A stretch of 64,000 nt of DNA from Paraburkholderia ginsengiterrae. GTDB lineage: Bacteria > Pseudomonadota > Gammaproteobacteria > Burkholderiales > Burkholderiaceae. The notes beneath the pieces were generated by a model. That model worked only from the letters and a program-made list of their open reading frames with translations. It was not told the origin of the DNA and made no database searches. The position numbers and the translations under genes were made by a program. Shown here one piece after another: positions 1-64,000 of this stretch. The stretch is from assembly GCF_001645125.1 (NCBI RefSeq), contig NZ_LXKA01000331.1:1-64000 (forward strand), given 5' to 3'. Positions within the stretch are counted from its first letter, which is position 1; every line of letters begins with the position of its first letter.

Positions 1-54
1 GAGATGAAATACGTGTTTGCCCAGGTCAATTCCAATCAGTGTCACGTCGTGCAT
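1..54 (-). CDS. IS110-family transposase, N-terminal fragment
   Basis: On the minus strand the first codons read MHDVTLIGIDLGKHVFHL, which is the typical start of IS110-family transposases, where the first catalytic aspartate of the RuvC-like DEDD domain lies in the motif GIDLGK. A strong ribosome binding site, GAGGAGG, sits 5 bases upstream of the ATG. The rest of the gene runs off the left edge, so completeness cannot be judged. IS110 elements usually lack terminal inverted repeats, so the element boundary cannot be placed, but it should lie a short distance to the right of this start. Confidence 0.85.
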   Translation of the reverse strand, partial: MHDVTLIGIDLGKHVFHL

Positions 55-613
55 GATGGCCTCCTCGGAGGTGGGAAATTCCCCTAAGCGTAGATGCCCT
101 GAGGACGGGGGCGACCATCTCATTAGTCACAGCGTTTCGGAAGTGAAAATGTTAGCGACCGAGCATGGTGCCCTGACAGGCATCCGATTCGCACTGACAC
201 GCGTAGCGTTTCTTGGGGTTGTCGTACTTTCCGTGCAAAAATCTGGTGCCTTGATCCTGAAAATCCATACCGATCAAGTACTTGCACAATCGCTGAATGT
301 GCGAACGCCGCCGAACGGCCGAGCCTTGCTGCAAGCAGCTCTGCGCACGGCTACCGCCAGATACTGCATGGAAAGTACGACAACCCCGCGTCTGGCTCCC
401 GTTTCTTCTTGCCTCAACAGCAGCGTTTCGTCCACGTGAGATTGCGTCGCGACACCGGATCGATGAAGCCCAGCGCGTCCAAGTGCGCCGTCAATCCAGT
501 CGCCGGACATTTTGCGTGTCGGCAACTGTTGCTCGTCTCGAACGCATCGCTGGCCGGAGTTGCCCCCGCTCGCACTTCAGCCGAGTTGGCCAGTTGACAA
601 TGAGAGGTTGTGC
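55..613. other. Gene-poor stretch beside the insertion sequence
   Basis: Several overlapping reading frames occur on both strands, but none has a ribosome binding site, a recognisable domain or consistent codon use. The first part probably belongs to the non-coding end of the IS110 element. A minus-strand frame ending near 152 carries a stretch (RFLHGKYDNPKKRYACQCES) that looks protein-like, so a decayed gene cannot be excluded. I could not assign it. Confidence 0.4.
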
Positions 614-1402
614 ATGTCTATAGACGAACTCGGATTTCTTTCCAACGATGTTACGCATTGGATCGGCAAACATCGGGCAGATAACGCGGCGTGGTTTTCA
701 TTCGCAGAAAGGCTGAATCGTCTAGGACAGAGTCTGCTGCATGGATTGAGTGTGACCACCGGCGAGGGCCAAGATAGCCGTCTTCTCGCAATGCTATTGT
801 TTACAAGAACTCTTTCGAACTTCCAAGGCGCTATCCTGATGGCCGAGCGAGGCATGATTGTGGAAGCGCGAACACTCGCCAGAAGCTGTCTTGAAAGCAC
901 CTTCTGCCTCGCCGCAATGGAGTGTGGAAAGGAGGATTTTGCGAATGAGTTCCGACGCGCGACACTTCAAAGCAGGAAGGCGCGGGCTAATTTCATACTC
1001 AAAGTCCCCGATCGACTCCAGTATACCGACGTCGAATCGGCTGATCGATTGCGTGCGTATGCTGCGCGGCTAAACGAGTATCCTGAGGATCTTTCTAGTC
1101 TGAAATTTGAACAGCTTGCCGAGCGCGTTGGTCTTGCGGACATGTATTTGTTTTACCGACAGCTTTCCGCAGATTCTGCGCACCCGTCAATAGAGGCATT
1201 ATGCCGATACATCGGTGATGCTGGTAACGTGAAATGGGGGCCGAATTGTGACTCAACCGAGATCGGAGATACCGTAAACATCGCATGTCATTTTCTTATT
1301 GGAGCTTGTGCCTATATCAATGACATCGCACAAAATGACGAATTCGCGAACTCGCTCGGCGCACATTTCACTGAATACAAGGAGCTCAACGGGGTGAAAT
1401 AA
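614..1402 (+). CDS. DUF5677-like hypothetical protein
   Basis: This 262-residue protein is soluble and mostly helical, with no signal peptide. Residues about 55-110 resemble the DUF5677 family, in which a helix carrying an R-S-x-L-E-x-x-x-x-L type motif (here RSCLESTFCLAAM) is the conserved core. The function of that family is unknown. The ATG at 614 was preferred over a longer frame because GAGAGG lies 6 bases upstream. Codon use is less GC-biased than in the operons further right, and the gene sits next to an IS110 end and a gene-poor stretch, which fits accessory DNA. The family name is tentative. Confidence 0.6.
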   Translation: MSIDELGFLSNDVTHWIGKHRADNAAWFSFAERLNRLGQSLLHGLSVTTGEGQDSRLLAMLLFTRTLSNFQGAILMAERGMIVEARTLARSCLESTFCLAAMECGKEDFANEFRRATLQSRKARANFILKVPDRLQYTDVESADRLRAYAARLNEYPEDLSSLKFEQLAERVGLADMYLFYRQLSADSAHPSIEALCRYIGDAGNVKWGPNCDSTEIGDTVNIACHFLIGACAYINDIAQNDEFANSLGAHFTEYKELNGVK

Positions 1403-1893
1403 TCCCGCAGTCGCGCGGGGCACTGCGAGCGGCCGCTCAGGGTCGAAAGGGTGAATTTGCGGATCGAGAAGGCCGCCACTCGGATGCTCAAACCACCGCC
1501 GTCGGCAATCGGCCACATTGCTGACCTAGAGTTCAGCCGGCCCCAGTGGCGGCAATGGCCGAAAATCAGACGCCAAAGCCACTGGTCCTTTGCACACGTG
1601 CCGGCCTCGCGGTTCATATTCTACTTAACTCTCCGTCATGCAATATTTTAAGACGCGTTACCGTGACCGAGCGCTCAGGATCTGCTTTAACCCGTCAATT
1701 TACTCGCGGACCAATTAATTTAAAATCAAAGGCTTAGACATGAACTGCAAATTAATTCACTTTCTGACTAATTTCTGCAAAAAATTCTCAATTTCTGATT
1801 TAACGATTTGCGCGACCACCCAAGATCACCCCCTACTTACCATTCAACTTCTCCTTTAAATTTGTCCGCCTTTTGCTTTAATTGACAGGTGAC
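1403..1893. other. Intergenic stretch, AT-rich in its right half
   Basis: No gene is supported here. The left part (1403-1620) is GC-rich with short shadow frames only. From about 1625 to 1890 the sequence becomes clearly AT-rich with runs such as TTTAAAATCAAAG, unlike nearly all of the window. No promoter or RNA could be named with confidence. Confidence 0.4.
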
Positions 1894-1944
1894 GACTAAT
1901 AACGCGGAAGCTGGAATTTCTTTTCAACTTCCGCTTTATTAGTC
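1894..1944 (-). terminator. Large hairpin overlapping the MFS stop codon
   Basis: The arms 1894-1916 and about 1922-1944 pair over more than 20 bases with a few mismatches around a very short loop. The right arm includes the TAA stop of the minus-strand transporter gene at 1939-1941. There is no clear T-run on either side, so it may act as a transcript-end stabilising or Rho-associated hairpin rather than a classical intrinsic terminator. Confidence 0.5.
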
Positions 1945-3198
1945 ACCCTGACCCACCCCAACCAATCTGAGAACAAACGCAGCTCCGCTAAACACGAACC
2001 CTACGACACAAACACCCGTCCATCCGCCCACGGACCACGCCGCCCCCGACAACATCGCCCCCAACGCGCCGCCAACAAAAAACACACCGACAAACAACCC
2101 ATTGAGCCGTCCGCGCGCAGCAGGGTTCATCAGGTTGATCGCGCGCCGGCCTAGCGTCTGGTCGGTGACCACACCGGCATCGAGCGCGGCCGCTCCCGCA
2201 ACCAGCAGCGCAACCGCCAGTGCCGGATGATGGCTCGCCGAGAAACCACCCCAACCCGCCCCTGCCACGCCGATGACCACCATCGCGGCGAGCATGGTCA
2301 GATGACCTGAGATCAGCGCCGCGCGACCCGCCCCGCGGTCGCCCGCACGACCCGCAAGCGGCGTCACGATCGCGCCCGCCGCGCCCGCCAGTGCGAATAG
2401 CGCAATGCCGTTCAGACTGAAGCTGAACGGCGGCTGCACAAGCCGCAGGCCGATCGCGGTCCAGAACGCGCTGAACGCCCCCATGCCCAACGCAGCCGAT
2501 GCAGCGTTTCGTTGCAACACCCGCTCGGTTCGCAGCATGGTCCACAACGAGCGCAACAGCGCCGGGTAACGCGTGGCGACTACCGGCAAGCGCACGGGCA
2601 GCTTGAAGTAGAGAACCACGGCGAGCACCGCGTCGATCAAAGCAGCGAGGCCATAGAAGGCACGCCAGCCGAGCGCGCCGGCGATCACGCTCGCAGCCGG
2701 GCGCGACAACAGGATGCCGAGCATCAGTCCGCTCATCACGTTGCCGACAGCCCGCCCGCGATGGCTTTCCGACGCCATCGCAGCCGCCATGGGCACGAGC
2801 ATCTGAATCACGCTGGATGTCGCGCCGGCCAGAAATATGGCGAGCAGAAACACACCGCGCGAATCAGTAACCATCGCAACCGCGAGACAACCGGCGCAGC
2901 ACGCAAGTGTCCGAACGATCAGACGGCGGTTCTCAAGCAAATCGCACAACGGCACCAGCAGCACCAAACCGAGCGCATAACCGAGTTGCGGAAGCATGGC
3001 GACAAGTCCCGTCAACTCAGGGGCAAGGTGCAGGCTGCGGCCGATCGAACCGGTCAGCGGCTGCGCGGCAAACAGATTCACGACGATCACGCCCACTGCC
3101 GTCCCAAAGAACAAAGTGAGCAGTGCCGTGAGTTGCTGTGGGGACTCGGCCTCCTGCGTCGCGACAACGCAGGCGGGATTTTCGACGGATGAGTTCAT
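1939..3198 (-). CDS. MFS transporter (DHA1-like exporter)
   Basis: The 419-residue protein has twelve predicted hydrophobic segments and the major-facilitator fold. After the second helix it has a loop GYALGLVLLVPLCDLLENRR, matching the usual G-x-x-x-D-x-x-x-R-R/K motif A with some divergence. The first helix is preceded by a roughly 25-residue hydrophilic N-terminus. The family normally exports drugs or metabolites by proton antiport across the inner membrane; the substrate cannot be told. It is divergently transcribed from a LysR regulator across a 98-base gap, the usual arrangement for a LysR-controlled exporter. Confidence 0.85.
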   Translation of the reverse strand: MNSSVENPACVVATQEAESPQQLTALLTLFFGTAVGVIVVNLFAAQPLTGSIGRSLHLAPELTGLVAMLPQLGYALGLVLLVPLCDLLENRRLIVRTLACCAGCLAVAMVTDSRGVFLLAIFLAGATSSVIQMLVPMAAAMASESHRGRAVGNVMSGLMLGILLSRPAASVIAGALGWRAFYGLAALIDAVLAVVLYFKLPVRLPVVATRYPALLRSLWTMLRTERVLQRNAASAALGMGAFSAFWTAIGLRLVQPPFSFSLNGIALFALAGAAGAIVTPLAGRAGDRGAGRAALISGHLTMLAAMVVIGVAGAGWGGFSASHHPALAVALLVAGAAALDAGVVTDQTLGRRAINLMNPAARGRLNGLFVGVFFVGGALGAMLSGAAWSVGGWTGVCVVGFVFSGAAFVLRLVGVGQGD

Positions 3199-3296
3199 TG
3201 ACCGGCGCTCTCAAGACAGAGTTGAAAAACTCATCCTAGTGATTCACTCAATATGCGACAATTGAAATATGTTGATAATGATTATGCGAATTAATT
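3199..3296. promoter_or_regulatory. Divergent MFS/LysR promoter region
   Basis: This 98-base gap between two divergent genes is AT-rich from about 3240 to 3296 and must hold both promoters. An imperfect dyad, CAATTGAAATATGTTG, lies at 3259-3274, and is a weak candidate for the LysR binding site. No clear pair of -35 and -10 boxes could be fixed. Confidence 0.45.
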
Positions 3297-4223
3297 TTGA
3301 ATACGCGCGATCTTGAGGCGTTCGTTGCCGTCGTCGAAAGCGGGTCGATGGTGCGCGCTGCGGAAAAACTTCATCTCACACAGCCTGGCCTGACACGGCG
3401 GGTGCAAAACCTTGAGAGCACGCTGGGCACCGAGCTGCTCGATCGCCAAAGCAAGCCGCTCAAACCAACCGCGGCGGGCAACGAGGTCTATGCGCTCGCG
3501 CGCACCGTGTTGCGCGCGGTGGACGATCTGTTGTCGGTTGCGTCGCCTGAAAGCGAGCCTGCCGGCGAGTTGAGAATTGGCATGCCGCCGTTTCTTGCCG
3601 AGGTCGCGCTGGAAAAACCCGTCGATCTGCTGCGTAGCGTCTTTCCGCGGCTGACGCTACGCGTTACGGCGGGTTGGTCACCGGGCCTCGTGCAGAGCCT
3701 TGAACGCGCATCGCTCGATGCGGCGATCGTGCTGATGCCGTCCGACTTTTCACCGCCCGAAACGTTGCACGCCACGCCGCTCGCGTTCGTGCCGACTGTG
3801 GTCGTCGCGGCGCACTCGCTGGGTCTGTCCAACAAGCCGACGACGCTGGCGGAGTTATCGAAACGCGAGTGGATCCTGAATCAGGATGGCTGTGGCATGC
3901 GTTCGGCACTGAGACGGGCGCTGGAGGCGGCTGGACTCCCCTTTAACGTCGCTGTCGAAGCGTTTGGCTCCGACTTGCAACTGTCGCTGGTTGCGCGCGG
4001 CATCGGCATTGGACTCGTCACACCAGATCTGCTCGAGCGCTCCGTCCATCGCTCGGCACTCAGGATCGTCGAGACCACGGACTTTCACGCGGGGATCGAC
4101 GTCTGGTTCATTCATGGCTCGCTTCCCGGCCGGCTCATGCGCCCCGTCGATCTATTGCGGCAATCACTGAACGAGGTGCTGACCGCAAGCGGAATGGCGA
4201 TGTACGAAGAGCGTGCACGATAG
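3297..4223 (+). CDS. LysR-family transcriptional regulator
   Basis: This 308-residue protein starts with a winged helix-turn-helix of the LysR type (residues 1-60), with the expected GSMVRAAEKLHLTQPGLTRR recognition region, followed by a linker helix and a periplasmic-binding-protein-like effector domain (about 90-300). The start is TTG, placed at the normal distance from the HTH (MNTRDLEAFVAVVE), and no in-frame ATG lies upstream. It most likely controls the divergent MFS exporter. The effector is not predictable from sequence. Confidence 0.9.
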   Translation: MNTRDLEAFVAVVESGSMVRAAEKLHLTQPGLTRRVQNLESTLGTELLDRQSKPLKPTAAGNEVYALARTVLRAVDDLLSVASPESEPAGELRIGMPPFLAEVALEKPVDLLRSVFPRLTLRVTAGWSPGLVQSLERASLDAAIVLMPSDFSPPETLHATPLAFVPTVVVAAHSLGLSNKPTTLAELSKREWILNQDGCGMRSALRRALEAAGLPFNVAVEAFGSDLQLSLVARGIGIGLVTPDLLERSVHRSALRIVETTDFHAGIDVWFIHGSLPGRLMRPVDLLRQSLNEVLTASGMAMYEERAR

Positions 4224-4301
4224 ACAAACGACGAGAAAGCATGCCGACGTGCGAGCCAAAGCGCGCCAAACTGATCAAAGCCGAGGTGACGATGCGAAGC
4301 T

Positions 4302-4961
4302 TCACACCGCATTGAGCACCACTGAAAGCGCCCCCACCAGCACGAGACTCCACGCCCAGATCACGTCCAGATTGAACCAGCTTCGAGACACGAATTTGAG
4401 CCCCAGGTACCGGTAGACCAACCAGGCAAACAATCCGCCGACAGCCGCCATAGCAACGGCATGAACACCGGAGACAAGCAGCGCCATGCGCAGATTCGTT
4501 TCCATCAGAGCTTGCGCGGCCAGGTGCCCCGAACCCATGTCATCAGCGCGGCAAAGTCCGAGATAGACCGGTACGAGCATCAGCCCGGCACCGTGCGCGA
4601 TGGCAACGGCAAAAGACCATAGAGCGAGCCGAGCCGGCGGGATTCGCGCAAGCACACGGGGATGGCGTCTGCGGATCAGCAAAAAGACGCCGAAGCCGAT
4701 AACGAGCACGCTGGCGCCGAGCTGAATTTCGCGCTGCCAGGCAAGCACGATTGCAAGCAAGGCGAACGGCAACATCACCACGAACATCGCGAGCACGTGC
4801 CCGGCAGCGAGATAGATGAGCGCGTGGAACAGTGCTCGCGCGCGCCGCTGCATCAACCCGTTCGCAACGGCGAGTGGCCACCCCATCGCCGGGTTAATGC
4901 CGTGATAGAAGCCACTCGCCAGGACGGCTAGCCACAGCCCGGTTTGCGACCAGCCGTCCAC
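4302..4961 (-). CDS. Integral membrane protein paired with SBP56
   Basis: This protein of about 219 residues has roughly six hydrophobic segments. Two of them carry small HG-type motifs, FYHGINPAMGW near the start and AHGAGLMLVP in the middle, reminiscent of metal or heme-handling membrane proteins such as the HupE/UreJ or DsbD-like classes, but I cannot assign it to a named family. It probably starts at GTG 4961 or in-frame TTG 4967. The TGA of the upstream SBP56 gene ends at 4964, only two bases away, so the two are almost certainly translated together. The longer reading frame that continues back inside SBP56 is arginine-rich and spurious. Confidence 0.65.
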   Translation of the reverse strand: MDGWSQTGLWLAVLASGFYHGINPAMGWPLAVANGLMQRRARALFHALIYLAAGHVLAMFVVMLPFALLAIVLAWQREIQLGASVLVIGFGVFLLIRRRHPRVLARIPPARLALWSFAVAIAHGAGLMLVPVYLGLCRADDMGSGHLAAQALMETNLRMALLVSGVHAVAMAAVGGLFAWLVYRYLGLKFVSRSWFNLDVIWAWSLVLVGALSVVLNAV

Positions 4962-4963
4962 GC

Positions 4964-6370
4964 TCAAACGCCCACCGACGGGTAGCAGAACGAATCTGTA
5001 GAGCAGTCTCCGCCTTCGAGCCGGATCTGGTGCGCCCGGTATCCATCGGGAAAATCCACCCAATAATCGTCGGCCAGAGCGAGGCCGCCGCCCGAATCGG
5101 CCCGCGCCATGACCTGTGCCGCGGGCACGCCGTCCGGGTAGAACTGATTGTCCCAAGTGGAATAGAGCGAGTTGGTCCAATAAACGCGCTTGCCGTCGCG
5201 GCTGATCTCGACCATCTGCGGACCACCCGCGAAAGTTTTACCGTTGGCATGCGGTGTGCGCCGCGCGATCCCGCCAATATGTACCGATCCGGTGAGCTTC
5301 GGCTTGCGGGGTTCCGTCACGTCGTACTGGCGCATCTCGCCCGTGCCCCAGCAGGCGACATAGAGGAATTTGTCGTCGATGGATAAATCGATATCCGTAA
5401 CGAGCGGCGGCACCGCGCCGAAGCCTTGCAGCAATGGCGGCAGCAATTCCGCCGCAGCAGGCTCGGGCGGGATGGTCGCCGTCTTCTCGATGTGAAACTG
5501 TCCACCCTCGCGCCACCAGGTCCAGATCGACCCTTCCAGATTGGTCGTGTCGATCACCACGCCGATAAAGCCGTACTCGCGGCTAGGATCGTGAGCGGGC
5601 CGCACTTCGAGCGCCATCTGATGATTTGCGCCAAGATCGAGGGTCTGCACATTGCGCCTGCCGCGCAGATCCCAGAAGTGGATACGGTGTCCGTATTTGT
5701 TCGACAGCAGGTCTTCGGCAACGATGCCGTTTTCGAACTGCGGCGGCAAAGCCCACTCGCTCGACACCATATAGTCGCGCGGCAGATTCCACCAGAAGTC
5801 GTAGTGTTTCTCCTGCGGCCCGCGTTCGATTTCCCAGCGCCCAAGCACCTCGAATGTTTCGCAATCCATGATAAAAATACCCGGCGGCCCGTCGGTGCCG
5901 TCTTTCCCGCCGCCGCCGAGCGTGCTTACGTAAATGCCTTCGGGACCGCAATGGACCGTATGCGGACGCGAGTAGCCCGTCTTGCGGAAAATCTCTTCAG
6001 GTTCGATGATTTTGTGAATCCGCGCCTGGGTCGGATGCGGCTGGGTATCCACGATATAAATGCGGGACGAGCGCATGCCCGGAATAATCAGGTAGCGCCG
6101 CTCGAGGAACGCGTGGCCGGTTAATGGCGAGAGCGCCGAGGAACAGGCATTCCATCCGAAATGATGGAACTCGTCCCCCTTGTAAGGCACCGGCACCGTG
6201 TGAACGACCCGGCCGTATGTCGGCGAGCCGGGCTTCACATCAATGACAGCGAGTGCGTCGGGCTGCGAGAAATCAGGGCTGAGAAGCACTGTGTAAGCGT
6301 ACTCTTCCGCCGGCGCATCCATCGCCAGTTTCGGCGAGGCGTGAAACGTAGGATCCGGGCGCATTCCCAT
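4964..6370 (-). CDS. Selenium-binding protein SBP56 / methanethiol oxidase
   Basis: The 468-residue protein is a close match in length and motifs to the SBP56 family, whose bacterial (MtoX) and human (SELENBP1) members oxidise methanethiol to formaldehyde, hydrogen sulfide and hydrogen peroxide. Recognisable signatures are KGDEFHHFGWNACSS, RPHTVHCGPEG, HYDFWWNLPRDYM and the C-terminal GGPQMVEISRDGKRVYWTNS and LEGGDCSTD. Histidines in these motifs are the expected copper ligands. I prefer the ATG at 6370, with AAGGAG 9 bases upstream, over the longer TTG frame. No signal peptide is evident, whereas characterised MtoX is periplasmic. It is followed by a co-translated membrane protein. Confidence 0.88.
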   Translation of the reverse strand: MGMRPDPTFHASPKLAMDAPAEEYAYTVLLSPDFSQPDALAVIDVKPGSPTYGRVVHTVPVPYKGDEFHHFGWNACSSALSPLTGHAFLERRYLIIPGMRSSRIYIVDTQPHPTQARIHKIIEPEEIFRKTGYSRPHTVHCGPEGIYVSTLGGGGKDGTDGPPGIFIMDCETFEVLGRWEIERGPQEKHYDFWWNLPRDYMVSSEWALPPQFENGIVAEDLLSNKYGHRIHFWDLRGRRNVQTLDLGANHQMALEVRPAHDPSREYGFIGVVIDTTNLEGSIWTWWREGGQFHIEKTATIPPEPAAAELLPPLLQGFGAVPPLVTDIDLSIDDKFLYVACWGTGEMRQYDVTEPRKPKLTGSVHIGGIARRTPHANGKTFAGGPQMVEISRDGKRVYWTNSLYSTWDNQFYPDGVPAAQVMARADSGGGLALADDYWVDFPDGYRAHQIRLEGGDCSTDSFCYPSVGV

Positions 6371-6463
6371 GATGGCAGTCTCCTTGTCGTACGCCAACGA
6401 GGGCGTGGTCAGCCCAATTTACCGGCGCGCGGAGCGCACGACAAAGAAGCAAATTCCATACGT

Positions 6464-6916
6464 TTATCTGCTGAAGTAATAAACGCGACGCTCTAACGCG
6501 CCGGGCGAGTCGCACCCTTTTCGATTCGCGTGGACTCGACCCTCAATACTTCGTCGATGCGCTGGTTGATCACCCGCGCGGCGCCCGCCGCCGCGCCAGA
6601 CGCGCGGCAGGTCGTCGATGCATTTTTCGACGTGGCCGTCAGGCACGTCCGTATCGATTCCGTCGTGTCCGTCGGTGTGCGTCACGACTTTGATTTTAGG
6701 TCCGAGAAAGCGCATTCCGCCGAGTGTAAACAGCGACCAGACGCCATTGCCTGCGTGGATCGCCTGGACGACTTGTTCCACCTCGACAACCTCGAGGGCG
6801 GACAGCCATTCATTGGTTTTTGGATTGACGTGGGCCCAGCGCAGGTGGGTAACGCGGTCGGTAACGGGGTCAATGCGTACGCCATCGATTGCAAACGTAG
6901 TCATGTCGAACTCCAT
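6464..6916 (-). CDS. Small DUF3892-like protein, 3' part probably frameshifted
   Basis: From ATG 6916 (AAGG 4 bases upstream) the frame encodes a beta-rich domain beginning MEFDMTTFAIDGVRID with AHVNPKTNEWLSALEV in the middle, resembling DUF3892-type small proteins. After about residue 100 this frame turns arginine-rich and loses its G/C bias at third codon positions. The frame one base further on then shows strong third-position bias and reads a plausible helical tail (RVINQRIDEVLRVEST) to a TAG at 6493-6495. A one-base insertion around 6585-6605 in a GC-rich run would explain this, whether mutation, sequencing error or programmed slip. The coordinates given are those of the uncorrected frame. 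Confidence 0.55.
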   Translation of the reverse strand: MEFDMTTFAIDGVRIDPVTDRVTHLRWAHVNPKTNEWLSALEVVEVEQVVQAIHAGNGVWSLFTLGGMRFLGPKIKVVTHTDGHDGIDTDVPDGHVEKCIDDLPRVWRGGGRRAGDQPAHRRSIEGRVHANRKGCDSPGALERRVYYFSR

Positions 6917-7179
6917 CGTCCTTACCTCAGGAACTAATCGTAGCACTTCGTCGGTACGATTTTCATGTTGCTGCAAAACCCGCCGTACCGGCTCACTACG
7001 TGATCTCGTGCGCGGACGCCGCAACCGGCCGTGCTAGGCTAAGTGCGGAGATTGCGCCGGTGCAACAATGAAGCCGGTGTCAGGAAAAACATCGAAATTG
7101 TGCGTTGCATGAATATCCGCGTCCGCACCCTCGTTCAGGTTGAACGCAGGCGACATAAGGTGGACACAAGGGTGGATCG

Positions 7180-8685
7180 ATGATCGACGTCAACCGGCGT
7201 TTTGTCTGGCGGTATCGGCGGTGCGCCGTGCTCTTCGGCTGCACCGCACTCGCCGGCTGCATGGTCGGTCCGGACTACCACTCTCCCCCGGCGCCCGCTA
7301 CGGACGCGTACACCTCCACGCCTTTGCCCGACCAGACGGCCTCCGCGCCGGGGGCCGCCGGCTTGCCGCAGCGCTTCGCGCCCGGACAGGATATTCCGGC
7401 GGCCTGGTGGACGCTATTCCATTGCGAGCCGCTCGACACGCTGATTCGCGAAGCTTTCACCAACAGTCCGAACGTTGCGGCGGCGCAGGCCGCTTTGCGG
7501 CAAGCCCACGAAACTTACGTGGCGCAAGCCGGTGGCACGCTTTTGCCCAGCGTCGATGCGCAACTGGGTGCCACGCGCGAGAAGTTGAATGGGATCGCGT
7601 TTGGCCAGCCGGGATTGACTGAGGAATTCAATCTCTACAACGCGTCGGTCAATGTGTCGTACAAACTCGATGTATTCGGCGGAACACGGCGCGAACTCGA
7701 AGCATTGCACGCGCAAGTCGACTACCAGTCCTATCAGTTGCAGGCCGCCTATCTTGCGATGTCGGCCAATATCGTGACGGCGGCGGTCAAGGAAGCGTCG
7801 CTGCGAGCGCAGATCGACGCCACCGAGCGGATCGCCACAGAGGAAGACGAACAACTCGCAGTACTCAGCAAACAGTTCGATCTGGGCGGCGTCAGCCGCA
7901 CTGCGGTGCTCGCGCAGCAAACGCTGGTCGCGCAAACCCGCGCGACGCTGCCGCCCCTCCTGCAACAGCTCGACCAGGCGCGCCACCAGCTCGCCGTGCT
8001 GGCCGGCAAGCTGCCGAGCGACGCCACCCTGCCCGAATTCAGGCTCGACATGTTTTCGTTGCCCGTGACGCTGCCGGTGAGCCTGCCGTCGGCTCTGGTG
8101 CGGCAGCGGCCCGACATCCTCGCCGCCGACGCCGTGCTGCATCAGGCGAGCGCGCAAGTCGGCGTGGCCACGGCCGCCATGTATCCGCAGATCACACTGT
8201 CCGCCAGCTATGGCGCCGAGGCGCTCACGCCCGCGCAGGTTTTCAGGGCCGGCAGCACGATCTGGAGCCTGGGCGGCAGCCTGCTGCAACCGCTCTTTCA
8301 CGGCGGCCAGCTGAGCGCGCAAAAGCGCGCGGCCGAGGCGGCGTACGAGCAGGCCGATGCGCAGTACCGCGAAACGGTATTGCTGGCGTTCCAGAACGTG
8401 GCGGATTCGCTGCGCGCGCTCGATCACGACGCCACCGGCCTGAAGGCCCAGACCGACGCATGGCACGCCGCCAGCGACTCGCTCGACCTGACGCGCGGAC
8501 AGTACCGGGTGGGCGGCGTGAGCTACCTGTCGCTGCTCGACGCTCAACGCCAGTACCAGCAAACGGTGGTGAGCCTCGCACAGGCGCAGGCGTCGCGTTA
8601 CGCCGATACCGCGGCGCTGTTTCAGGCGCTCGGCGGCGGCTGGTGGAACGCCTCGAGCGCGCCCGGCGCTCCCGCAACGCAATGA
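7180..8685 (+). CDS. RND efflux outer-membrane lipoprotein (NodT/OprM type)
   Basis: This 501-residue protein is the outer-membrane channel of a tripartite efflux pump. It has a lipoprotein signal with lipobox LAGC (Cys27), the typical MVGPDYHSPP start of the mature protein, and two repeats of the outer-membrane-efflux domain (about 80-270 and 290-490). The second contains RQRPDILAADAVLHQASAQV, a hallmark of the family. A ribosome binding site AAGGGTGG precedes the ATG. It is the first gene of an OMF-adaptor-pump operon, 73 bases ahead of the adaptor. The more usual order has the outer-membrane gene last. Confidence 0.93.
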   Translation: MIDVNRRFVWRYRRCAVLFGCTALAGCMVGPDYHSPPAPATDAYTSTPLPDQTASAPGAAGLPQRFAPGQDIPAAWWTLFHCEPLDTLIREAFTNSPNVAAAQAALRQAHETYVAQAGGTLLPSVDAQLGATREKLNGIAFGQPGLTEEFNLYNASVNVSYKLDVFGGTRRELEALHAQVDYQSYQLQAAYLAMSANIVTAAVKEASLRAQIDATERIATEEDEQLAVLSKQFDLGGVSRTAVLAQQTLVAQTRATLPPLLQQLDQARHQLAVLAGKLPSDATLPEFRLDMFSLPVTLPVSLPSALVRQRPDILAADAVLHQASAQVGVATAAMYPQITLSASYGAEALTPAQVFRAGSTIWSLGGSLLQPLFHGGQLSAQKRAAEAAYEQADAQYRETVLLAFQNVADSLRALDHDATGLKAQTDAWHAASDSLDLTRGQYRVGGVSYLSLLDAQRQYQQTVVSLAQAQASRYADTAALFQALGGGWWNASSAPGAPATQ

Positions 8686-8758
8686 CTCACGAGAACAGCG
8701 CACCCGCACGATCACTTCCGCGCCGGCGCGTCGCCCGTTGCCGAAGAAGGACATGACG

Positions 8759-9910
8759 ATGACTGAAAAACCCCGGATGACGAAGCGCATGACGATCATG
8801 CTGATCTGCGTCGGGCTGCTGCTGGCGCTGCTCGTCGGCTTCAACCAGTTCAGGTCGTACATGTTCGCGAAGTTCATGGCCAGCAATGCCGCGCCGCCCG
8901 CCACGGTATCGGCGGTCGTCGCCGGCTACCAGACTTGGCAGCCGCAGCTCGCCGCGGTCGGCAGCCTGCGCGCGGTGCGCGGCGTCGATGTGACCACCGA
9001 GATAGCAGGACTCGTGCGCGAAATCGCGTTCAGTTCGGGCCAGGAAGCGAAAGCCGGACAGATTCTCGTCCGCCTGAACGACGACACCGACGTGGCCTTG
9101 CTTCATTCGCTGCAGGCCACGGCGGAGCTGGCGCAAACCGTCTACCAGCGCGATCAGGCGCAGTACGACATCAAGGCAATTGCCAAGGCACAACTCGACG
9201 CGGATGCCGCGGATCTGAAAAGCAAAAAGGCGCAGGTTGCGCAACAGGCCGCACTCGTGGAAAAGAAAACCATCCGCGCGCCGTTTGCCGGGCGTCTCGG
9301 CATCACCACGGTCAATCCGGGGCAGTACCTCAATCCGGGGGACCCAATCGTCACGCTGCAAGCCATCGACCCGATCTACGCCGACTTCTACCTCCCACAG
9401 CAACAACTCGGCCAGCTCGCGATCGGCCAGACCATCGTGGTCGATACCAATGCCTTCGGCGGGCAAACGTTCACCGGCAAGATCCAGTCGCTCAATCCGA
9501 AGATCGACAGCACCACGCGCAACGTGCAGATCGAAGCAACGGTGGACGACCGCGAGCGCAAGCTGCTGCCCGGCATGTACGCGAACGTGAAAATCGATGC
9601 CGGCGCCGCGCAGCGCTACCTGACCTTGCCGCAGACGGCCATCACCTACAACCCGTACGGCGCGACCGTATTCATCGTCAAACCGGGCACGCAGCCGAAC
9701 GCACAAGGCAAGACGCTGCCCGTCGCGCAGCAGGTATTCGTCACGCCGGGCCCGACGCGCGGTGATCAGGTAGCGATCCTGAAAGGTGTCGCCGAGGGCA
9801 CGCAGGTCGTAACGAGCGGCCAGCTCAAGCTCAAGAACGGCGTGCCGCTCGTGATCAATAACAGCGTGCAGCCGGCGGACAATCCGAACCCGGCGCCTCA
9901 GGAACAATAA
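8759..9910 (+). CDS. RND efflux periplasmic adaptor (membrane fusion protein)
   Basis: The roughly 383-residue adaptor has an N-terminal membrane anchor (MLICVGLLLALLVGF), a biotinyl-lipoyl-like half motif (VREIAFSSGQEAKAGQILVRLN), a short coiled-coil hairpin (about 105-165), the second lipoyl half (IRAPFAGRLGI) and the beta-barrel region. It bridges the inner-membrane pump and outer-membrane channel. ATG 8759 has AAGAAGG 8 bases upstream, making it better than upstream TTG 8738 or ATG 8753 in the same frame. Its stop is 12 bases before the pump gene. The sequence is closest in feel to the MexE/MdtA-like adaptors. Confidence 0.92.
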   Translation: MTEKPRMTKRMTIMLICVGLLLALLVGFNQFRSYMFAKFMASNAAPPATVSAVVAGYQTWQPQLAAVGSLRAVRGVDVTTEIAGLVREIAFSSGQEAKAGQILVRLNDDTDVALLHSLQATAELAQTVYQRDQAQYDIKAIAKAQLDADAADLKSKKAQVAQQAALVEKKTIRAPFAGRLGITTVNPGQYLNPGDPIVTLQAIDPIYADFYLPQQQLGQLAIGQTIVVDTNAFGGQTFTGKIQSLNPKIDSTTRNVQIEATVDDRERKLLPGMYANVKIDAGAAQRYLTLPQTAITYNPYGATVFIVKPGTQPNAQGKTLPVAQQVFVTPGPTRGDQVAILKGVAEGTQVVTSGQLKLKNGVPLVINNSVQPADNPNPAPQEQ

Positions 9911-9922
9911 CAGGGCCATGCG

Positions 9923-12900
9923 ATGAATTTCACCGACCTGTTCATCCGGCGGCCCGTGCTGGCCTCCGTCGTGAGCCTGCTGATCCTCGTCCTCGGACTG
10001 CGCTCACTCGCGGCCCTGAAGGTCAGCCAGTATCCGCGGACCGAAAACGCAGTCGTAACGATCAGTACGGCCTACTATGGCGCCAACGCCGATACTATCG
10101 CCGGCTTCATCACGCAGCCGCTCGAAGCGGCGATTGCCCAGGCGCAAGGCATCGACTACCTGTCGTCCACGAGCAGCACCGGCGTGTCGACCATTACCGC
10201 GACGCTGCGCCTGAACTACGACTCGAATCGCGCGCTGACCGAGATCAACACGCAGATCCAGTCGGTGCGCAACCAGCTGCCGCCGCAAGCGCAACAGCCG
10301 GTGCTGACAGTCGAGGTCGGGCAAACCACCGACGCGATGTACATGGGCTTTTACAGCAGCGTGCTGCCGAGCAACAACGTCACCGACTATCTGCTGCGCG
10401 TGGTCAAACCCAAGCTCGATTCGGTCGAAGGCGTGCAGACGGCCGAGGTGCTCGGCGGCCGGCAGTTCGCCTTGCGCGCGTGGCTCGATTCGACCCGGCT
10501 CGCCGCGCACGGCGTGACAGCGGCCGACGTCTTTACGGCGCTCGGCAACAACAACTACCTCGCAACACTCGGCACGACCAAGGGCCAAATGGTCAGCGTC
10601 GACCTGAACGCGGGCACGGATCTGCATACCGTCGACGACTTCAAGCAACTCGTCGTCAAGCAGAAAAACGGTGCGATCGTGCGTCTCGAAGACGTCGCGA
10701 ACGTCGTGCTCGGCGCCGACAGCTACGACTTCAATGTGGCCTTCAGCGGCAAGCGTTCGGTGTTCATCGGCATCAAGGTCGCGCCGGACGCGAACATACT
10801 CGACGTGGCCAAGCGTGTCCGCGCAGTCTTCCCGTCGCTGCAGGCGCAGTTCCCGGTCGGCATGACCGGCGACATCGTTTATGACGCGACTGATTTCGTC
10901 AATACGGCGATCGTCGAAGTGATCAAGACGCTGGTCGAGGCGCTCATCATCGTCACCGCGGTCATCTTCCTGTTTCTCGGCAGTTTTCGCGCGGTCATCG
11001 TGCCATTGATCGCCATGCCGCTGTCGCTGATCGGCACGTTCTTCGTGATGCAGTTGCTTGGTTATTCGATCAACCTGTTGACGCTGCTCGCGCTCGTGCT
11101 CGCGATCGGACTCGTGGTGGACGACGCGATCATCGTCGTTGAAAACGTGGATCGCCACATGAAGGAAGAAGGCAAGGCGCCCTTCGACGCCGCGCTGATC
11201 GCCGCGCGCGAACTCGGCGGGCCGATCCTTGCGATGACCGTCGTGCTGGTCGCCGTGTATCTGCCGATCGGTTTCCAGGGCGGCCTCACGGGCGCGCTCT
11301 TCACCGAATTCGCGTTCTCGCTCGCCGGCGCGGTGACCGTCTCCGGCGTGATCGCGCTGACCCTGTCGCCGATGATGTGCTCGCGCTTCTTCCGCGCGGA
11401 CCAGGAGTCCGGACGCTTCGCGCGCTTCGTCGACCGCCAGTTCGAACGCGTGCATCACGGCTACGCCCGGCTGTTGCATGCAACGCTCGACACCTGGCCG
11501 GTCTTCACCGTCATGGGCGCGCTGCTGCTCGGCGGAGCGGTCTACCTGTTCATGACATCCAAATCGGAACTCGCACCGCAGGAAGATCAGGGCATCGTGC
11601 TATCGCAGATCCAGGGGCCGCCGAACGCGACGATCCAGCAGATGCAGATGTACGCGGACCAGGTGTTCGACATCTCCAGACAGCTTCCCGAATATGCACA
11701 GATGTTCCAGCTCACGGGCGCGCCGACGCTCAATCAGGGGATCGGCGGCGTGCTGTTCAAGACATGGGACAAGCGCAGCAAGGGCGCGACCGAGTTGCAG
11801 CAGGAACTGCAGCAGAAATGGAATCAGATTGCCGGCGCGCGCGTCGCCGCCTTCCAGTTTCCGCCGCTGCCGGGCTCGCAGGGGTTGCCGGTGCAGTTCG
11901 TGATCAGCACAACCGAGCCTTTCGCGAATCTCAACGAGGTATCGCAGGCCGTGCTGCAAAAAGCCCGCGAAAGCGGCATGTTCTTCTTTGTCGACAGCGA
12001 TCTCAAGCTCGACAAGCCGGAGGCCACGCTGGTCGTCGATCGCGACAAGGTGGCCTCGCTCGGGCTCTCGCAGAGCGACGTCGGGCAGGCGCTCGGCTCG
12101 GCGCTCGGCGGCGGTTACGTCAACTACTTTTCGATTGCCGGACGCTCGTACAAGGTCATTCCGCAAGTGTTGCAAACGGACCGCCTGAATCCGTCGCAGG
12201 TGCTCGATTACTATCTGCGCACACCGGATGGCAGCGTCATGCCGGCCTCGACGATCGCTCACATCGAACACAACGTCGTGCCGGAATCGATCAATCACTT
12301 CCAGCAGCTCAACTCGGCGACGATCTCCGGCGTGATCGTGCCAGGCGTGTCGCAAGGCGAAGTGCTCGATTTCCTGCGCAAGGCGACCGCGCAAGCCGCA
12401 CCGGCAGGCTATTCGGCGGACTACTCAGGCCTGTCGCGGCAGTTCGTGCAGGAATCCGGAGGTTTCGTCATCACGCTGCTGTTCGCAACGATCATCGTGT
12501 TCCTCGCCCTGGCGGCGCAGTTCGAGAGTTTCCGCGATCCGGTCGTGATCCTGGTCTCAGTGCCGATGGCGCTCTTCGGCGCGCTCATCTTCATCAACGT
12601 CGGCCTGAGCACGCTGAACATCTACACGCAGGTCGGGCTCGTCACGCTGATGGGGCTCGTCAGCAAGCATGGAATTCTGATCGTGCAATTCGCCAACGAA
12701 TTGCAGCGTGCGGGCAGATCCAAGCGCGAAGCCCTGGAAGAAGCGGCGAGCGTGCGGCTGCGCCCGATCCTGATGACGACCGCCGCGATGGTGCTCGGCG
12801 TCGTGCCGCTCGTGATCGCCTCGGGCGCGGGCGCCGCGGGCCGCAATGCGATGGGGCTGGTGATCTTCACAGGGTTGTCGATCGGCACCCTCTTTACGTT

Positions 12901-12976
12901 GTTCGTGGTGCCCGCGATGTATATGTTCCTCGCCGCGGATCACCATCACGAAGCGCGGGCGTCGCACGCGGGTTAG
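9923..12976 (+). CDS. RND multidrug efflux pump, inner-membrane subunit (HAE1)
   Basis: The 1017-residue protein has the full-length AcrB/MexF architecture with twelve membrane helices and two large periplasmic loops. The start MNFTDLFIRRPVLASVVSLL is the typical first helix. Helix 4 contains GLVVDDAIIVVENVDRHM, with the paired aspartates of the proton relay, and the second half has GLVSKHGILIVQFANE. The trimer exports hydrophobic toxic compounds driven by proton import. The substrate range cannot be read from sequence. No dedicated regulator lies next to the operon; the neighbouring LacI gene converges, with stops only 4 bases apart, and appears to serve the next cluster. Confidence 0.95.
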   Translation: MNFTDLFIRRPVLASVVSLLILVLGLRSLAALKVSQYPRTENAVVTISTAYYGANADTIAGFITQPLEAAIAQAQGIDYLSSTSSTGVSTITATLRLNYDSNRALTEINTQIQSVRNQLPPQAQQPVLTVEVGQTTDAMYMGFYSSVLPSNNVTDYLLRVVKPKLDSVEGVQTAEVLGGRQFALRAWLDSTRLAAHGVTAADVFTALGNNNYLATLGTTKGQMVSVDLNAGTDLHTVDDFKQLVVKQKNGAIVRLEDVANVVLGADSYDFNVAFSGKRSVFIGIKVAPDANILDVAKRVRAVFPSLQAQFPVGMTGDIVYDATDFVNTAIVEVIKTLVEALIIVTAVIFLFLGSFRAVIVPLIAMPLSLIGTFFVMQLLGYSINLLTLLALVLAIGLVVDDAIIVVENVDRHMKEEGKAPFDAALIAARELGGPILAMTVVLVAVYLPIGFQGGLTGALFTEFAFSLAGAVTVSGVIALTLSPMMCSRFFRADQESGRFARFVDRQFERVHHGYARLLHATLDTWPVFTVMGALLLGGAVYLFMTSKSELAPQEDQGIVLSQIQGPPNATIQQMQMYADQVFDISRQLPEYAQMFQLTGAPTLNQGIGGVLFKTWDKRSKGATELQQELQQKWNQIAGARVAAFQFPPLPGSQGLPVQFVISTTEPFANLNEVSQAVLQKARESGMFFFVDSDLKLDKPEATLVVDRDKVASLGLSQSDVGQALGSALGGGYVNYFSIAGRSYKVIPQVLQTDRLNPSQVLDYYLRTPDGSVMPASTIAHIEHNVVPESINHFQQLNSATISGVIVPGVSQGEVLDFLRKATAQAAPAGYSADYSGLSRQFVQESGGFVITLLFATIIVFLALAAQFESFRDPVVILVSVPMALFGALIFINVGLSTLNIYTQVGLVTLMGLVSKHGILIVQFANELQRAGRSKREALEEAASVRLRPILMTTAAMVLGVVPLVIASGAGAAGRNAMGLVIFTGLSIGTLFTLFVVPAMYMFLAADHHHEARASHAG

Positions 12977-12980
12977 CGCG

Positions 12981-14018
12981 TCAGGAAGCGGGCGCGGCCG
13001 ACGATTCGCGAATCACCAGATCCGGCGCCGGCGGCACCACGCAATGGCGGACGTCCTTGTTGCCCCCCAGGTGGTCGAACAGCAGTGCAACCGCCTGGGT
13101 GGCCATGTCGTCCAGGTGGAGATCGACCGCGGTCAGAGGCGGACGGCAGCTTCGCGCACGCGTGCCGTCATAGCGCGTTACGACCCGCACGTTGTCCGGC
13201 ACCCGCCGCCCCGCCTCGAGCAGCGCCTGCACCGAGCCGACGGCAAACGCATCGACGAGCGCACACAGTCCGTCGATCTGGGGATGTTCCCGCAGCAGCG
13301 TGCCGCATGCGTCCCGTCCCGCCGCCTCGCCGCCCGACTCGTCCGCCTCCGCGATGATGGGCTCCATGCCATGCTCGGCACAGAACGCCTGGTAGCACGC
13401 CCTGGACTCGATGTATGAATTGCGCTGCTGGGCGCCGATCAACAGCGCGATGTGCCGGCTGCCCTGGTCCTTCAGATGGCGCAACAGCAGCGCCGTGGTC
13501 GCCGATGAATGAATGTCCACGTACGGCACCGTCTCGTTGGCCGGCTGGCGTCCAAGACACACGACCGGCAGGCCGCGGTCCTGAAGGTGGGCCACGTTCG
13601 GGTCGTCCGCGGTGGGTTCGATCACGATCGCGCCGTCGATATCGAGTTGCTCGAGTGGCAAGCGGCCGGCCATCAGCGGCGGCACCAGCACGAGCGCGAG
13701 GCCGCGAGTCAGCGCGGTCGCCGCGGCCACGGCGGCCACCTCCATCAGGAACCCGAGACGTGAGGCGCCGCCAGCAATTTCGAACGGCATCGAGGAAATC
13801 AGCGCGATCGTCCGGGCTTCCCCCGTGCGCAGCCGTTGCGCTCTGACACTGGGACGGTAACCGAGCGCACGGGCAGCCTCTTTCACGCGCTCACGCGTTT
13901 GCGCGTCCACGTAGCCCTTGCCGTTCAGCGCGTGCGACACCGTGGTGGGGGAGACCCCGGCTGCGCGGGCGACATCGGCGATGGTCGCCCGCTGCTTCGT
14001 CTGCGCCGGATTGTGCAT
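12981..14018 (-). CDS. LacI-family repressor
   Basis: The 345-residue protein has a LacI helix-turn-helix at residues about 10-60 (ATIADVARAAGVSPTTVSHA), a hinge with LGYRPSVRAQRLRTG, and a sugar-binding-like effector domain. ATG 14018 was chosen because GAGAGGAG lies upstream and the HTH then begins at the usual distance; 22 further residues upstream in frame are unlikely. It is divergent from the permease-amidohydrolase operon, and three copies of a LacI-type palindrome lie between them. It therefore most likely represses that operon and perhaps itself. The ligand may be a nucleobase-like compound rather than a sugar (inference from the operon). Confidence 0.9.
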   Translation of the reverse strand: MHNPAQTKQRATIADVARAAGVSPTTVSHALNGKGYVDAQTRERVKEAARALGYRPSVRAQRLRTGEARTIALISSMPFEIAGGASRLGFLMEVAAVAAATALTRGLALVLVPPLMAGRLPLEQLDIDGAIVIEPTADDPNVAHLQDRGLPVVCLGRQPANETVPYVDIHSSATTALLLRHLKDQGSRHIALLIGAQQRNSYIESRACYQAFCAEHGMEPIIAEADESGGEAAGRDACGTLLREHPQIDGLCALVDAFAVGSVQALLEAGRRVPDNVRVVTRYDGTRARSCRPPLTAVDLHLDDMATQAVALLFDHLGGNKDVRHCVVPPAPDLVIRESSAAPAS

Positions 14019-14102
14019 AGTGCTCCTCTCGTCCTCTCGAATTGATACCCGGACCTTGTTGCCCGCACCTATCGGGTTCATCAAATCAATAAATTATTCA
14101 AC

Positions 14103-14131
14103 TTGACAGGTCCATTTCTGCGCACCATTCT
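14103..14131 (+). promoter_or_regulatory. Candidate sigma-70 promoter of the permease operon
   Basis: A perfect -35 box TTGACA lies at 14103-14108. With a 17-base spacer the -10 position holds CATTCT (14126-14131), which matches three of six consensus bases. The first LacI operator starts 8 bases downstream, where it would overlap the start of transcription. Confidence 0.45.
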
Positions 14132-14138
14132 ACGATAG

Positions 14139-14150
14139 CAAATCGATTTG
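14139..14150. promoter_or_regulatory. LacI-type operator 1
   Basis: CAAATCGATTTG is a perfect 12-base palindrome with the central CG typical of LacI-family operators. It lies between the divergent LacI and permease genes. Its centre is 41 bases from operator 2, about four helical turns. Confidence 0.75.
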
Positions 14151-14179
14151 GGAAGGCGCCATTTTTTTTGAACCCACCC

Positions 14180-14191
14180 CAAATCGATTTG
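14180..14191. promoter_or_regulatory. LacI-type operator 2
   Basis: This is a second exact copy of CAAATCGATTTG. Its centre is 33 bases from that of operator 3, about three helical turns, so repressor dimers could bind on one face of the DNA. Confidence 0.75.
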
Positions 14192-14204
14192 CGATTATTT
14201 TTAA

Positions 14205-14232
14205 GCCGATCCCAAATCGATTTGGGATCGGC
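14205..14232. promoter_or_regulatory. LacI-type operator 3, 28-base perfect palindrome
   Basis: The core CCCAAATCGATTTGGG is extended to a perfect 28-base palindrome covering 14205-14232. It is the most symmetrical of the three operators and lies 82 bases upstream of the permease ATG. Confidence 0.8.
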
Positions 14233-14313
14233 AACCCCCATCGCATCCGGATACCGGAGCAACCCCAGCCGGGCGCAGCGCGGCCACTGCCGGGAAACAG
14301 GAGACACGTCGCC

Positions 14314-15690
14314 ATGAAGAACACCCAGCCGGCTCATGCTGTCGATGAGCGCTTACCGTTGCTCAAACTCGCCCTGTTCGGACTGCAGCACGTCCTGGTG
14401 GTGGCCGCATCGCCGATCACTGCCGTCTTCCTGGTCGCCAAGGCGCTTGGGCTGCCGTCCGCGCTGACCGTGGAGCTCATCAGCGCCACCTTTCTCGTTT
14501 GCGGTCTTGGCACGCTGCTGCAATCGTTCGGTCCGCTGAAATTCGGCGCGCGGCTGCCGTTCATCATGGTGCCCGGCGGCGCTCCCGTCGTGCTGTTCGT
14601 CCTCATTGCGCAACAGACCAATCTGCAGACGGCAAGTGGCGCGGTGATCCTGACCGGCCTGTTCTATTTCCTGCTGCTACCCGTCTTTGCGCGCTGCCTG
14701 CGATTCTTTCCGCGCATTGTGATCGGCACGATGCTGATTCTCGTGGCCGCGAACCTGATCAAGATCTACGGCGTCGTGATCGTCGGCCGGCCGGGTACGA
14801 CCGAATTCGCGAGTCCGTTGACGATCGGACTGGCACTCGCGACCGTCGCTTTCACTGTCCTGTTTGCCAGGATTTTCAAGGGCATGCTCGGACAGCTCGC
14901 GGTGCTGCTCGGCCTTCTGGCCGGCTCCGCGCTGGCAGCCGCCCTGGGGGTGATGAACTTCACCGGGGTCTGGTCCGGCGCCGTCGTCACGATTCCCTCG
15001 CCGCTGCCTTTCGGCATGCCCCATTTCGACGTGCTCGCGGCACTTCCCTTGCTGATTTTCAGCGTGATCTCGATGGCGGAAGCCACAGGCCAGACCGTGG
15101 CGATTGCCGAGATCGTGGGCAAGGAAATCGACCCCAGCGTCACGGTCCCTAAGACCATCCGCGGGGACGCGTTGATGTCCGTTCTGGGCGGCCTGTTCGG
15201 CACCTCGCTGATCATTACCAGCAGCGAAAACATCGGCATCGTTCAGGCGACCGGCATCCGTTCGCGCTTCGTGACGGCGGCGGCCGGCGTGATCCTGATC
15301 GTCATCGCGCTGCTTGCGCCGCTGAGCCGTCTTGCCAACGCGGTTCCCACGGCGGTGGTGGGCGGCACCGCGCTGATCGTGTTTTCGATCATCGGCGTGA
15401 TGGGGATCAACCTGCTCCGCCAGGTCGACCTGCGCTCGCGCGCCAACATGTACACCCTCGCCGCGGCGCTGACGATGGGGTTCCTGCCGATCGTCGTGCC
15501 GGGTGTCTACAGCCGGTTTCCCGCCTCGCTTCAGATCGTGCTGGGCAACGGGCTCGCCATGGGCGCACTGACGGCGGTCATCGTCAACATCGTCTTCGAA
15601 CATCTGCACCTGAACTGGCGTGTGCGCGACGCCGCGAACCCGGCCCGGCATCTCGAAGCCGCGGTCAATGAAAACCATTCCTGCCATTAA
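14314..15690 (+). CDS. NCS2-family nucleobase permease (xanthine/uracil type)
   Basis: This 458-residue inner-membrane protein fits the NCS2 nucleobase:cation symporters, with about fourteen membrane segments. The first part has the family-typical LALFGLQHVLVVAASPITAVF, with the conserved histidine after Gln in helix 1. A later segment reads LLIFSVISMAEATGQTVAIAE, where a glutamate participates in purine binding in studied members, followed by GGLFGTSLIITSSENIGIVQATG. An ATG start with CAGGAGAC upstream fits. It would import a purine, pyrimidine or related heterocycle for the amidohydrolase encoded next. Confidence 0.9.
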   Translation: MKNTQPAHAVDERLPLLKLALFGLQHVLVVAASPITAVFLVAKALGLPSALTVELISATFLVCGLGTLLQSFGPLKFGARLPFIMVPGGAPVVLFVLIAQQTNLQTASGAVILTGLFYFLLLPVFARCLRFFPRIVIGTMLILVAANLIKIYGVVIVGRPGTTEFASPLTIGLALATVAFTVLFARIFKGMLGQLAVLLGLLAGSALAAALGVMNFTGVWSGAVVTIPSPLPFGMPHFDVLAALPLLIFSVISMAEATGQTVAIAEIVGKEIDPSVTVPKTIRGDALMSVLGGLFGTSLIITSSENIGIVQATGIRSRFVTAAAGVILIVIALLAPLSRLANAVPTAVVGGTALIVFSIIGVMGINLLRQVDLRSRANMYTLAAALTMGFLPIVVPGVYSRFPASLQIVLGNGLAMGALTAVIVNIVFEHLHLNWRVRDAANPARHLEAAVNENHSCH

Positions 15691-15759
15691 CCACACCCGA
15701 CCACACTCGGCCACGCTCGCCCCCATTCGAGCACGCCCCCCCTCTTTCTGGAACCACAC

Positions 15760-17229
15760 ATGACCATCCATCCCACCGACAGGCACACGCCGCAGGGCCC
15801 GACAAGCACCGACCTTTCCGCCGACGAACTGCTGTTGTTGCCGGAGTACCTGCTGCTTGCCGACGGGCCGGTACGCGAGCACGGTGCCGTCATCGCCAAC
15901 GGACAGTTTGCCGACGTCGACCGTGCCGAAGCCCTGATCGAACGCTATCCGCACCTGACTCCGGTCAGACTGCCTGGCAAACTGATCATGCCCGGCTTCA
16001 TCGACGCACACCATCACCTCACGCAATCGTTCGGCAAAGCGCTCGCGTTCGGCGAACCATCGGAGATCTATCGCCGTATCTGGGTACCGTTGGAGAACTG
16101 CCTCGACGAAAACCTGCTGTACCTGTCGACCAAGCTGGCGGCACTGGAAGCGTTGCGCGGCGGCTTTACGACGGTCTGCGATGCCGGGACGCGCGCGAGC
16201 GGCGACGCCACGACCATCGCGGAGGCGACCCAGGAGGTTGGCATTCGCTGTGTGCTCGGCCTGATCTGCAATGATCTGGCCGACGACATCGACGCCCGCG
16301 AGCGCGCAGCCATCGTCGAGCGGGCACGCGCGCACCTTGCGCGCTGGGCGGGTCAGCCGCTCGTTCATCCGTCGCTGGCAGTGTCCGTGCCCGAAGCCGG
16401 ATCGGACGGCATGCTGCAGACGGCCGCCGCGCTCTGCGCGGATGCCGGCGCGATCTTCCAGACACATGCCAACGAACATCTGGCAGCGGTCGAGCGATCC
16501 ATCGTCCGACGCAAGATGCGCCCGATCGAGCATCTTCATTACGCCGGCGCACTCGGTCCGCAAACCCTGATCGCGCACGCGACGCTGGTGACACCCACGG
16601 AATTGAATCTGTTGCGCGACACCGGAACGGCGGTCAGCTACAACCCGGTCGCGAGCTCGTGGAAAGGCAACGCCGTGGCCCCCGCGATGCAAATGGCCGC
16701 GCTCGGCATCCGCTTCGGACTGGGTACCGATGGCACGCGCAGCGACGCCTTCAGAATGCTCGACGCTGCCGAAACGGCCCAGCGTCTCGCGTTCGGCCTC
16801 ACGACAGGCGACTCGTCGTGCGGCGCGGGCGAGTTGTGGCTCGACCACGCCCTGCGCGGCGGCGCAGACGCGCTGCACCTGAATGCGCTGACGGGCGACA
16901 TCACGGTCGGCAAAGCCGCCGACTTTTTGCTGATCGACATCGACGTGCCGGAAATGCGGCCGTCGTGGAACCTGCAGTGGGAACTGGTCCGGCTGGCTAA
17001 CCGCAGTCAGATCGACGCCGTGTTCGTCGCGGGCCGCTTGCGCCTTTGGCAGGGCTGGCCCGTCGATTGGGATGCGCGCGCGTTGCTGAGGGAAGTCGAC
17101 GAAGCGGCTGCAGCCGTCGTGGCATGTGCTCCGATCCAACGGGTTCATTCCGCGGCGCAATTTGTTGCCATTACACCGCGAGTGGATCATGCCGCGCCGC
17201 AATCCGCAAACCTCGCTGTGGATCGATAG
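15760..17229 (+). CDS. Amidohydrolase of the ATZ/TRZ (aminohydrolase) type
   Basis: The 489-residue enzyme has the mononuclear-metal amidohydrolase layout. Metal ligands are His84 and His86 in GFIDAHHHL, His236 in QTHANEH and Asp324 in GLGTDGTRSD, with the family Glu239 and His273 (LIAHATLV) also present. Family members deaminate or dechlorinate heterocycles such as guanine, 8-oxoguanine, hydroxyatrazine or cytosine. With the NCS2 permease upstream it likely deaminates an imported nucleobase or triazine-like compound. The exact substrate is not predictable. It starts 69 bases after the permease stop. Confidence 0.85.
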   Translation: MTIHPTDRHTPQGPTSTDLSADELLLLPEYLLLADGPVREHGAVIANGQFADVDRAEALIERYPHLTPVRLPGKLIMPGFIDAHHHLTQSFGKALAFGEPSEIYRRIWVPLENCLDENLLYLSTKLAALEALRGGFTTVCDAGTRASGDATTIAEATQEVGIRCVLGLICNDLADDIDARERAAIVERARAHLARWAGQPLVHPSLAVSVPEAGSDGMLQTAAALCADAGAIFQTHANEHLAAVERSIVRRKMRPIEHLHYAGALGPQTLIAHATLVTPTELNLLRDTGTAVSYNPVASSWKGNAVAPAMQMAALGIRFGLGTDGTRSDAFRMLDAAETAQRLAFGLTTGDSSCGAGELWLDHALRGGADALHLNALTGDITVGKAADFLLIDIDVPEMRPSWNLQWELVRLANRSQIDAVFVAGRLRLWQGWPVDWDARALLREVDEAAAAVVACAPIQRVHSAAQFVAITPRVDHAAPQSANLAVDR

Positions 17230-17289
17230 CGGGCATTTCAACCCGGCCAAATCCGAATTCGTATTTAACATTCCTAACTGAGAATTTCT

Positions 17290-18006
17290 GTGAACCTCAC
17301 GATATTTGCCATCCTCGCCGTCACGGTGGTCATCGCTTCGTTCGTTCAGGGCGCGGTGGGTGTCGGTTTCGCGCTCATCGCCGCACCGGTGATCGGGCTC
17401 GTGGATCCCGGTCTGCTGCCAGTGTCGCTGCTTATCCTGATGCTGCCTTTGAACGTCTATCTCGCGTGGCGTGAGCGTCCCTCGCTCGACTCGAATGGCG
17501 CCCTGTGGATCACACTTGGGCGAACCGTCGGCGCGGTGGGTGGCGTGCTGATCATTTCGCGCATCTCGGCGCACGACCTCAATCTGTTCATCGGCGCGTC
17601 GACCATCGCCGCGGCGGTCGCGACGCTGTGCGCACCCACCTTCGCGCCCGGCCGCAACGCCTTCATGGCCGCCGGCGCTGTGACCGGCATTACGGAGACT
17701 GCAACCGGCATCGGCGGCCCCGCGCTTGCGATGGTGTTTCAACACTACCGGGCCCCGGCGCTGCGCTCGACCATCGCGCTCTGTTTCGCGATCGGCGAGA
17801 TGGTCTCGCTGGCGATGCTGAGCGTTACCGGCCAGATCACGCCCGACAAGTTCGTGTCGGCGCTGCTGCTCGTGCCACCGGTCATTGTCGGGGCATTCAT
17901 CAGCCATCACATCCACCATCGCTTCAACGGCAAGACGCTGCGCATCAGTGTGATGGCGTTCGCGATCGTTTCGGGCGCGGCGATCCTGTACCAGACCTTG
18001 ATGTAA
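17290..18006 (+). CDS. TauE/SafE (TSUP) family membrane carrier
   Basis: The 238-residue protein has about seven to eight hydrophobic segments and the two TSUP repeats. The first carries FVQGAVGVGFALIAAPVIGL and the second TGITETATGIGGPALAMVF, matching the conserved G-x-G-F/P motifs. Family members export sulfite, sulfoacetate or other organic anions. The start is GTG at 17290 with only a weak ribosome binding site. It follows the amidohydrolase by 60 bases and may export a breakdown product or co-anion (inference). Confidence 0.85.
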   Translation: MNLTIFAILAVTVVIASFVQGAVGVGFALIAAPVIGLVDPGLLPVSLLILMLPLNVYLAWRERPSLDSNGALWITLGRTVGAVGGVLIISRISAHDLNLFIGASTIAAAVATLCAPTFAPGRNAFMAAGAVTGITETATGIGGPALAMVFQHYRAPALRSTIALCFAIGEMVSLAMLSVTGQITPDKFVSALLLVPPVIVGAFISHHIHHRFNGKTLRISVMAFAIVSGAAILYQTLM

Positions 18007-18045
18007 TTCAGGCAGCGGCCATTTCATTAGACGCAGAGGAGACCT

Positions 18046-19134
18046 ATGAAAAAGCAGATTTGTTCGATTGCCTTGCCGCTACTGGGCGTTGCCGCCGGCG
18101 CGCAGGCACAGAGCAGCGTGACGCTCTATGGCAGCCTGGACGCGGGGGTCGGTTACGTTAGCAACCTGCATGGCGGCCGCACGTTTATCGCCGAACAGGG
18201 CACCTTCCAGGCTGACCGCTGGGGCCTCACGGGAACCGAGGATCTCGGCGGCGGGCTGAAAACGGTATTCAAGCTCGAGTCCGGCTTCTCGACGATCAGT
18301 GGCGCGATGTCCAGCCCAGGCACGCTGTTCAATCGCCAGGCCTATGTCGGGCTATCTGATGACCGGTTCGGCACGTTCACGCTGGGCCGCCAGACCGACT
18401 TCCATTTCGAAATGCTCGGTCCGCTGTCCACCGCGCAGTCGCTGGGCGACTTTTCCGCATTTCACCCCGGCAACGTCGACGGATTGGGTAACACCGTGCC
18501 GGTCGAATGGTCGAATGCGCTCAAGTTCCGCAGTCAGAATTTTGCGGGCGTGACGTTCGGGGCCATGTATGGTTTCACCAATACGACCAGCAGCACGGCG
18601 GGGCGCAGCATCAGCTTCGGCGCGACCTATGCGAACGGACCGGTCAAGCTCGCAGCCGCTTACTCGGAGTATCACGATCGCACGCTGAACCTCGCGAGTG
18701 GTCTTGGGCTGACCAGTTTCGAAGGCGTCAATCTGACCGGCGGGACGCCATTCGTGGCCGACAGCGTGCGCAACGCAGGCGTTGGCGGCAGTTATCAGTT
18801 GGGACGCTTCCTGCTGCACGCGCTGGTGACACAGGTGCGTATCGAGCGGCACGGCCAGACGGAGAACTACCGCACGGCCGACGGCGGCGTCAACTTTCAG
18901 CTCGCGCCGGATTATCAGATCGACGCGGGAGCGTGGACCACCACCCTAGCGGGCAAACGGTGGACGCAGCTGACCGTCGCGAACGTCTACTCGTTGTCGA
19001 AACGGACACAGCTTTACGCCGACTTGATGGTCGAACAGGCCTCGTCGGGCGCCATCGCCAATACGATTGGAATTGGCGCATCGTCGTCGAACCGGCAGAC
19101 CGTTGTACTCGCCGGTATACATCACCTGTTTTGA
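18046..19134 (+). CDS. Gram-negative general porin (Burkholderia type)
   Basis: The 362-residue protein has a clear signal peptide (MKKQICSIALPLLGVAAGAQA, cut before QSSVTLYG). SSVTLYGSLDAGVGYV is the usual first strand of betaproteobacterial 16-stranded trimeric porins, and the protein ends in Phe (GIHHLF), the outer-membrane assembly signal. A GAGGAGA site lies just upstream. It closes the LacI-controlled cluster and is followed by a terminator, so it likely provides outer-membrane entry for the same substrate. Confidence 0.93.
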   Translation: MKKQICSIALPLLGVAAGAQAQSSVTLYGSLDAGVGYVSNLHGGRTFIAEQGTFQADRWGLTGTEDLGGGLKTVFKLESGFSTISGAMSSPGTLFNRQAYVGLSDDRFGTFTLGRQTDFHFEMLGPLSTAQSLGDFSAFHPGNVDGLGNTVPVEWSNALKFRSQNFAGVTFGAMYGFTNTTSSTAGRSISFGATYANGPVKLAAAYSEYHDRTLNLASGLGLTSFEGVNLTGGTPFVADSVRNAGVGGSYQLGRFLLHALVTQVRIERHGQTENYRTADGGVNFQLAPDYQIDAGAWTTTLAGKRWTQLTVANVYSLSKRTQLYADLMVEQASSGAIANTIGIGASSSNRQTVVLAGIHHLF

Positions 19135-19213
19135 GCCTGCGCGGAAACGCACGTCACTCAACGCTCGACCTTTCGTCTCCAGTGCTCACCTCCTCCTGTC
19201 AGAGCACTGTTCA

Positions 19214-19240
19214 GCCCTCCGTTGTGAGGGCTTTTTTTTT
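19214..19240 (+). terminator. Rho-independent terminator after the porin
   Basis: A stem GCCCTC/GAGGGC (19214-19219 and 19226-19231) with a six-base loop is followed by nine T residues. It ends the permease-amidohydrolase-TSUP-porin transcript. Confidence 0.9.
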
Positions 19241-19280
19241 GCGTGCATGGATCGCGACTACAGGACGCAAGGTGCGACCG

Positions 19281-21080
19281 CTACGCGGTCGTCTCACCGC
19301 ACCATTCGATCAGGGCATTCCGCACTTCAGCGATGACAGGTGCCCACTCGCCTAGCTCGCGCTGACGGAACAGACGCATGGATGGATACCAGGGGCTGTC
19401 CGATCTCTTCTTCATCCATCTCCAATCGTTGCAGACAGAGATAAGCGTCCATACTGGCTTACCCGCTGCACCGGCGAGATGCGCCACTGATGTATCAACT
19501 GAAATAAGTAGGTCAAGGCTCTGGAGTATCGCGAGGGTGTCATCAAAGTCCTCAATGGCGGGACCTAACGTATACAGATCGAATTCAGCTTCCATCGCTT
19601 CGCTTGCTTGCTCGTCCTCGCCTTTTTGAAGCGAAAACCAAGTAAACCCAGGTAGTGCGAACATGGACCTAAACGCATCAAGCTGAATTGATCGGTTACG
19701 ATCATTGGGGTGTATGGAACTACCGGCCCACACGAGCCCGATACGTCGGCTCGTTTGTCGAAGGCCGTCAACCATCATCGCGTCAATGCGAGACTGCCAG
19801 CGGCAAACCTTCTCCGGCAATGCGACGAGATAGTTTGTCGCGATGGGGAGCATATTCAAATCGAGTTCCATGCGTTCTGGCATTCTTAGCATGTGGCACC
19901 AGTAGTCGTAGGGGCCACGCGGCACCGTTACGAACACAGATCTCACACCCGGCACACGAGCTAGTAGCGCAGCCACAGGTTCACTTACGAGGAGATCAAC
20001 GATTGCGCCCCCGTTATGCAACCACGCTGCGAACCGAACGCACTGGATTTCGTCACCGCGCCCCTGTTCGCCAACAAGTAAAAAGTGACTTCCGGCGACC
20101 TGTTCACCTTGCCATTCGGGGAAGTCGGGGTGGGGCGGATTGACGTCGGGCATTTCATAGAGCCACTTGTATTGTTTCCACCCTTGTTCAAAGTTGCCCA
20201 ATGCAAGCTGTACCGTAGCCAGACGAAATTGAACAGGCGGACTTTCCGGCAGGAGTCGCGCCGCCTCTTCGCAATGTGTAAGGCTTTCGCTGACCCTTCC
20301 CAGCATGCATAGTGCATGCGCTGCGTTGTAGTGTAGGGAACCATGTTCGGGAGCAATTGCAAGCCCCTCTTTTGCCACAATAAGAGCGTCGGCGTAACGG
20401 TCGTTTCTGTTTAGGACTGTTGCTAACGATTGCAGTCCCTCCGCATCACGTGTAAGTCGCTCGCGGATCTGTCGAAGGATTTGCCGCAGTTCTTTGTCGC
20501 GACCAGCTTCCGCCAATGCTGAAACTACTGCCAGTCCGTCTTGTAGACTGGACCAGCCGAGTGCCCAAGCATGTAACCAATATCCCGCAGCCTTCTGAAC
20601 TTCCGCGAGTTCTTTGCTTAGGCATGCAGCAGATCGAACCGCGTGATACAACGTGGGTTCAATCCTGATTGCCTGGTCGTAGTGGTACAGAGCCTCAGTC
20701 GGACGACCGGCCAACCTTAGACAGTCACCAAGGTTCCTGTGAAGGCTGGCTGTACTCCCGGATAACCTAATCGCGCGATAATAGAAAGCCAATGCCGATT
20801 CGTGGTTGCCCTTCAATGCCGCGAGTATGCCCGCGTGCTCCCACAACTCAGCTCGGGCAGGAGCCAACTGAAGCGCCTGCTCAATGTAGTCGCGTGCCCG
20901 GTCTAGGTCGTCCAGATGGACACTGACTAAGCCCATCCGGTGAAGTGCGTAAGCGTCACGGGGCTGGAAGGCTATAACCTGCCGGTAGCACGCTGCGGCG
21001 TCGATCATGCGTCGCGCCGCAAAATGTGCATCCGCGCGCTTCACAAGAGCATCAAGATCAGCTTCATTTTCAATTGCCAT
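19281..21080 (-). CDS. TPR protein with glycosyltransferase-9-like C-terminus
   Basis: The 599-residue protein starts with about eight tetratricopeptide repeats (residues 1-330), for example RDAYALHRMGLVSVHLDDLD. It ends in a domain like the ADP-heptose:LPS heptosyltransferase (GT9) fold (about 340-595). That domain carries GEQGRGDEIQCVRFAAWL, RRIGLVWAGSSIHPNDRNRS and DLLISVDTSVAHLAGAAGKPVW, which are the nucleotide-sugar binding signatures. Similar TPR-GT proteins often glycosylate secreted adhesins or proteases. It lies downstream of, and on the same strand as, the S8 protease gene (83-base gap). Codon use is less GC-biased than in flanking operons, suggesting later acquisition. Confidence 0.8.
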   Translation of the reverse strand: MAIENEADLDALVKRADAHFAARRMIDAAACYRQVIAFQPRDAYALHRMGLVSVHLDDLDRARDYIEQALQLAPARAELWEHAGILAALKGNHESALAFYYRAIRLSGSTASLHRNLGDCLRLAGRPTEALYHYDQAIRIEPTLYHAVRSAACLSKELAEVQKAAGYWLHAWALGWSSLQDGLAVVSALAEAGRDKELRQILRQIRERLTRDAEGLQSLATVLNRNDRYADALIVAKEGLAIAPEHGSLHYNAAHALCMLGRVSESLTHCEEAARLLPESPPVQFRLATVQLALGNFEQGWKQYKWLYEMPDVNPPHPDFPEWQGEQVAGSHFLLVGEQGRGDEIQCVRFAAWLHNGGAIVDLLVSEPVAALLARVPGVRSVFVTVPRGPYDYWCHMLRMPERMELDLNMLPIATNYLVALPEKVCRWQSRIDAMMVDGLRQTSRRIGLVWAGSSIHPNDRNRSIQLDAFRSMFALPGFTWFSLQKGEDEQASEAMEAEFDLYTLGPAIEDFDDTLAILQSLDLLISVDTSVAHLAGAAGKPVWTLISVCNDWRWMKKRSDSPWYPSMRLFRQRELGEWAPVIAEVRNALIEWCGETTA

Positions 21081-21163
21081 TCAGTAGATCCGCTCAATGT
21101 CTCTTCGGGTCACTACGCCCAATGTTCCTTGTTTGCGGCATGGGCGCAATCGGAGGCGACCGT

Positions 21164-23293
21164 TTAGTTCAAAACGTAACTTATCTGAGCATTGTAGATA
21201 TCGGAGGTAGCCCCCGTCGCTGCGTACCAGGTTCCTGCCTTCGGATTAGAGATAGTGCACGTCGCAGGTAGGTTGCCCGACATACCCGATTGGCAAACCA
21301 CATTTAACACGCTCGGGGAATCTGCTCTGAGGTACAACCAGGCGGAGTCGGTGGGTCGTCCCGGCTTTAGCGTAAACGTCAGGCTTTTTGTACCCGTAGG
21401 AACGGTTACTGAGTAATATTCCATGCCACCGTTGACATCATCCAGCCTTGCCGGATTTCCGCTGCCTCTATAGTCAAGTTCCGTAATCGGCGGAGGTGCG
21501 ACATTAAAGGCACGTTTCAGCGTGCTCATGGCACCGTTCGAATCGATGACTTTCAAGGTCAGCGTATAGGTGCCGGGATATTCAAAGCTGAAAACTGGAT
21601 TCCCCGACTGCAACTGTCCGAAGTTCGCGGTGGTGCCCCAGTTCCAGACCCATTCGGTGATGATCGCCCCGCGAGATGTCGATCGATCGAAGCACTGCAC
21701 TTGCATCAGATTCCTGTTTTCCTGACACCAAAAATCCGCGGCCATCGGGATCGTTCCAGAGTAGGCGCTAATGAGAGCCGCGCCCGCGTCCAGAATACCC
21801 GGTCCCAGCGGCTGATCGGGTTGGCCACTTGGAAAGGGTTGCGTGCTCTTCTGAAGCAGATTGCGCATCTCTGCAGTGGTCAGTGACCTAGCCGCGATGG
21901 CCTGAACAAGTGCCGCAACGCCAGAAACCATCGGTGCGGCCATCGAGGTGCCATCCATGTACGCATAGCCCTCCGTGCCGGGCGTCCTGACCCCGTTGTT
22001 ATACGTGGACCAGATGCTTGACCCGGGGGCAGCAATATCGACTGTCGTCCCGAAGTTGGAATTCACCCATTTCGAACCGTTTGCGTTTGTCGCGCCTACA
22101 TTGATTACGTTGAAGCAGTTGGCAGGGGAGAAGTTAGCTGCGTCATTGGCATTGTTGCCTGCCGCTGTGATGACAATCGCACCTTGGCTGACTGCAGAAT
22201 TAATTGCACTCTGTAGTATCGCGTCACATGCACCTGCACCGCCCAAGCTTACGTTGATGATCTTCGCAGGGTTGGCATTCGCAGGGGCGCCTGGATCGTA
22301 CCCTCCTGCCGCCCATACGATACCATCGGCAATGTCAGAAGTTAGGCCCAAACCACACGCGTTCAAGACCCTCACGGGGACCATCTTCGCGCCCGGAGCG
22401 ATCCCGGCAATGCCGCTGCCATTGTTTGCTAGCGCGCCCATGATCCCCGCGACGTGCGTACCGTGCCATACGGCGGAGGAGCACCACGTCTCCGTCGTGA
22501 TACCCGGATCGCTACCATTGCCGCCCCGGTTCGGAGAGACAAAATTATATCCAGCCAACATATTGGCATTCAGGTCACTGTGACTGGTCACTCCAGTATC
22601 CACCACCGCCATTACTACGCCATATCCAAAGGCAAGGTTCCAAGCAGTCTCAGCACGTATACCGTAAGTTCTGTAGGGCGAGGCTAAATTCGATGCCAAA
22701 CCCCACTGCTTGCTATATTCCGGATCATTCGGGGTGAATTGTGCCGACATGACCCGGTCCGGTTCAACATATTCAACGTTGGGGTCTTTCGCAATGGCGT
22801 CCATAAACGATCGCGCCTGCTTGGCGGTCAGCTTGTACTCTGTCGTAACAATGTCTGCCCCACCACCCATGCGGCACAAATGGCGAGCCCGAGGTAGTCG
22901 GCTCTCCAGGCGGTCGAGTTTTGCCTGCACGGCAGTGGAAGAGCGCCCCTCGCTGGAGTTCGACTTGTACTTTACGATAAAGCGATCGTTGGGGGCTTCC
23001 GCTTCCTGATCGCTCGCATTTGCGTGCGCCACTGACAGTGACGAGACGCCGGCCGAACTAGCGGCACCGGCGGCTACAACTTCCGCCTTGTCGTTCGCTC
23101 CCGGCGTTACGTCCGAAGTATTGGCGCTCCCGTTGCTTCCACCGCACGCGGCCAACACCACCGCCAGTGTCACGCCTGCGATACCTCTGCCAACCAAACG
23201 TGTGGAGATTTCTGACCAGGTATCTACCGTTTTTATGATCGCGTGTTGAAAACCGAATAGTGCGCTTTTCGGTCCTTCATCTTTCATCGTCAT
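21164..23293 (-). CDS. S8 subtilisin-like protease, lipoprotein-type signal, PKD and PPC domains
   Basis: The 709-residue preproprotein has a long N-terminus ending in lipobox VLAAC (Cys50) and an inhibitor-I9-like propeptide (about 103-185, FIVKYKSNSS to VEYVEPDRV). The subtilase domain follows, with Asp232 (VVDTGVTSHSDL), His277 (WHGTHVAGI), oxyanion Asn380 (TAAGNN) and Ser450 (DGTSMAAPMVSG). Next are a PKD-like domain (about 515-605, YPGTYTLTLKVIDSNG) and a pre-peptidase C-terminal (PPC) domain. All catalytic residues are present, so it should be an active extracellular or surface serine protease. PPC domains are often removed on maturation. GC bias is lower than in its surroundings. Confidence 0.92.
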   Translation of the reverse strand: MTMKDEGPKSALFGFQHAIIKTVDTWSEISTRLVGRGIAGVTLAVVLAACGGSNGSANTSDVTPGANDKAEVVAAGAASSAGVSSLSVAHANASDQEAEAPNDRFIVKYKSNSSEGRSSTAVQAKLDRLESRLPRARHLCRMGGGADIVTTEYKLTAKQARSFMDAIAKDPNVEYVEPDRVMSAQFTPNDPEYSKQWGLASNLASPYRTYGIRAETAWNLAFGYGVVMAVVDTGVTSHSDLNANMLAGYNFVSPNRGGNGSDPGITTETWCSSAVWHGTHVAGIMGALANNGSGIAGIAPGAKMVPVRVLNACGLGLTSDIADGIVWAAGGYDPGAPANANPAKIINVSLGGAGACDAILQSAINSAVSQGAIVITAAGNNANDAANFSPANCFNVINVGATNANGSKWVNSNFGTTVDIAAPGSSIWSTYNNGVRTPGTEGYAYMDGTSMAAPMVSGVAALVQAIAARSLTTAEMRNLLQKSTQPFPSGQPDQPLGPGILDAGAALISAYSGTIPMAADFWCQENRNLMQVQCFDRSTSRGAIITEWVWNWGTTANFGQLQSGNPVFSFEYPGTYTLTLKVIDSNGAMSTLKRAFNVAPPPITELDYRGSGNPARLDDVNGGMEYYSVTVPTGTKSLTFTLKPGRPTDSAWLYLRADSPSVLNVVCQSGMSGNLPATCTISNPKAGTWYAATGATSDIYNAQISYVLN

Positions 23294-24092
23294 ATCGTCT
23301 CTGATTTAGTTTGATTGTTCTCTGTTACGAACGAAGCCGTGCCAATACGCTGCAACGATTCGCAATGAACAGCGTAATCACACGGCAACGCTGACGATAG
23401 TAGACGCGTCAGCTTTAGTTGAAAGACGATTTACCCAGGCTGTAGGGCGTTAGGTATGCGTCATTGATTGGTTACAGAAATGAGCGCGGGAAAATTCCGA
23501 CAGCCCTGCCTATCAGGCGTTACGACGCTACGCTACGGGATGGGACTTATATATGCTGCGTGCGTGGCTGAGCTACTTTTCAGAGTAGTCCTAGCGGGAT
23601 TGCATTCAGGTTTTGTGGGGCAGTTCACAGCGAGGACTTTTTTTTCTACTGCATATCGTCGTTCAATTGAACGTTGTATCGGCTCAATAACATCGGTTGC
23701 AGGGACAGACCATCACCGCGACACCCCGCAGCAATGCACCGCTGCGCGTGTCCCCCGCTCGACATCGTCGCTGCATCTTTGTCTGATATTTCCGTTTGCA
23801 CTGGTCTATAACTCTATGAGCAACGCGATCTTCGTGCCGTTGCGGACTCACAAAGTCACGACGCGCAGACTTCCGTGCGCCTCTTCCGCACCTGTCTGCC
23901 AGCGCTGATCCGACAGATCGGCAGCTAGCTGTGTAGCAGCCTCTTCAAAAGCCCGGACCCGTCGCCCCAGTTTCGCGGCGGTTCACCGGTGACATTGCTC
24001 CGGTTCCCCGAACGACGACCGATATCGCCGCTCGCTTCCCGTCTATCGATGATGAGGAGCGCCGCGCTGTTCGGGCCAGGTGACGTGTGACC
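23294..24092. other. Long intergenic stretch upstream of the protease
   Basis: About 800 bases hold no supported gene. One open frame on the plus strand (23468-23908) lacks a ribosome binding site, domain and codon bias. The part next to 23293 must carry the protease promoter. No repeat, tRNA or recognisable mobile element was seen. Confidence 0.45.
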
Positions 24093-24126
24093 GCAAATTC
24101 CCCAGGACGGTCGCCCGGGAATTTGC
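24093..24126 (+). other. Hairpin in the leader of the small secreted-protein gene
   Basis: GCAAATTCCC (24093-24102) and GGGAATTTGC (24117-24126) form a perfect 10-base-pair stem around a 14-base loop. It ends 20 bases before the ATG at 24147 and has no T-run, so it is more likely an mRNA leader structure or protein-binding site than a terminator. Confidence 0.5.
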
Positions 24127-24146
24127 TCATCGATCAAGGTGCCTAA

Positions 24147-24401
24147 ATGAAAGTACTAAAGATAGTATCGGCAAGTGCACTCTGCCTGTTGACGTCGGCC
24201 GGTACCGCATTTGCCCAGGATGCCCAGCCCAACCAAATGAACCAACAGGCGGCGCAGCAGAGCGCAATGCCAGGCGGCGACCAAATGCGTGATACGTCGA
24301 TGGGCGGCGTGCCCGGGCAGAAAACGCAAACGGGCACCCGAATACTTTACGGGGCGCCTTGTACTGGAGGATCGTTCTGCGATATTTACCACGGCAACTA
24401 A
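24147..24401 (+). CDS. Small secreted protein, Gln/Met-rich
   Basis: The 84-residue product has a good Sec signal peptide (MKVLKIVSASALCLLTSAGTAFA, cut before QDAQ), giving a mature periplasmic protein of about 61 residues rich in Gln, Met and Gly. The end has two cysteines (APCTGGSFCDIYHGN) that could form a disulfide. AAGGTG precedes the ATG. No family is recognised. Its last 43 bases overlap the start of the TPR lipoprotein frame, suggesting a two-gene unit. Confidence 0.65.
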   Translation: MKVLKIVSASALCLLTSAGTAFAQDAQPNQMNQQAAQQSAMPGGDQMRDTSMGGVPGQKTQTGTRILYGAPCTGGSFCDIYHGN

Positions 24402-26143
24402 CCAGGCCACGTAGTCTCCTCTCCGCTTTGGCGCTCGCCATTCTATCGAGTGGATGCTTTGCAGCGAGCACGCCGGATTCGTGCTCGCCTGCGCTCTCCG
24501 AAGTCGATGTCATAAGCGGCTTCAAGATCCGGGCGGACTGCGGGTTCCCCATCCAGACCCTGACCCACCTCACTACCGGGCTGAACCGCGTGGCCAGGGA
24601 GGTTGGACTCTCCGCTGCCCAGAGGGTCTCGCTGGCAAGAGCCACCAATGTGATGTCAACCGCTGTCGTTGCGCAATCGCGTCGCGCGAGCGCCAGCGCT
24701 GATGTCGCGTTCGGTCACATCGAACCACTCCTCGAGAACTTGGCGCAGGAAATCAAGGCACGGCCCGACACCGACCCGGTAGCTGAAGCCCGGAAATGGA
24801 ACGCGCGCTACGGCAATCTGTTGCGACGATCGACGATTGCCCGGAGTTCCGACCCTCTCGAATCGCAGATCGCCGCGGCGCTCGATCGCTTCGATCTAGA
24901 CGCGGCATCGCGGCTTCTAACAACACTGCTTGCCGGAAAACAGGACGCCACACAGGCGTTCGCCGAGCACTGCTACGACGCCGCAGTGATCGAGCTTCTG
25001 CGCTTCAGCCCGGCTCGCGCATTGCCCTGCCTGGAAAAGGCCTACGCGCTGCAACCGGACGATCCCGACATCGCGTCCGACTTGGCCGACACCCTGCAGG
25101 CACAATCCGAACTCGAGCGTGCACAAGCGGTTGACGAGGCGCTATTGCGGCGCTACCGCACGCTTGCGCAGGAGAAGCCTGCAACATATCAACCCCTTGT
25201 CGCGCGAACGCTCGACCAATTGGGCAGCCTCTACATCGGGCTGCAACGGCCAACGGAGGCAGAGGCGGCCTACCTGCACGCGCTGGAGATCGACTGGGCA
25301 CTCGCGCGAGAAAACCCCGCGGCCTACGGGCCTCACGTGGCGGAAGCCTTAGACCACCTCGGCGCTCTGTATCGCGATACACAACGCCTCAAAGATGCCA
25401 CGGATGCCTACCGCGAAGCCTTGGACATCGATCGTGCCCTGGCTCAGCGGGACAGCGCAGCCTACACGCCTGATGTGGCAACCACGCTGGACGACCTCGG
25501 CATCCTTTACAGCGCAACACAACGCACAGGCGATGCCGAACAGGTCTATCGTAAGGCGCTGGAGATCCAGCGTGCTCTCGTACGCGACAATCCCGCCCGC
25601 TGGCGTCCGACACTTGCACAGACGCTCAACAATCTTGGGAACCTCTATAGCGCGACGCAGCGGTACCCGGACGCGGAACACGTTTACCGCGAAGCGCTCA
25701 CCATCCGCCGACAACTCGCCCACGAGAGCCCCGCACTCTACGAGCCCGATATGGCACGCACGCTCGGCAACCTCGGCGTGCTCTATCGCGCCACGCAACG
25801 GCCCGGCGAAGCGCAGCGGGCTGACCAGCAAGCGCTGCGGATCTATCGTCAGCTTGCGCGGACGAATCCCGCCGCGTGGCAAGCCGACGAAGCGAGGACG
25901 TTGAACAATCTGGGGGTTCTGTTCAGTCGCACACGGCGGCCAGGCGAGGCGGAGGTTGCCTATCGTGAGGCGCTGGGCCTCTACCGCTCGCTGTCGCGCG
26001 AGAATCCCAACGCGTATCGTCAGGACGAGGCGAGGACACTCGGCAATCTGGGAGAGCTTCTCAGTCAGACCCAGCGGCCACGCGAGGCGATGGAGGCCAA
26101 ACGCGAAGCGGCCCGGCTTCTTGGAGCAACGGATACGCCATAG
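24359..26143 (+). CDS. TPR-repeat lipoprotein (kinesin-light-chain-type repeats)
   Basis: The protein of up to 594 residues carries a lipoprotein signal with box SSGC (Cys33 in the longest frame). An alpha-helical region follows, then about seven long TPR units of roughly 50 residues from about 250 to the end, each with a core like LDHLGALYRDTQRLKDA. Such repeats make protein-protein scaffolds. No ATG lies before the signal sequence. The longest frame begins at TTG 24359, and a CTG in frame a few codons later is preceded by GGAGG, so the true start is non-standard. It overlaps the small secreted-protein gene. Confidence 0.75.
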   Translation: MYWRIVLRYLPRQLTRPRSLLSALALAILSSGCFAASTPDSCSPALSEVDVISGFKIRADCGFPIQTLTHLTTGLNRVAREVGLSAAQRVSLARATNVMSTAVVAQSRRASASADVAFGHIEPLLENLAQEIKARPDTDPVAEARKWNARYGNLLRRSTIARSSDPLESQIAAALDRFDLDAASRLLTTLLAGKQDATQAFAEHCYDAAVIELLRFSPARALPCLEKAYALQPDDPDIASDLADTLQAQSELERAQAVDEALLRRYRTLAQEKPATYQPLVARTLDQLGSLYIGLQRPTEAEAAYLHALEIDWALARENPAAYGPHVAEALDHLGALYRDTQRLKDATDAYREALDIDRALAQRDSAAYTPDVATTLDDLGILYSATQRTGDAEQVYRKALEIQRALVRDNPARWRPTLAQTLNNLGNLYSATQRYPDAEHVYREALTIRRQLAHESPALYEPDMARTLGNLGVLYRATQRPGEAQRADQQALRIYRQLARTNPAAWQADEARTLNNLGVLFSRTRRPGEAEVAYREALGLYRSLSRENPNAYRQDEARTLGNLGELLSQTQRPREAMEAKREAARLLGATDTP

Positions 26144-26222
26144 CAACGCACGGGTGACATCCGGCTCGCTCTTGAACGGCGTTAAAAATCGAATTCAGTC
26201 CAGCAGGACAATCAGGGCCACA

Positions 26223-26729
26223 CTAGCCATGTTCGACTGGGGGCGTTGTCTCGTCGACGCCCGACGTTCCAGCGACCGCGGGTTGCGCCTCGGTCTCCGG
26301 CCCCATGGTCACCAGCACGCTGCAACTGACGCGGTCCAGCAACAAGCCATCGTTCTTGCCGCTCCACCAGCGCGCCAGCCGGCTGGTGCGACGGTGCCCA
26401 ACAACTACCAGATCGACTTTCAAGTCGTTCGCGAAGAACGAAATCTGATCCAGAGGGTCACCGACGGCGAAATGCCCGGTCGCCCGGATTCCGCGCGCAG
26501 CGAGCTTTTGCAAACCTTCTTCGAGCACGCTTTTGGCCGAGTCGTTAATGAATTCGACCGGAACCGCCGAGATAATGTCCGCCCCTTGAACCCAGGCGGA
26601 ATTACTCAGGACGGCGAGCACGTGCACTTCCGCTTCAAGCTCCTGGGCGAGACACGCGCCGTCTTTCAACGCGTGACGCCCTTCGAGCGTTCCGTCGTAA
26701 CAGAGAAGAATGCGGTTAAAAGTCGGCAT
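26223..26729 (-). CDS. Universal stress protein (UspA family) 1
   Basis: The 168-residue single-domain Usp protein begins MPTFNRILLCYDGTLEG, the usual first strand with Asp. The standard nucleotide-binding motif G-x2-G-x9-G-S/T is not intact: after VVVGHRRTSRLARWW the sequence is SGKNDGLLLDRVSCSVLV. The second Usp of this locus has the same RWW-S/T-G pattern, so both belong to a divergent subtype. ATG 26729 has GGGAGA upstream. A palindromic regulatory site lies 116 bases upstream (26845-26867). Confidence 0.88.
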   Translation of the reverse strand: MPTFNRILLCYDGTLEGRHALKDGACLAQELEAEVHVLAVLSNSAWVQGADIISAVPVEFINDSAKSVLEEGLQKLAARGIRATGHFAVGDPLDQISFFANDLKVDLVVVGHRRTSRLARWWSGKNDGLLLDRVSCSVLVTMGPETEAQPAVAGTSGVDETTPPVEHG

Positions 26730-26844
26730 GTTCTGTCTCCCTGCGCTTTCGCGGCAACGCAACAATCCGCCGCGCAAAATAACGAAACGCCGAGATCAGG
26801 GACAACCGCAGCGGGGCTGCCGAGCCGGCATGTTACAGATCCAT

Positions 26845-26867
26845 TGTATATCACCTCATGATATACA
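26845..26867. promoter_or_regulatory. Regulon palindrome A (Usp 1)
   Basis: TGTATATCA-CCTCA-TGATATACA has perfect 9-base arms around a 5-base spacer. It lies upstream of Usp 1 and is one of five related sites between 26845 and 29758, the last of them in front of a MarR gene. Confidence 0.8.
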
Positions 26868-27068
26868 TGCCGGTGGCATCCGAGCTGCGTTCGAAACTTC
26901 GACAATCAGGCCTGCAGCGATTTTCCTGGCTCTTTGGCGTGTGCCGCCACTTCCATCTTGTAGAAGCGTGCACTGACACCGGCTGCTCTGTTCAGGGCTG
27001 ATCGCCATCAGCGAAAACGCGGCCTCTGCCCCGCCACGCTCACTGGACTACGGAGTTCCCATCGCCCA

Positions 27069-27091
27069 TATAGATCACAGCGTGATATATA
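27069..27091. promoter_or_regulatory. Regulon palindrome B (Usp 2)
   Basis: TATAGATCA-CAGCG-TGATATATA has arms matching at 8 of 9 positions around a 5-base spacer. It lies 55 bases upstream of the Usp 2 start. Confidence 0.78.
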
Positions 27092-27146
27092 CTGGACAAT
27101 GTGCGATCGCGGCAATCGCCTGCCGCGCGCAATCGCGGAGGAACCG

Positions 27147-27596
27147 ATGCTAGCCCCGTTTTCACGCATTCTATTGTGCTATGACGGCACACCCGAAGGA
27201 CAAAGAGCGCTACGCTGCGGCGCGATGCTTGCGCGGCAGCTGCAAGCTGAAACACACCTTCTGTCGATCATGGACACGACGTGCTGGTCGAACGGATTTG
27301 GCGTGTTGGCTTCGGCGAGTTTCGAAATGGATGAACGGGACGCGAGGAAAACGCTCGAGGAAGGCATTGTCAGGTTGCACGCGTGGGGCGTCTCTGCGCA
27401 GGGTCATTTCGAGGTAGGTAGCGCGGTCGAGCACATCGCACGATTAGCTCACGCCATACATGCCGATCTAATCGTTCTCGGCCACCAGCCGCAAGGCGTT
27501 TTTGCGCGCTGGTGGACCGGCGAGAACCATGCTGGCCTGCTCGACCGGGTGCCGTGCCGTGTTCTATTCGAGGTCGCGGATTCACTCGTTGATTAG
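27147..27596 (+). CDS. Universal stress protein (UspA family) 2
   Basis: The 149-residue protein starts MLAPFSRILLCYDGTPEG from ATG 27147, with GGAGG just upstream. It is paralogous to Usp 1 (shared RILLCYDGT start, D-L-x-V-L/V-G-H strand and ARWWTGEN segment) and likewise lacks the canonical ATP-binding glycine motif. It is divergent from Usp 1 across a 417-base region with palindromes A and B. A 52-residue membrane protein follows 25 bases after its stop, probably in the same transcript. Confidence 0.88.
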   Translation: MLAPFSRILLCYDGTPEGQRALRCGAMLARQLQAETHLLSIMDTTCWSNGFGVLASASFEMDERDARKTLEEGIVRLHAWGVSAQGHFEVGSAVEHIARLAHAIHADLIVLGHQPQGVFARWWTGENHAGLLDRVPCRVLFEVADSLVD

Positions 27597-27621
27597 TACG
27601 TGAGCGTGCAGGAGACCGATC

Positions 27622-27780
27622 ATGATGGATTTTCTGGTGCAATTCGCAGTCGCCGGCGTGGTGCTTGGTCTGGTGATTCTTCTGGTCGTTACCCAGGACC
27701 GCCGTGCCACCCTGCGGGAACGGATTCTTCATGCCAGCACGCGCCGCCATTGGTGGAATCGACCGCGCAATGGGCATTAA
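27622..27780 (+). CDS. Small membrane protein, 52 residues
   Basis: A short frame starting ATG ATG (27622), with AGGAGA 8 bases upstream, encodes one strongly hydrophobic helix (FLVQFAVAGVVLGLVILLVV). A basic, tryptophan-containing cytoplasmic tail (RRHWWNRPRNGH) follows. This is the layout of a single-span inner-membrane protein with N-out/C-in topology by the positive-inside rule. It lies 25 bases after Usp 2 on the same strand. Third-codon bias matches the genome. No family is recognised. Confidence 0.65.
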   Translation: MMDFLVQFAVAGVVLGLVILLVVTQDRRATLRERILHASTRRHWWNRPRNGH

Positions 27781-27859
27781 TCGCGGCAACGCGGCCCGCC
27801 CACCACGCCATGGCCATGGCTTGCGCAGCGGTGCGGCAATTCAAGCGAAACGAAGATAC

Positions 27860-28177
27860 CTACAGCCCCCAGATAATGTCCGCATCCGTCTTGTGTGCCT
27901 CGCGCATCATGTCCAGAAACGGCCACGCACGCTGCGAGAGCCGGTTGCGCGAGTCACGTTGATTGCCGGCTGAGCGGTGCAATGGTTCGAGCGTTGCTTC
28001 CGCCGTGGCGTCGTCCGAAATCGCGGCTTCGAGCCGGCCAATCGCACCCGGTAGTTCATCGTGCATGATGACACCGCGGTCATCGAGGCGCTTGCCTATC
28101 AAACCCAGCAAGTATTGAGCAAGGTCCCGGAGCATCACGACATCCGGCGATGCAGGTGATTGAAAAGTGATTAGCAT
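27860..28177 (-). CDS. DUF1840 domain protein
   Basis: The 105-residue protein starts MLITFQSPASPDVVMLRDLA, typical of the DUF1840 family found mainly in betaproteobacteria. A very good ribosome binding site, AAGGAGG, lies 5 bases upstream of ATG 28177, so the longer in-frame start is rejected. The C-terminus is His/Arg-rich and ends in DADIIWGL. Function is unknown. Palindrome C lies 120 bases upstream of its start, tying it to the Usp/MarR set. Confidence 0.88.
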   Translation of the reverse strand: MLITFQSPASPDVVMLRDLAQYLLGLIGKRLDDRGVIMHDELPGAIGRLEAAISDDATAEATLEPLHRSAGNQRDSRNRLSQRAWPFLDMMREAHKTDADIIWGL

Positions 28178-28296
28178 GACGGCCTCCTTTTGAAGTGCAT
28201 GCGGCAACCGCTGCGTCGATCGGATTCCCGCGAGGATTGCCCGGCGATATGAAGTACGCCTCGCCATTCTGCCGCTATTCGCCTTCGATCGCCGCC

Positions 28297-28317
28297 TTAT
28301 ATCACAACATGATAAAA
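28297..28317. promoter_or_regulatory. Regulon palindrome C (DUF1840)
   Basis: TTATATCA-CAACA-TGATAAAA has arms agreeing at 7 of 8 positions around a 5-base spacer. It lies between the divergent DUF1840 and HPP-CBS genes and is the nearer site to DUF1840. Confidence 0.72.
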
Positions 28318-28426
28318 CTGAATGGCGAACACGTCCATCCGCCGCAGCCTCGCACCTCCAGCCCCGCCGATCAACGGAGATTGGCCCGCCCTGCCGTACC
28401 GCGCTGCAACACGCCGGCGCTGCGTT

Positions 28427-28447
28427 TTATATCATATTGAAATATAA
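28427..28447. promoter_or_regulatory. Regulon palindrome D (HPP-CBS)
   Basis: TTATATCA-TATTG-AAATATAA has the left arm intact and 6 of 8 right-arm bases. A perfect -10 hexamer TATAAT (28443-28448) overlaps its right edge. A bound regulator would block that promoter. The first ATG of the following frame is only 2 bases away. Confidence 0.6.
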
Positions 28448-28449
28448 TC

Positions 28450-29700
28450 ATGGCCAGAATGTATTCGCGTTGCCTGGGTTTCCCCGGTAATGTCTGCCCC
28501 GGCATAATCGACTACGTCCCCCTTTATATCTTGTCCCGTTCTCCTGCCCTGCGCTGGCTTTCCAGCTTTATTCCGGCCCCCGTTACCGTCAAGTGGCAGG
28601 AGCGCGCGCGTTCGTGCCTCGGCGCGCTAATCGGCATCGCCTTTACGGGCGGCTCCATGTACCTGCTGCTGGGGCCGGCGGCCAGCATCCCGCTGCTCGT
28701 CGCACCAATGGGCGCCTCCGCCGTGTTGTTGTTCGCCGTGCCCGCGAGCCCGCTGGCGCAGCCGTGGTCCATCATCGGCGGCAATCTCGTCTCCGCGACC
28801 ATTGGCGTGACCTGCGCCAGCATGATTGCCGATCCGACCCTCGCGGCCGCACTGGCAGTCGCACTGTCGATCTGCGGCATGTTCGCGCTGCGCTGCGTGC
28901 ACCCGCCTTCAGGCGCGGTCGCATTGACGGCGGTGCTGGGCGGCCCCGTCATTCATGCGCTGGGGTACCGGTTCGTGCTCGAGCCGATTGCACTCCAGTC
29001 TGCCGCACTGCTTGCCGCGGCGCTGGCCTATCACGCCGCCACCGGCCACCGCTACCCGCACGCGGCCGGGCGGCCGGACCGCGCCGCGAGCGGCAACGCG
29101 GCGCAAGACGCGGCACGCGCCGGTTTTACTCGCGCGGACATCGAAGCCGTTCTGAAGCGCCGCAGCGAAATGCTTGACATCGACGTGGACGACCTCGAGT
29201 CGCTCCTGCGCGAAACGCAGCTTCAGGCCTTCTCGCGCAGCTTCAACGAACTGACCTGCGGCGACATCATGTCCCGCCACGTCGTGTCGGTGTCGGCGGC
29301 CACGCGCGCCGCCGTCGCCTGGGGCCTGCTAAGACGCAACAACGTGAAGGCACTGCCTGTTACCGATACGGACCAGAACCTGATCGGCATCGTGACGCGC
29401 GCCGACCTGATCGACAAAAGGCTGCTCGCCAAATTCTCGCCGTTCGTTGCCTATTTCGACGGGTGGCTACGTGGCGATGCGCTCCGTACTCCGAACGTCG
29501 GCAGTGTGATGAGTACCGAAGTGGTCACCATCAAGGCATCGGCGCCGATTACCGACCTCGTGCCGATGTTCGCGAACTACGGCCATCACCATATCCCGGT
29601 GGTTGATGCCGCAGGGCATGCGGTCGGCATGATCACGCAGGTCGACCTGATCTCCGGCCTCTATCGGCAAACCATGGAGCGGGCCCGGCAGACCGCATAA
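28450..29700 (+). CDS. HPP-family membrane protein with two CBS domains
   Basis: The protein of up to 416 residues has an HPP transmembrane domain (about 40-190) with four to five helices and the hallmark FALRCVHPPSGAVALTAVLGG. A linker follows, then a CBS pair (about 270-405; FNELTCGDIMSRHVVSVS and VGSVMSTEVVTIKAS). HPP proteins have been linked to nitrite transport in plastids and cyanobacteria, and CBS pairs usually sense adenine nucleotides. The start is uncertain. ATG 28450 has no ribosome binding site and abuts a -10 box, so ATG 28459 or a later codon may be used. Confidence 0.85.
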   Translation: MARMYSRCLGFPGNVCPGIIDYVPLYILSRSPALRWLSSFIPAPVTVKWQERARSCLGALIGIAFTGGSMYLLLGPAASIPLLVAPMGASAVLLFAVPASPLAQPWSIIGGNLVSATIGVTCASMIADPTLAAALAVALSICGMFALRCVHPPSGAVALTAVLGGPVIHALGYRFVLEPIALQSAALLAAALAYHAATGHRYPHAAGRPDRAASGNAAQDAARAGFTRADIEAVLKRRSEMLDIDVDDLESLLRETQLQAFSRSFNELTCGDIMSRHVVSVSAATRAAVAWGLLRRNNVKALPVTDTDQNLIGIVTRADLIDKRLLAKFSPFVAYFDGWLRGDALRTPNVGSVMSTEVVTIKASAPITDLVPMFANYGHHHIPVVDAAGHAVGMITQVDLISGLYRQTMERARQTA

Positions 29701-29733
29701 CGGCAACGCGGCCGCATTAGCGGCAGTCCGTCC

Positions 29734-29758
29734 AAATACATCATTATGTGATATATTT
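29734..29758. promoter_or_regulatory. Regulon palindrome E (MarR autoregulatory site)
   Basis: AAATACATCA-TTATG-TGATATATTT has arms matching at 9 of 10 positions around a 5-base spacer. It ends 28 bases before the MarR ATG, the expected place for an autoregulatory operator. Confidence 0.8.
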
Positions 29759-29786
29759 CCGGTTTATTTGCCTTGGTGGGTACCAG

Positions 29787-30203
29787 ATGAAAGTGCGGGT
29801 TCGCAGTCTGAAGAAAACCGATTTTGAGCAGCTATCGGAGTTTCGCTACCAGATGCGGCGCTTCGAACGTTTCTCGGAGCAGGCCGCCCAGAGCGAGGGC
29901 ATTACGCCGCTTCAATATCTGCTTCTGCTGCATATCAAGGGATACCCGGATCGCGACTGGGCGACCGTCGGCGAGTTGGCTGAGCGGCTTCAGGCCCAGC
30001 ATCATGGCGTCGTCGCGCTGGTATCGCGTTGCGAAGCCCTCAATCTGGTGCGTCGTCAGGTGAGCGAAACAGATCGCCGTCAGGTTGAAGTTCACCTTGA
30101 GAAAGCGGGCGAGCGGGTACTCGAGCGGCTGGCGGAATTGCACCGTGCCGAATTGAAATCGCTCGAGGGCGCTTTCCAGATTCCACAGATCGACTTTGAC
30201 TAA
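29787..30203 (+). CDS. MarR-family regulator
   Basis: This 138-residue protein has the MarR winged-helix layout: an N-terminal dimerisation helix (FRYQMRRFERFSEQAA), recognition region (TVGELAERLQAQHHGVVALVSRC), wing with SETDRRQVEVHL, and C-terminal helix. ATG 29787 with GGTGGG upstream was chosen because a longer frame would run through palindrome E. Its stop is 2 bases before the ClC gene, so the two are co-translated. It is the best candidate to bind the five TATATCA-N5-TGATATA sites of this region. No conserved cysteine pair suggests a thiol switch. Confidence 0.88.
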   Translation: MKVRVRSLKKTDFEQLSEFRYQMRRFERFSEQAAQSEGITPLQYLLLLHIKGYPDRDWATVGELAERLQAQHHGVVALVSRCEALNLVRRQVSETDRRQVEVHLEKAGERVLERLAELHRAELKSLEGAFQIPQIDFD

Positions 30204-30205
30204 TC

Positions 30206-32008
30206 ATGAGCCTTGATTCCCACAAGCGTGACTTTTCTGCTAACTCGCGGCTGCCAGGCATATTTGCCCTTGCTGCGTGTATCGGCATGGTCAGCACGCT
30301 GGCCGCCTACGTCCTGCTGAATCTGATTCATCTGTTCACCAATCTGTTCTTCTTCGGCACGCTGTCGTTCGCCGAACGTTCGCCCGCCACCAACACACTC
30401 GGCTTCTGGGTCGTGGGCGTACCGGTTGTCGGCGGTCTGATCGTCGGCCTGATGGCGCGTTACGGCTCCGAAAAGATTCGCGGCCACGGCATTCCCGAAG
30501 CGATCGAAGCCATCCTGTTCGGCAAGAGCAAGATGTCGCCGAAGGTCGCCGTGCTCAAGCCGCTGTCGTCGGGCATCGTGATCGGGAGCGGCGGCCCGTT
30601 CGGCGCGGAAGGGCCGATCATCATGACCGGTGGCGCGCTCGGGTCGCTAATCGCGCAATGCGTGAAGCTCACTTCGGCGGAGCGCAAAACGCTGCTGGTG
30701 GCCGGCGCCGCCGCTGGCATGACCGCGGTGTTCGGCACGCCGGTGGCGGCCGTGCTGCTCGCGGTCGAACTGCTGCTGTTCGAATGGCGGCCGCGCAGCT
30801 TCCTGCCGGTTGCAATGGCCTGCGCGGTCGCCGGTTTCGCGCGCGCCATATTCTTCGGAACAGGTCCGCTCTTCCCGCTCGAAACCGCCGCACCGGACGG
30901 CTGGTCGCTGATTTCCTGCGTGATTGCCGGTCTGTTGTCCGGCGCGCTGGCCTCGGGATTGTCGGCGGCCCTGTACAAGGTCGAAGATCTGTTCGGCAAA
31001 CTGCCGATCCACTGGATGTGGTGGCCCGCGCTCGGGGGCCTCGTGGTCGGCATTGGCGGGTGGCTCGAACCGCGTGCGCTCGGTGTGGGTTACGACGTGA
31101 TCGGCGACCTGCTGCATCAGCATATCGCGCTGCAGATTGCGCTCCTGCTGCTGGCCGTGAAGGCCATCATGTGGGTCGTTGCACTGGGGTCCGGCACCTC
31201 CGGCGGCGTGCTCGCCCCGTTGCTGATGCTCGGCGCGGGACTCGGCACCGTGCTCTCGCACTGGCTGCCGGGCAACCAGCCGGCTTTGTGGCCGCTCGTT
31301 TGCATGGCCGCCACGCTTGGTGCAACGCTGGGCGCGCCGCTCACGGCAATCGTGTTCGCGTTCGGTCTGACCCACGACGGCAACGCGCTGCTGCCGCTTC
31401 TGACGGCCACGTTGATCGCTCACGGGTTGTCGACGGTGATGATGCGCCGCTCGATCATGACGGAGAAAATCGCACGCCGCGGCTATCACATCTATCGCGA
31501 GTATGGCGTCGACCCGCTGGAGCGTCACTACGTCGACGAAGTGATGACTGCCTCGGTCGAATCACTCGGCGCCGCCATGACGGTCAGTGAGACGCTGGCA
31601 AAGTATTTTGGCGCCGCACAGGTGCGCCGGGCCTATCCTGTTGTGCGCGGCGATGCGGTCATCGGCGTGGCCGACCGGCAGCTTCTCGAAGATTTCTACC
31701 GCGAAAAGCCCGAGCTCAATGGCGGCCTGAGTCTCGCCGACGCATTCAAACAGCGGTCGCCGGCCTATGCGCTTCCGAACGAAACCTGCCGGCTCGTCGC
31801 AACGAGGCTGGTCGTTCATCATCTCGAGCGTTTGCCCGTGGTTGCCGACCCGAAGACGATGCGTCTCGTTGGCATCGTGTCACGTAGCGACCTTCTCAAG
31901 CCGTCGCTCGCCCACTTCGAAGAAGAACATAAACGTGAGCGTTTCCGGCGTCTGACGCCCGTGCTCGGCAAGCGTCGGCGCTTTGCTCCGGTTCGCAAGT
32001 CAAGCTAA
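30206..32008 (+). CDS. ClC-family chloride channel/antiporter with CBS domains
   Basis: The 600-residue protein has a ClC transmembrane domain (about 18-430) and a C-terminal CBS pair (about 450-570). Family motifs are GHGIP (93-97), where most ClC proteins have GSGIP; GAEGP (133-137), with the gating glutamate Glu135 kept; and GTSGGVLAPLL for the third ion-binding segment. The gating glutamate fits a gated channel or proton-coupled exchanger. His for Ser at the central anion site occurs in some bacterial CBS-type ClCs and may alter selectivity. It starts 2 bases after the MarR stop and shares its promoter. Confidence 0.92.
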   Translation: MSLDSHKRDFSANSRLPGIFALAACIGMVSTLAAYVLLNLIHLFTNLFFFGTLSFAERSPATNTLGFWVVGVPVVGGLIVGLMARYGSEKIRGHGIPEAIEAILFGKSKMSPKVAVLKPLSSGIVIGSGGPFGAEGPIIMTGGALGSLIAQCVKLTSAERKTLLVAGAAAGMTAVFGTPVAAVLLAVELLLFEWRPRSFLPVAMACAVAGFARAIFFGTGPLFPLETAAPDGWSLISCVIAGLLSGALASGLSAALYKVEDLFGKLPIHWMWWPALGGLVVGIGGWLEPRALGVGYDVIGDLLHQHIALQIALLLLAVKAIMWVVALGSGTSGGVLAPLLMLGAGLGTVLSHWLPGNQPALWPLVCMAATLGATLGAPLTAIVFAFGLTHDGNALLPLLTATLIAHGLSTVMMRRSIMTEKIARRGYHIYREYGVDPLERHYVDEVMTASVESLGAAMTVSETLAKYFGAAQVRRAYPVVRGDAVIGVADRQLLEDFYREKPELNGGLSLADAFKQRSPAYALPNETCRLVATRLVVHHLERLPVVADPKTMRLVGIVSRSDLLKPSLAHFEEEHKRERFRRLTPVLGKRRRFAPVRKSS

Positions 32009-32035
32009 ACGGCACCGGTGCCCCGCCGCATGCCG

Positions 32036-32419
32036 TCAGGAACGCCGCCCGTCCCGCGAACGCAGCGCTCGCAGAATGTAGTCGCGTAACACGACGGCGT
32101 TGTTGTGTTCCGGGTCGTGAGCGGCAAACAGCAATGTGACCGGCCCCCGTGAAGCGGCGTCAAGCAATGGTTTCCATGCGGCCGGATTGGCATCCAGTTC
32201 GGCTTCATAGCGATGCTGGAATTCGTCCCATCGCTGCGGATCGTGGCCGAACCAGGTGCGCAATGCGCTGCTCGGCGCAACGTCTTTCAGCCATCCATCC
32301 ACGCGCAACGCATCTTTCTTCACGCCGCGCGGCCACAGCCGGTCGACGAGAAAGCGCGCTCCTCCCTCATCGGCCGGAAGTCCGTAAACGCGGCATATGT
32401 CGATGGCAGGTTTCTTCAT
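32036..32419 (-). CDS. DUF488 family protein (YeaO-like)
   Basis: The 127-residue protein starts MKKPAIDICRVYGLP and contains ARFLVDRLWPRGVKKD and the later VTLLFAAHDPEHNNAVVLRDYI, the standard signature of the YeaO branch of DUF488. The biochemical function is not known. The length is normal for the family. It converges on the ClC gene with a 27-base gap. A 15-base palindrome (CTGATTC-A-GAATCAG, 32460-32474) lies about 40 bases upstream of its start and could be regulatory. Confidence 0.9.
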   Translation of the reverse strand: MKKPAIDICRVYGLPADEGGARFLVDRLWPRGVKKDALRVDGWLKDVAPSSALRTWFGHDPQRWDEFQHRYEAELDANPAAWKPLLDAASRGPVTLLFAAHDPEHNNAVVLRDYILRALRSRDGRRS

Positions 32420-32684
32420 TCTGTTTCCGCAATGACAGGCGCACGCCGGGCAGGCGCGCCTGATTCAGAATCAGCCGGTGCGCGCGCAGCGTCAATGCGA
32501 ACAACTACGGATGTATGATGTGGCGTCCAGGACTGGCCGTCAGGCGACCGTTCCACCTGACCTGGTCCGGGATACGTGCAGCCCTCATCGTTCGCTGACG
32601 CACGTACGCTGCCCATGACGAAGTGAGAGACTGAACGCAAGCGTGCGTTCGTCTGCCGACGCCCGCAGTTCAGACACGTTAGCC

Positions 32685-33128
32685 ATGGCCTCCCGTTCTG
32701 TTAGAGCACTCGCCGCACTACTTGCCTCAGGCGCAGGTTTCTGCCCGCTTGCGTCGCACGCGTACGCGCTCGACGCGCAATTCGACTGCCAGGCGCATCC
32801 TCACGCGTTTATCGAGAATCTGATCGATAACAACTACATCGAGTCCGCCCCAATGCGGGTCGACAAGAACTCCGTCAACGCGTTCCGTCCCGTGCACGGC
32901 AGCGACATGACGGCATTCGGCTTTCGCGTGTACGCCGTGCTCGGCTACGAGCCGGATGACGGCATGTTCAGGAAAGGCCACGGCCAGGCGCTCGCGAGCC
33001 CGCTATACGGCGCGGTGCTGTCCGCGCCGAGCGACTCGGTGGAATTGCGCGTGCGGGCGGCCGGCAGCACCGCCACGGTGCACGCGGTCATCCCGATGCT
33101 GCTGACCGCGGTGATCTGCTCGCGTTGA
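32685..33128 (+). CDS. Secreted protein of unknown function
   Basis: From ATG 32685 the 147-residue product has a signal peptide (ASRSVRALAALLASGAGFC, cleavage probably after SHAYA). The mature part has one early Cys (FDCQAHPHAFIENLIDNNYI) and another near the end (VICSR), which could form a disulfide. A longer in-frame start at 32643 lacks a typical signal n-region. No family is recognised with certainty. Nothing in the context suggests a role. Confidence 0.65.
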   Translation: MASRSVRALAALLASGAGFCPLASHAYALDAQFDCQAHPHAFIENLIDNNYIESAPMRVDKNSVNAFRPVHGSDMTAFGFRVYAVLGYEPDDGMFRKGHGQALASPLYGAVLSAPSDSVELRVRAAGSTATVHAVIPMLLTAVICSR

Positions 33129-33160
33129 CGGACGGCGAACCGGCGCCGCGGTGCTATGCT

Positions 33161-33210
33161 TTTCGCTCGTCGTCGCTCGTCTTCGCTCGTCTTCGCTCGT
33201 CTTCGTTCAC
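33161..33210. repeat. 10-base tandem repeat, five units
   Basis: Units of the form CTTCGCTCGT repeat in register at 33161, 33171, 33181, 33191 and 33201. The two at 33181 and 33191 are identical, and the others differ at one to four positions. The tract ends 23 bases before the next ATG, so slippage could alter the leader length of that gene. Confidence 0.8.
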
Positions 33211-33233
33211 TCACCGCCAAGGACCGCTCGCCT

Positions 33234-33620
33234 ATGCCCTCGTCTGTCCGCAACTCGCTCGTCTGGATTTTCGACGCATTCGAGCGCGATTCGACCTACA
33301 TCGCCAAGCGGATGTTCGGCGCGGACGCGGCCTATCTCGACGGACTCCTGTGCTTGGTGGCGAGCGCTCGCGACGAGCCGTGGAATGGTCTGCTGGTGTG
33401 CACGTCGGTAGAGCGTCACGCCGCGCTCATGGATGAATTGCCGGCGTTGCGGCCGCATCCGGTGCTTGGAAAATGGCTTTATATATCGCAGGAAGATCCG
33501 GCCTTTGAAACCGTCGCCGAACAATTGACGGCACTCGCGCTCGCACGCGATGAGCGGCTGGGTGTCGAACCCAAACCGCGCAAAAGCCGCAGCAAGAAGT
33601 CCGCACTGCCCAAGGCATAG
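33234..33620 (+). CDS. TfoX-N/YjbR-like small protein
   Basis: From ATG 33234 the 128-residue protein has a segment IAKRMFGADAAYLDGLLCLV resembling the TfoX N-terminal domain core (R-x-M-F-G-x-x-x-x-Y-x-D-G), followed by a strand-rich part and GKWLYISQ. The end is basic and probably disordered (KPRKSRSKKS). Family members include the competence regulator Sxy, but this short version lacks the C-terminal domain, and its role is unknown. The longer frame upstream would read through the tandem repeat as Arg/Ser-rich protein and is rejected. Confidence 0.65.
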   Translation: MPSSVRNSLVWIFDAFERDSTYIAKRMFGADAAYLDGLLCLVASARDEPWNGLLVCTSVERHAALMDELPALRPHPVLGKWLYISQEDPAFETVAEQLTALALARDERLGVEPKPRKSRSKKSALPKA

Positions 33621-33655
33621 CGCCTCACTGCCTCACGACTGAATGCCTGAATGCG

Positions 33656-34828
33656 TCAGGCCGCCGCGCCGACGCAGGTCCGCTTCATGTCCACCTGCTC
33701 CAGAACAGCCTGCACAACCCGCTCGACGCTCGGCCAGTTCTGCGCGTGCTGCCCCGGCACATACTGCTCGGGCGACACGCTGCGATACGGCGGCGCATAG
33801 CCCCAGATGGCATCGTGCCGTTCGGGCCTCGTCACGCTCCCGCCGAGCACGGCCACCGTGGGGCGATGAAACGCCGCCGCGACGTGCATCAGCATCGACG
33901 AGTTCGTCAGCACGACATGCGCCGCTTCGGTGAGGGCGAACACGACACGCATGGGCACCTCGCCCGCCAGCGAGCGGACCGGCACGCCCGGACCCGCCGC
34001 GGCGATCGCCTCCGCCGCGCGCGTCCGGTCCGCCGCGTTGCCGACAATCACGATATCGCACGCGTCGCCGGCTTTTTCCACTGCCTGGGCGATCTGGGCG
34101 AGCGCCGCGCCAGCCAGGCGTGCATCCCACGCCTTGGTCGGCACGCCGGCCCCGACACCGGCAATCAGGCGCACCGCGCCGCGTCCCGGCACAGCGCCCG
34201 CGCGCCAGATTCGCGCGGCGCGAGCCCGTTCTTCGGCGCTCAGGAACAATTGCGGACGCACGTCCGGCAGCGCTGTCGCGCCAAGCAGCTCCCCTTGCGC
34301 AAGCGCGGCGCGTCCGCATTGCCGGGCGGAGAAGTCGATGTGCGCCTGACATCCGCTCCAGCCGCCTCGATAACCGCGCACGCCGATGCGATAGCGCACG
34401 CCCGCGCGCATCATCAGCAACGCGCCCATGTAGCTGCCGAGCACGTCGATGCCGATATCAAAGCCGCCGCGCGCGCGCAATGCGGCAATCTGCGGGGACT
34501 GCCGCAAAAAACGCAGCACATTGCGATGCGAGCGATCCTCGACCAGCTTGTTGTTCCAAGGCGCGTCAATCTCGACGATTTCGTCGATGAACGGATTGTT
34601 CTCGAGTATCGGCACGCCCCAGCTGCCCACACCGGCGACAAGACGCGTCGCCGGAAAGCGCTTGCGCAGCGCCTCGAACAGTGGGGTCGTGGTGAGCAGC
34701 TCGCCGAAATCGTTCGGCCTCAGCACGAGAATCTCGCGGGGCGTCTCGCGGTGGGGATCGAACCGTGGACGGTAGAACCGGCCGATCACCCAGACCGGCG
34801 TTTCGATCAACAGGTCTTTCAGGCCCAT
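33656..34828 (-). CDS. Glycosyltransferase family 9 (heptosyltransferase-like)
   Basis: The 390-residue protein matches ADP-heptose:LPS heptosyltransferases in length and layout. The N-terminal Rossmann domain has REILVLRPNDFGELLTTTPL, and the C-terminal domain has VRLIAGVGAGVPTKAWDARL and the nucleotide-sugar motif EAAHVVLTNSSMLMHVAAAFHRPTVAVLGG. It would transfer a heptose or similar sugar to LPS core or another glycan at the inner membrane. ATG 34828 has GGAG 6 bases upstream. No other LPS gene lies nearby, so it is an orphan. Confidence 0.85.
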   Translation of the reverse strand: MGLKDLLIETPVWVIGRFYRPRFDPHRETPREILVLRPNDFGELLTTTPLFEALRKRFPATRLVAGVGSWGVPILENNPFIDEIVEIDAPWNNKLVEDRSHRNVLRFLRQSPQIAALRARGGFDIGIDVLGSYMGALLMMRAGVRYRIGVRGYRGGWSGCQAHIDFSARQCGRAALAQGELLGATALPDVRPQLFLSAEERARAARIWRAGAVPGRGAVRLIAGVGAGVPTKAWDARLAGAALAQIAQAVEKAGDACDIVIVGNAADRTRAAEAIAAAGPGVPVRSLAGEVPMRVVFALTEAAHVVLTNSSMLMHVAAAFHRPTVAVLGGSVTRPERHDAIWGYAPPYRSVSPEQYVPGQHAQNWPSVERVVQAVLEQVDMKRTCVGAAA

Positions 34829-35046
34829 TGTGTCTCCCATGCGGCAAGTGAGCGCAGCCGCCGTGCATCGGTGTCGCGCAGGCATGCCGCCCGCTTGTCA
34901 CTCCAATAATCGCTCCGATTGTGCATGGGCGCCGTCCGGCGATCTGTGCCCGGCCGTACAGAGTCGCGGAGGTCGAACGGGGCGAACGGGCCGAACGAAC
35001 CCGCGCTCGCGTGGCTCGCCTGAAGGGCCGGACGTTGATGGAAGCG

Positions 35047-36114
35047 TCAAGTCGTCTCGCGCTCGACGATATGAAAACCGACGTCGGTCACCTTGTCCCG
35101 GTCGGTACCGGCGAGCCGGTCCAGCAGGCAACGCGCGGCGGTGAGTCCGATGCGTGTGCCGTCCACGCGCACGGTGGTGAGTTGCGGCGTGGTTTCGGTA
35201 GCGAATTCGAGGTCGCCGAAACCGCAGATCGACAGCTGCGACGGCACCTTCAAACCGAGCTTTCTGGCCGCGCCCAATGCCCCGATAGCCAGCAGATCGG
35301 AGCCGCAAAACACCGCATCGAGTTTCGGCGCCTGTTCGATCAGACGAGGCAGTGCGGCTTTGCCGAGCGCCACCGAACTCGGCGGCGGCACGAGCACTTC
35401 CGCGACCTCGCGAATGCCCGCCTGCGCGAGCCGCTCGCGAAACCCGTCGCGGCGCGCGAGCGCGCGGTCGTCGTTCGCCGATACAAGGCCCGGCGCGCGC
35501 ACCTTCCGTTGCAGAAAATGCTCGGCCACGGCAACGCCGATCTGGTAATGCGAGAAACCGACCAGCATGTCGATAGGCGTGGCGGTCATATCCCACGTCT
35601 CGACAATCGGTATGCCGACGTTGCTCAAGCGTTCACGCAACGAGTCGGCGTGCGCGACGCCGGTCAGCAGCACACCTTCCGGGCGCCTGCTCAGCACCGC
35701 GTCGAGCAAGGCCTCTTCGCTCGAATCGCTGTAGCCGCTCAGCGCGAGCAACACCTGATACCCCGCGCGCGACATCGTCTCGCTGAACACCTGGACCGTT
35801 TCGGAAAACAGCGAATGCGCGATGGTCGGCACGATCGCTGCGATCAGCCGCGAACGCGAGGACGACAAACCACCAGCGAGACGATTGGGCACATAACCAA
35901 GCTTCTGCACGACCTGCCGCACGCGCTCCAACGTTTCGGGCGCCACTGTCTCGGGACTGTTGAACACGCGCGACACCGTCATGGGCGCGACACCGGCCTG
36001 CGCGGCGACATCCGCGATACGCAGGCCTTTGGGGCCGCCGCGCACGCGTTTGACGGGCGCAGCCGCTTCCGGGACATCGGGGCGGGCAGCGGCGGTCGGC
36101 TTGTGATTCGGCAT
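35047..36114 (-). CDS. LacI-family repressor (GntR/gluconate-type)
   Basis: The 355-residue protein has a 30-residue basic N-terminal extension before the HTH (LRIADVAAQAGVAPMTVSRVF), then the hinge YVPNRLAGGLSSSRSR and a sugar-binding-like effector domain. Sequence style (GVAPMTVSRVFNSPETVAPE) is that of GntR/GalR repressors controlling sugar-acid use. It is the last gene of the dehydratase-aldolase-MFS run. It probably binds the two ATGGTA...TACCAT palindromes at the start of that operon (40142-40157 and 40202-40217), whose core matches the usual GntR-type half sites. Confidence 0.9.
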   Translation of the reverse strand: MPNHKPTAAARPDVPEAAAPVKRVRGGPKGLRIADVAAQAGVAPMTVSRVFNSPETVAPETLERVRQVVQKLGYVPNRLAGGLSSSRSRLIAAIVPTIAHSLFSETVQVFSETMSRAGYQVLLALSGYSDSSEEALLDAVLSRRPEGVLLTGVAHADSLRERLSNVGIPIVETWDMTATPIDMLVGFSHYQIGVAVAEHFLQRKVRAPGLVSANDDRALARRDGFRERLAQAGIREVAEVLVPPPSSVALGKAALPRLIEQAPKLDAVFCGSDLLAIGALGAARKLGLKVPSQLSICGFGDLEFATETTPQLTTVRVDGTRIGLTAARCLLDRLAGTDRDKVTDVGFHIVERETT

Positions 36115-36169
36115 GGTGACGGGGTGGGAATAAGGTATCGCGGCTATTTTAGACTGCGGCAGGCACGCG

Positions 36170-37495
36170 CTACTCGGTCGCGGGCACCGGGTTGTGTGCT
36201 ACGCGCGCGCCCTTGTCTCGGCGCAGGATCAGCACGGTGACCGCCGCGAACACCAGCAGGCAGGCCGCCGGGATCAGCATCGGCGCCTTCACGCTGCCGG
36301 TGGTTTGACGCACCCACGGCACGAGATTCTGTGCAATGAAGCCGCCAATATTGCCGAGCGAATTGATCGCCGCAATGCCGGCCGCGGCCCGCGCACCGAA
36401 CAGGAATTTCGGCGGCAGCGTCCAGAAACACGGGATCAGCAGATACATGCACGGCGCGCCGAAACAGAGCGCGGCAAAGCGCAGCGCGTTGGTGGGCAGG
36501 AACACCGCGCCCAGAAAGCACACGACACCGAGCAGCGCCGCGGTCAGCATCGCGAAGATCGTGCGATTGCCGGCACGCAGTTTCGAGGGCAGCCAGGCCA
36601 GCATGATGGTCGCCAGCAGCCACGGAATGATGTTCACCAGACCGTTGGTCGTGTTGCTCACACCGAAGCCCTTCACCAGCGTGGGCAGCCAGTAGCTCAC
36701 GCCGTAGACGGAGATCGACAGCATCATGTAGTAGAGCGCCATGCCGATCACGCGCGGCGCCGTCAGCACGCTCAGCAGCGAAGCATGCGCGACGCTGTTC
36801 GCCTTGATCTGCTCGCGTTCGGTGTCGAGCGTATCGGTCAGCCATTGCTTCTCATCGGCGGACAGGAACCTGGCCTGTTTCGGCGAGGCAGGCAGCAGGT
36901 ACAGCACCACCACCGTCAGCAGAATCGACGGCAGGCCGGTAACGATGAACACCAGTTGCCAGCCCTGCAGCCCCGCGAAGCCGCTCTTGTCGAGCAGCCA
37001 GCCGCAGATCGGCGCACCCACCATGTTGCCCAGACTGCTGCCCACGGTGAAATAGCCGAGCATGCGCACCCGGTGACGGGCTGGAAACCATAGCGTCAGG
37101 TAATAGATCACGCCGGGATAGAGGCCTGCTTCCGAAGCGCCGAGCAGGAAACGCAGGATGTAGAACATCGTCGCGTTACGTGTGAACGCAAGCAGCAGCG
37201 TGACGACGCCCCACGTGAACATGATGCGCGCCATCCAGCGCGGCGCACCGTATTTATGCAGCAGAACGTTACTCGGCACTTCGAAAATCAGATAGCCGAT
37301 AAAGAACAGCGACGCGCCAAGCCCATACGCAACCTCGGAAAGCCCGAGACTGCCGAGCATCTGCAGCTTGGCGAAGCTGATATTGGAGCGGTCGATGTAG
37401 GCCACCAGATAGAGCAGCCCCAATAGCGGCATCAATCGCAGTGCAAGGCGGTTGATCAGACGCGATTCGTCGATGGCCGATGTCGTGATTTTCAC
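36170..37495 (-). CDS. MFS sugar-acid transporter (ACS family)
   Basis: The 441-residue protein has twelve hydrophobic segments and the signatures of the anion:cation symporter family, which takes up glucarate, galactonate, tartrate or hexuronates with protons. Examples are LVAYIDRSNISFAKLQM in the first part and GYLIFEVPSNVLLHKYGAPRW after helix 2. It starts with GTG at 37495, with AGGAGA 4-5 bases upstream. It sits between the RraA-like aldolase and LacI genes and should import the substrate of the dehydratase. Confidence 0.9.
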   Translation of the reverse strand: MKITTSAIDESRLINRLALRLMPLLGLLYLVAYIDRSNISFAKLQMLGSLGLSEVAYGLGASLFFIGYLIFEVPSNVLLHKYGAPRWMARIMFTWGVVTLLLAFTRNATMFYILRFLLGASEAGLYPGVIYYLTLWFPARHRVRMLGYFTVGSSLGNMVGAPICGWLLDKSGFAGLQGWQLVFIVTGLPSILLTVVVLYLLPASPKQARFLSADEKQWLTDTLDTEREQIKANSVAHASLLSVLTAPRVIGMALYYMMLSISVYGVSYWLPTLVKGFGVSNTTNGLVNIIPWLLATIMLAWLPSKLRAGNRTIFAMLTAALLGVVCFLGAVFLPTNALRFAALCFGAPCMYLLIPCFWTLPPKFLFGARAAAGIAAINSLGNIGGFIAQNLVPWVRQTTGSVKAPMLIPAACLLVFAAVTVLILRRDKGARVAHNPVPATE

Positions 37496-37576
37496 AGCGT
37501 CTCCTGCGCTCGCGTCTAACGCGCGAGCCTGTGTCCTGACGTGGATTCTGGTGTGGATCGAAGCAGCCCGCGCGCC

Positions 37577-38311
37577 TTAGGGTTGTTGTGCGCGCCATTG
37601 CGCGTAAGCCGCGAGCGTTTCCTCGTTCGGCGGATACGTGCCGCGCAACGGCCGGCCTTCCGCAATACGCTGCGTGATGAACACTTCGAGCTGTTCCTGC
37701 TCGGCGGCATCGCGCGCGACGTCGGCGGCCATTTCGCGCGGCACGATCACCACGCCGTCCACGTCGGCCACGACGATATCGCCCGGATACACGGGCACGC
37801 CGCCACAAGCGATCGGCACGTTCATATCGACCGCGTGGTGTTTCGCGAGATTCAGCGGCGCGCTGGCGCCGGCGCACCAGATCGGCAAGCCCAGCTCGGC
37901 GATGGTGCCGCTGTCGCGCACCGGACCGTCCGACACCATGCCCGCCACGCCGCGCTTCGCAAGCCGCAACGCGAGAATCGAGCCGACCGACGCGACCGCG
38001 CGCTCGCCGCGGCAGTCCTGCACCAGCACGCTGCCGGGCGGCGCCGTTTCGACCGCCTTGCGCTGCGGATGATCGGGGTCCTGAAACACGCCGACGTGGT
38101 CGAGGTCTTCACGCGCCGGGATGTTGCGCAGCGTGAACGCGGGGCCGACCACGTTCGGTGCGCCAGGCGCCGGTTTGACGAGCGGCGCGACGCCTTGCAG
38201 AAACACGTTGCGCAAGCCGCGCTTGAAGAGCTGCGTGGTCAGCGTGGCCGTGCTGACGTGGCGCAGTTGCTCGAGGGTCGCTTCGCTGACGGTGATATCG
38301 GTTGCGGTCAT
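37577..38311 (-). CDS. RraA-family protein (HMG/oxaloacetate aldolase type)
   Basis: The 244-residue protein is of the RraA/4-hydroxy-4-methyl-2-oxoglutarate aldolase family. It has SVLVQDCRGERAVASVGSIL, then RGVAGMVSDGPVRDSGTI and GDIVVADVDGVVIVPRE, which carry the metal and oxalate-binding residues (Asp/Arg-Asp) of this fold. In an operon with a sugar-acid dehydratase it probably cleaves the 2-keto-3-deoxy acid or a later intermediate. Binding to RNase E, as in E. coli RraA, is less likely. It starts 17 bases after the dehydratase stop. Confidence 0.85.
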   Translation of the reverse strand: MTATDITVSEATLEQLRHVSTATLTTQLFKRGLRNVFLQGVAPLVKPAPGAPNVVGPAFTLRNIPAREDLDHVGVFQDPDHPQRKAVETAPPGSVLVQDCRGERAVASVGSILALRLAKRGVAGMVSDGPVRDSGTIAELGLPIWCAGASAPLNLAKHHAVDMNVPIACGGVPVYPGDIVVADVDGVVIVPREMAADVARDAAEQEQLEVFITQRIAEGRPLRGTYPPNEETLAAYAQWRAQQP

Positions 38312-38328
38312 GGCGGGCTCTGAATGAA

Positions 38329-40131
38329 TTAATGGATTTCGGGTTCGGTGCTTGCGGCGGCGGGCGCGCCGTGCGAGGGCGGCCCGCTCTGCCCGGCTTG
38401 CGCGGGGCGCGGCGCCACGGATTGTTTCAGCGGCTCTTCAAGGAAGTCGAAATCGCAGCCCTTGTTTGCCTGTGTCACGTGCAGCTGATGCATCACGCCG
38501 AAGCCGCGCTTGAACGGCACCGTGGGCGGTTGCCACGCCGCCTTGCGCGCGGCGAGTTCGGCATCGCTCACGTGAAGATGCAAACGGCGCGCGGCAACGT
38601 CCAGTTCGATCGTGTCGCCGTCCTTCACCAGCGCGAGCGGACCGCCGACGAACGATTCGGGCGCCACGTGCAGCACGCACGCGCCGTAGCTGGTGCCGCT
38701 CATGCGCGCGTCGGAAATGCGCACCATGTCGCGCACGCCCTGTTTCAGCAGCTTTTGCGGAATCGGCAGTTGGCCCCACTCCGGCATGCCGGGTGCCCCG
38801 ACCGGGCCGGCGTGCTGCAGGACGATCACCGAATCGGCGCTGACCTCCAGTTCCTCACTGTCGATGCGCGCGGCCATGTCCGCGTAGTCCTTGAAGACGA
38901 CGGCAGCGCCGCGGTGCTTCAGCAGATGCGCTTCCATCGCCGCCGGCTTGATCACGGCGCCGTCCGGCGCGAGGTTGCCGGTCAGCACCGCGAGGCCGTC
39001 GCTGGCAACGACCGGATTGCTGCGCCGGCGAATCACATCGTCGTTATAGATTTCGGCGCCGGCGATGTTCTCGCCGAGCGTCGCGCCGTTGACCGTCATC
39101 TGCGAGCCGTCGATCAACTCGCCGAGTTCGACCAGCAGCGCACGCAATCCGCCCGCGTAGAAAAAATCTTCCATCAGATACTGGCCCGCCGGGCGCAGAT
39201 TGCCGATCACCGGCGTGATGCGCGACAGTTCGTCGAAGCGCGCGGTCGTCAGATCGATGCCGGCGCGGCGCGCCACCGCGACGAGGTGGACGATGGCGTT
39301 CGTCGAGCCGGACATGGCCAGCACCGTGGTGACGGCGTTGTCGAAAGATTGAGCAGTGAGAATGTCCGACGGTTTCAGGTCGGTCCACACCATCTCGACA
39401 ATGCGCTGGCCGGTCAGCGACGCGAACTGCGCATGCCGCGAGTCGACCGCCGGAATCGACGAAAAACCCGGCAACGTCAGGCCAAGCGCTTCCGCCGCGC
39501 TGGTCATGGTCGACGCGGTGCCCATCGTCATGCAATGGCCGGGCGAGCGGGCAATGCCGCTCTCGATGCCCTTCCACTCGTCCTCCGTGATCTTGCCGGC
39601 GCGCAACTCCGCCCAGTATTTCCACGTGTCCGAACCGCTGCCGAGCGTGCGGCCGTTCCAGTTGCCGCGCAGCATCGGCCCGGCGGGCAGATAGATCGAC
39701 GGCAGGTTCATGCTGATCGCGCCCATCAGCAGGCCGGGGGTGGTCTTGTCGCAGCCGCCCATCAGCACGCAGCCGTCGAACGGATAGGACTTCAGCAGCT
39801 CCTCGGTTTCCATCGCGAGGAAGTTGCGGTAGAGCATCGTGGTCGGCTTCTGGAACGGCTCGGCAAGCGTCATCACCGGCATCTCGACCGGAAAGCCGCC
39901 GGCCTGCCAGATGCCACGCTTCACTTCTTCCACGCGCTGCTTGAAGTGCGTATGGCACGAGTTGATCTCGCTCCACGTGTTCACCACCGCGATCACGGGC
40001 TTGCCCATGTAATCCGACGCGTGATAGCCCATTTGCGCAGTACGCGAGCGGTGGCCGAACGAGCGCAGGTCGTTCACGCCATACCAGCGATAGCTGCGAA
40101 GCTGTTCAGGTGTTTTGCGGTTCGATGACAC
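38329..40131 (-). CDS. IlvD/Edd-family sugar-acid dehydratase
   Basis: The protein of about 600 residues belongs to the dihydroxy-acid/6-phosphogluconate dehydratase family, in the branch that includes arabinonate and xylonate dehydratases. Candidate iron-sulfur cysteines lie in [21 protein letters not shown] and [13 protein letters not shown]. It converts an aldonate to a 2-keto-3-deoxy acid. I prefer GTG 40131, because GGAG lies 6 bases upstream. The ATG at 40143 (four codons earlier) has no ribosome binding site and lies inside a LacI operator. It heads the operon with RraA, MFS and LacI. Confidence 0.88.
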
Positions 40132-40141
40132 GGAGCTCTCC

Positions 40142-40157
40142 ATGGTAGCGTTACCAT
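40142..40157. promoter_or_regulatory. LacI/GntR-type operator, proximal
   Basis: ATGGTAGCGTTACCAT is a near-perfect palindrome with central CG. It overlaps the upstream ATG of the dehydratase frame and its ribosome binding site is just downstream, so repressor here would act as a block. Confidence 0.8.
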
Positions 40158-40201
40158 CACACTATGCGGTTGACCGTCAGCACGGCTTCTTAATGAGTGC
40201 G

Positions 40202-40217
40202 ATGGTAGCGATACCAT
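40202..40217. promoter_or_regulatory. LacI/GntR-type operator, distal
   Basis: ATGGTAGCGATACCAT is the second copy, 60 bases centre-to-centre from the first, allowing cooperative or looped binding. Both flank the probable promoter of the sugar-acid operon. Confidence 0.8.
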
Positions 40218-40262
40218 TTCAGCGTGTCGCTCAGGGATATCACCAGGAAAAAGCTGGATGGG

Positions 40263-41225
40263 TCAGCGATTCGCGGCCGTGACGAGTTGCAGCGGGGTTT
40301 CGATAGTCCTCGACAACTCGCTCTGTTTCTTCTGCTCGGTGATGGCCTTCAACGCCACGTCGACGCCGAAAACCGCTTGCCTGGCGGCGAACTGATCGAT
40401 GGTGGCGAGCACGCGGCCGTCGGCGATCAACGGCTTGATGGCGTCGATATCGTTGTATCCGGTGATATACACGCCGCCGGTGCGGCCCGCGTCGCGAACG
40501 GCGTCGACCGCGCCCATCGCCATATTGTCGTTGCCGCACAGGAGCCCGCGAATCTGCGGATGCTCGTTCAGCATCTTCGAGGCGACGTCGCGGCCCTTCC
40601 CATACTCCCAGTCGCCCGTCTGGATCGCGACGATCTTCAGGCCCGCCGCGTCCATCGCGTCCTTGCAACCGTCCGTGCGCTGCCGTGCGTTGCGATCCTC
40701 CGTACTGCCCTCGATGATGCCGACCTGATCGCCGGCCTTGAGGCGCCCGGCCAGATAGTTGCCGACTTGCAGCGCGCCCTTGCGATTGTTCGGGCCGACG
40801 AACGGCACGGAAATACCGGCCTCGTCCTGGGACACCTCGTCGAGCGGGTTGTCGATCGTGACCATGATGATGCCGGCCTTGATGCCGCGCGCGACAACCG
40901 GAGTCAGCGCCTTCGAGTCGGTCGGCGCAACCACAATCGCGTTCACGCGCGCCCTGATCATCTCCTCCACCATGCGGATCTGCCCGGCCGTGTCGCTCTC
41001 CGTCGGCGTGCCGCGCAGCGTCAGACCGAACTGCGACGCGAAATGCTGCTGGTAATTGCGCGCGGCATTCACCATCGCCACCGTGAACGGATCGGTCAGC
41101 GCCTTCAGCACGAGCGCGATCTTCGGCTGGCCGCCCTGCGCGGTCGCGTCATTCGCCGTACCGGCGAGGCCGGCCGCCGCGAGCGCGCCGGCCAGCAACA
41201 CGCGGCGGCGCATGTTCTGCGTCAT
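40263..41225 (-). CDS. Sugar ABC transporter substrate-binding protein (RbsB type), orphan
   Basis: The 320-residue protein has a signal sequence with an arginine run (MRRRVLLAGALAAAGLAG), possibly a Tat signal, and a periplasmic-binding-protein-4 fold like the ribose-binding protein. Typical segments are KIALVLKALTDPFTVAMVNAA, AIVVAPTDSKALTPVV and GLLCGNDNMAMGAVDAVRDA. ATG 41225 has AAGGAG 8 bases upstream. No ATPase or permease gene is nearby, so it must use another transporter or act in sensing. It is on the same strand as the sugar-acid operon, directly upstream of the LacI operators. Confidence 0.88.
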   Translation of the reverse strand: MTQNMRRRVLLAGALAAAGLAGTANDATAQGGQPKIALVLKALTDPFTVAMVNAARNYQQHFASQFGLTLRGTPTESDTAGQIRMVEEMIRARVNAIVVAPTDSKALTPVVARGIKAGIIMVTIDNPLDEVSQDEAGISVPFVGPNNRKGALQVGNYLAGRLKAGDQVGIIEGSTEDRNARQRTDGCKDAMDAAGLKIVAIQTGDWEYGKGRDVASKMLNEHPQIRGLLCGNDNMAMGAVDAVRDAGRTGGVYITGYNDIDAIKPLIADGRVLATIDQFAARQAVFGVDVALKAITEQKKQSELSRTIETPLQLVTAANR

Positions 41226-41349
41226 TGAATCTCTCCTTCTGGGCCAGCCTGACGAAGGGCCGTCATGCGAGTGGCCGTCATGCATGCGGATGAATGCCGG
41301 CCGGCATGGCACGGCATCAATAGGGCAACGATCGGGAATCGATCCGGTA

Positions 41350-42681
41350 TCAATTGCCCTTGAACGCCAGCAAGCGCCTGGCGATTTCATCGAATGACGG
41401 CCGGCTGTCGATATCTTCGCTCAGGCAATTGTCCTTCAACTCGATCAGCTTCGCCGCGATGTCCGACTGCGTATCCATCTCGTCGCAACGGTCGAGCAAT
41501 TCTTCGAGCAGGCAACCCCACGCCCGCACTTCGAGGCGCTCGAGCGCAAGACTCATACTCCGATCGCCCGCATCATAGAAAGACGCCGCGCCGAAGTCGC
41601 CCAGCAATGCGCGCCCCTCGCCGCCATGCAGAATATTGTGCGCGTACAGGTCGCCATGCATGATGCCTTGCCGATGCAAGTGACACGCCGCCGACGCCAT
41701 ACCGTATGCCATGTTGATGACAGAGGCCATGTCGAAGCGCGTATCGGCGCTGTAAATATCGCGCGTGCACGACTCGAAGTTCGGGGGACCGGCGAGATTT
41801 CGGAAATGCGGATCGATCAGTTCCATCACGAGGCCGTGCGTGCCCGCCGGATGATCCTTCACTTTCCCGGCCACGGGAATCAGGTTCGCATGATCGCCTG
41901 CGCGAATGCAGGCCGCCATCTCGCAGTCCGGCAAACCGTCGCTCGTGACCGCGCCCTTGAACAGCTTGACGGCGACATGCCGCGACGCGCCGCCGCTCGC
42001 GAGGTCCGCACGATAGATGACCCCGGAAGCGCCCTCGCCCAGCGGCCGTTCGAGCTTCAACGCATGCCACGGAATATCGGCGACCGGCGTATCGATCAGC
42101 GCCGCCGCTTCGAGCGCTTCGCTGAACGGATTGCCCGCGTACGCCAGCCAGGAAAGCCGTGGCAGGCGCAACACCCAGGCGGGCAATGCGTCGAGTTCGT
42201 TCGCCGCCAGACGCAGCAGTTCGAGCCGCGAGCAAGCGGCCAGTTCCTCGGGCAGCGCACGCAGACGGTTGCCGGCCAGCATCAGCTTCTGCAGTTGCGT
42301 ACAGCGGCCGATTTCGGCGGGTAGCGCGTCGATCTCGTTGTCGGTGAGAATCAGCCAGCGCAAGGTTGGCGCAAGCGCCTTGCCGGAAACTTCGCGAATA
42401 CGGCTTGCCTTGAAGCCAACCATGCTAAGTTGCGAACATTGCCCCAACACCTCCGGCAACTCGGTGAACGGGTTGTTGGAAGCGAAGAAAATGCGCAACT
42501 TGCCGAGCCGCGGGAGATCGTCGGGCAGCGTCGTGAGCGCGTTGCCCGACAGGTCGAGAACTTCGAGTGTCTCGGCCAGGTCGAAAATCTCACGCGGGAA
42601 TTCGGTGAGCCCGCAAGCCAGTTTGAGGTGGCGCGTACCTGCGAGCTTTCCGGCCCGCAGTTGTTCAAGTGTCGTCGTCAC
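41350..42681 (-). CDS. Leucine-rich-repeat protein kinase
   Basis: The 443-residue protein joins about eight leucine-rich repeats (residues about 17-185, units such as LEVLDLSGNALTTLPDDLPRL) to a eukaryote-like protein kinase domain (206-443). The kinase has a glycine loop GEGASG (215-220), Lys239 in HVAVKLF, Glu254, catalytic loop HGDLYAHN (His342, Asp344, Asn349) and DFG (362-364). All key residues are present, so it should be active; HGD in place of HRD is a common variant. There is no signal peptide or membrane helix, so it is cytoplasmic. Upstream of its start the oppositely oriented Ogt gene begins. Confidence 0.88.
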   Translation of the reverse strand: MTTTLEQLRAGKLAGTRHLKLACGLTEFPREIFDLAETLEVLDLSGNALTTLPDDLPRLGKLRIFFASNNPFTELPEVLGQCSQLSMVGFKASRIREVSGKALAPTLRWLILTDNEIDALPAEIGRCTQLQKLMLAGNRLRALPEELAACSRLELLRLAANELDALPAWVLRLPRLSWLAYAGNPFSEALEAAALIDTPVADIPWHALKLERPLGEGASGVIYRADLASGGASRHVAVKLFKGAVTSDGLPDCEMAACIRAGDHANLIPVAGKVKDHPAGTHGLVMELIDPHFRNLAGPPNFESCTRDIYSADTRFDMASVINMAYGMASAACHLHRQGIMHGDLYAHNILHGGEGRALLGDFGAASFYDAGDRSMSLALERLEVRAWGCLLEELLDRCDEMDTQSDIAAKLIELKDNCLSEDIDSRPSFDEIARRLLAFKGN

Positions 42682-42763
42682 AATCGTAGAAAAGATATCC
42701 GGTGGTCGGTGCGCATGGCACCGAAGGGTTCAATTCTACTGAGACCAGTCAGGAGCAAGCAAA

Positions 42764-43396
42764 GTGGCCTACGTCTATAAGCTGATGGATTCCCCCGTCG
42801 GCCAATTGAAACTCGTTGCAAACGGCGAGCACCTCGCCGCGATTCTGTGGGAACACGACAAGCCGAACCGGGTCCGTCTTGGGGAACTGGTCGAGGCGAA
42901 TGACCGTCCTGTGCTGATCGAGACGGAGCGCCAGTTGAACGAATATTTCGCCGGCAACCGGAGCTCATTCGACCTCCCGCTCGCCTTTCAAGGCACGGAC
43001 TTTCAGAAGCAAGTCTGGGCGGCGCTGCTGACGATCCCGTTCGGCCAGACGCGCAGCTACTCGGAAATCGCGCAGCAAATCGGCAATGTCAACGCGGTGC
43101 GAGCGGTCGGCGCGGCGAACGGCAAAAATCCGATTTCCATCGTGGCGCCGTGTCATCGCGTGATTGGCGCGTCCGGAGATCTGACGGGATTTGCCGGTGG
43201 ATTGGCCAACAAGATGTTTTTGCTGTCGCTCGAGGCCGGGCAGACTTCGCTCGAAGAAGACGCTGAGCGGCAAATCGACCTGTTCGCGTCTGACGACGAG
43301 GCAAAGGGCAAGACCGCACACAAGGCCGAAGATGAGGCGAAACCCGCGCGCCACCCACCGAGCCGCGGCACGCAAGCCTCGCTGTTCGGGAATTGA
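42764..43396 (+). CDS. ogt: Methylated-DNA--protein-cysteine methyltransferase
   Basis: The 210-residue protein removes methyl groups from O6-methylguanine in DNA to its own cysteine. The active site is Cys130 in IVAPCHRVIG, with the HTH region before it (TRSYSEIAQQIGNVNAVRAVG). The start is GTG at 42764 with AGGAG upstream. Unlike typical Ogt (about 170 residues), it has a charged tail of some 45 residues with two short motifs, QIDLF (170-174) and QASLF (204-208), that resemble the QL(S/D)LF sliding-clamp binding motif. Confidence 0.93.
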   Translation: MAYVYKLMDSPVGQLKLVANGEHLAAILWEHDKPNRVRLGELVEANDRPVLIETERQLNEYFAGNRSSFDLPLAFQGTDFQKQVWAALLTIPFGQTRSYSEIAQQIGNVNAVRAVGAANGKNPISIVAPCHRVIGASGDLTGFAGGLANKMFLLSLEAGQTSLEEDAERQIDLFASDDEAKGKTAHKAEDEAKPARHPPSRGTQASLFGN

Positions 43397-43441
43397 TCGC
43401 GCCGCTGGTCAGATGGCGTGCGGCAAGCAACTCTGTCTAGC

Positions 43442-43948
43442 TTACGGCGTCGCGTTGAACGCCTCGTGATAGGTCACATCGCCCTCGGGCCAGACACCGT
43501 TGAGTAGCAGCGCCTGAAAGTACTCGGCGGGGATGCCCGGCAGCACCAGCCGGGGCGTAGCCATGAAACCGAAGCGCCGGTAGTAAGCCGGGTCGCCGAG
43601 CACCACGCAACCGCCGGCGCCACGATGCTTCAGCTCCGCAAGCGCAGCGTCGATCAGTTGCGCGCCGATCCCGCGACGCTGGTATTGGGGCGACACCGAG
43701 ACCGGCCCCAATCCAAACCAGCCCGCCGTGCCGTCGGAGATGGTGACCGGCGAGATCGCCACGTGGCCGACGACATCCTCGCCCTCTTGCGCGACGAGCG
43801 ACAGCGTCAGTTGCCCCGCGCTTCTCAGCGCGTTGACGATGGCCTGTTCCGCGCCGTTCGTGTGCGGCGCTTCTGTGAATGCGGCGATGGTGAGTGATTC
43901 GATTGCCGATGCATCGGCGGGCAGTTCATTGCGGATTTTCAGTGACAT
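43442..43948 (-). CDS. GNAT N-acetyltransferase (YhbS-like)
   Basis: The 168-residue protein has the acetyl-CoA binding loop QYQRRGIGAQLI (motif A of the GNAT fold). YhbS-type features follow: GLGPVSVSPQYQRRG, CVVLGDPAYYRRFGF and the C-terminal LLNGVWPEGDVTYHEAF. Acceptors of this branch are mostly unknown. The start is uncertain because no good ribosome binding site is seen. I used ATG 43948, which gives the usual start MSLKIRNELPAD; ATG 43969 is an alternative. It is on the opposite strand to ogt and converges with it. Confidence 0.85.
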   Translation of the reverse strand: MSLKIRNELPADASAIESLTIAAFTEAPHTNGAEQAIVNALRSAGQLTLSLVAQEGEDVVGHVAISPVTISDGTAGWFGLGPVSVSPQYQRRGIGAQLIDAALAELKHRGAGGCVVLGDPAYYRRFGFMATPRLVLPGIPAEYFQALLLNGVWPEGDVTYHEAFNATP

Positions 43949-44033
43949 GAGGTGCGAATCTTTTTGCATGGTCAAACGTGTATCGCGGGCAATCATACCG
44001 CGGGAAATCGAAAAAAGCGCCGCCACGCTACGG

Positions 44034-44915
44034 TCAGCCCAGCTCGAATGACGTCACGCCGAACACGCGTTCCATGGACATGAGCGGCGGCTCGCGCGTG
44101 TACATTCGCGCGGTTTCGAACACGCTCGTCATGCTGTGCCGTTCGGCCAATGCAACGGCAGCCGCGTGAGTCTCCGGCACGTCGAAGAAAAATACTTCGC
44201 CCGGAATGCTCGACGTCAGGTCGGCAAACAGTTGACCGGCAATTTCGTCGCTATCGGCAAAGAGCGGGCCGATCTTGTGCCCGGTCAGGCAGCGGCGCAA
44301 CACGCCGTAGCCTGCAACCTGCCCTTCGCGCACGGCGACTCGCGCTATCGCGTCGCGCTGCGCAAGCCATGCCCTGAGAAAACGATCACGCGATGCGGGA
44401 AAACAGCGCCGGTCGTAATCGCGCAGTGGCTCGAACGGCACCGCGGACGCATCCAGCAGATCCGCGTGCGGCACATCTCCAGCGCGTTGAGGCGCCACAC
44501 CCTGATAGCGGATGTTGCGATACGCAAGCTGAAATGCGGACTTCGCGTAGTTCGCCTGCTGAGCGAGCACGCCATCCAACCCGATGCAGCGGTTTTGCAG
44601 ATACGCCATGCCGTGCTGCCAGACGCGCATGCCGAAACCGTTGCCGCGCCATTCCGGCTTCACGATATATAAGCCGATAAAGCCAAAATCATCGCCGTAG
44701 GCCACCGCGGAAATGCACGCTGCCGGCTTACCACGCCACTCGCCGATGAAAAATCCGCCCGGGTCGGCCATGCGAAAACAGTCGGCGTCGTGCAGACCGG
44801 GGTTCCATCCTTCCTGCGCGGCCCATTCGACCGCCAGTGCCACATCCGCTGCCAACATCGTGCGTATGTGGAAATCGCCCTTCTCGTCCATATTCATCAT
44901 GACCGCCTCGCTCAT
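44034..44915 (-). CDS. GNAT acetyltransferase, two-domain type
   Basis: This 293-residue protein has an N-terminal GNAT domain (about 15-145) with IGLYIVKPEWRGNGFGMRVW as acetyl-CoA site. The C-terminal half is a degenerate GNAT-like domain (about 150-290; REGQVAGYGVLRRCLTGHKIGPL), resembling the Acetyltransf_18 type. Such double GNAT proteins are widespread and mostly uncharacterised. ATG 44915 has AGGA upstream; ATG 44900, with GAGG, is also possible. It lies 85 bases upstream of the YhbS-like gene on the same strand. Confidence 0.82.
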   Translation of the reverse strand: MSEAVMMNMDEKGDFHIRTMLAADVALAVEWAAQEGWNPGLHDADCFRMADPGGFFIGEWRGKPAACISAVAYGDDFGFIGLYIVKPEWRGNGFGMRVWQHGMAYLQNRCIGLDGVLAQQANYAKSAFQLAYRNIRYQGVAPQRAGDVPHADLLDASAVPFEPLRDYDRRCFPASRDRFLRAWLAQRDAIARVAVREGQVAGYGVLRRCLTGHKIGPLFADSDEIAGQLFADLTSSIPGEVFFFDVPETHAAAVALAERHSMTSVFETARMYTREPPLMSMERVFGVTSFELG

Positions 44916-45109
44916 GGGTCCTGAAGCGTTACCTCCGCTGCCGTGGCCCAATCGGCAGCCCTGCTGCATAGGCAGATTACACGGCCTAAGCGTGCGCTAA
45001 GGTTGACCCGCTACCATGGCACAAAGCAATTGCGACAATTCCAGTCGCACATATCGATAAAATCCGGCGTTTGACGACACGGCATCGGCGCCCATCAAAG
45101 AACTACGGC

Positions 45110-45712
45110 ATGAATACACTCGAAGCGTTCAATCAGGCGCTCTTTCTGATCATCAACGCCACCCCCTCGACACCAACGTGGCAAATCGACCTGGCACGCT
45201 GGATCGCGGACTACGTGGTCTATCTCATCCCGCTGACCCTGATCGCGATGTGGCTCTTCGGCGACGAACGTCAGCGTGAAACCGGCCTGCGTGCCGCGTG
45301 CGTGACCTTTCTAGCGCTCGGCATCAATCAGCTTATCGGCCTGGCATGGCCTCATCCGCGGCCATTCGTCATGGGCATCGGCCATACGTTTCTGGACCAC
45401 GCCCCGGACCCGTCGTTCCCCAGCGATCACGGGACGATCTTCGCGAGCATCGCATTGACATTGCTGGCCGGCGGCGTGAAACGGTATGGGCTGGCCATAC
45501 TGCTGGCCGGTTTCGCGGTGGCCTGGGCGCGTATTTTTATCGGCGTGCACTTTCCGCTCGACATGGCGGGCGCCGTCATCGTGGCGGCCGTGACGTTCAT
45601 GCTGATCGCGCCGTTGTGGCGCCTCGCCGGTTCGAGCGTGACGCGCGGACTGGTCCTGGTCTACCGCAAGCTCATGGCGTGGCCGATCGGGCGTGGCTGG
45701 GTGGCCCGTTAG
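45110..45712 (+). CDS. PAP2-family phosphatase (undecaprenyl-diphosphatase type)
   Basis: The 200-residue inner-membrane protein has about five to six helices and the three phosphatase motifs of the PAP2 superfamily. These are the Arg-Pro of WPHPRP (84-85), PSFPSDH (101-107) and R-x5-H-x3-D (Arg141, His147, Asp151). It resembles BcrC, which recycles undecaprenyl pyrophosphate for cell-wall and glycan synthesis and gives bacitracin tolerance. ATG 45110 was chosen over an upstream in-frame start because the extra residues are hydrophilic and atypical. Confidence 0.85.
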   Translation: MNTLEAFNQALFLIINATPSTPTWQIDLARWIADYVVYLIPLTLIAMWLFGDERQRETGLRAACVTFLALGINQLIGLAWPHPRPFVMGIGHTFLDHAPDPSFPSDHGTIFASIALTLLAGGVKRYGLAILLAGFAVAWARIFIGVHFPLDMAGAVIVAAVTFMLIAPLWRLAGSSVTRGLVLVYRKLMAWPIGRGWVAR

Positions 45713-45734
45713 TGACCGACAGATAGTCGGTCAC
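45712..45734. terminator. Bidirectional hairpin between convergent genes
   Basis: GTGACCGAC and GTCGGTCAC form a perfect 9-base-pair stem with a 5-base loop, starting at the last base of the phosphatase stop codon and ending 17 bases before the convergent hydrolase stop. There is no T-run. It probably marks the 3' end of both transcripts. Confidence 0.5.
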
Positions 45735-45751
45735 GTGAGCGGCGCGCAGCC

Positions 45752-47338
45752 TTAGAAATTGCCGAAGAAAGCCCGCGCGGCCAGCATGCAGAACGACGCC
45801 ACCAGTTCGCCGTGATAAGCCTGCAACACGGCGGACGCGCCACCGTCGGTCGCGCCCCCGGCCACCGCTTGATTGGCAAGCTGCGCCTTCGCACTCGCGA
45901 AACCCTGCTTGATAGGCGCATACGGATCATCGGGTCCGGCGACGGGGGAATCGACATCCAGCACGGAGGTGAGCCCCTTGGGCACTTTGGCGTTCTGCCA
46001 ATACGCCTGCTCGATGCGCGCGTTGAAGAAAAACACCGTGGGATCCGAATTGCCGCCGCACATCAGAACGGGCGCCCGCGGCAGCCAGTCGCGCAAGTCG
46101 TTACGCTTGAAGGCCTGGCGCAACGGTTGCTGCGGATTCGCCGCCGGCTTCAGCGCGGCTGTCGTGTCAGGGAATGCGCCATCGGGATTGACGGCGGCGT
46201 CTTCGAGAAGCGCTAACCGATAGGTGTTGCGCACCAGATTGGCGTTGCCAAAACCCGTCGCGAACAACGGCGTCAACGCGGGCGGCGCCAAAGGCGGCGA
46301 GGTGGGCGGCGTCATCGAGGCGAACTGCGGCGCGGGCGGCACGCTGCTGAAGAGTTGCGTCGACGGCAATTTTCCCTTCGCAAACAGCGTATCGAGCGGT
46401 TGCACGCTCGGCAGCAGCGTCTCGATTCCGGGCGCGTAGGCCGCTTCATAGAACTCGCCCGGCTTGCGATAGATGTTCCCGTACGCATGCTGGTAGCCCG
46501 TCACAATCAGCGTGGTGAAGAGCGTCGACCCCAGGTTGACTTCGCCTTCGATGAGCGCGTCCGCGGTGGCGGCCAGCGCATACGGACCCGAGCCCGGCGC
46601 GGACGCGGTCACCTTGATGCCGGCTGCCTGCAGCGCGCGGTGCGTCGCCATGGCGACAAACCCGCCTTGCGAATAGCCGGTGACGAACAGCTTGCCGTTC
46701 TCGCGCGTTTTTCTTTCCGGCTTCACCTCAATGAGCGCAAGACGCCCCGCGCGCAGCGAGTCGACCACATCGGCGGATTGCTGGTCGGCGTTCAGATAGG
46801 GGTGGTACGGAAGATCGGAGCCCGCGTAGCCCGCATAGTTGGTCGCCACCACGATATAGCCCTGCGCGGCATACATGGCGGCCACGCTGATGCCGTCGCC
46901 GGCGCCGTCGCCATTGCCGGGGTCCGTCTGCGTGATGTCAGCGAGGTTGTAGTTGCGGTACGCGGTGGTGCCGTGCGCGTAGATCATCAGCGGACGCGGC
47001 CCGCTGCAGGCGGCCGAACGCCCGGTCGGGATCATCAGCGCGGCGCTCGCGTTGGTGGGCTCGCCCGCGCCGCCGATGGTGCGGTAGCGGTAGGTGACGA
47101 TTTCGATGCCGCACACCGGCGCCCCGGCGATCTGTGCAAGCTGCTGGCCGCCCGCGTTCGACGCCAGCACCTTGGAAAACGCCGCGGCGCCAAGCCGTAG
47201 CGTGACCCGATGATCGAGAAGCTGGCCCCGGGCGTTGCACCCTGCCTCGCATCCTGAGCCGGCATACGCCGAAACCCCGGCGCCCAACGTGAAACAGGTG
47301 AACAGCCCGAGGGCTGCGTTTCGCATTGCTACAGGCAT
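45752..47338 (-). CDS. Secreted alpha/beta hydrolase (lipase-like)
   Basis: The 528-residue protein has a signal peptide (AALGLFTCFTLGAGVSAYA) and a large alpha/beta-hydrolase domain of the secretory-lipase style. The nucleophile elbow is GYSQGG (Ser223), preceded by PLMIYAHGTTAYRNYN as a likely oxyanion strand. The late segment VLMCGGNSDPTVFF fits the acid loop. Several Cys (SGCEAGC near the mature start) may form disulfides. It should hydrolyse esters in the periplasm or medium. ATG 47338 has GGAG 5 bases upstream. The substrate is unknown. Confidence 0.82.
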   Translation of the reverse strand: MPVAMRNAALGLFTCFTLGAGVSAYAGSGCEAGCNARGQLLDHRVTLRLGAAAFSKVLASNAGGQQLAQIAGAPVCGIEIVTYRYRTIGGAGEPTNASAALMIPTGRSAACSGPRPLMIYAHGTTAYRNYNLADITQTDPGNGDGAGDGISVAAMYAAQGYIVVATNYAGYAGSDLPYHPYLNADQQSADVVDSLRAGRLALIEVKPERKTRENGKLFVTGYSQGGFVAMATHRALQAAGIKVTASAPGSGPYALAATADALIEGEVNLGSTLFTTLIVTGYQHAYGNIYRKPGEFYEAAYAPGIETLLPSVQPLDTLFAKGKLPSTQLFSSVPPAPQFASMTPPTSPPLAPPALTPLFATGFGNANLVRNTYRLALLEDAAVNPDGAFPDTTAALKPAANPQQPLRQAFKRNDLRDWLPRAPVLMCGGNSDPTVFFFNARIEQAYWQNAKVPKGLTSVLDVDSPVAGPDDPYAPIKQGFASAKAQLANQAVAGGATDGGASAVLQAYHGELVASFCMLAARAFFGNF

Positions 47339-47437
47339 GTGAGGCTCCGTCTTGTTGGTATGACGACGAGTGGGTGGCCTTACAGAGTGAGACGAGTATA
47401 GGTTAACGGATCGGCGCGGCGCCAGCCTGTTTGCCGC

Positions 47438-48145
47438 TTACTTCCAAAGCGTGCGGCCGAAAAAGGTCAGTGTGCGGTCCCAGGCGCGCTGCGACCAGAC
47501 CGGATCGAACTGCGTCCCGGCGATGCGGCCCGGCCCCACCGCGGTTTCGTTCGCGAAAGCATGGTGCGCGAGATAGCGATGAAACTCGAAGTCGACATTC
47601 GCGCCCTTCAGCTTGCTCTCCAGCGCGTCGACGGTCTCGGCCGCAAAGAACTGGTCCTGCGTTCCCCAGTGGCCGATCACCGGCACCTTGATTTTCGAGG
47701 CGTCGATGTACTCCAACGGCGGGAAGCCGTACCACACCACGCCGGCCGACACCTCGGGAATATTGCAGAGTGCGAGCCAGGTCAGCGCGCCGCCCATGCA
47801 ATAGCCGGTCACTGCCACCTTCGCCGCGTGCTGCTTGAGATACTGGACCGCGCCGCGCAAATCCTGCGTGGCGGCATCGCCGAAATCGAGGCCGCTCATC
47901 AGGTGGTGCGCCTCTTCCTCTTCCACGGTCGTCTTGCCGCGATAGAGATCCGGGACCAGCGCAAGATAGCCCGCCTGCGCGAGCCGGTCCGCCACGCCGC
48001 GAATCTGGTCATTCACGCCCCACCATTCCTGAATCACGACGACGGCGGGAGCGCCTTCCAGCTTCTGCGGCTTGGCCAGATAACCTTGCACTGGCTGGCC
48101 GTCGGGGCGGTTAAAAGTAATCGTCGAACCTGCTGCCTGTTTCAT
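47438..48145 (-). CDS. Dienelactone hydrolase family protein
   Basis: The 235-residue cytoplasmic enzyme has the dienelactone-hydrolase triad Cys116 (VTGYCMGGA), Asp164 (HWGTQDQF) and His195 (YLAHHAFANE), and the conserved glutamate in VVIQEWWGVND that controls the cysteine. ATG 48145 follows GAGGAG. Classical members open dienelactone in chlorocatechol degradation. Many chromosomal homologues, without other chlorocatechol genes nearby as here, have unknown ester or lactone substrates. Confidence 0.9.
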   Translation of the reverse strand: MKQAAGSTITFNRPDGQPVQGYLAKPQKLEGAPAVVVIQEWWGVNDQIRGVADRLAQAGYLALVPDLYRGKTTVEEEEAHHLMSGLDFGDAATQDLRGAVQYLKQHAAKVAVTGYCMGGALTWLALCNIPEVSAGVVWYGFPPLEYIDASKIKVPVIGHWGTQDQFFAAETVDALESKLKGANVDFEFHRYLAHHAFANETAVGPGRIAGTQFDPVWSQRAWDRTLTFFGRTLWK

Positions 48146-48384
48146 CGGTTGCTCCTCGAGGTGGGCGGAACCGATAGCATAGCCGCAGTGTGGCAAGTCC
48201 CGCTGGCAACCCCGCTTGCCGGTTCGGCGGCCGCCATTGCATACTGTCTACATCGCCCCGAGATGGGCGCACCGTTCCCGGGCGTGGGGTACCTGCCCGG
48301 CATGCCGGCCCCGACGTCACCGGTACGTTTGCCGGGCCGCGCCTGCTGTGCGGGTAAAGCGCTCGACATGAAGCGGAGGCCGGC

Positions 48385-49296
48385 ATGTCTTCGATAGAGT
48401 CCTCGCTGCCCGATTCAGCGGCGCAGCCGCGCCGCACGCAGTCAACCGCGTTCGTGTTTGCGGGCGGCGGCAGTCTGGGCGCGATCGAAGTCGGCATGCT
48501 GCGGGAGCTGATTCATCACGGCGAATACCCTACGTGCGTCGTCGGCTCGTCGGCGGGCGCCATCAACGCCGCTTATTTCGCGGGCAGCCCGAACAGCGAG
48601 GGAATCGCAAAACTCGAAGCACTGTGGCGCCAGATACGCCGGCAGGACATCATGCCGTTTTCCATGCACGGGTTGTTCGACCTGGTGTTCCGGCACCGCC
48701 CGCATCTCGTGGAAGCAACGGCATTGCGCGCGCTGCTGGAAAAGAATTTCCCGTTCACCCGTATCGAGCAGGCAGCCATTCCGTTGCACGTCGTCGCGAC
48801 GGAAGTGCTGTCGGGCAACGAGGTCGTCCTTTCGTCCGGCGCGGTGGTGGACGCGATTCTCGCCAGCACGGCGATACCTGGCGTGTTTCCGCCTGTGCGG
48901 ATCGGCAACATGGATCTGGTCGACGGCGGGGTCGCCGACAACACGCCCATTTCCGTTGCGATCCGGCTCGGCGCCACACGCATCGTCGTGCTGTCGGCCG
49001 GGTTCGCTTGCTCGCTGCAAGCGCCGCCGGCCAGCGCGGTCGCGCAGGCCTTGCACGCACTCACACTGGTGATTGCGCGCCAGCTCGTGCGCGATCTGGA
49101 GTTTTACGCAACGCGCGCGGACATCTTCGTGGTGCCGCCGCTGTGCCCGCTCCACATTTCCCCGTACGACTACACGCAATGCGGCAGCCTGATCGACCAG
49201 GCCGCCGCGACCACGCGCGACTGGCTGGAGAGCGGCGGCCTCGAACACGCGTTCGTCCCGAACGAATTGCAGCAGTATTCGCCCGAGCCCGGTTGA
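48385..49296 (+). CDS. Patatin-like phospholipase
   Basis: The 303-residue protein has the patatin Ser-Asp dyad: oxyanion loop [11 protein letters not shown] (27-37), nucleophile Ser56 in GSSAG and Asp180 in [12 protein letters not shown]. It likely releases fatty acids from phospholipids. No signal peptide is seen, so it is cytoplasmic or secreted by another route, as for T3SS/T6SS-linked patatins, though no secretion genes lie nearby. GGAGG precedes the ATG by 6 bases. It converges with the DUF899 gene; the stops almost touch. Confidence 0.9.
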
Positions 49297-49297
49297 A

Positions 49298-50065
49298 TCA
49301 CGCCGGGTACTCGTCGTGGCGGTGCCACCAGACGCCGGTTTCGTTACGCCCTCTCGGCGCGCGGTCGAGCCACTGATACATGCCCCATAGACTGTCCAGG
49401 CCACGCGCATAGGTGGAATACGTGTGGTACACCACGCCGTCCTCCAGCACAAATGCGCTCATGCCTGGCCGGTCGCGGGTATAGGTCGCCGCGTCGGTGC
49501 CGCAAGACGCCGCGAACTCGACCACGGGCGCGGGGGCCGGTGCCACGTCCATCGCATGACCGCCGGGCCGGTAGTTGTATTCGACGCTGCCTTCGCGCTG
49601 CTGTGCTTCAGTAAACGACACGTTGACGTCGAAATTGAAGTCGCTGCCGGCCGAGGACGCCCACGGAAACGTCCACCCCATGCGCCGTTTGTAAGCCTGC
49701 AGCTTCGCGAGCGGCGCACGCGACACCGCGGTCAGCGTGACGTCATGATTCGCCAGATGCACGGCAAACCCGTCGAATCCATCGGCGATCGAAGAGCACG
49801 ACGGACATCCCGCCTTGTAGTCAGGGCCGAACATGAAGTGGTAGACGAGCAACTGCGAGCGTCCTCCGAAAAGGTCGGCCAGCGAGGTAGTTCCTTCGTC
49901 GGTTTCGAACCGGTACGCCTTGTCGATTCGAACCCAGGGCAGCGCCTGGCGCTGCCGGGCCAGTTCATCGCCCTGCCGCGTGAACGCCTTCTCCGCTTCG
50001 AGCAACTCAAGCCGCGCGGTCAGCCATTGTTCCCGCGTCCCTGTGATGTGTTCCGTCGTCATCAT
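49298..50065 (-). CDS. DUF899 thioredoxin-like protein
   Basis: The 255-residue protein belongs to DUF899, a thioredoxin-like family. Characteristic segments are YHFMFGPDYKAGCPSCSSIAD, with a CPSC-type dithiol, and WTFPWASSAGSDFNFDVNV. The C-terminal part includes VYHTYSTYARGLDSLWGMYQ. The family's role is not established, although a redox function is suggested by the C-x2-C site. AGGAGG precedes two adjacent ATGs; the second (50062) has the better spacing. Confidence 0.9.
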   Translation of the reverse strand: MMTTEHITGTREQWLTARLELLEAEKAFTRQGDELARQRQALPWVRIDKAYRFETDEGTTSLADLFGGRSQLLVYHFMFGPDYKAGCPSCSSIADGFDGFAVHLANHDVTLTAVSRAPLAKLQAYKRRMGWTFPWASSAGSDFNFDVNVSFTEAQQREGSVEYNYRPGGHAMDVAPAPAPVVEFAASCGTDAATYTRDRPGMSAFVLEDGVVYHTYSTYARGLDSLWGMYQWLDRAPRGRNETGVWWHRHDEYPA

Positions 50066-50193
50066 TGCCTCCTGGGTTCGTGATCCGAAATGCTGCGAAT
50101 CGGTCTTTGAATCGGTCTTTGAGTCGGTCGTGCTAGATTAGTCCCGGGCATTCGACGGCGGGAGTGACAAGTGTGGCGGGATTCGCGTAGACC

Positions 50194-51414
50194 ATGGATT
50201 CGCTAGTCACGGCGGCGGCGCGCGCGCTCGCGGCGGGCGATCCGCTTGGCGCGCTGAACCGGGTCGCCTTGCGCGACGACGCGCCCTCGCTCGCGTTGCG
50301 CGGCATTGCGATGGCGCAGCTCGGCGAGTTCGTGCGCGCGAAGGCGCTCGTGCGCAGCGCCGCACGCGCGTTTGGTCCGAGAGAGCCGGTGGCCCGCGCG
50401 CGATGTATCGTCGCCGAGGCCGAGGTCGCGTTCGTGTCGCGCGATCTGAGTTGGCCCATGAAAACGCTGGACGCGGCGCGAGCCACACTCGAAGCACACG
50501 GCGACCGGGTCAACGCCGCTCATGCGCGCTATCTCGCGGTGCGGCGCCTGCTGCTGATCGGACGCCTCGACGAGGCCGAGCGTGCGCTGGCGGAGCTCGA
50601 CCCCGCGCCCTTGCCGCCCGCCTTGAGCGCGGCTCACGAACTGGTCGTGGCGGGCGTCGCGCTGCGCCGTCTGCAGACCCAGGCAGCACGCGCGGCACTC
50701 GCACGCGCCGGGCTCGCCGCGCAGCGCGCCGGCATTCCCGCATTGACCGCCGAAGTCCACAACGCGTCCCTCGTTCTGACTACGCCCGCAGCGCGCCTGA
50801 TCGCGCGTGACGAGGCACGCACTCTCCTGCTCGACGAAGTGGAGACGTTGTTCGCGTCGAAGGCGTTGATCGTGGACGCGTGCCGTCACGTCGTGCGCGA
50901 CGCCGGCACCGTGATCCCGCTCACCACTCGCCCCGTGTTGTTCGTGCTGGCCCGCGCGCTGGCCGAGGCGTGGCCGAACGATGTGCCAAGAGACACGCTC
51001 ATCGCGCGCGCCTTTCGCGCGAAACACGCCGATGAATCGCACCGCGTGCGGTTGCGCGTCGAACTCGGTCGGCTGCGCTCGGTGCTTCGCAACGTAGCCG
51101 GCGTGAGCGCGACGCAGCGGGGATTCGCGCTGACGCCGCGACACGGGCAAGAGGTCGTCGTGCTGGCGCGGCCCGTCGAAGACAAACATGCGCCGGTGCT
51201 CGCGTTGCTCGCCGACGGCGAATCCTGGTCAAGCTCGGCGCTGGCGCTCGCGCTTGGCGCGAGCCAGCGCACCGTGCAGCGAACGCTCGATACGCTGGCC
51301 GACGCGGGCAAAGTGCAGTCGCTTGGCCGCGGCCGGGCACGCCGCTGGATGACCCCGCCCATGCCGGGATTCACGACGACCTTGTTACTCCCGGCTCCGC
51401 TGCCGATTGATTAG
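50194..51414 (+). CDS. Helix-turn-helix regulator with helical-repeat N-terminus
   Basis: The 406-residue protein has an alanine-rich helical-repeat region (about 1-200, TPR-like). A winged-helix segment about 230-310 (DTLIARAFRAKHADESHRVRLRVELGRLRSVL) resembles the OmpR/SARP-type DNA-binding fold, and a C-terminal HTH lies near 335-375 (SSSALALALGASQRTVQRTLDTLADAGKV). It is probably a cytoplasmic transcription regulator; no characterised relative is recognised. It lies 33 bases upstream of a beta-propeller gene, likely in one transcript. Codon use is strongly GC-biased. Confidence 0.7.
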   Translation: MDSLVTAAARALAAGDPLGALNRVALRDDAPSLALRGIAMAQLGEFVRAKALVRSAARAFGPREPVARARCIVAEAEVAFVSRDLSWPMKTLDAARATLEAHGDRVNAAHARYLAVRRLLLIGRLDEAERALAELDPAPLPPALSAAHELVVAGVALRRLQTQAARAALARAGLAAQRAGIPALTAEVHNASLVLTTPAARLIARDEARTLLLDEVETLFASKALIVDACRHVVRDAGTVIPLTTRPVLFVLARALAEAWPNDVPRDTLIARAFRAKHADESHRVRLRVELGRLRSVLRNVAGVSATQRGFALTPRHGQEVVVLARPVEDKHAPVLALLADGESWSSSALALALGASQRTVQRTLDTLADAGKVQSLGRGRARRWMTPPMPGFTTTLLLPAPLPID

Positions 51415-51447
51415 GATGACCACATTCCAACTCATAAGGGTAACGCC

Positions 51448-52080
51448 ATGAAACACTCCGCCGCCGAGATCATCAACGAGTACGGTCCCTTTCCGGGCGT
51501 CGACCATGTGCATGGTGTGAGCTACGACGGCCAGCACGTCTGGTTCGCGGCCGGCGACACGCTGAACGCGATCGATCCCGCAAACGGCAAGACGCTGCGC
51601 AAGCTCGAGGTCGCCGCGCATGCGGGCACCGCCTTCGACGGCCGGCATCTGTTTCAGATCGCCGAGAGCCGCATCCAGAAAATCGATCCGCAAACCGGCG
51701 AGGTGCTCGGCACGATCCCGGCGCCCGGCGGCGGCGGTGACTCGGGACTGGCGTGGGCGGAAGGGACGCTCTGGGTGGGGCAGTATCGCGAGCGCAAGAT
51801 CCATCAGGTCGATCCGCAGACGGGCGCGATTCTGCGCACCATCGAGTCCAACCGCTTCGTGACCGGTGTCACGTGGGTCGACGGCGAACTCTGGCATGGC
51901 ACGTGGGAAGGCGACGAAAGCGACTTGCGGCGCGTCGACCCGCGCACCGGCGAAGTTCAGGAGCGGCTCGATATGCCGCAGGGAGTCGGCGTGTCGGGAC
52001 TCGAGTCCGACGGCGGCGAACGGTTTTTCTGCGGCGGTGGAAGCAGCGGCAAGATACGCGCGGTGCGCCGGCCCAAGTAA
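51448..52080 (+). CDS. Beta-propeller protein (Vgb/YncE-like)
   Basis: The 210-residue protein has four or five repeats of the form D-P-x-T/N-G-x-x-L (IDPANGKTLRKLEV, IDPQTGEVLGTIPA, VDPQTGAILRTIES, VDPRTGEVQERLDM), typical of beta-propellers such as virginiamycin B lyase or glutaminyl cyclotransferase-like proteins. No signal peptide is evident, unlike most YncE-type proteins. It has no clear catalytic signature. AAGGGT lies upstream of the ATG. The tight link to the upstream HTH gene suggests a shared role. Confidence 0.7.
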   Translation: MKHSAAEIINEYGPFPGVDHVHGVSYDGQHVWFAAGDTLNAIDPANGKTLRKLEVAAHAGTAFDGRHLFQIAESRIQKIDPQTGEVLGTIPAPGGGGDSGLAWAEGTLWVGQYRERKIHQVDPQTGAILRTIESNRFVTGVTWVDGELWHGTWEGDESDLRRVDPRTGEVQERLDMPQGVGVSGLESDGGERFFCGGGSSGKIRAVRRPK

Positions 52081-52134
52081 GACCGGCGCCGCGCGCCTCG
52101 CGGCCACGCACGCGAACCGCAACCGGCACGCCAG

Positions 52135-53025
52135 TCAACCTGCCTCGCGCTCGCGTCCCGGCAAATCCTGCAACAGATTCATGAACGCTCGCACCTTCGC
52201 GCTCAACAAACGGCGCGAGTTGTAGAGCGCCCAGACTTCAACGGGCGGCCCGTCCTCCACGCCCCAGCAGACGAGCCGCCCCGCCGCCACATCCGGCCCG
52301 ACCAGCAGCCTGGGCAGAAGTGCCGCGCCCACTCCATCGAGCACCGCGTCGCGCACCATCAGCAGCGATGACAGCCGCAGCACCGGCATCGGCGCGAGCG
52401 TCCTTACGCCGGCGTTCGTGTGCATCGTCCAGCGCGCGCTCGGCGACGCTCTCGTCATCACCACGGCGGGCACCGGCAATGCGTCGGCGCTGCCCGAACG
52501 CGCGGACGGTATCGACAACGTCGGCGCGGCGACCACGAGCCGTTCATCGGCGAAAATGCGCCGTCCCGCCAATTGCTCGTCACGTGACGGATCGACGCGG
52601 ATAACGAGGTCGTAGCCGTCCTCCACCGGATCGACGACGCGGTCTTCCGCCACGAGCTCGAGTTCGACCTGCGGATAAGCCAGCGCGAAGCGCGTCGCGA
52701 TCCGGCCCAGCACGACGTGTGCGAATACGACCGGTGCGCTGATGCGCAGCCGTCCGCGCGGAACCGGCGCGCGCGATGCCACGGCTTCGCCCGCCTCCTG
52801 AATCTCCGCCATCAAGCCTCGCGTGCGCTCGTGCAGAACGACGCCTTCTTCGGTCAGCCGCAGCCGGCGTGACCCCCGCTCGATCAACCGCACGCCCAGC
52901 GTTTCCTCCAGTTCCGCCACACGCCGCGACAGCGTCGCCTTGGGGCGGTCCAGCGCCCGGCTGGCCGGACCAAATCCGCCGTGCAGGGCAACCGCGTTGA
53001 AGTCGGCAAGCGAGGTCAAATCCAT
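52135..53025 (-). CDS. LysR-family transcriptional regulator
   Basis: The 296-residue protein has the LysR HTH (residues 1-60; GGFGPASRALDRPKATLSRRVAELEETLG) and an effector-binding domain (about 88-290). It is of the DsdA/CrgA-like branch that often controls adjacent oxidoreductases. It is divergent from the NmrA-type oxidoreductase across a 119-base gap and most likely regulates it. The DNA-binding part uses K-A-T-L-S-R-R in place of the more common Q-P-A-V-S. Confidence 0.92.
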   Translation of the reverse strand: MDLTSLADFNAVALHGGFGPASRALDRPKATLSRRVAELEETLGVRLIERGSRRLRLTEEGVVLHERTRGLMAEIQEAGEAVASRAPVPRGRLRISAPVVFAHVVLGRIATRFALAYPQVELELVAEDRVVDPVEDGYDLVIRVDPSRDEQLAGRRIFADERLVVAAPTLSIPSARSGSADALPVPAVVMTRASPSARWTMHTNAGVRTLAPMPVLRLSSLLMVRDAVLDGVGAALLPRLLVGPDVAAGRLVCWGVEDGPPVEVWALYNSRRLLSAKVRAFMNLLQDLPGREREAG

Positions 53026-53144
53026 GACTGTTCCAAAAATGAGACGAGGCGTCTGAATTTTCGCTCTTTCTCGACCTTAATGGAACATCTATCGTGTGTC
53101 TGACGGGCTGACATCCAGTCCATTCCAACTTCAAGGAGCAAGTC

Positions 53145-54023
53145 ATGGCAATCCTCGTCACCGGCAGCACGGGCACGATCGGCAAACAGGTTCTCGACCA
53201 TCTGGCCGGCAGCGGCGCACAGGTGCGCGCGCTGACCCGCGCACCGGAAAAAGCGCAATTCCCGCAAGACGTCACCGCCGTTCAGGGCGCCCTGTCTGAT
53301 GTGGACGGACTCAGGCGCGTGATGCACGGGGTCAGCACGCTGTTCCTGCTCGCGCCGAATGCCGCCGATGAACTGACCCAGGCATTGCAGGCTCTGAGCG
53401 TGGCGCGCGAAGCCGGCGTGAAGGGTGTGGTGTATCTGTCGGTGTTCAAGGGCACTGAATACACGGACGTGCCGCACTTCACCAGCAAGCACGCGGTCGA
53501 ACGCATGATCGAGCAATTCGACCTGCCGGCCACCGTGCTGCGCCCCGCCTATTTCATCCAGAACGACGTCCGCCAGAAAGAGCCACTGCTGGCTCACGGT
53601 GTGTACGGCATGCCGATCGGCGCCAAAGGCATTTCCATGGTCGACGTTCGCGATATCGGCGAGGCGGCCGCCCGCGAACTGTTGCGCCGCGAACGTGCCG
53701 CCAACCCGCTGCCGCGCGAGACGTATGAACTGGCCGGGCCTGACGCGATCACGTCGGAAGCCGTGGTGTCGATCTGGGCCGAAGCGCTCGGACGCACGGT
53801 GCGCTACGGTGGCGACGATCTCGACGTGCTTGAACAGCGTTTGAAGGCGGTCGCACCCGGTTGGCTGGCTTACGACATGCGCCTGATGATGAGCCGTTAC
53901 CAGCAGGACGGCGCCGTCGCGTCGCCTGCGGAAATCGGCCGACTCGCGACGCTGCTCGGCCGGCAGCCTCGGTCCTATCGGGACTTCGCGATGGAAATGG
54001 CCACCGCTTGGGCACAAGGCTAG
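53145..54023 (+). CDS. NmrA-family NAD(P)-binding oxidoreductase
   Basis: The 292-residue protein has an N-terminal Rossmann fold with GSTGTIGKQV (residues about 7-16), matching the NmrA/atypical SDR motif G-x-T-G-x-x-G. It also has GVKGVVYLSVFKGTEY and LRPAYFIQND, as in NAD(P)H azoreductase and quinone-reductase-like relatives. It lacks the usual Y-x3-K pair, as atypical SDRs do, and may be a redox sensor or quinone reductase. AAGGAG lies upstream of the ATG. A terminator follows directly. Confidence 0.88.
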   Translation: MAILVTGSTGTIGKQVLDHLAGSGAQVRALTRAPEKAQFPQDVTAVQGALSDVDGLRRVMHGVSTLFLLAPNAADELTQALQALSVAREAGVKGVVYLSVFKGTEYTDVPHFTSKHAVERMIEQFDLPATVLRPAYFIQNDVRQKEPLLAHGVYGMPIGAKGISMVDVRDIGEAAARELLRRERAANPLPRETYELAGPDAITSEAVVSIWAEALGRTVRYGGDDLDVLEQRLKAVAPGWLAYDMRLMMSRYQQDGAVASPAEIGRLATLLGRQPRSYRDFAMEMATAWAQG

Positions 54024-54058
54024 CCAGTCGTCGTATATCAACTCCCCCGACTCACTAT

Positions 54059-54086
54059 GCCGCGCCACTGTGCGCGGCGTTTTTTT
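54059..54086 (+). terminator. Rho-independent terminator after the NmrA gene
   Basis: A stem GCCGCGC/GCGCGGC (54059-54065 and 54072-54078) with a six-base loop is followed after one G by seven T residues. Confidence 0.9.
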
Positions 54087-54236
54087 GCCCAAACGTAGCT
54101 AAGAAAGGCCTTCGATAGGGAAAACCCGTATAATCAACCACTCAGAGGTCAGACAACTAGATGACGCCCGTCGTCATCGCACTGACCCGCGCCGGCCGCG
54201 CGGCGCCCACCTTCACAAGCCTTCTCTCCCAGATCC

Positions 54237-55793
54237 GTGAACCCGACCGCCACTGCCTTGCCCTTCCGGAACGCCTTGTTCGCCATGCTCGGCATCGGCC
54301 TCGTCAACATGCTGGTCGCCCTCGACCAGACGGTCGTCAGCACCGCGCTGCCTTCGATCGTCGCCGAGCTGCACGGCTTCGAGTACTACGCGTGGATTGC
54401 CAGTGCCTACCTGCTGGCTTCTGTGGTGACGGTGCCGGTGTTCGGGCGGCTGGGCGACTACTTTGGCCGCAAGCGCTTCGTGATCGCCGCGGTCATCACG
54501 TTCACGGTAGCGTCGGTGCTCTGCGGCGTCGCCAACGACATGCTGTTTCTCGTCATTGCGCGCGGCTTGCAAGGCGTGGGCGGCGGGATGATGGTCGGCA
54601 CCGCATTCGCGTCGATCCCGGATCTCTTTCCCGATCCGCGGGCGCGCGTGCGCTGGCAAGTGGTGATGGCCGCCGCGTATGGCATCGGCACCGCGGCGGG
54701 GCCGTCGCTCGGCGGCTGGATGAGCGAACACTGGGGCTGGCGCTCCACCTTCCTGATCAACCTGCCGGTCGGCGCGGCCGCGCTCTATTTCGTGTGGGCG
54801 CATCTGCCGAGCTTCCGCCGCCCGCATGAAGGCGAAGTGCGGATCGACTGGCTCGGCGCGGCGCTGGTCGCCGCCGTGCTGGGTGGACTGCAGGCGTTGA
54901 TCGAAGCAGTGCCGAAACACGGCTTGACCACCGGCAATCTCATCCTGGCGGGCTGCGTGATCGTGGGCGCGGCTGCGTTGCTGGTGTGCGAGAAGCGCGC
55001 CACGCATCCGATCATTCCGCTCGATCTGTTCAAGGACGCGCAGCTTGTCACGCTCTTCACGCTCGGCATGCTGTCCGGCTTCGTGATGTTCTCGCTGATC
55101 TTCTTCGCGCCGCTGCTGCTGCAAGGCGGTTTCGGCCTGTCGCCGCAACAGGCCGGCCTGCTCGCCACGCCGATCGCGGCCTGCATCGCGCTCGGCAGTC
55201 TGTTGAATACGCGCATCGTCATTCACATGAAGAAGCCGACGCGGATCCTGTCGATTGGTTTCGCGCTGCTGTTGTTCGCGTCCATCGCGCTGGCGTTTGC
55301 GAATCCGGACACGCCGCACGTAGGGATCGAATTGCCGATGGCCGCGGTCGGCATCGGCCTTGGGTTCATCCTCAACAACCTGAACGTGTTCGGCCAGGAA
55401 ATCGCCGGGCGCGAGCGCTTCGGCATCACCACCGCGCTGCTGCAGTCCACGCGCATGGTGGGCGGGATGCTGGGCACGAGCATTGTCGCGACCGTGGTCT
55501 CGCATCATTACCGCAACGTGATCACACGCACGATGAGCGTGCTGGGCGAGCCGGCCGCGTCGCAATGGCAGCCGCGTTTCGTCGATCTGCGCATTCTGAT
55601 CGATGAGGCATTGCGCCTGAAACTGATCGCGGATATGAAGCCGTCAGGGCTCAATACGCTGGCGTTGATCGACACGGCACGCGATGCGCTGGTGCAATCG
55701 ATTCATATCGGCGTGTGGCTGACCGCTGTCGCGGCGCTGGCCGCCGCGTTGCTGGTGCAGCGCATCTCGCATGTGGTGTTCCGGCGGAGCTGA
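54237..55793 (+). CDS. MFS drug exporter, DHA2 family (14 helices)
   Basis: The 518-residue protein has about fourteen hydrophobic segments and the DHA2 hallmarks. These are MLVALDQTVVSTALPSIVAEL in helix 1, with Asp (motif D1), GRLGDYFGRKRF (motif A) and GTAAGPSLGGWMSEHWGWR (motif C, typical of proton antiporters). It exports cationic or amphiphilic drugs. The start is GTG at 54237 with only a weak ribosome binding site, but the helix spacing fits. It stands alone between terminators and convergent kdgD. Confidence 0.9.
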   Translation: MNPTATALPFRNALFAMLGIGLVNMLVALDQTVVSTALPSIVAELHGFEYYAWIASAYLLASVVTVPVFGRLGDYFGRKRFVIAAVITFTVASVLCGVANDMLFLVIARGLQGVGGGMMVGTAFASIPDLFPDPRARVRWQVVMAAAYGIGTAAGPSLGGWMSEHWGWRSTFLINLPVGAAALYFVWAHLPSFRRPHEGEVRIDWLGAALVAAVLGGLQALIEAVPKHGLTTGNLILAGCVIVGAAALLVCEKRATHPIIPLDLFKDAQLVTLFTLGMLSGFVMFSLIFFAPLLLQGGFGLSPQQAGLLATPIAACIALGSLLNTRIVIHMKKPTRILSIGFALLLFASIALAFANPDTPHVGIELPMAAVGIGLGFILNNLNVFGQEIAGRERFGITTALLQSTRMVGGMLGTSIVATVVSHHYRNVITRTMSVLGEPAASQWQPRFVDLRILIDEALRLKLIADMKPSGLNTLALIDTARDALVQSIHIGVWLTAVAALAAALLVQRISHVVFRRS

Positions 55794-55872
55794 ACACAAC
55801 GGCCCGCCACCAGCATGACGAACGCCGGACGGTCCGTCACGGCGTTCGATTCAAGACGATCCGGCGCTTTGG

Positions 55873-56790
55873 TTACTGCGCGCCGAGCTTTTTGATCAGC
55901 GCATCGAGCTGGCTCATTTCTTCTTCCGTCAGATCGGTCAGGGGCGCGCGCACCGGACCGGCACTGCGGCCCACCAGCTTCGCGCCCGCTTTCACGATAC
56001 TCACCGCGTAGCCCGCACGGCGGTTGCGAATCGCCAGGTACGGCAGGAAGAATTCGTCGATCAGCTTGCCCGTCGTCGCGTAGTCGTCCGCGGCAATGGC
56101 GCGGTAGAAGTCCATCGCGGTCTTCGGAATGAAGTTGAATACCGCCGACGAATACACCGGCACGCCCAGCGCCTTATAGGCCGCGGCATAGACTTCCGCG
56201 GTCGGCAGGCCGCCGAGATACGAGAATCGGTCGCCGAGACGGCGGCGGATCGACACCATGTTCTCGATCTCACCCACGCCGTCCTTGAAGCCGATCAGGT
56301 TCGGGCAGCGGTCCGCCAGACGTTCGAGCATGTCCGCATTCAGCTTCGAATTGGCGCGGTTGTAGACGATCACGCCCATGTTCGGCACGGCTTTGCAGAC
56401 CTGCTCCACATGCGTCGCAATGCCGTCCTGGCAGGCTTCGGTCAGATAGTGCGGCATCAGCAGAATGCCGCTCGCGCCGAGGCGCGCGGCTTCCCGTGCA
56501 TACTCGATCGCGACGCGCGTCGGGCCGCCCGCGCCGGCCAGGATCGGCACCTTGCCCCGGCAGGTTTCGGTTGCCGTGCGGATCACATTGGTGTAGTCGC
56601 TTTGGGTCAGCGAGAAGAATTCGCCGGTGCCGCCTGCCGCGAACAACGCCGTCGCGCCGTAGGGCGCGAGCCACTCGAGGCGCTCGGCGTAGGTGTCGGC
56701 ACGGAAATCGCCGTGCGCGTCGAAGTCGGTGACGGGGAAGGACAGCAGGCCTTCGGAAACGATGGCTTTGAGTTCTTGTGGTGAGGTCAT
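55873..56790 (-). CDS. kdgD: 5-dehydro-4-deoxyglucarate dehydratase
   Basis: The 305-residue enzyme is of the DHDPS/NAL class I aldolase family. Schiff-base Lys169 lies in LIGFKDGVG, Tyr143 in VIVYNRANS, and the GGTGE loop (residues about 53-57) binds the carboxylate. It converts 5-keto-4-deoxyglucarate to 2-oxoglutarate semialdehyde with loss of water and CO2. KdgD assignment is supported by the [13 protein letters not shown] start and the adjacent glucarate dehydratase and transporter genes. The semialdehyde dehydrogenase completing the route to 2-oxoglutarate is not in this window. Confidence 0.93.
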
Positions 56791-56859
56791 AGCTTCAATT
56801 GCGTCATGTTGAGGAGCAGCGGCCGGGCAGGCCGCGCCGCCGCTCGCGTCGTCGTTGTT

Positions 56860-58209
56860 TTAGCGCACGAGGCACGGGCGCTTGTTGTCGAACTTCCAGT
56901 TCGGAATCAGGTATTGCATGGCCACGCCGTCGTCGCGCGCGCCGAGACCATGCTGCTGATACAGCGCATGCGCCTTCTCGATCTCGTCCATGTCCAGCTC
57001 GATGCCGAGGCCCGCGGCCTGAGGCACCTTCACCTTGCCGCCGACGATCTGCAGCGGCTCACGCGTCAGACGCTGGCCGTCCTGCCAGATCCAGTGCGTG
57101 TCGATTGCCGTGATCTTGCCGGGCGCGGCGGCCGCCACGTGCGTGAACATGGCAAGCGAAATATCGAAGTGATTGTTCGAATGCGAGCCCCATGTGAGGC
57201 CCCAGTCGTTGCACATCTGCGCGACGCGCACCGAGCCCTGCATGGTCCAGAAGTGCGGATCGGCGAGTGGAATATCCACCGACTGCAACTGGATCGCGTG
57301 ACCCATCTGGCGCCAGTCGGTGGCAATCATGTTGGTCGCCGTCGGCAAGCCGGTCGCGCGGCGGAATTCCGCCATCACTTCACGGCCCGAATAACCGTTC
57401 TCCGCGCCGCACGGATCTTCCGCGTAGGCGAGCACGTCGTGTTGGTCGCGGCACAGGCGCACCGCTTCCGCGAGCGACCAGGCGCCGTTCGGGTCGAGTG
57501 TCACGCGAGCCTTGGGGAAGCGTTCCGCGAGCGCAGTGACCGCCTCGATTTCGGCGTCGCCGGCCAGCACGCCACCCTTGAGCTTGAAGTCGTTGAAACC
57601 GTAGCGAGCCTGCGCGGCTTCGGCCAGCCGCACCACGGCTTCAGGCGTCATGGCTTCTTCGGTGCGCACGCGCTCCCAGTCGTCGCGGCCGTCGGCACCG
57701 CTCGCGTACGGCAGATCGGTCCTGTTGCGATCGCCGATATAGAACAGGTAGCCGAGCATTTCCACTTCGTCGCGTTGCTGGCCTTCGCCGAGCAGCGCCG
57801 CAACCGGCACGCCCAGATGCTGGCCGAGCAGGTCGAGCAGCGCGGCTTCGAGTGCGGTCACGGCGTGAATGGTGGTGCGCAGATCGAACGTCTGCAAACC
57901 GCGGCCGCCCGCGTCGCGGTCGGCGAATTGCGTGCGCGCCTTGTTCAGGACAGCTTGCAGATTGCCGATCGACTGACCGACCACGAGCGGGCGCGCGTCG
58001 TCGATCGTCTTGCGGATGCTCTCGCCGCCCGGCACTTCACCCACGCCCGTGTGGCCGGCGCTGTCGCGCAGAATGACGATGTTGCGCGTGAAGAACGGGC
58101 CGTGCGCGCCGCTCAGATTCAGCAACATGCTGTCGCGGCCGGCGACGGGCACCACGCGCAGCTCGGTGACGACCGGTGTCGCGTTCGATTCAGAGGGTTT
58201 CGTGGACAT
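56860..58209 (-). CDS. gudD: D-glucarate dehydratase
   Basis: The 449-residue enzyme of the enolase superfamily turns D-glucarate into 5-keto-4-deoxyglucarate. It keeps the K-x-K pair (Lys209/Lys211 in FKLKGG), magnesium ligands Asp239, Glu264 and Asn293, and the His343 base (GSHSNNH). Spacing is offset by four residues from E. coli GudD. It lies between gudP and kdgD on the minus strand, separated by 58 and 69 bases. Full length and intact. Confidence 0.95.
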
Positions 58210-58267
58210 GATGGTTGGACCTGGTGATTAAATCAGTGCGGTTAGTCAGCGCGGTTAGTCAGTGTAA

Positions 58268-59596
58268 TCAGTGGGCTTTGTGCGGCAGCGACTCCGGCAA
58301 CACGTCGTGATTCACGCGGCGATTGCGGGTCAGGAAGCCGGCCGCCGCCGCGATCAGCGAGGCGACGCCCAGGCCGTACAGGCCGCCGGTAATCGAGCCG
58401 GTGTGCTGCTGCAAATAACCGAAGGTGGCCGGCGCGAAGAAGCCGCCGAGATTGCCCACCGAATTGATCAGCGCGATCACCGCTGCCGCCACGCGGGCAT
58501 CCAGATAGCCCTGCGGGATGGGCCAGAACAGCGAAGACGCCGCCTTGAAACCGATCGCCGAGAAGCAGATGGCCACAAAGGAGAACACCGGATTGCCCGA
58601 CGTCGACGCGAACAGCCCAACCGACGCAATGACGAGGGCCACTGCCATCCACGCTTGCTGGTAACGCCATTTCGCCGACAACACCGCGAAGCAGTACATG
58701 GCGACCATCGCGATCAGCCACGGAATCGCGTTGAGCATGCCGACCTCGAAATCCGACATGCCGCCCATCTTGCGGATAATCGTCGGCAGCCAGAACGTAG
58801 CCGCGTAGATGGTCAATTGAATTGCGAAATACAGGAAGCAGAACAGCAGGATCTGCGGGTCCTTCAACAGCTTCATGGCGGGCAGATGCGCGCCGCCGTG
58901 CGCTTCGCGCTCGGCCTGCTCCGCCGCAATCGACGTTGCCAGCGCGTTCTGCTCGTCGGTGCTCAGCCACGAGGCGTCGCGAATGCGCGATTTCAGCAGC
59001 ATCCAGCTCACCGCGCACAGCACGATCGAGAAGCCGCCTTCAATCAGAAACATCCATTGCCAGCCCTGCAAGCCGAGGCCGCGGATGGACAACAGGCTGC
59101 CCGTGATCGGACCGGACAGCACCGACGCAAGCGCGGAGCCGGACAGAAACACCGCGATGGCCTTGCCGCGTTCTTTCTGCGGCAGCCACTGCGTGAAGTA
59201 GAAAACCACGCCGGGGAAGAAGCCGGCCTCGGCGACACCCAGCAGAAAGCGCAGCACGTAGAACGAGGTGTCGTTCCAGACGAACGCCATGGCCCCGGCG
59301 ACCAATCCCCAGGTGCCCATGATGCGGGTGAGCCACGCACGCGCGCCGTACTTCTGCATCAGCACGTTCGACGGCACCTCGAAGAGCGCATAGCCGACAA
59401 AGAACAATCCGCTTCCCAACCCGTACGCCGCGGCGCCGATTCCCAGGTCCGTCTGCATGTGCGTATTGACGAAGCCAATGTTCACGCGGTCGATGTAGTT
59501 CGCGATGAACATGATCAGAAACAGCGGCAGCACGTGCCGCTTGACCTTCGAGACCGCCGATTCGAGCGGGTCGGCGGTGGTGAGAGCAGATGTCAC
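58268..59596 (-). CDS. gudP: D-glucarate/galactarate MFS transporter
   Basis: The 442-residue ACS-family MFS carrier has twelve helices, with the family signatures FIANYIDRVNIGFVNTHM and GYALFEVPSNVLMQKYGARAW. It takes up glucarate with protons. It is the first gene of the gudP-gudD-kdgD operon and is divergent from a GntR-type regulator, with two operator-like sites between. Substrate is assigned from context. Confidence 0.9.
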   Translation of the reverse strand: MTSALTTADPLESAVSKVKRHVLPLFLIMFIANYIDRVNIGFVNTHMQTDLGIGAAAYGLGSGLFFVGYALFEVPSNVLMQKYGARAWLTRIMGTWGLVAGAMAFVWNDTSFYVLRFLLGVAEAGFFPGVVFYFTQWLPQKERGKAIAVFLSGSALASVLSGPITGSLLSIRGLGLQGWQWMFLIEGGFSIVLCAVSWMLLKSRIRDASWLSTDEQNALATSIAAEQAEREAHGGAHLPAMKLLKDPQILLFCFLYFAIQLTIYAATFWLPTIIRKMGGMSDFEVGMLNAIPWLIAMVAMYCFAVLSAKWRYQQAWMAVALVIASVGLFASTSGNPVFSFVAICFSAIGFKAASSLFWPIPQGYLDARVAAAVIALINSVGNLGGFFAPATFGYLQQHTGSITGGLYGLGVASLIAAAAGFLTRNRRVNHDVLPESLPHKAH

Positions 59597-59663
59597 AGGT
59601 GTCTCCAGGGTCGGCCGGGCGGCTTGAGCGAACGCAATGCGGTGTACCCAATTGCGTTATATG

Positions 59664-59677
59664 TTGTCTGACGACAG
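59664..59677. promoter_or_regulatory. GntR/FadR-type operator, gudP side
   Basis: TTGTC-TGAC-GACAG is an imperfect palindrome (TGTC/GACA half sites), 67 bases upstream of the gudP start. The TGTC-N4-GACA form resembles operators of FadR-subfamily sugar-acid regulators. Confidence 0.6.
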
Positions 59678-59797
59678 TCTACTCTGTTCTGATACGGCAT
59701 TCCAACGCAGTGTTTACCCTGCCACTCCCGCCCCGACCAGCGGCGATGATTACACAATCCGCCGTCGCACCGGCAAATTGCGTAGAATCGAACTAAG

Positions 59798-59811
59798 ACG
59801 TCTGATGACAT
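59798..59811. promoter_or_regulatory. GntR/FadR-type operator, regulator side
   Basis: ACGTC-TGAT-GACAT repeats the same pattern (GTC-TGAY-GAC core) 134 bases from the first site. It lies in the same 365-base divergent region and may serve for autoregulation. Confidence 0.55.
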
Positions 59812-59961
59812 GAGATTGTGCATCTCATCCCTGCATCATGCCGGGCGTGAAGCGCAACTCCGCGAAGCGTCGCGCGCGTGAGAATCGAATCGTTCCCGCC
59901 CGCGCAGACGCTATGATGACTATGTCGACACGTCACACAAAGTAACGCCCCCACGTGACGC

Positions 59962-60708
59962 GTGCATTTCCAGCCGATTAGCCAACAACCCACAGAAATG
60001 AGCAGCCTGACTGAGAAGGTGGTGGCCACCCTTTCCGATGAAATCCGCCGCGGCACGCTGAGGCCGGGCGACCGCATTCCCACCGAGGTCGCGATGATGA
60101 AGCAGCTTTCTGTGAGCCGCTCGGTGGTTCGCGAGGCGATCTCGCGCCTGCAGGCGGCCAGGGTGGTCGAAACGCGTCACGGCATCGGCACGTTCGTGCT
60201 GGCGCCGGCAGCCGAGCAGCCGATGCAACTGCCTGCCGCCGATCTGTCCAGCATGCTGGACGTGATGGCGATCATCGAATTCCGCATCGACGTCGAGGCC
60301 GCCTCCGCCGCGCTCGCCGCGGCGCGGCGCACGGAGCAGCATCTCAAGCAGATGCGCGGCGCGCTGGAGCGCTTCGAGTCGGAGCTCGAGCGCGGCAGCA
60401 CCGATACCCTCGCGCACGACATCGAGTTTCATCTGCAGATCGCGCGCGCCAGCGGCAATCGTTATTTCTTCGACGTGCTCAGCCAGCTCGGCCGCGCGGT
60501 GAGTCCGCGCACGCGGCTCGGCTCCGCGGAGATCGCCGAGCTCGACCAGATAGAGCATTTGCGCAACGTGCTCGGCGAGCATCAGACGATCTATCGCGCG
60601 ATTGAGCGGCAGGACCCGGACGACGCACGCGCGGCGATGCGCATGCACCTGAGCAATAGCCGCGAAAGATTGCGGCGCGCGCATGAGTTGAGTCAGGCGG
60701 CGAGCTGA
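59962..60708 (+). CDS. GntR-family regulator, FadR/FCD type
   Basis: The 248-residue protein has a GntR winged helix (about 15-85; TLRPGDRIPTEVAMMKQLSVSRSVVREA) and an all-helical FCD effector domain. Its metal-binding pattern includes EFRIDVEAAS, HDIEFHLQIARASG and EHQTIYRAIE (Asp and three His). Related proteins respond to sugar acids. The start is GTG 59962; ATG 59998 is an alternative. It most likely controls gudP-gudD-kdgD. Confidence 0.92.
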   Translation: MHFQPISQQPTEMSSLTEKVVATLSDEIRRGTLRPGDRIPTEVAMMKQLSVSRSVVREAISRLQAARVVETRHGIGTFVLAPAAEQPMQLPAADLSSMLDVMAIIEFRIDVEAASAALAAARRTEQHLKQMRGALERFESELERGSTDTLAHDIEFHLQIARASGNRYFFDVLSQLGRAVSPRTRLGSAEIAELDQIEHLRNVLGEHQTIYRAIERQDPDDARAAMRMHLSNSRERLRRAHELSQAAS

Positions 60709-60736
60709 TGGGTCACGCCGCCGCTGACTGATGCAA

Positions 60737-61048
60737 TCACGCCGGCGCCTCGACATCGAGATCCATCAAAGCCGAGCTCAGCGATTTACCGTGCGCGTCG
60801 AGCGCGAGCGAACGCGTCACGCCGCCGCCGAGCGCATTGCCGAGCACGAAATTGAACGCGGCGATCGCAGGCAACTCATAGCGCACGACCGCGCCGCGCA
60901 CCACTTCGCCGAGATGGGCCTTCACGCGCTCCGGCGACAGCACCGCGCGCACATGCTCGTAATGCGCCGGGTCGTAACAGATCACCGAGATATTCAGCGT
61001 ATTGCCTTTATCGCCGGTGCGCGAATGAGCGAGTTCACGTAATTTCAT
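60737..61048 (-). CDS. AtuA-like C-terminal domain protein
   Basis: The 103-residue protein starts MKLRELAHSRTGDKGNTLNIS and has VRYELPAIAAFNFVLGNALGGGVTRSL. This is the small ferredoxin-fold domain found at the C-terminus of longer AtuA proteins. Here it is a separate gene, whose ATG at 61048 is one base from the stop of the upstream DUF1446 gene, so the two products likely form one complex. The longer reading frame into the upstream gene is arginine-rich and spurious. Confidence 0.85.
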   Translation of the reverse strand: MKLRELAHSRTGDKGNTLNISVICYDPAHYEHVRAVLSPERVKAHLGEVVRGAVVRYELPAIAAFNFVLGNALGGGVTRSLALDAHGKSLSSALMDLDVEAPA

Positions 61049-61049
61049 C

Positions 61050-62417
61050 TCACACCTCCACCAGCGAGAACGCCGGCGCCACCTGTTCGCGCGGCAACAA
61101 CACCGACTGCACCGCGACGACTTCGCGAGCCGACTTCGTGACGCCGCCCCCGCCTGCCGGGCCATTGGTGTACAGCGTCTCCACCTCGTTGCCGATCCGC
61201 ACCGCTTGTTCGAGTGATACCGTACGCCCCGCCACTCGCGCGCGCACTTCGTACGGCTCGCCGTACGCGACCGCGGCTGCTTCGCCATGCAACGCGTTCA
61301 CGCCGATCAGATCGAAGCGCAATTCGCTCGTCTCCACCCCGGTCAATATGAGCCGCTCGCGCACGATATCGAGTGCGAGCCGCGCACGCGCCACCGCGCC
61401 GGGACCGCCATACGAGATTTGCGCTTCGCCGATATAGCCGTCGAAGTACGCGACCGACACCTTCAGCGTACCGGTGCGCGGCGCGCCGTGGCCGCCGCTC
61501 ACGCGAACACGATCCGGCGCCTCCTGCGCGACACGCACCCGGGAAAAATCCGCGACCACGTCCGGCTGCAGATAGCGCTGCGGATCGTGAATCTCATACA
61601 GCAACTGTTCCTTGCAGGTTGCCTCGGTCACGCGGCCGCCGGCCTGCGCGAGCTTCGTGATGACCACCCCGCCGTCCTGCCCGACTTCCGCGATGGGAAA
61701 ACCGAGCCGCGCCAGATCGGGGACATCCTTGAAACCCGGGTCCGCGAAATAGCCGCCCGTGATTTGCCCCGCGCATTCGAGCAGATGGCCGATCACCGTT
61801 GCCTGGCCAAGCATCGGCCAGTCGTCCATGCGCCAGCCGAATTCGTGAATCAGCGGCGCGACGAAGAGCGACGGATCAGCCACACGCCCGGTCAGGACGA
61901 TCTGCGCGCCGGCGGCGAGCGCCTCGACAATGGCGCTCGCACCCAGATAGGCGTTCGCGGAAACGAGCCGCTCCTGGTAGTCCGAAACACGCTCCCCTGA
62001 CTCCACGAAGCAGAAATCGCCCTGTCGCACGGCGTCGAGCACATCGTCGCCGGTGACCGCGGCAATCTTCACTTCGCCCAGGCCGAGCGAGCGCGCGATC
62101 TCCGCCGTCTTGCGCGCCGCCGCGAGCGGGTTCGCCGCGCCCATGTTCGAAACGATGCGCACGCCGTTGCGCAAAGCCGCCGGGAGCACCGCCTTCATGC
62201 GCGTTTCGAGCAACGGGTCGTAACCGAGTTCGGGGTCCCTGCTGCGCGCCTGCTGCGCGATCGCTATCGTGCGTTCGGCAAGGCACTCGAATACGAGGTA
62301 ATCGAGCGCGCCATGTTCCGCCAGTTCGACGGCGGGTTCAATGCGGTCGCCGGAATAGCCCGCGCCCGCGCCGATACGCACCTGGCGTCCAGATTGAGTG
62401 GCTGTCATGCTGGTCAT
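61050..62417 (-). CDS. DUF1446 / AtuA-family protein
   Basis: The 455-residue protein is of the AtuA/DUF1446 family, named for acyclic-terpene use in Pseudomonas. Signatures include RIGAGAGYSGDRIEPAVELAE at the start, RIVSNMGAANPLAAA and IVLTGRVADPSLFVAP. The biochemical activity is unproven, but it probably works on a CoA-linked or carboxylated intermediate. It ends one base before the gene for its usual C-terminal domain and follows the CitMHS carrier by 16 bases, so an operon of carrier, AtuA and small domain is likely. Confidence 0.88.
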   Translation of the reverse strand: MTSMTATQSGRQVRIGAGAGYSGDRIEPAVELAEHGALDYLVFECLAERTIAIAQQARSRDPELGYDPLLETRMKAVLPAALRNGVRIVSNMGAANPLAAARKTAEIARSLGLGEVKIAAVTGDDVLDAVRQGDFCFVESGERVSDYQERLVSANAYLGASAIVEALAAGAQIVLTGRVADPSLFVAPLIHEFGWRMDDWPMLGQATVIGHLLECAGQITGGYFADPGFKDVPDLARLGFPIAEVGQDGGVVITKLAQAGGRVTEATCKEQLLYEIHDPQRYLQPDVVADFSRVRVAQEAPDRVRVSGGHGAPRTGTLKVSVAYFDGYIGEAQISYGGPGAVARARLALDIVRERLILTGVETSELRFDLIGVNALHGEAAAVAYGEPYEVRARVAGRTVSLEQAVRIGNEVETLYTNGPAGGGGVTKSAREVVAVQSVLLPREQVAPAFSLVEV

Positions 62418-62433
62418 ATCCGTTCAGTGAAGC

Positions 62434-63738
62434 TCACAGTGAGAAGATCCCCAACGCCACGCAGGCAATCGTCATAACGATCGACGCGCCGAACAGCAAG
62501 GGGAACGTGAATTTCTGATGGTCGGCGAGATCGATGCCGCACAGGCCGACGACAAGAAACGTCGCGGGCGTCAGCGGGCTGACCGGAAACCCGGTGGTCA
62601 TCTGGCCGAGCAACGCGGCCTGGCCCACGTGCACTGCGGGCACGCCGAGCTGACCGGCCACTTCGGCGATGACCGGCAGTACCCCGAAGTAAAACGAATC
62701 CGGATCGAACAGCATGCTCAGCGGCATCGACATCAGTCCGAGCGCGACGGGAATGTGGCTCGCCATCGCGGGCGGCACAAAACCGACCGCCGCCTGCGCC
62801 ATCGCTTTCAGCATGCCGCTGCCTTGCATCACGCCGGTGAACACGCCGGCCGCCAGCAGAATACCGGCCATCATCAACGCCGCGCGCGCATGCGCGTCGA
62901 TACGTTTGCGCTGCATATCCACGTTCGGGTAGTTCACCATCAGCGCGATGCACAGCCCGACCATGAACATGATCGCCGGCGGAATCTTCTCGCCCATCAC
63001 GACCATTGTCCCCAGCACGACCAGCGTCAGCACGATGTTGAACCAGAAGTTCTGCGGCCGGCGCAAAGCCTGCTCATCCGTTGTCAGCTCGCGCTTCGGC
63101 ACAGGCACCGAACCGCTCGCGGCGGTGAGGCCGAGCCGCTTTTCCTCGCGCCGCCCGAGCCAGAATGCCATGCCGAAGACAAACACGAGGCCGATCGCCT
63201 GCACCGGAATCAGCGGATTGAACAGCGCCGAAATGGGCAGATGCAGCGACGCCGACGCGCGAATCATCGGCCCGGTCCACGGCAGAAAGTTGATGCCGGC
63301 CGCCATCGACACCGCGGCGGCCAACACGCGCCGGTCCATCTTCAGCCGGTCATAGAGCGGCAGCATGGCGGGGATCGTGACGAGAAAGCAGACAGCACCG
63401 GAGCCGTCCAGATGAATCAGCAGCGCGAGCAGCGTGGTGCCCATCACGATGCGCGTGGGCCGGGTGCCGACCGCGCGCAGAATGCGCTCGATGATCGGAT
63501 CGAGCGTGCCCGCGTCGGTGATGGTGCCGAAGTAAAGAATCGCGAACACGAACATGCCGACGACCGGCGCGAGACTCTTGAGCCCGTCGATCACGAACTT
63601 GCTGGTCTGAAAACCAAATCCGCCGATGAGCGACGCCGCGATCGGCACGATGATGAGCGCCACCAGCGGCGACATGCGTTTCGACAGAATGGCGCCGAGC
63701 AGCACGACGATGGTGGCGAGCCCCAGTAATGGCAGCAT
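62434..63738 (-). CDS. CitMHS-family citrate/dicarboxylate transporter
   Basis: The 434-residue inner-membrane protein has about twelve helices and the CitMHS look: start LLGLATIVVLLGAILSKRMSP, GMFVFAILYFGTITDAGTLDP and SMLFDPDSFYFGVLPVIAEV. Relatives take up metal-citrate or proton-coupled hydroxyacids. Its place before the AtuA genes and divergent from a LysR regulator suggests an uptake-and-degradation unit for a hydroxylated tri- or dicarboxylate. Confidence 0.9.
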   Translation of the reverse strand: MLPLLGLATIVVLLGAILSKRMSPLVALIIVPIAASLIGGFGFQTSKFVIDGLKSLAPVVGMFVFAILYFGTITDAGTLDPIIERILRAVGTRPTRIVMGTTLLALLIHLDGSGAVCFLVTIPAMLPLYDRLKMDRRVLAAAVSMAAGINFLPWTGPMIRASASLHLPISALFNPLIPVQAIGLVFVFGMAFWLGRREEKRLGLTAASGSVPVPKRELTTDEQALRRPQNFWFNIVLTLVVLGTMVVMGEKIPPAIMFMVGLCIALMVNYPNVDMQRKRIDAHARAALMMAGILLAAGVFTGVMQGSGMLKAMAQAAVGFVPPAMASHIPVALGLMSMPLSMLFDPDSFYFGVLPVIAEVAGQLGVPAVHVGQAALLGQMTTGFPVSPLTPATFLVVGLCGIDLADHQKFTFPLLFGASIVMTIACVALGIFSL

Positions 63739-63795
63739 GTGCTTGTCTCCGAGATTGTTTTTTACTGTGATCCAGCGTAAGTTCGAGGCATCAAT

Positions 63796-63814
63796 AAATC
63801 AATTGAAATGATTT
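63796..63814. promoter_or_regulatory. Palindrome between CitMHS and LysR
   Basis: AAATCA-ATTGAAA-TGATTT has perfect 6-base arms and a 7-base spacer. It lies midway in the divergent gap, 23 bases before the LysR ATG, the position expected for a LysR recognition site. Confidence 0.65.
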
Positions 63815-63837
63815 GATCGCAGCAATTACGAATCATC

Positions 63838-64000
63838 ATGGATCTGAATCTTCGAGACATTCGCGCGTTCATCGCCGTGGCGCAAACGGGCAGCTTCACG
63901 CGAGCGGCGACGCAACTGCATCTCTCGCAACCGGCGTTGACTGTGCAGATTCGCCGCCTGGAAGAAACGGTCGGCATGCGTCTGTTCGACCGCAACAGCC
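63838..64000 (+). CDS. LysR-family regulator, N-terminal part
   Basis: ATG 63838 begins a LysR helix-turn-helix: [18 protein letters not shown], then [20 protein letters not shown] and [14 protein letters not shown]. The gene is cut by the right edge after about 54 residues. It is divergent from the CitMHS carrier and probably activates it. Confidence 0.9.

Follow-up and report, generated by a model that had tools for sequence, protein, structure and literature searches.

The palindrome TATATCAY-N3-RTGATATA is very probably the operator of the MarR-family regulator encoded at positions 29787-30203 of the window, i.e., the whole 64,000-nt stretch of DNA that we analysed, and this regulator is predicted to be a repressor that covers the -10 region of its own promoter and of those of scattered genes for membrane, stress and respiratory proteins. 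Judged from genome sequences, the same pairing of MarR and palindrome is shared by several Burkholderiales families.

A mismatch scan of the window with the 19-mer core of the palindrome found matches at 26847 (no mismatches), 27071 (one), 28298 (one), 28428 (two) and 29737 (one). Shuffled sequences gave on average 0.17 matches over the whole window at up to three mismatches, and never more than 1, confirming that the five palindromes are real. The initial annotation had listed the same sites, with starts (26845 and so on) that are 1 to 3 bases below those of the cores, and had seen no further copies in the window, which holds except for two matches with three mismatches at 17987 and 37104. 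Genome-wide, up to three mismatches gave 51 matches versus 36 for the reversed pattern, thus the three-mismatch matches are mostly background. All five sites contain at least one perfect half, but the common half-site TATATCA that had been proposed is exact on the left in three of them (26847, 28298 and 28428), and TGATATA is exact on the right in three (26847, 27071 and 29737).

The genes assigned to each site were borne out by domain matches, and in one case by the translation. Putative operator A (26847-26865, TATATCA-CCTCA-TGATATA; like the other sites without strand) precedes the minus-strand gene of the universal stress protein Usp1 (26223-26729; PF00582, E 3e-17), with 127 bp between its centre and the ATG. 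Putative operator B (27071-27089) precedes the plus-strand genes of the universal stress protein Usp2 (27147-27596; PF00582, E 9.3e-16; centre to ATG 67 bp) and of a 52-aa protein (27622-27780) with a hydrophobic N-terminal half, by eye a membrane protein. Putative operator C (28298-28316) lies in front of the minus-strand gene of a DUF1840 protein (27860-28177; PF08895, E 2.4e-27; centre to ATG 130 bp), and putative operator D (28428-28446) in front of the plus-strand gene of an HPP membrane protein with CBS domains (28450-29700; PF04982, E 5.6e-48, and PF00571). Finally, operator E (29737-29755), putatively autoregulatory, precedes the plus-strand genes of MarR (138 aa) and of a ClC-type chloride channel/transporter with CBS domains (30206-32008; PF00654, E 3.2e-79, and PF00571). 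The 28 bases reported between this last site and the MarR start are found when flanking palindromic bases are counted with the site; from the core to the ATG there are 31. A search for riboswitches and other Rfam RNAs between 24000 and 34000 gave no match at gathering score.

As had been noted, site D overlaps a TATAAT box (28443-28448). Because the ATG at 28450 is located one base past this -10 box, the true HPP-CBS start is probably further downstream, with the TTG at 28531 as a candidate. The site itself (TATATCA-TATTG-AAATATA) can be read as a palindrome with a degenerate right half or as one with a 3-base spacer and a single mismatch. The fixed 5-base spacer that had been assumed for all sites holds for the other four, but was dropped for site D. 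The 3-base variant recurs in related loci: it gave 40 matches in 80 named marR loci (from fewer than 80 genomes, as some contribute two), and 37 of these fell into bins 1.2-1.6 kb before marR, which is the position of the HPP promoter. Spacers of 2, 4, 6, 7 and 8 bases gave no matches in these loci. At up to one mismatch, the original palindrome was found 108 times in this set, versus 0 times for the reversed pattern and 0-1 times for each of 20 shuffled dyads. In the 8.5 Mb source genome, six further palindromes with up to two mismatches were found on contigs C370 and C384, so that the predicted regulon, previously called compact, comprises at least 11 sites across three contigs. The shuffles, the genome scan and the dyad controls together rule out a chance origin of the palindromes.

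The initial annotation had stated that the proposal would fall if the motif were not enriched upstream of orthologues in related genomes, and this is where the motif was found. Of the 80 named loci, 72 have a site with up to two mismatches immediately in front of marR, and the other eight have none. The HPP site is present in 64 of 71; these counts cover 4 kb around marR and thus favour linked targets. An order-wide search returned 30 loci, of which 27 were new and 22 of these carried the site; the remaining three were already known (L018 and L021 with the site, and L132, from Cupriavidus, without). Within the family, 39 of 59 loci have the site upstream of marR, or 39 of 49 when 10 Cupriavidus loci are removed. 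In Paraburkholderia xenovorans LB400, there were six matches with up to two mismatches versus one control match, and two of them lie near marR at positions that fit the marR and HPP promoters. Outside the family, we fetched the surroundings of 15 of 16 sites, and these were followed directly by marR in 12 cases and by ClC, Yip1 and an unlabelled gene in one case each, although such labels are approximate since the open reading frames came from a simple GC-codon script. In one locus, L229 (the same as L255), this script took the strand opposite MarR, which is revealed by tblastn. Targets separated from marR also carry the palindrome: an unlinked ClC gene in genome G473 has its own site, and in G190, where HPP and ClC are 7.4 kb apart, each has one. 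Taken together, the comparative genomics strongly supports the prediction that the adjacent MarR has the palindrome as its operator, including at its own gene.

The orientation of the sites points to how MarR may act. The extended -10 consensus is TGnTATAAT, and the TGATATAWT of the palindrome resembles it. Among sites with up to one mismatch and a single orientation, a -10-like hexamer faced the gene in 171 of 211, compared to 38 of 211 where it pointed away from the gene (Fisher 1e-40, with sites that are related and not independent). A simple sigma-70 scan was neutral (1 promoter versus 1.1 expected), and the -10 argument rests on this comparison of oriented sites. As the gene-facing half-site doubles as a -10 box, MarR likely represses these genes, its own included, by blocking RNA polymerase. 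A MarR dimer would sit on the palindrome and cover the -10 element formed by the gene-facing half-site, thereby repressing its own marR-clC operon, HPP-CBS, the two Usp genes and DUF1840, as well as additional promoters on C370 and C384, until a signal frees the operator from MarR.

Such a mode of action may not apply to every target, and MarR could activate some of them or have a dual role there, which would fit the distances of up to 127-130 bp between site centre and start at Usp1 and DUF1840, and the weak -10 overlap of the ClC sites (3 of 9). We consider this unlikely, since at the sites of Usp, DUF1840 and small membrane protein genes a -10-like hexamer faced the gene in 33 of 43 cases and the opposite direction in 2 of 43. 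A somewhat different question is whether the palindrome is bound by MarR at all, or by another transcription factor for which marR is just a target. Two Cupriavidus genomes, G226 and G297, retain the site at ClC/HPP and have no MarR match at E ≤ 1e-10, and the Cupriavidus MarR (64-67% identical) has neither the site nor an adjoining ClC gene in any of the 10 family-set loci. In addition, 32 Caballeronia genomes gave a strong MarR match, but in half of these (16) no site was found at up to one mismatch. However, among 300 Burkholderiales genomes the exact motif was confined to 19, each of which has MarR, and none of the 238 genomes without MarR contained it (Fisher 8e-15 for the association). 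The 19 of 19 partly reflects sites that belong to marR promoters, which makes a second regulator of marR conceivable, but given the 0 of 238, a separate factor would need to disappear together with all its targets whenever MarR is absent. Also, of 13 family genomes of at least 3.5 Mb without a MarR match at this threshold, 11 lack a site with one mismatch or fewer, G226 and G297 being the exceptions. Control by another factor is therefore quite improbable.

We also considered a low-oxygen regulon of the FNR/Anr type, with the palindrome as a variant box, as for the lxa locus of Burkholderia cenocepacia, which likewise clusters Usp, cytochrome and acetyl-metabolism genes, and for which the passages on this locus propose a CRP/Anr-type regulator (PMC6127331, PMC9733578), including the Anr-like BCAM0049 (PMC6127331). 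Islands in the source genome and in Caballeronia sp. SBC1 share these themes, with several Usp genes, cytochromes, and acetate and acetyl metabolism, and an FNR-like box with two mismatches is located between Usp1 and Usp2 at 26998. However, with up to one mismatch to the FNR consensus allowed, no box was found on C384 or in the neighbourhood of the window genes and the C370 sites. 'Plasmid unnamed1' of B. cenocepacia CMCC(B)23006 (3.2 Mb; lxa may lie elsewhere) showed no common operator, with only two sites at up to two mismatches, one at the MarR promoter and the other, judging by its spacing, at that of HPP; at up to three mismatches there were 14 matches versus 9 for the control. Based on the box scan and this record, we rejected the FNR/lxa explanation as highly improbable.

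The MarR protein contains the winged helix-turn-helix domain of its family (PF12802, E 3.7e-14; 53.1 bits, cut-off 27). The predicted palindromic operator, present in the marR promoter as well as in others at a position that would interfere with RNA polymerase, is likewise what is described for autoregulated MarR-family repressors in the relevant passages of PMC5487221. The protein differs from these in its target set and in that no NCBIfam MarR equivalog reached its cut-off; those that gave any match were BilQ, HpaR, OhrR, LdtR, FabT and Saro_0803 (19.6-32.5 bits versus 121.2-250), the best being Saro_0803 with 32.5 of 200 bits. Seven distinct PDB sequences matched at E ≤ 0.001, none closely; a putative MarR regulator (2rdp; residues 19-131, E 4.9e-07) and YusO (1s3j; residues 31-115, E 3.6e-06) share the domain as remote relatives. 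Pseudomonas aeruginosa PA3458 also belongs to the MarR family and controls a stress regulon of multiple targets, but its motif, given as TTHGNASDSRAARDA in the corresponding section of PMC8070244, is unlike this palindrome. The MarR passages of PMC5343134 treat HmgS and homogentisate-pathway regulators only, and among the best matches by title and abstract opening in the open-licence PMC literature, nothing concerned this MarR, operator or gene set. We know of no recognised regulon that combines HPP-CBS, ClC-CBS, Usp and DUF1840, with DsrC-like or Yip1 genes beside marR in other families.

A single motif thus provides a handle on the poorly understood HPP, DUF1840, CBS-containing ClC, DsrC-like and Yip1 genes, in an order with many environmental and opportunistic members. 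It makes the common signal of the targets directly testable, and the signal that releases MarR would show the purpose of HPP-CBS and ClC. A tentative overall reading is a Burkholderiales MarR switch that senses redox state or acid through C82 or conserved histidines, in which one operator has been re-used for family-specific modules, perhaps HPP and ClC in Burkholderiaceae and some neighbours, and a DsrC-like or Yip1 membrane protein elsewhere. As part of the same reading, it may have captured accessory islands in Paraburkholderia and Caballeronia, for acetate uptake and activation, cyclopropane fatty acid synthesis, HiPIP, cytochrome oxidases, flavohaemoglobin and Usp.

The near-invariant MarR residues C82, the only cysteine, R20, R24, Y44, H73 and H119 are compatible with a homodimer whose DNA binding is controlled by a ligand or a cysteine. 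As for the signal, we can only guess: a redox-type signal at C82 (thiol, nitrosative or sulfur species) is conceivable, and some other signal equally so, while acid, or an organic-acid ligand, acting through the near-invariant His, Arg and Tyr residues is only slightly less likely. Of note, the MarR of locus L146 lacks C82, yet both the operator and ClC are present there.

The core 19-mer TATATCA-N5-TGATATA was found in the window at 26847 (no mismatches), 27071 (1), 28298 (1), 28428 (2) and 29737 (1). Based on family searches and distances to start codons, these operators lie in front of Usp1 (minus strand), Usp2 with a 52-aa small protein, DUF1840 (minus strand), HPP-CBS, and MarR (29787..30203) followed by ClC-CBS (30206..32008), respectively, confirming the assignment of one palindrome to each of these units in the initial annotation. 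Usp1/Usp2 and DUF1840/HPP form divergent pairs in which each promoter has its own operator. The accompanying claim that the window has no further copies holds at ≤2 mismatches, and at 3 mismatches two more matches appear; shuffled windows gave a mean of 0.17 matches at ≤3 mismatches. The 5-base spacer initially proposed as fixed does not hold for the atypical site at 28428, which can be read either as a perfect half with a degenerate half, or as a palindrome with a 3-base spacer and 1 mismatch. This 3-base-spacer form has 40 matches in 80 named marR loci (mostly Paraburkholderia, with some Burkholderia, Caballeronia and Trinickia), and since 37 of these are in bins located 1.2-1.6 kb ahead of marR, which is the position of the HPP promoter, it is a conserved variant and not noise. 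Judged by eye, a long ORF containing TPR-like repeats (24359-26143) lies directly upstream of Usp1, a subtilisin-like protease ORF (21164-23293) lies farther upstream, and a DUF488-like ORF without an operator in front (32036-32419, minus strand) follows ClC; DUF488 genes also occur on the island of Caballeronia sp. SBC1.

The regulon was initially described as compact, which it is not, because further sites are located on two other contigs. Of the 11 sites that occur at ≤2 mismatches in the 8.53 Mb assembly, the window and the 18.6 kb contig C370 contain five each, and the 8.7 kb contig C384 contains one. At ≤3 mismatches there were 51 matches versus 36 for the reversed pattern, therefore only better matches carry much meaning. 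The C370 sites are near an acetate transporter (AceTr_1), a cyclopropane-fatty-acid (CFA) synthase, a second DUF1840 and a nitronate monooxygenase/Usp pair, and the C384 site is near a HiPIP gene. At 5706-5856 of C370 (locus L016), an HPP-type operator, TATATCACAATGAAATATA, stands beside the second DUF1840, where HPP would be expected, with genes for DUF4142, a cupredoxin-like ORF and a sigma-factor-like ORF behind it; this promoter may have been put to a new use once HPP was lost. The terminal large ORF of this contig (16615-18597, minus strand) is, judged from its translation, a candidate nitrate-reductase-type molybdoenzyme.

The likely binder is MarR itself. The motif is found upstream of its orthologues in related genomes: marR has a site at ≤2 mismatches in front of it in 39 of 59 Burkholderiaceae loci, in 22 of 27 newly fetched loci from the order search, and in 72 of the 80 named loci, where this counterpart of the MarR-promoter site, regarded as autoregulatory from the outset, ends 27-42 bp ahead of the start codon. 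The exact motif, TATATCAYNNNRTGATATA, is present in 19 of 300 genomes across the Burkholderiales, all 19 among the 62 with this MarR (E ≤ 1e-25) and none among the remaining 238 (Fisher 8e-15), and its reversed control gave 0 in every genome listed. Going by the genome labels, the motif and MarR searches were taken to cover one and the same set of genomes. When loci outside the family were fetched by a DNA-only motif search, marR was directly behind the site in 12 of 15, and the other three had a ClC, a Yip1 protein and an unknown gene. Further targets unlinked to marR have their own site copies on the C370 and SBC1 islands. In genome G473, ClC has its own site about 336 kb from marR, and in Cupriavidus G190 HPP and ClC, 7.4 kb apart, each have one (the ClC start being inferred within a longer ORF call).

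In Cupriavidus, the site may be recognised by a second MarR or by some other factor, because two genomes, G226 and G297, keep the operator at HPP/ClC with no MarR match at E ≤ 1e-10 among all candidates scored, and because none of 10 marR loci inspected in this genus has an operator or a ClC beside marR. The genus group concerned was taken as Cupriavidus since 8 of its 10 marR loci align to a C. metallidurans CH34 stretch. HPP, ClC or both carry a site in all 9 Cupriavidus genomes searched (G002 by translation). Other counts also speak against MarR as the general binder: of 32 Caballeronia genomes whose MarR match is strong (E below 1e-60), 16 show no site at ≤1 mismatch, while at least one was found in 36 of 39 MarR-bearing Paraburkholderia, and 8 of the 80 named marR loci have no autoregulatory site at ≤2 mismatches. 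Genome G095, in which marR has an in-frame TAG and no site occurs at ≤1 mismatch, is consistent with MarR acting on the operator, but is a single case and also has an intact 58% homologue.

The operator appears to replace part of the promoter, since the gene-facing half shares bases with a -10-like hexamer (TATAAT with ≤1 change) in 171 of 211 oriented sites; for the other half this is so in 38. By target, the gene-facing overlap was found for MarR in 114/134, HPP in 21/25, Usp in 13/19, DUF1840 in 7/10, the small membrane protein in 13/14 and ClC in 3/9. Alignment of 72 autoregulatory sites showed a T in 97% two positions past the gene-facing half, with an A in 46% at the mirror position, and gives TGATATAWT on the gene-facing side, which resembles an extended -10 element. 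A MarR dimer on the operator would block RNA polymerase, and the layout of the two divergent pairs, where every promoter has an operator of its own, fits such local occlusion.

The single cysteine of MarR, C82, is present in all 49 aligned order-wide sequences (two identical), as are R20, R24, Y44, H73 and H119, with H49 in 48 and H103 in 46; in a wider family alignment of 62 rows, 98% keep C82. The row without it, locus L146, has the operator with a ClC behind, which weakens the case for C82 as a general sensor. From its position in the MarR fold, we read C82 as located in the recognition-helix region. A redox-type signal is our first guess, and acid or organic acid our second; one article states cysteine oxidation for MarR proteins and cites pH-dependent binding (PMC5487221). 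Residue conservation alone would not separate sensing from folding or DNA contact.

By domain, the protein is an ordinary MarR. It scores far below the cut-off of each NCBIfam MarR equivalog matching it, and the nearest solved MarR structures are remote. Among the matches listed for titles and abstract starts in the open literature, none describes this system; topics covered were the operator half with MarR, MarR/Usp/chloride channel, HPP/chloride channel, DUF1840, Betaproteobacteria MarR regulons, and MarR with DsrC/TusE. The mechanism is familiar, and the orthologous group, operator and target set look undescribed.

Twelve Paraburkholderia genomes, picked by site counts so as to total 30 sites at ≤1 mismatch, had 1 reversed-pattern match. 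MarR, HPP, ClC, Usp or the small protein, DUF1840 or SdhB follow 26 of the 30 sites; one (G120:C4) was assigned to HPP from spacing only, and three are unplaced (G243:C377; G219:C61, behind and not before marR; G213:C56, next to a different gene). The 80 named loci, a set biased towards the marR neighbourhood, contain 108 sites, and for 101 of them a MarR, HPP, Usp, DUF1840 or ClC gene follows within 350 bp. Genome G251 matches pSBC1_3 of Caballeronia sp. SBC1 with 100% identity over 3.5 kb, and there sites are scattered over a 100-kb stretch encoding SdhB, cytochrome oxidases, two MarR, ClC, CysM, three DUF1840, HPP and HiPIP, as well as acs, an acetate transporter, CFA synthase, transketolase, a TPP enzyme and hmpA, some of these genes having no site in front. 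A flavohaemoglobin is also found behind a site in Cupriavidus G226. In other families, a DsrC-like or Yip1 protein is often divergent from marR. The DsrC-like protein (PF04358; L230, 1128-1484; L246, 1027-1359) retains a single cysteine close to its end (QAC) and terminates in RPR[A/G]WSTG, lacking the C-terminal cysteine that is usual in DsrC. A MarR homologue with 62% identity, divergent from a flavin reductase gene, is encoded by pRWS292.s1 (L186), a conjugative plasmid of a Klebsiella pneumoniae water isolate.
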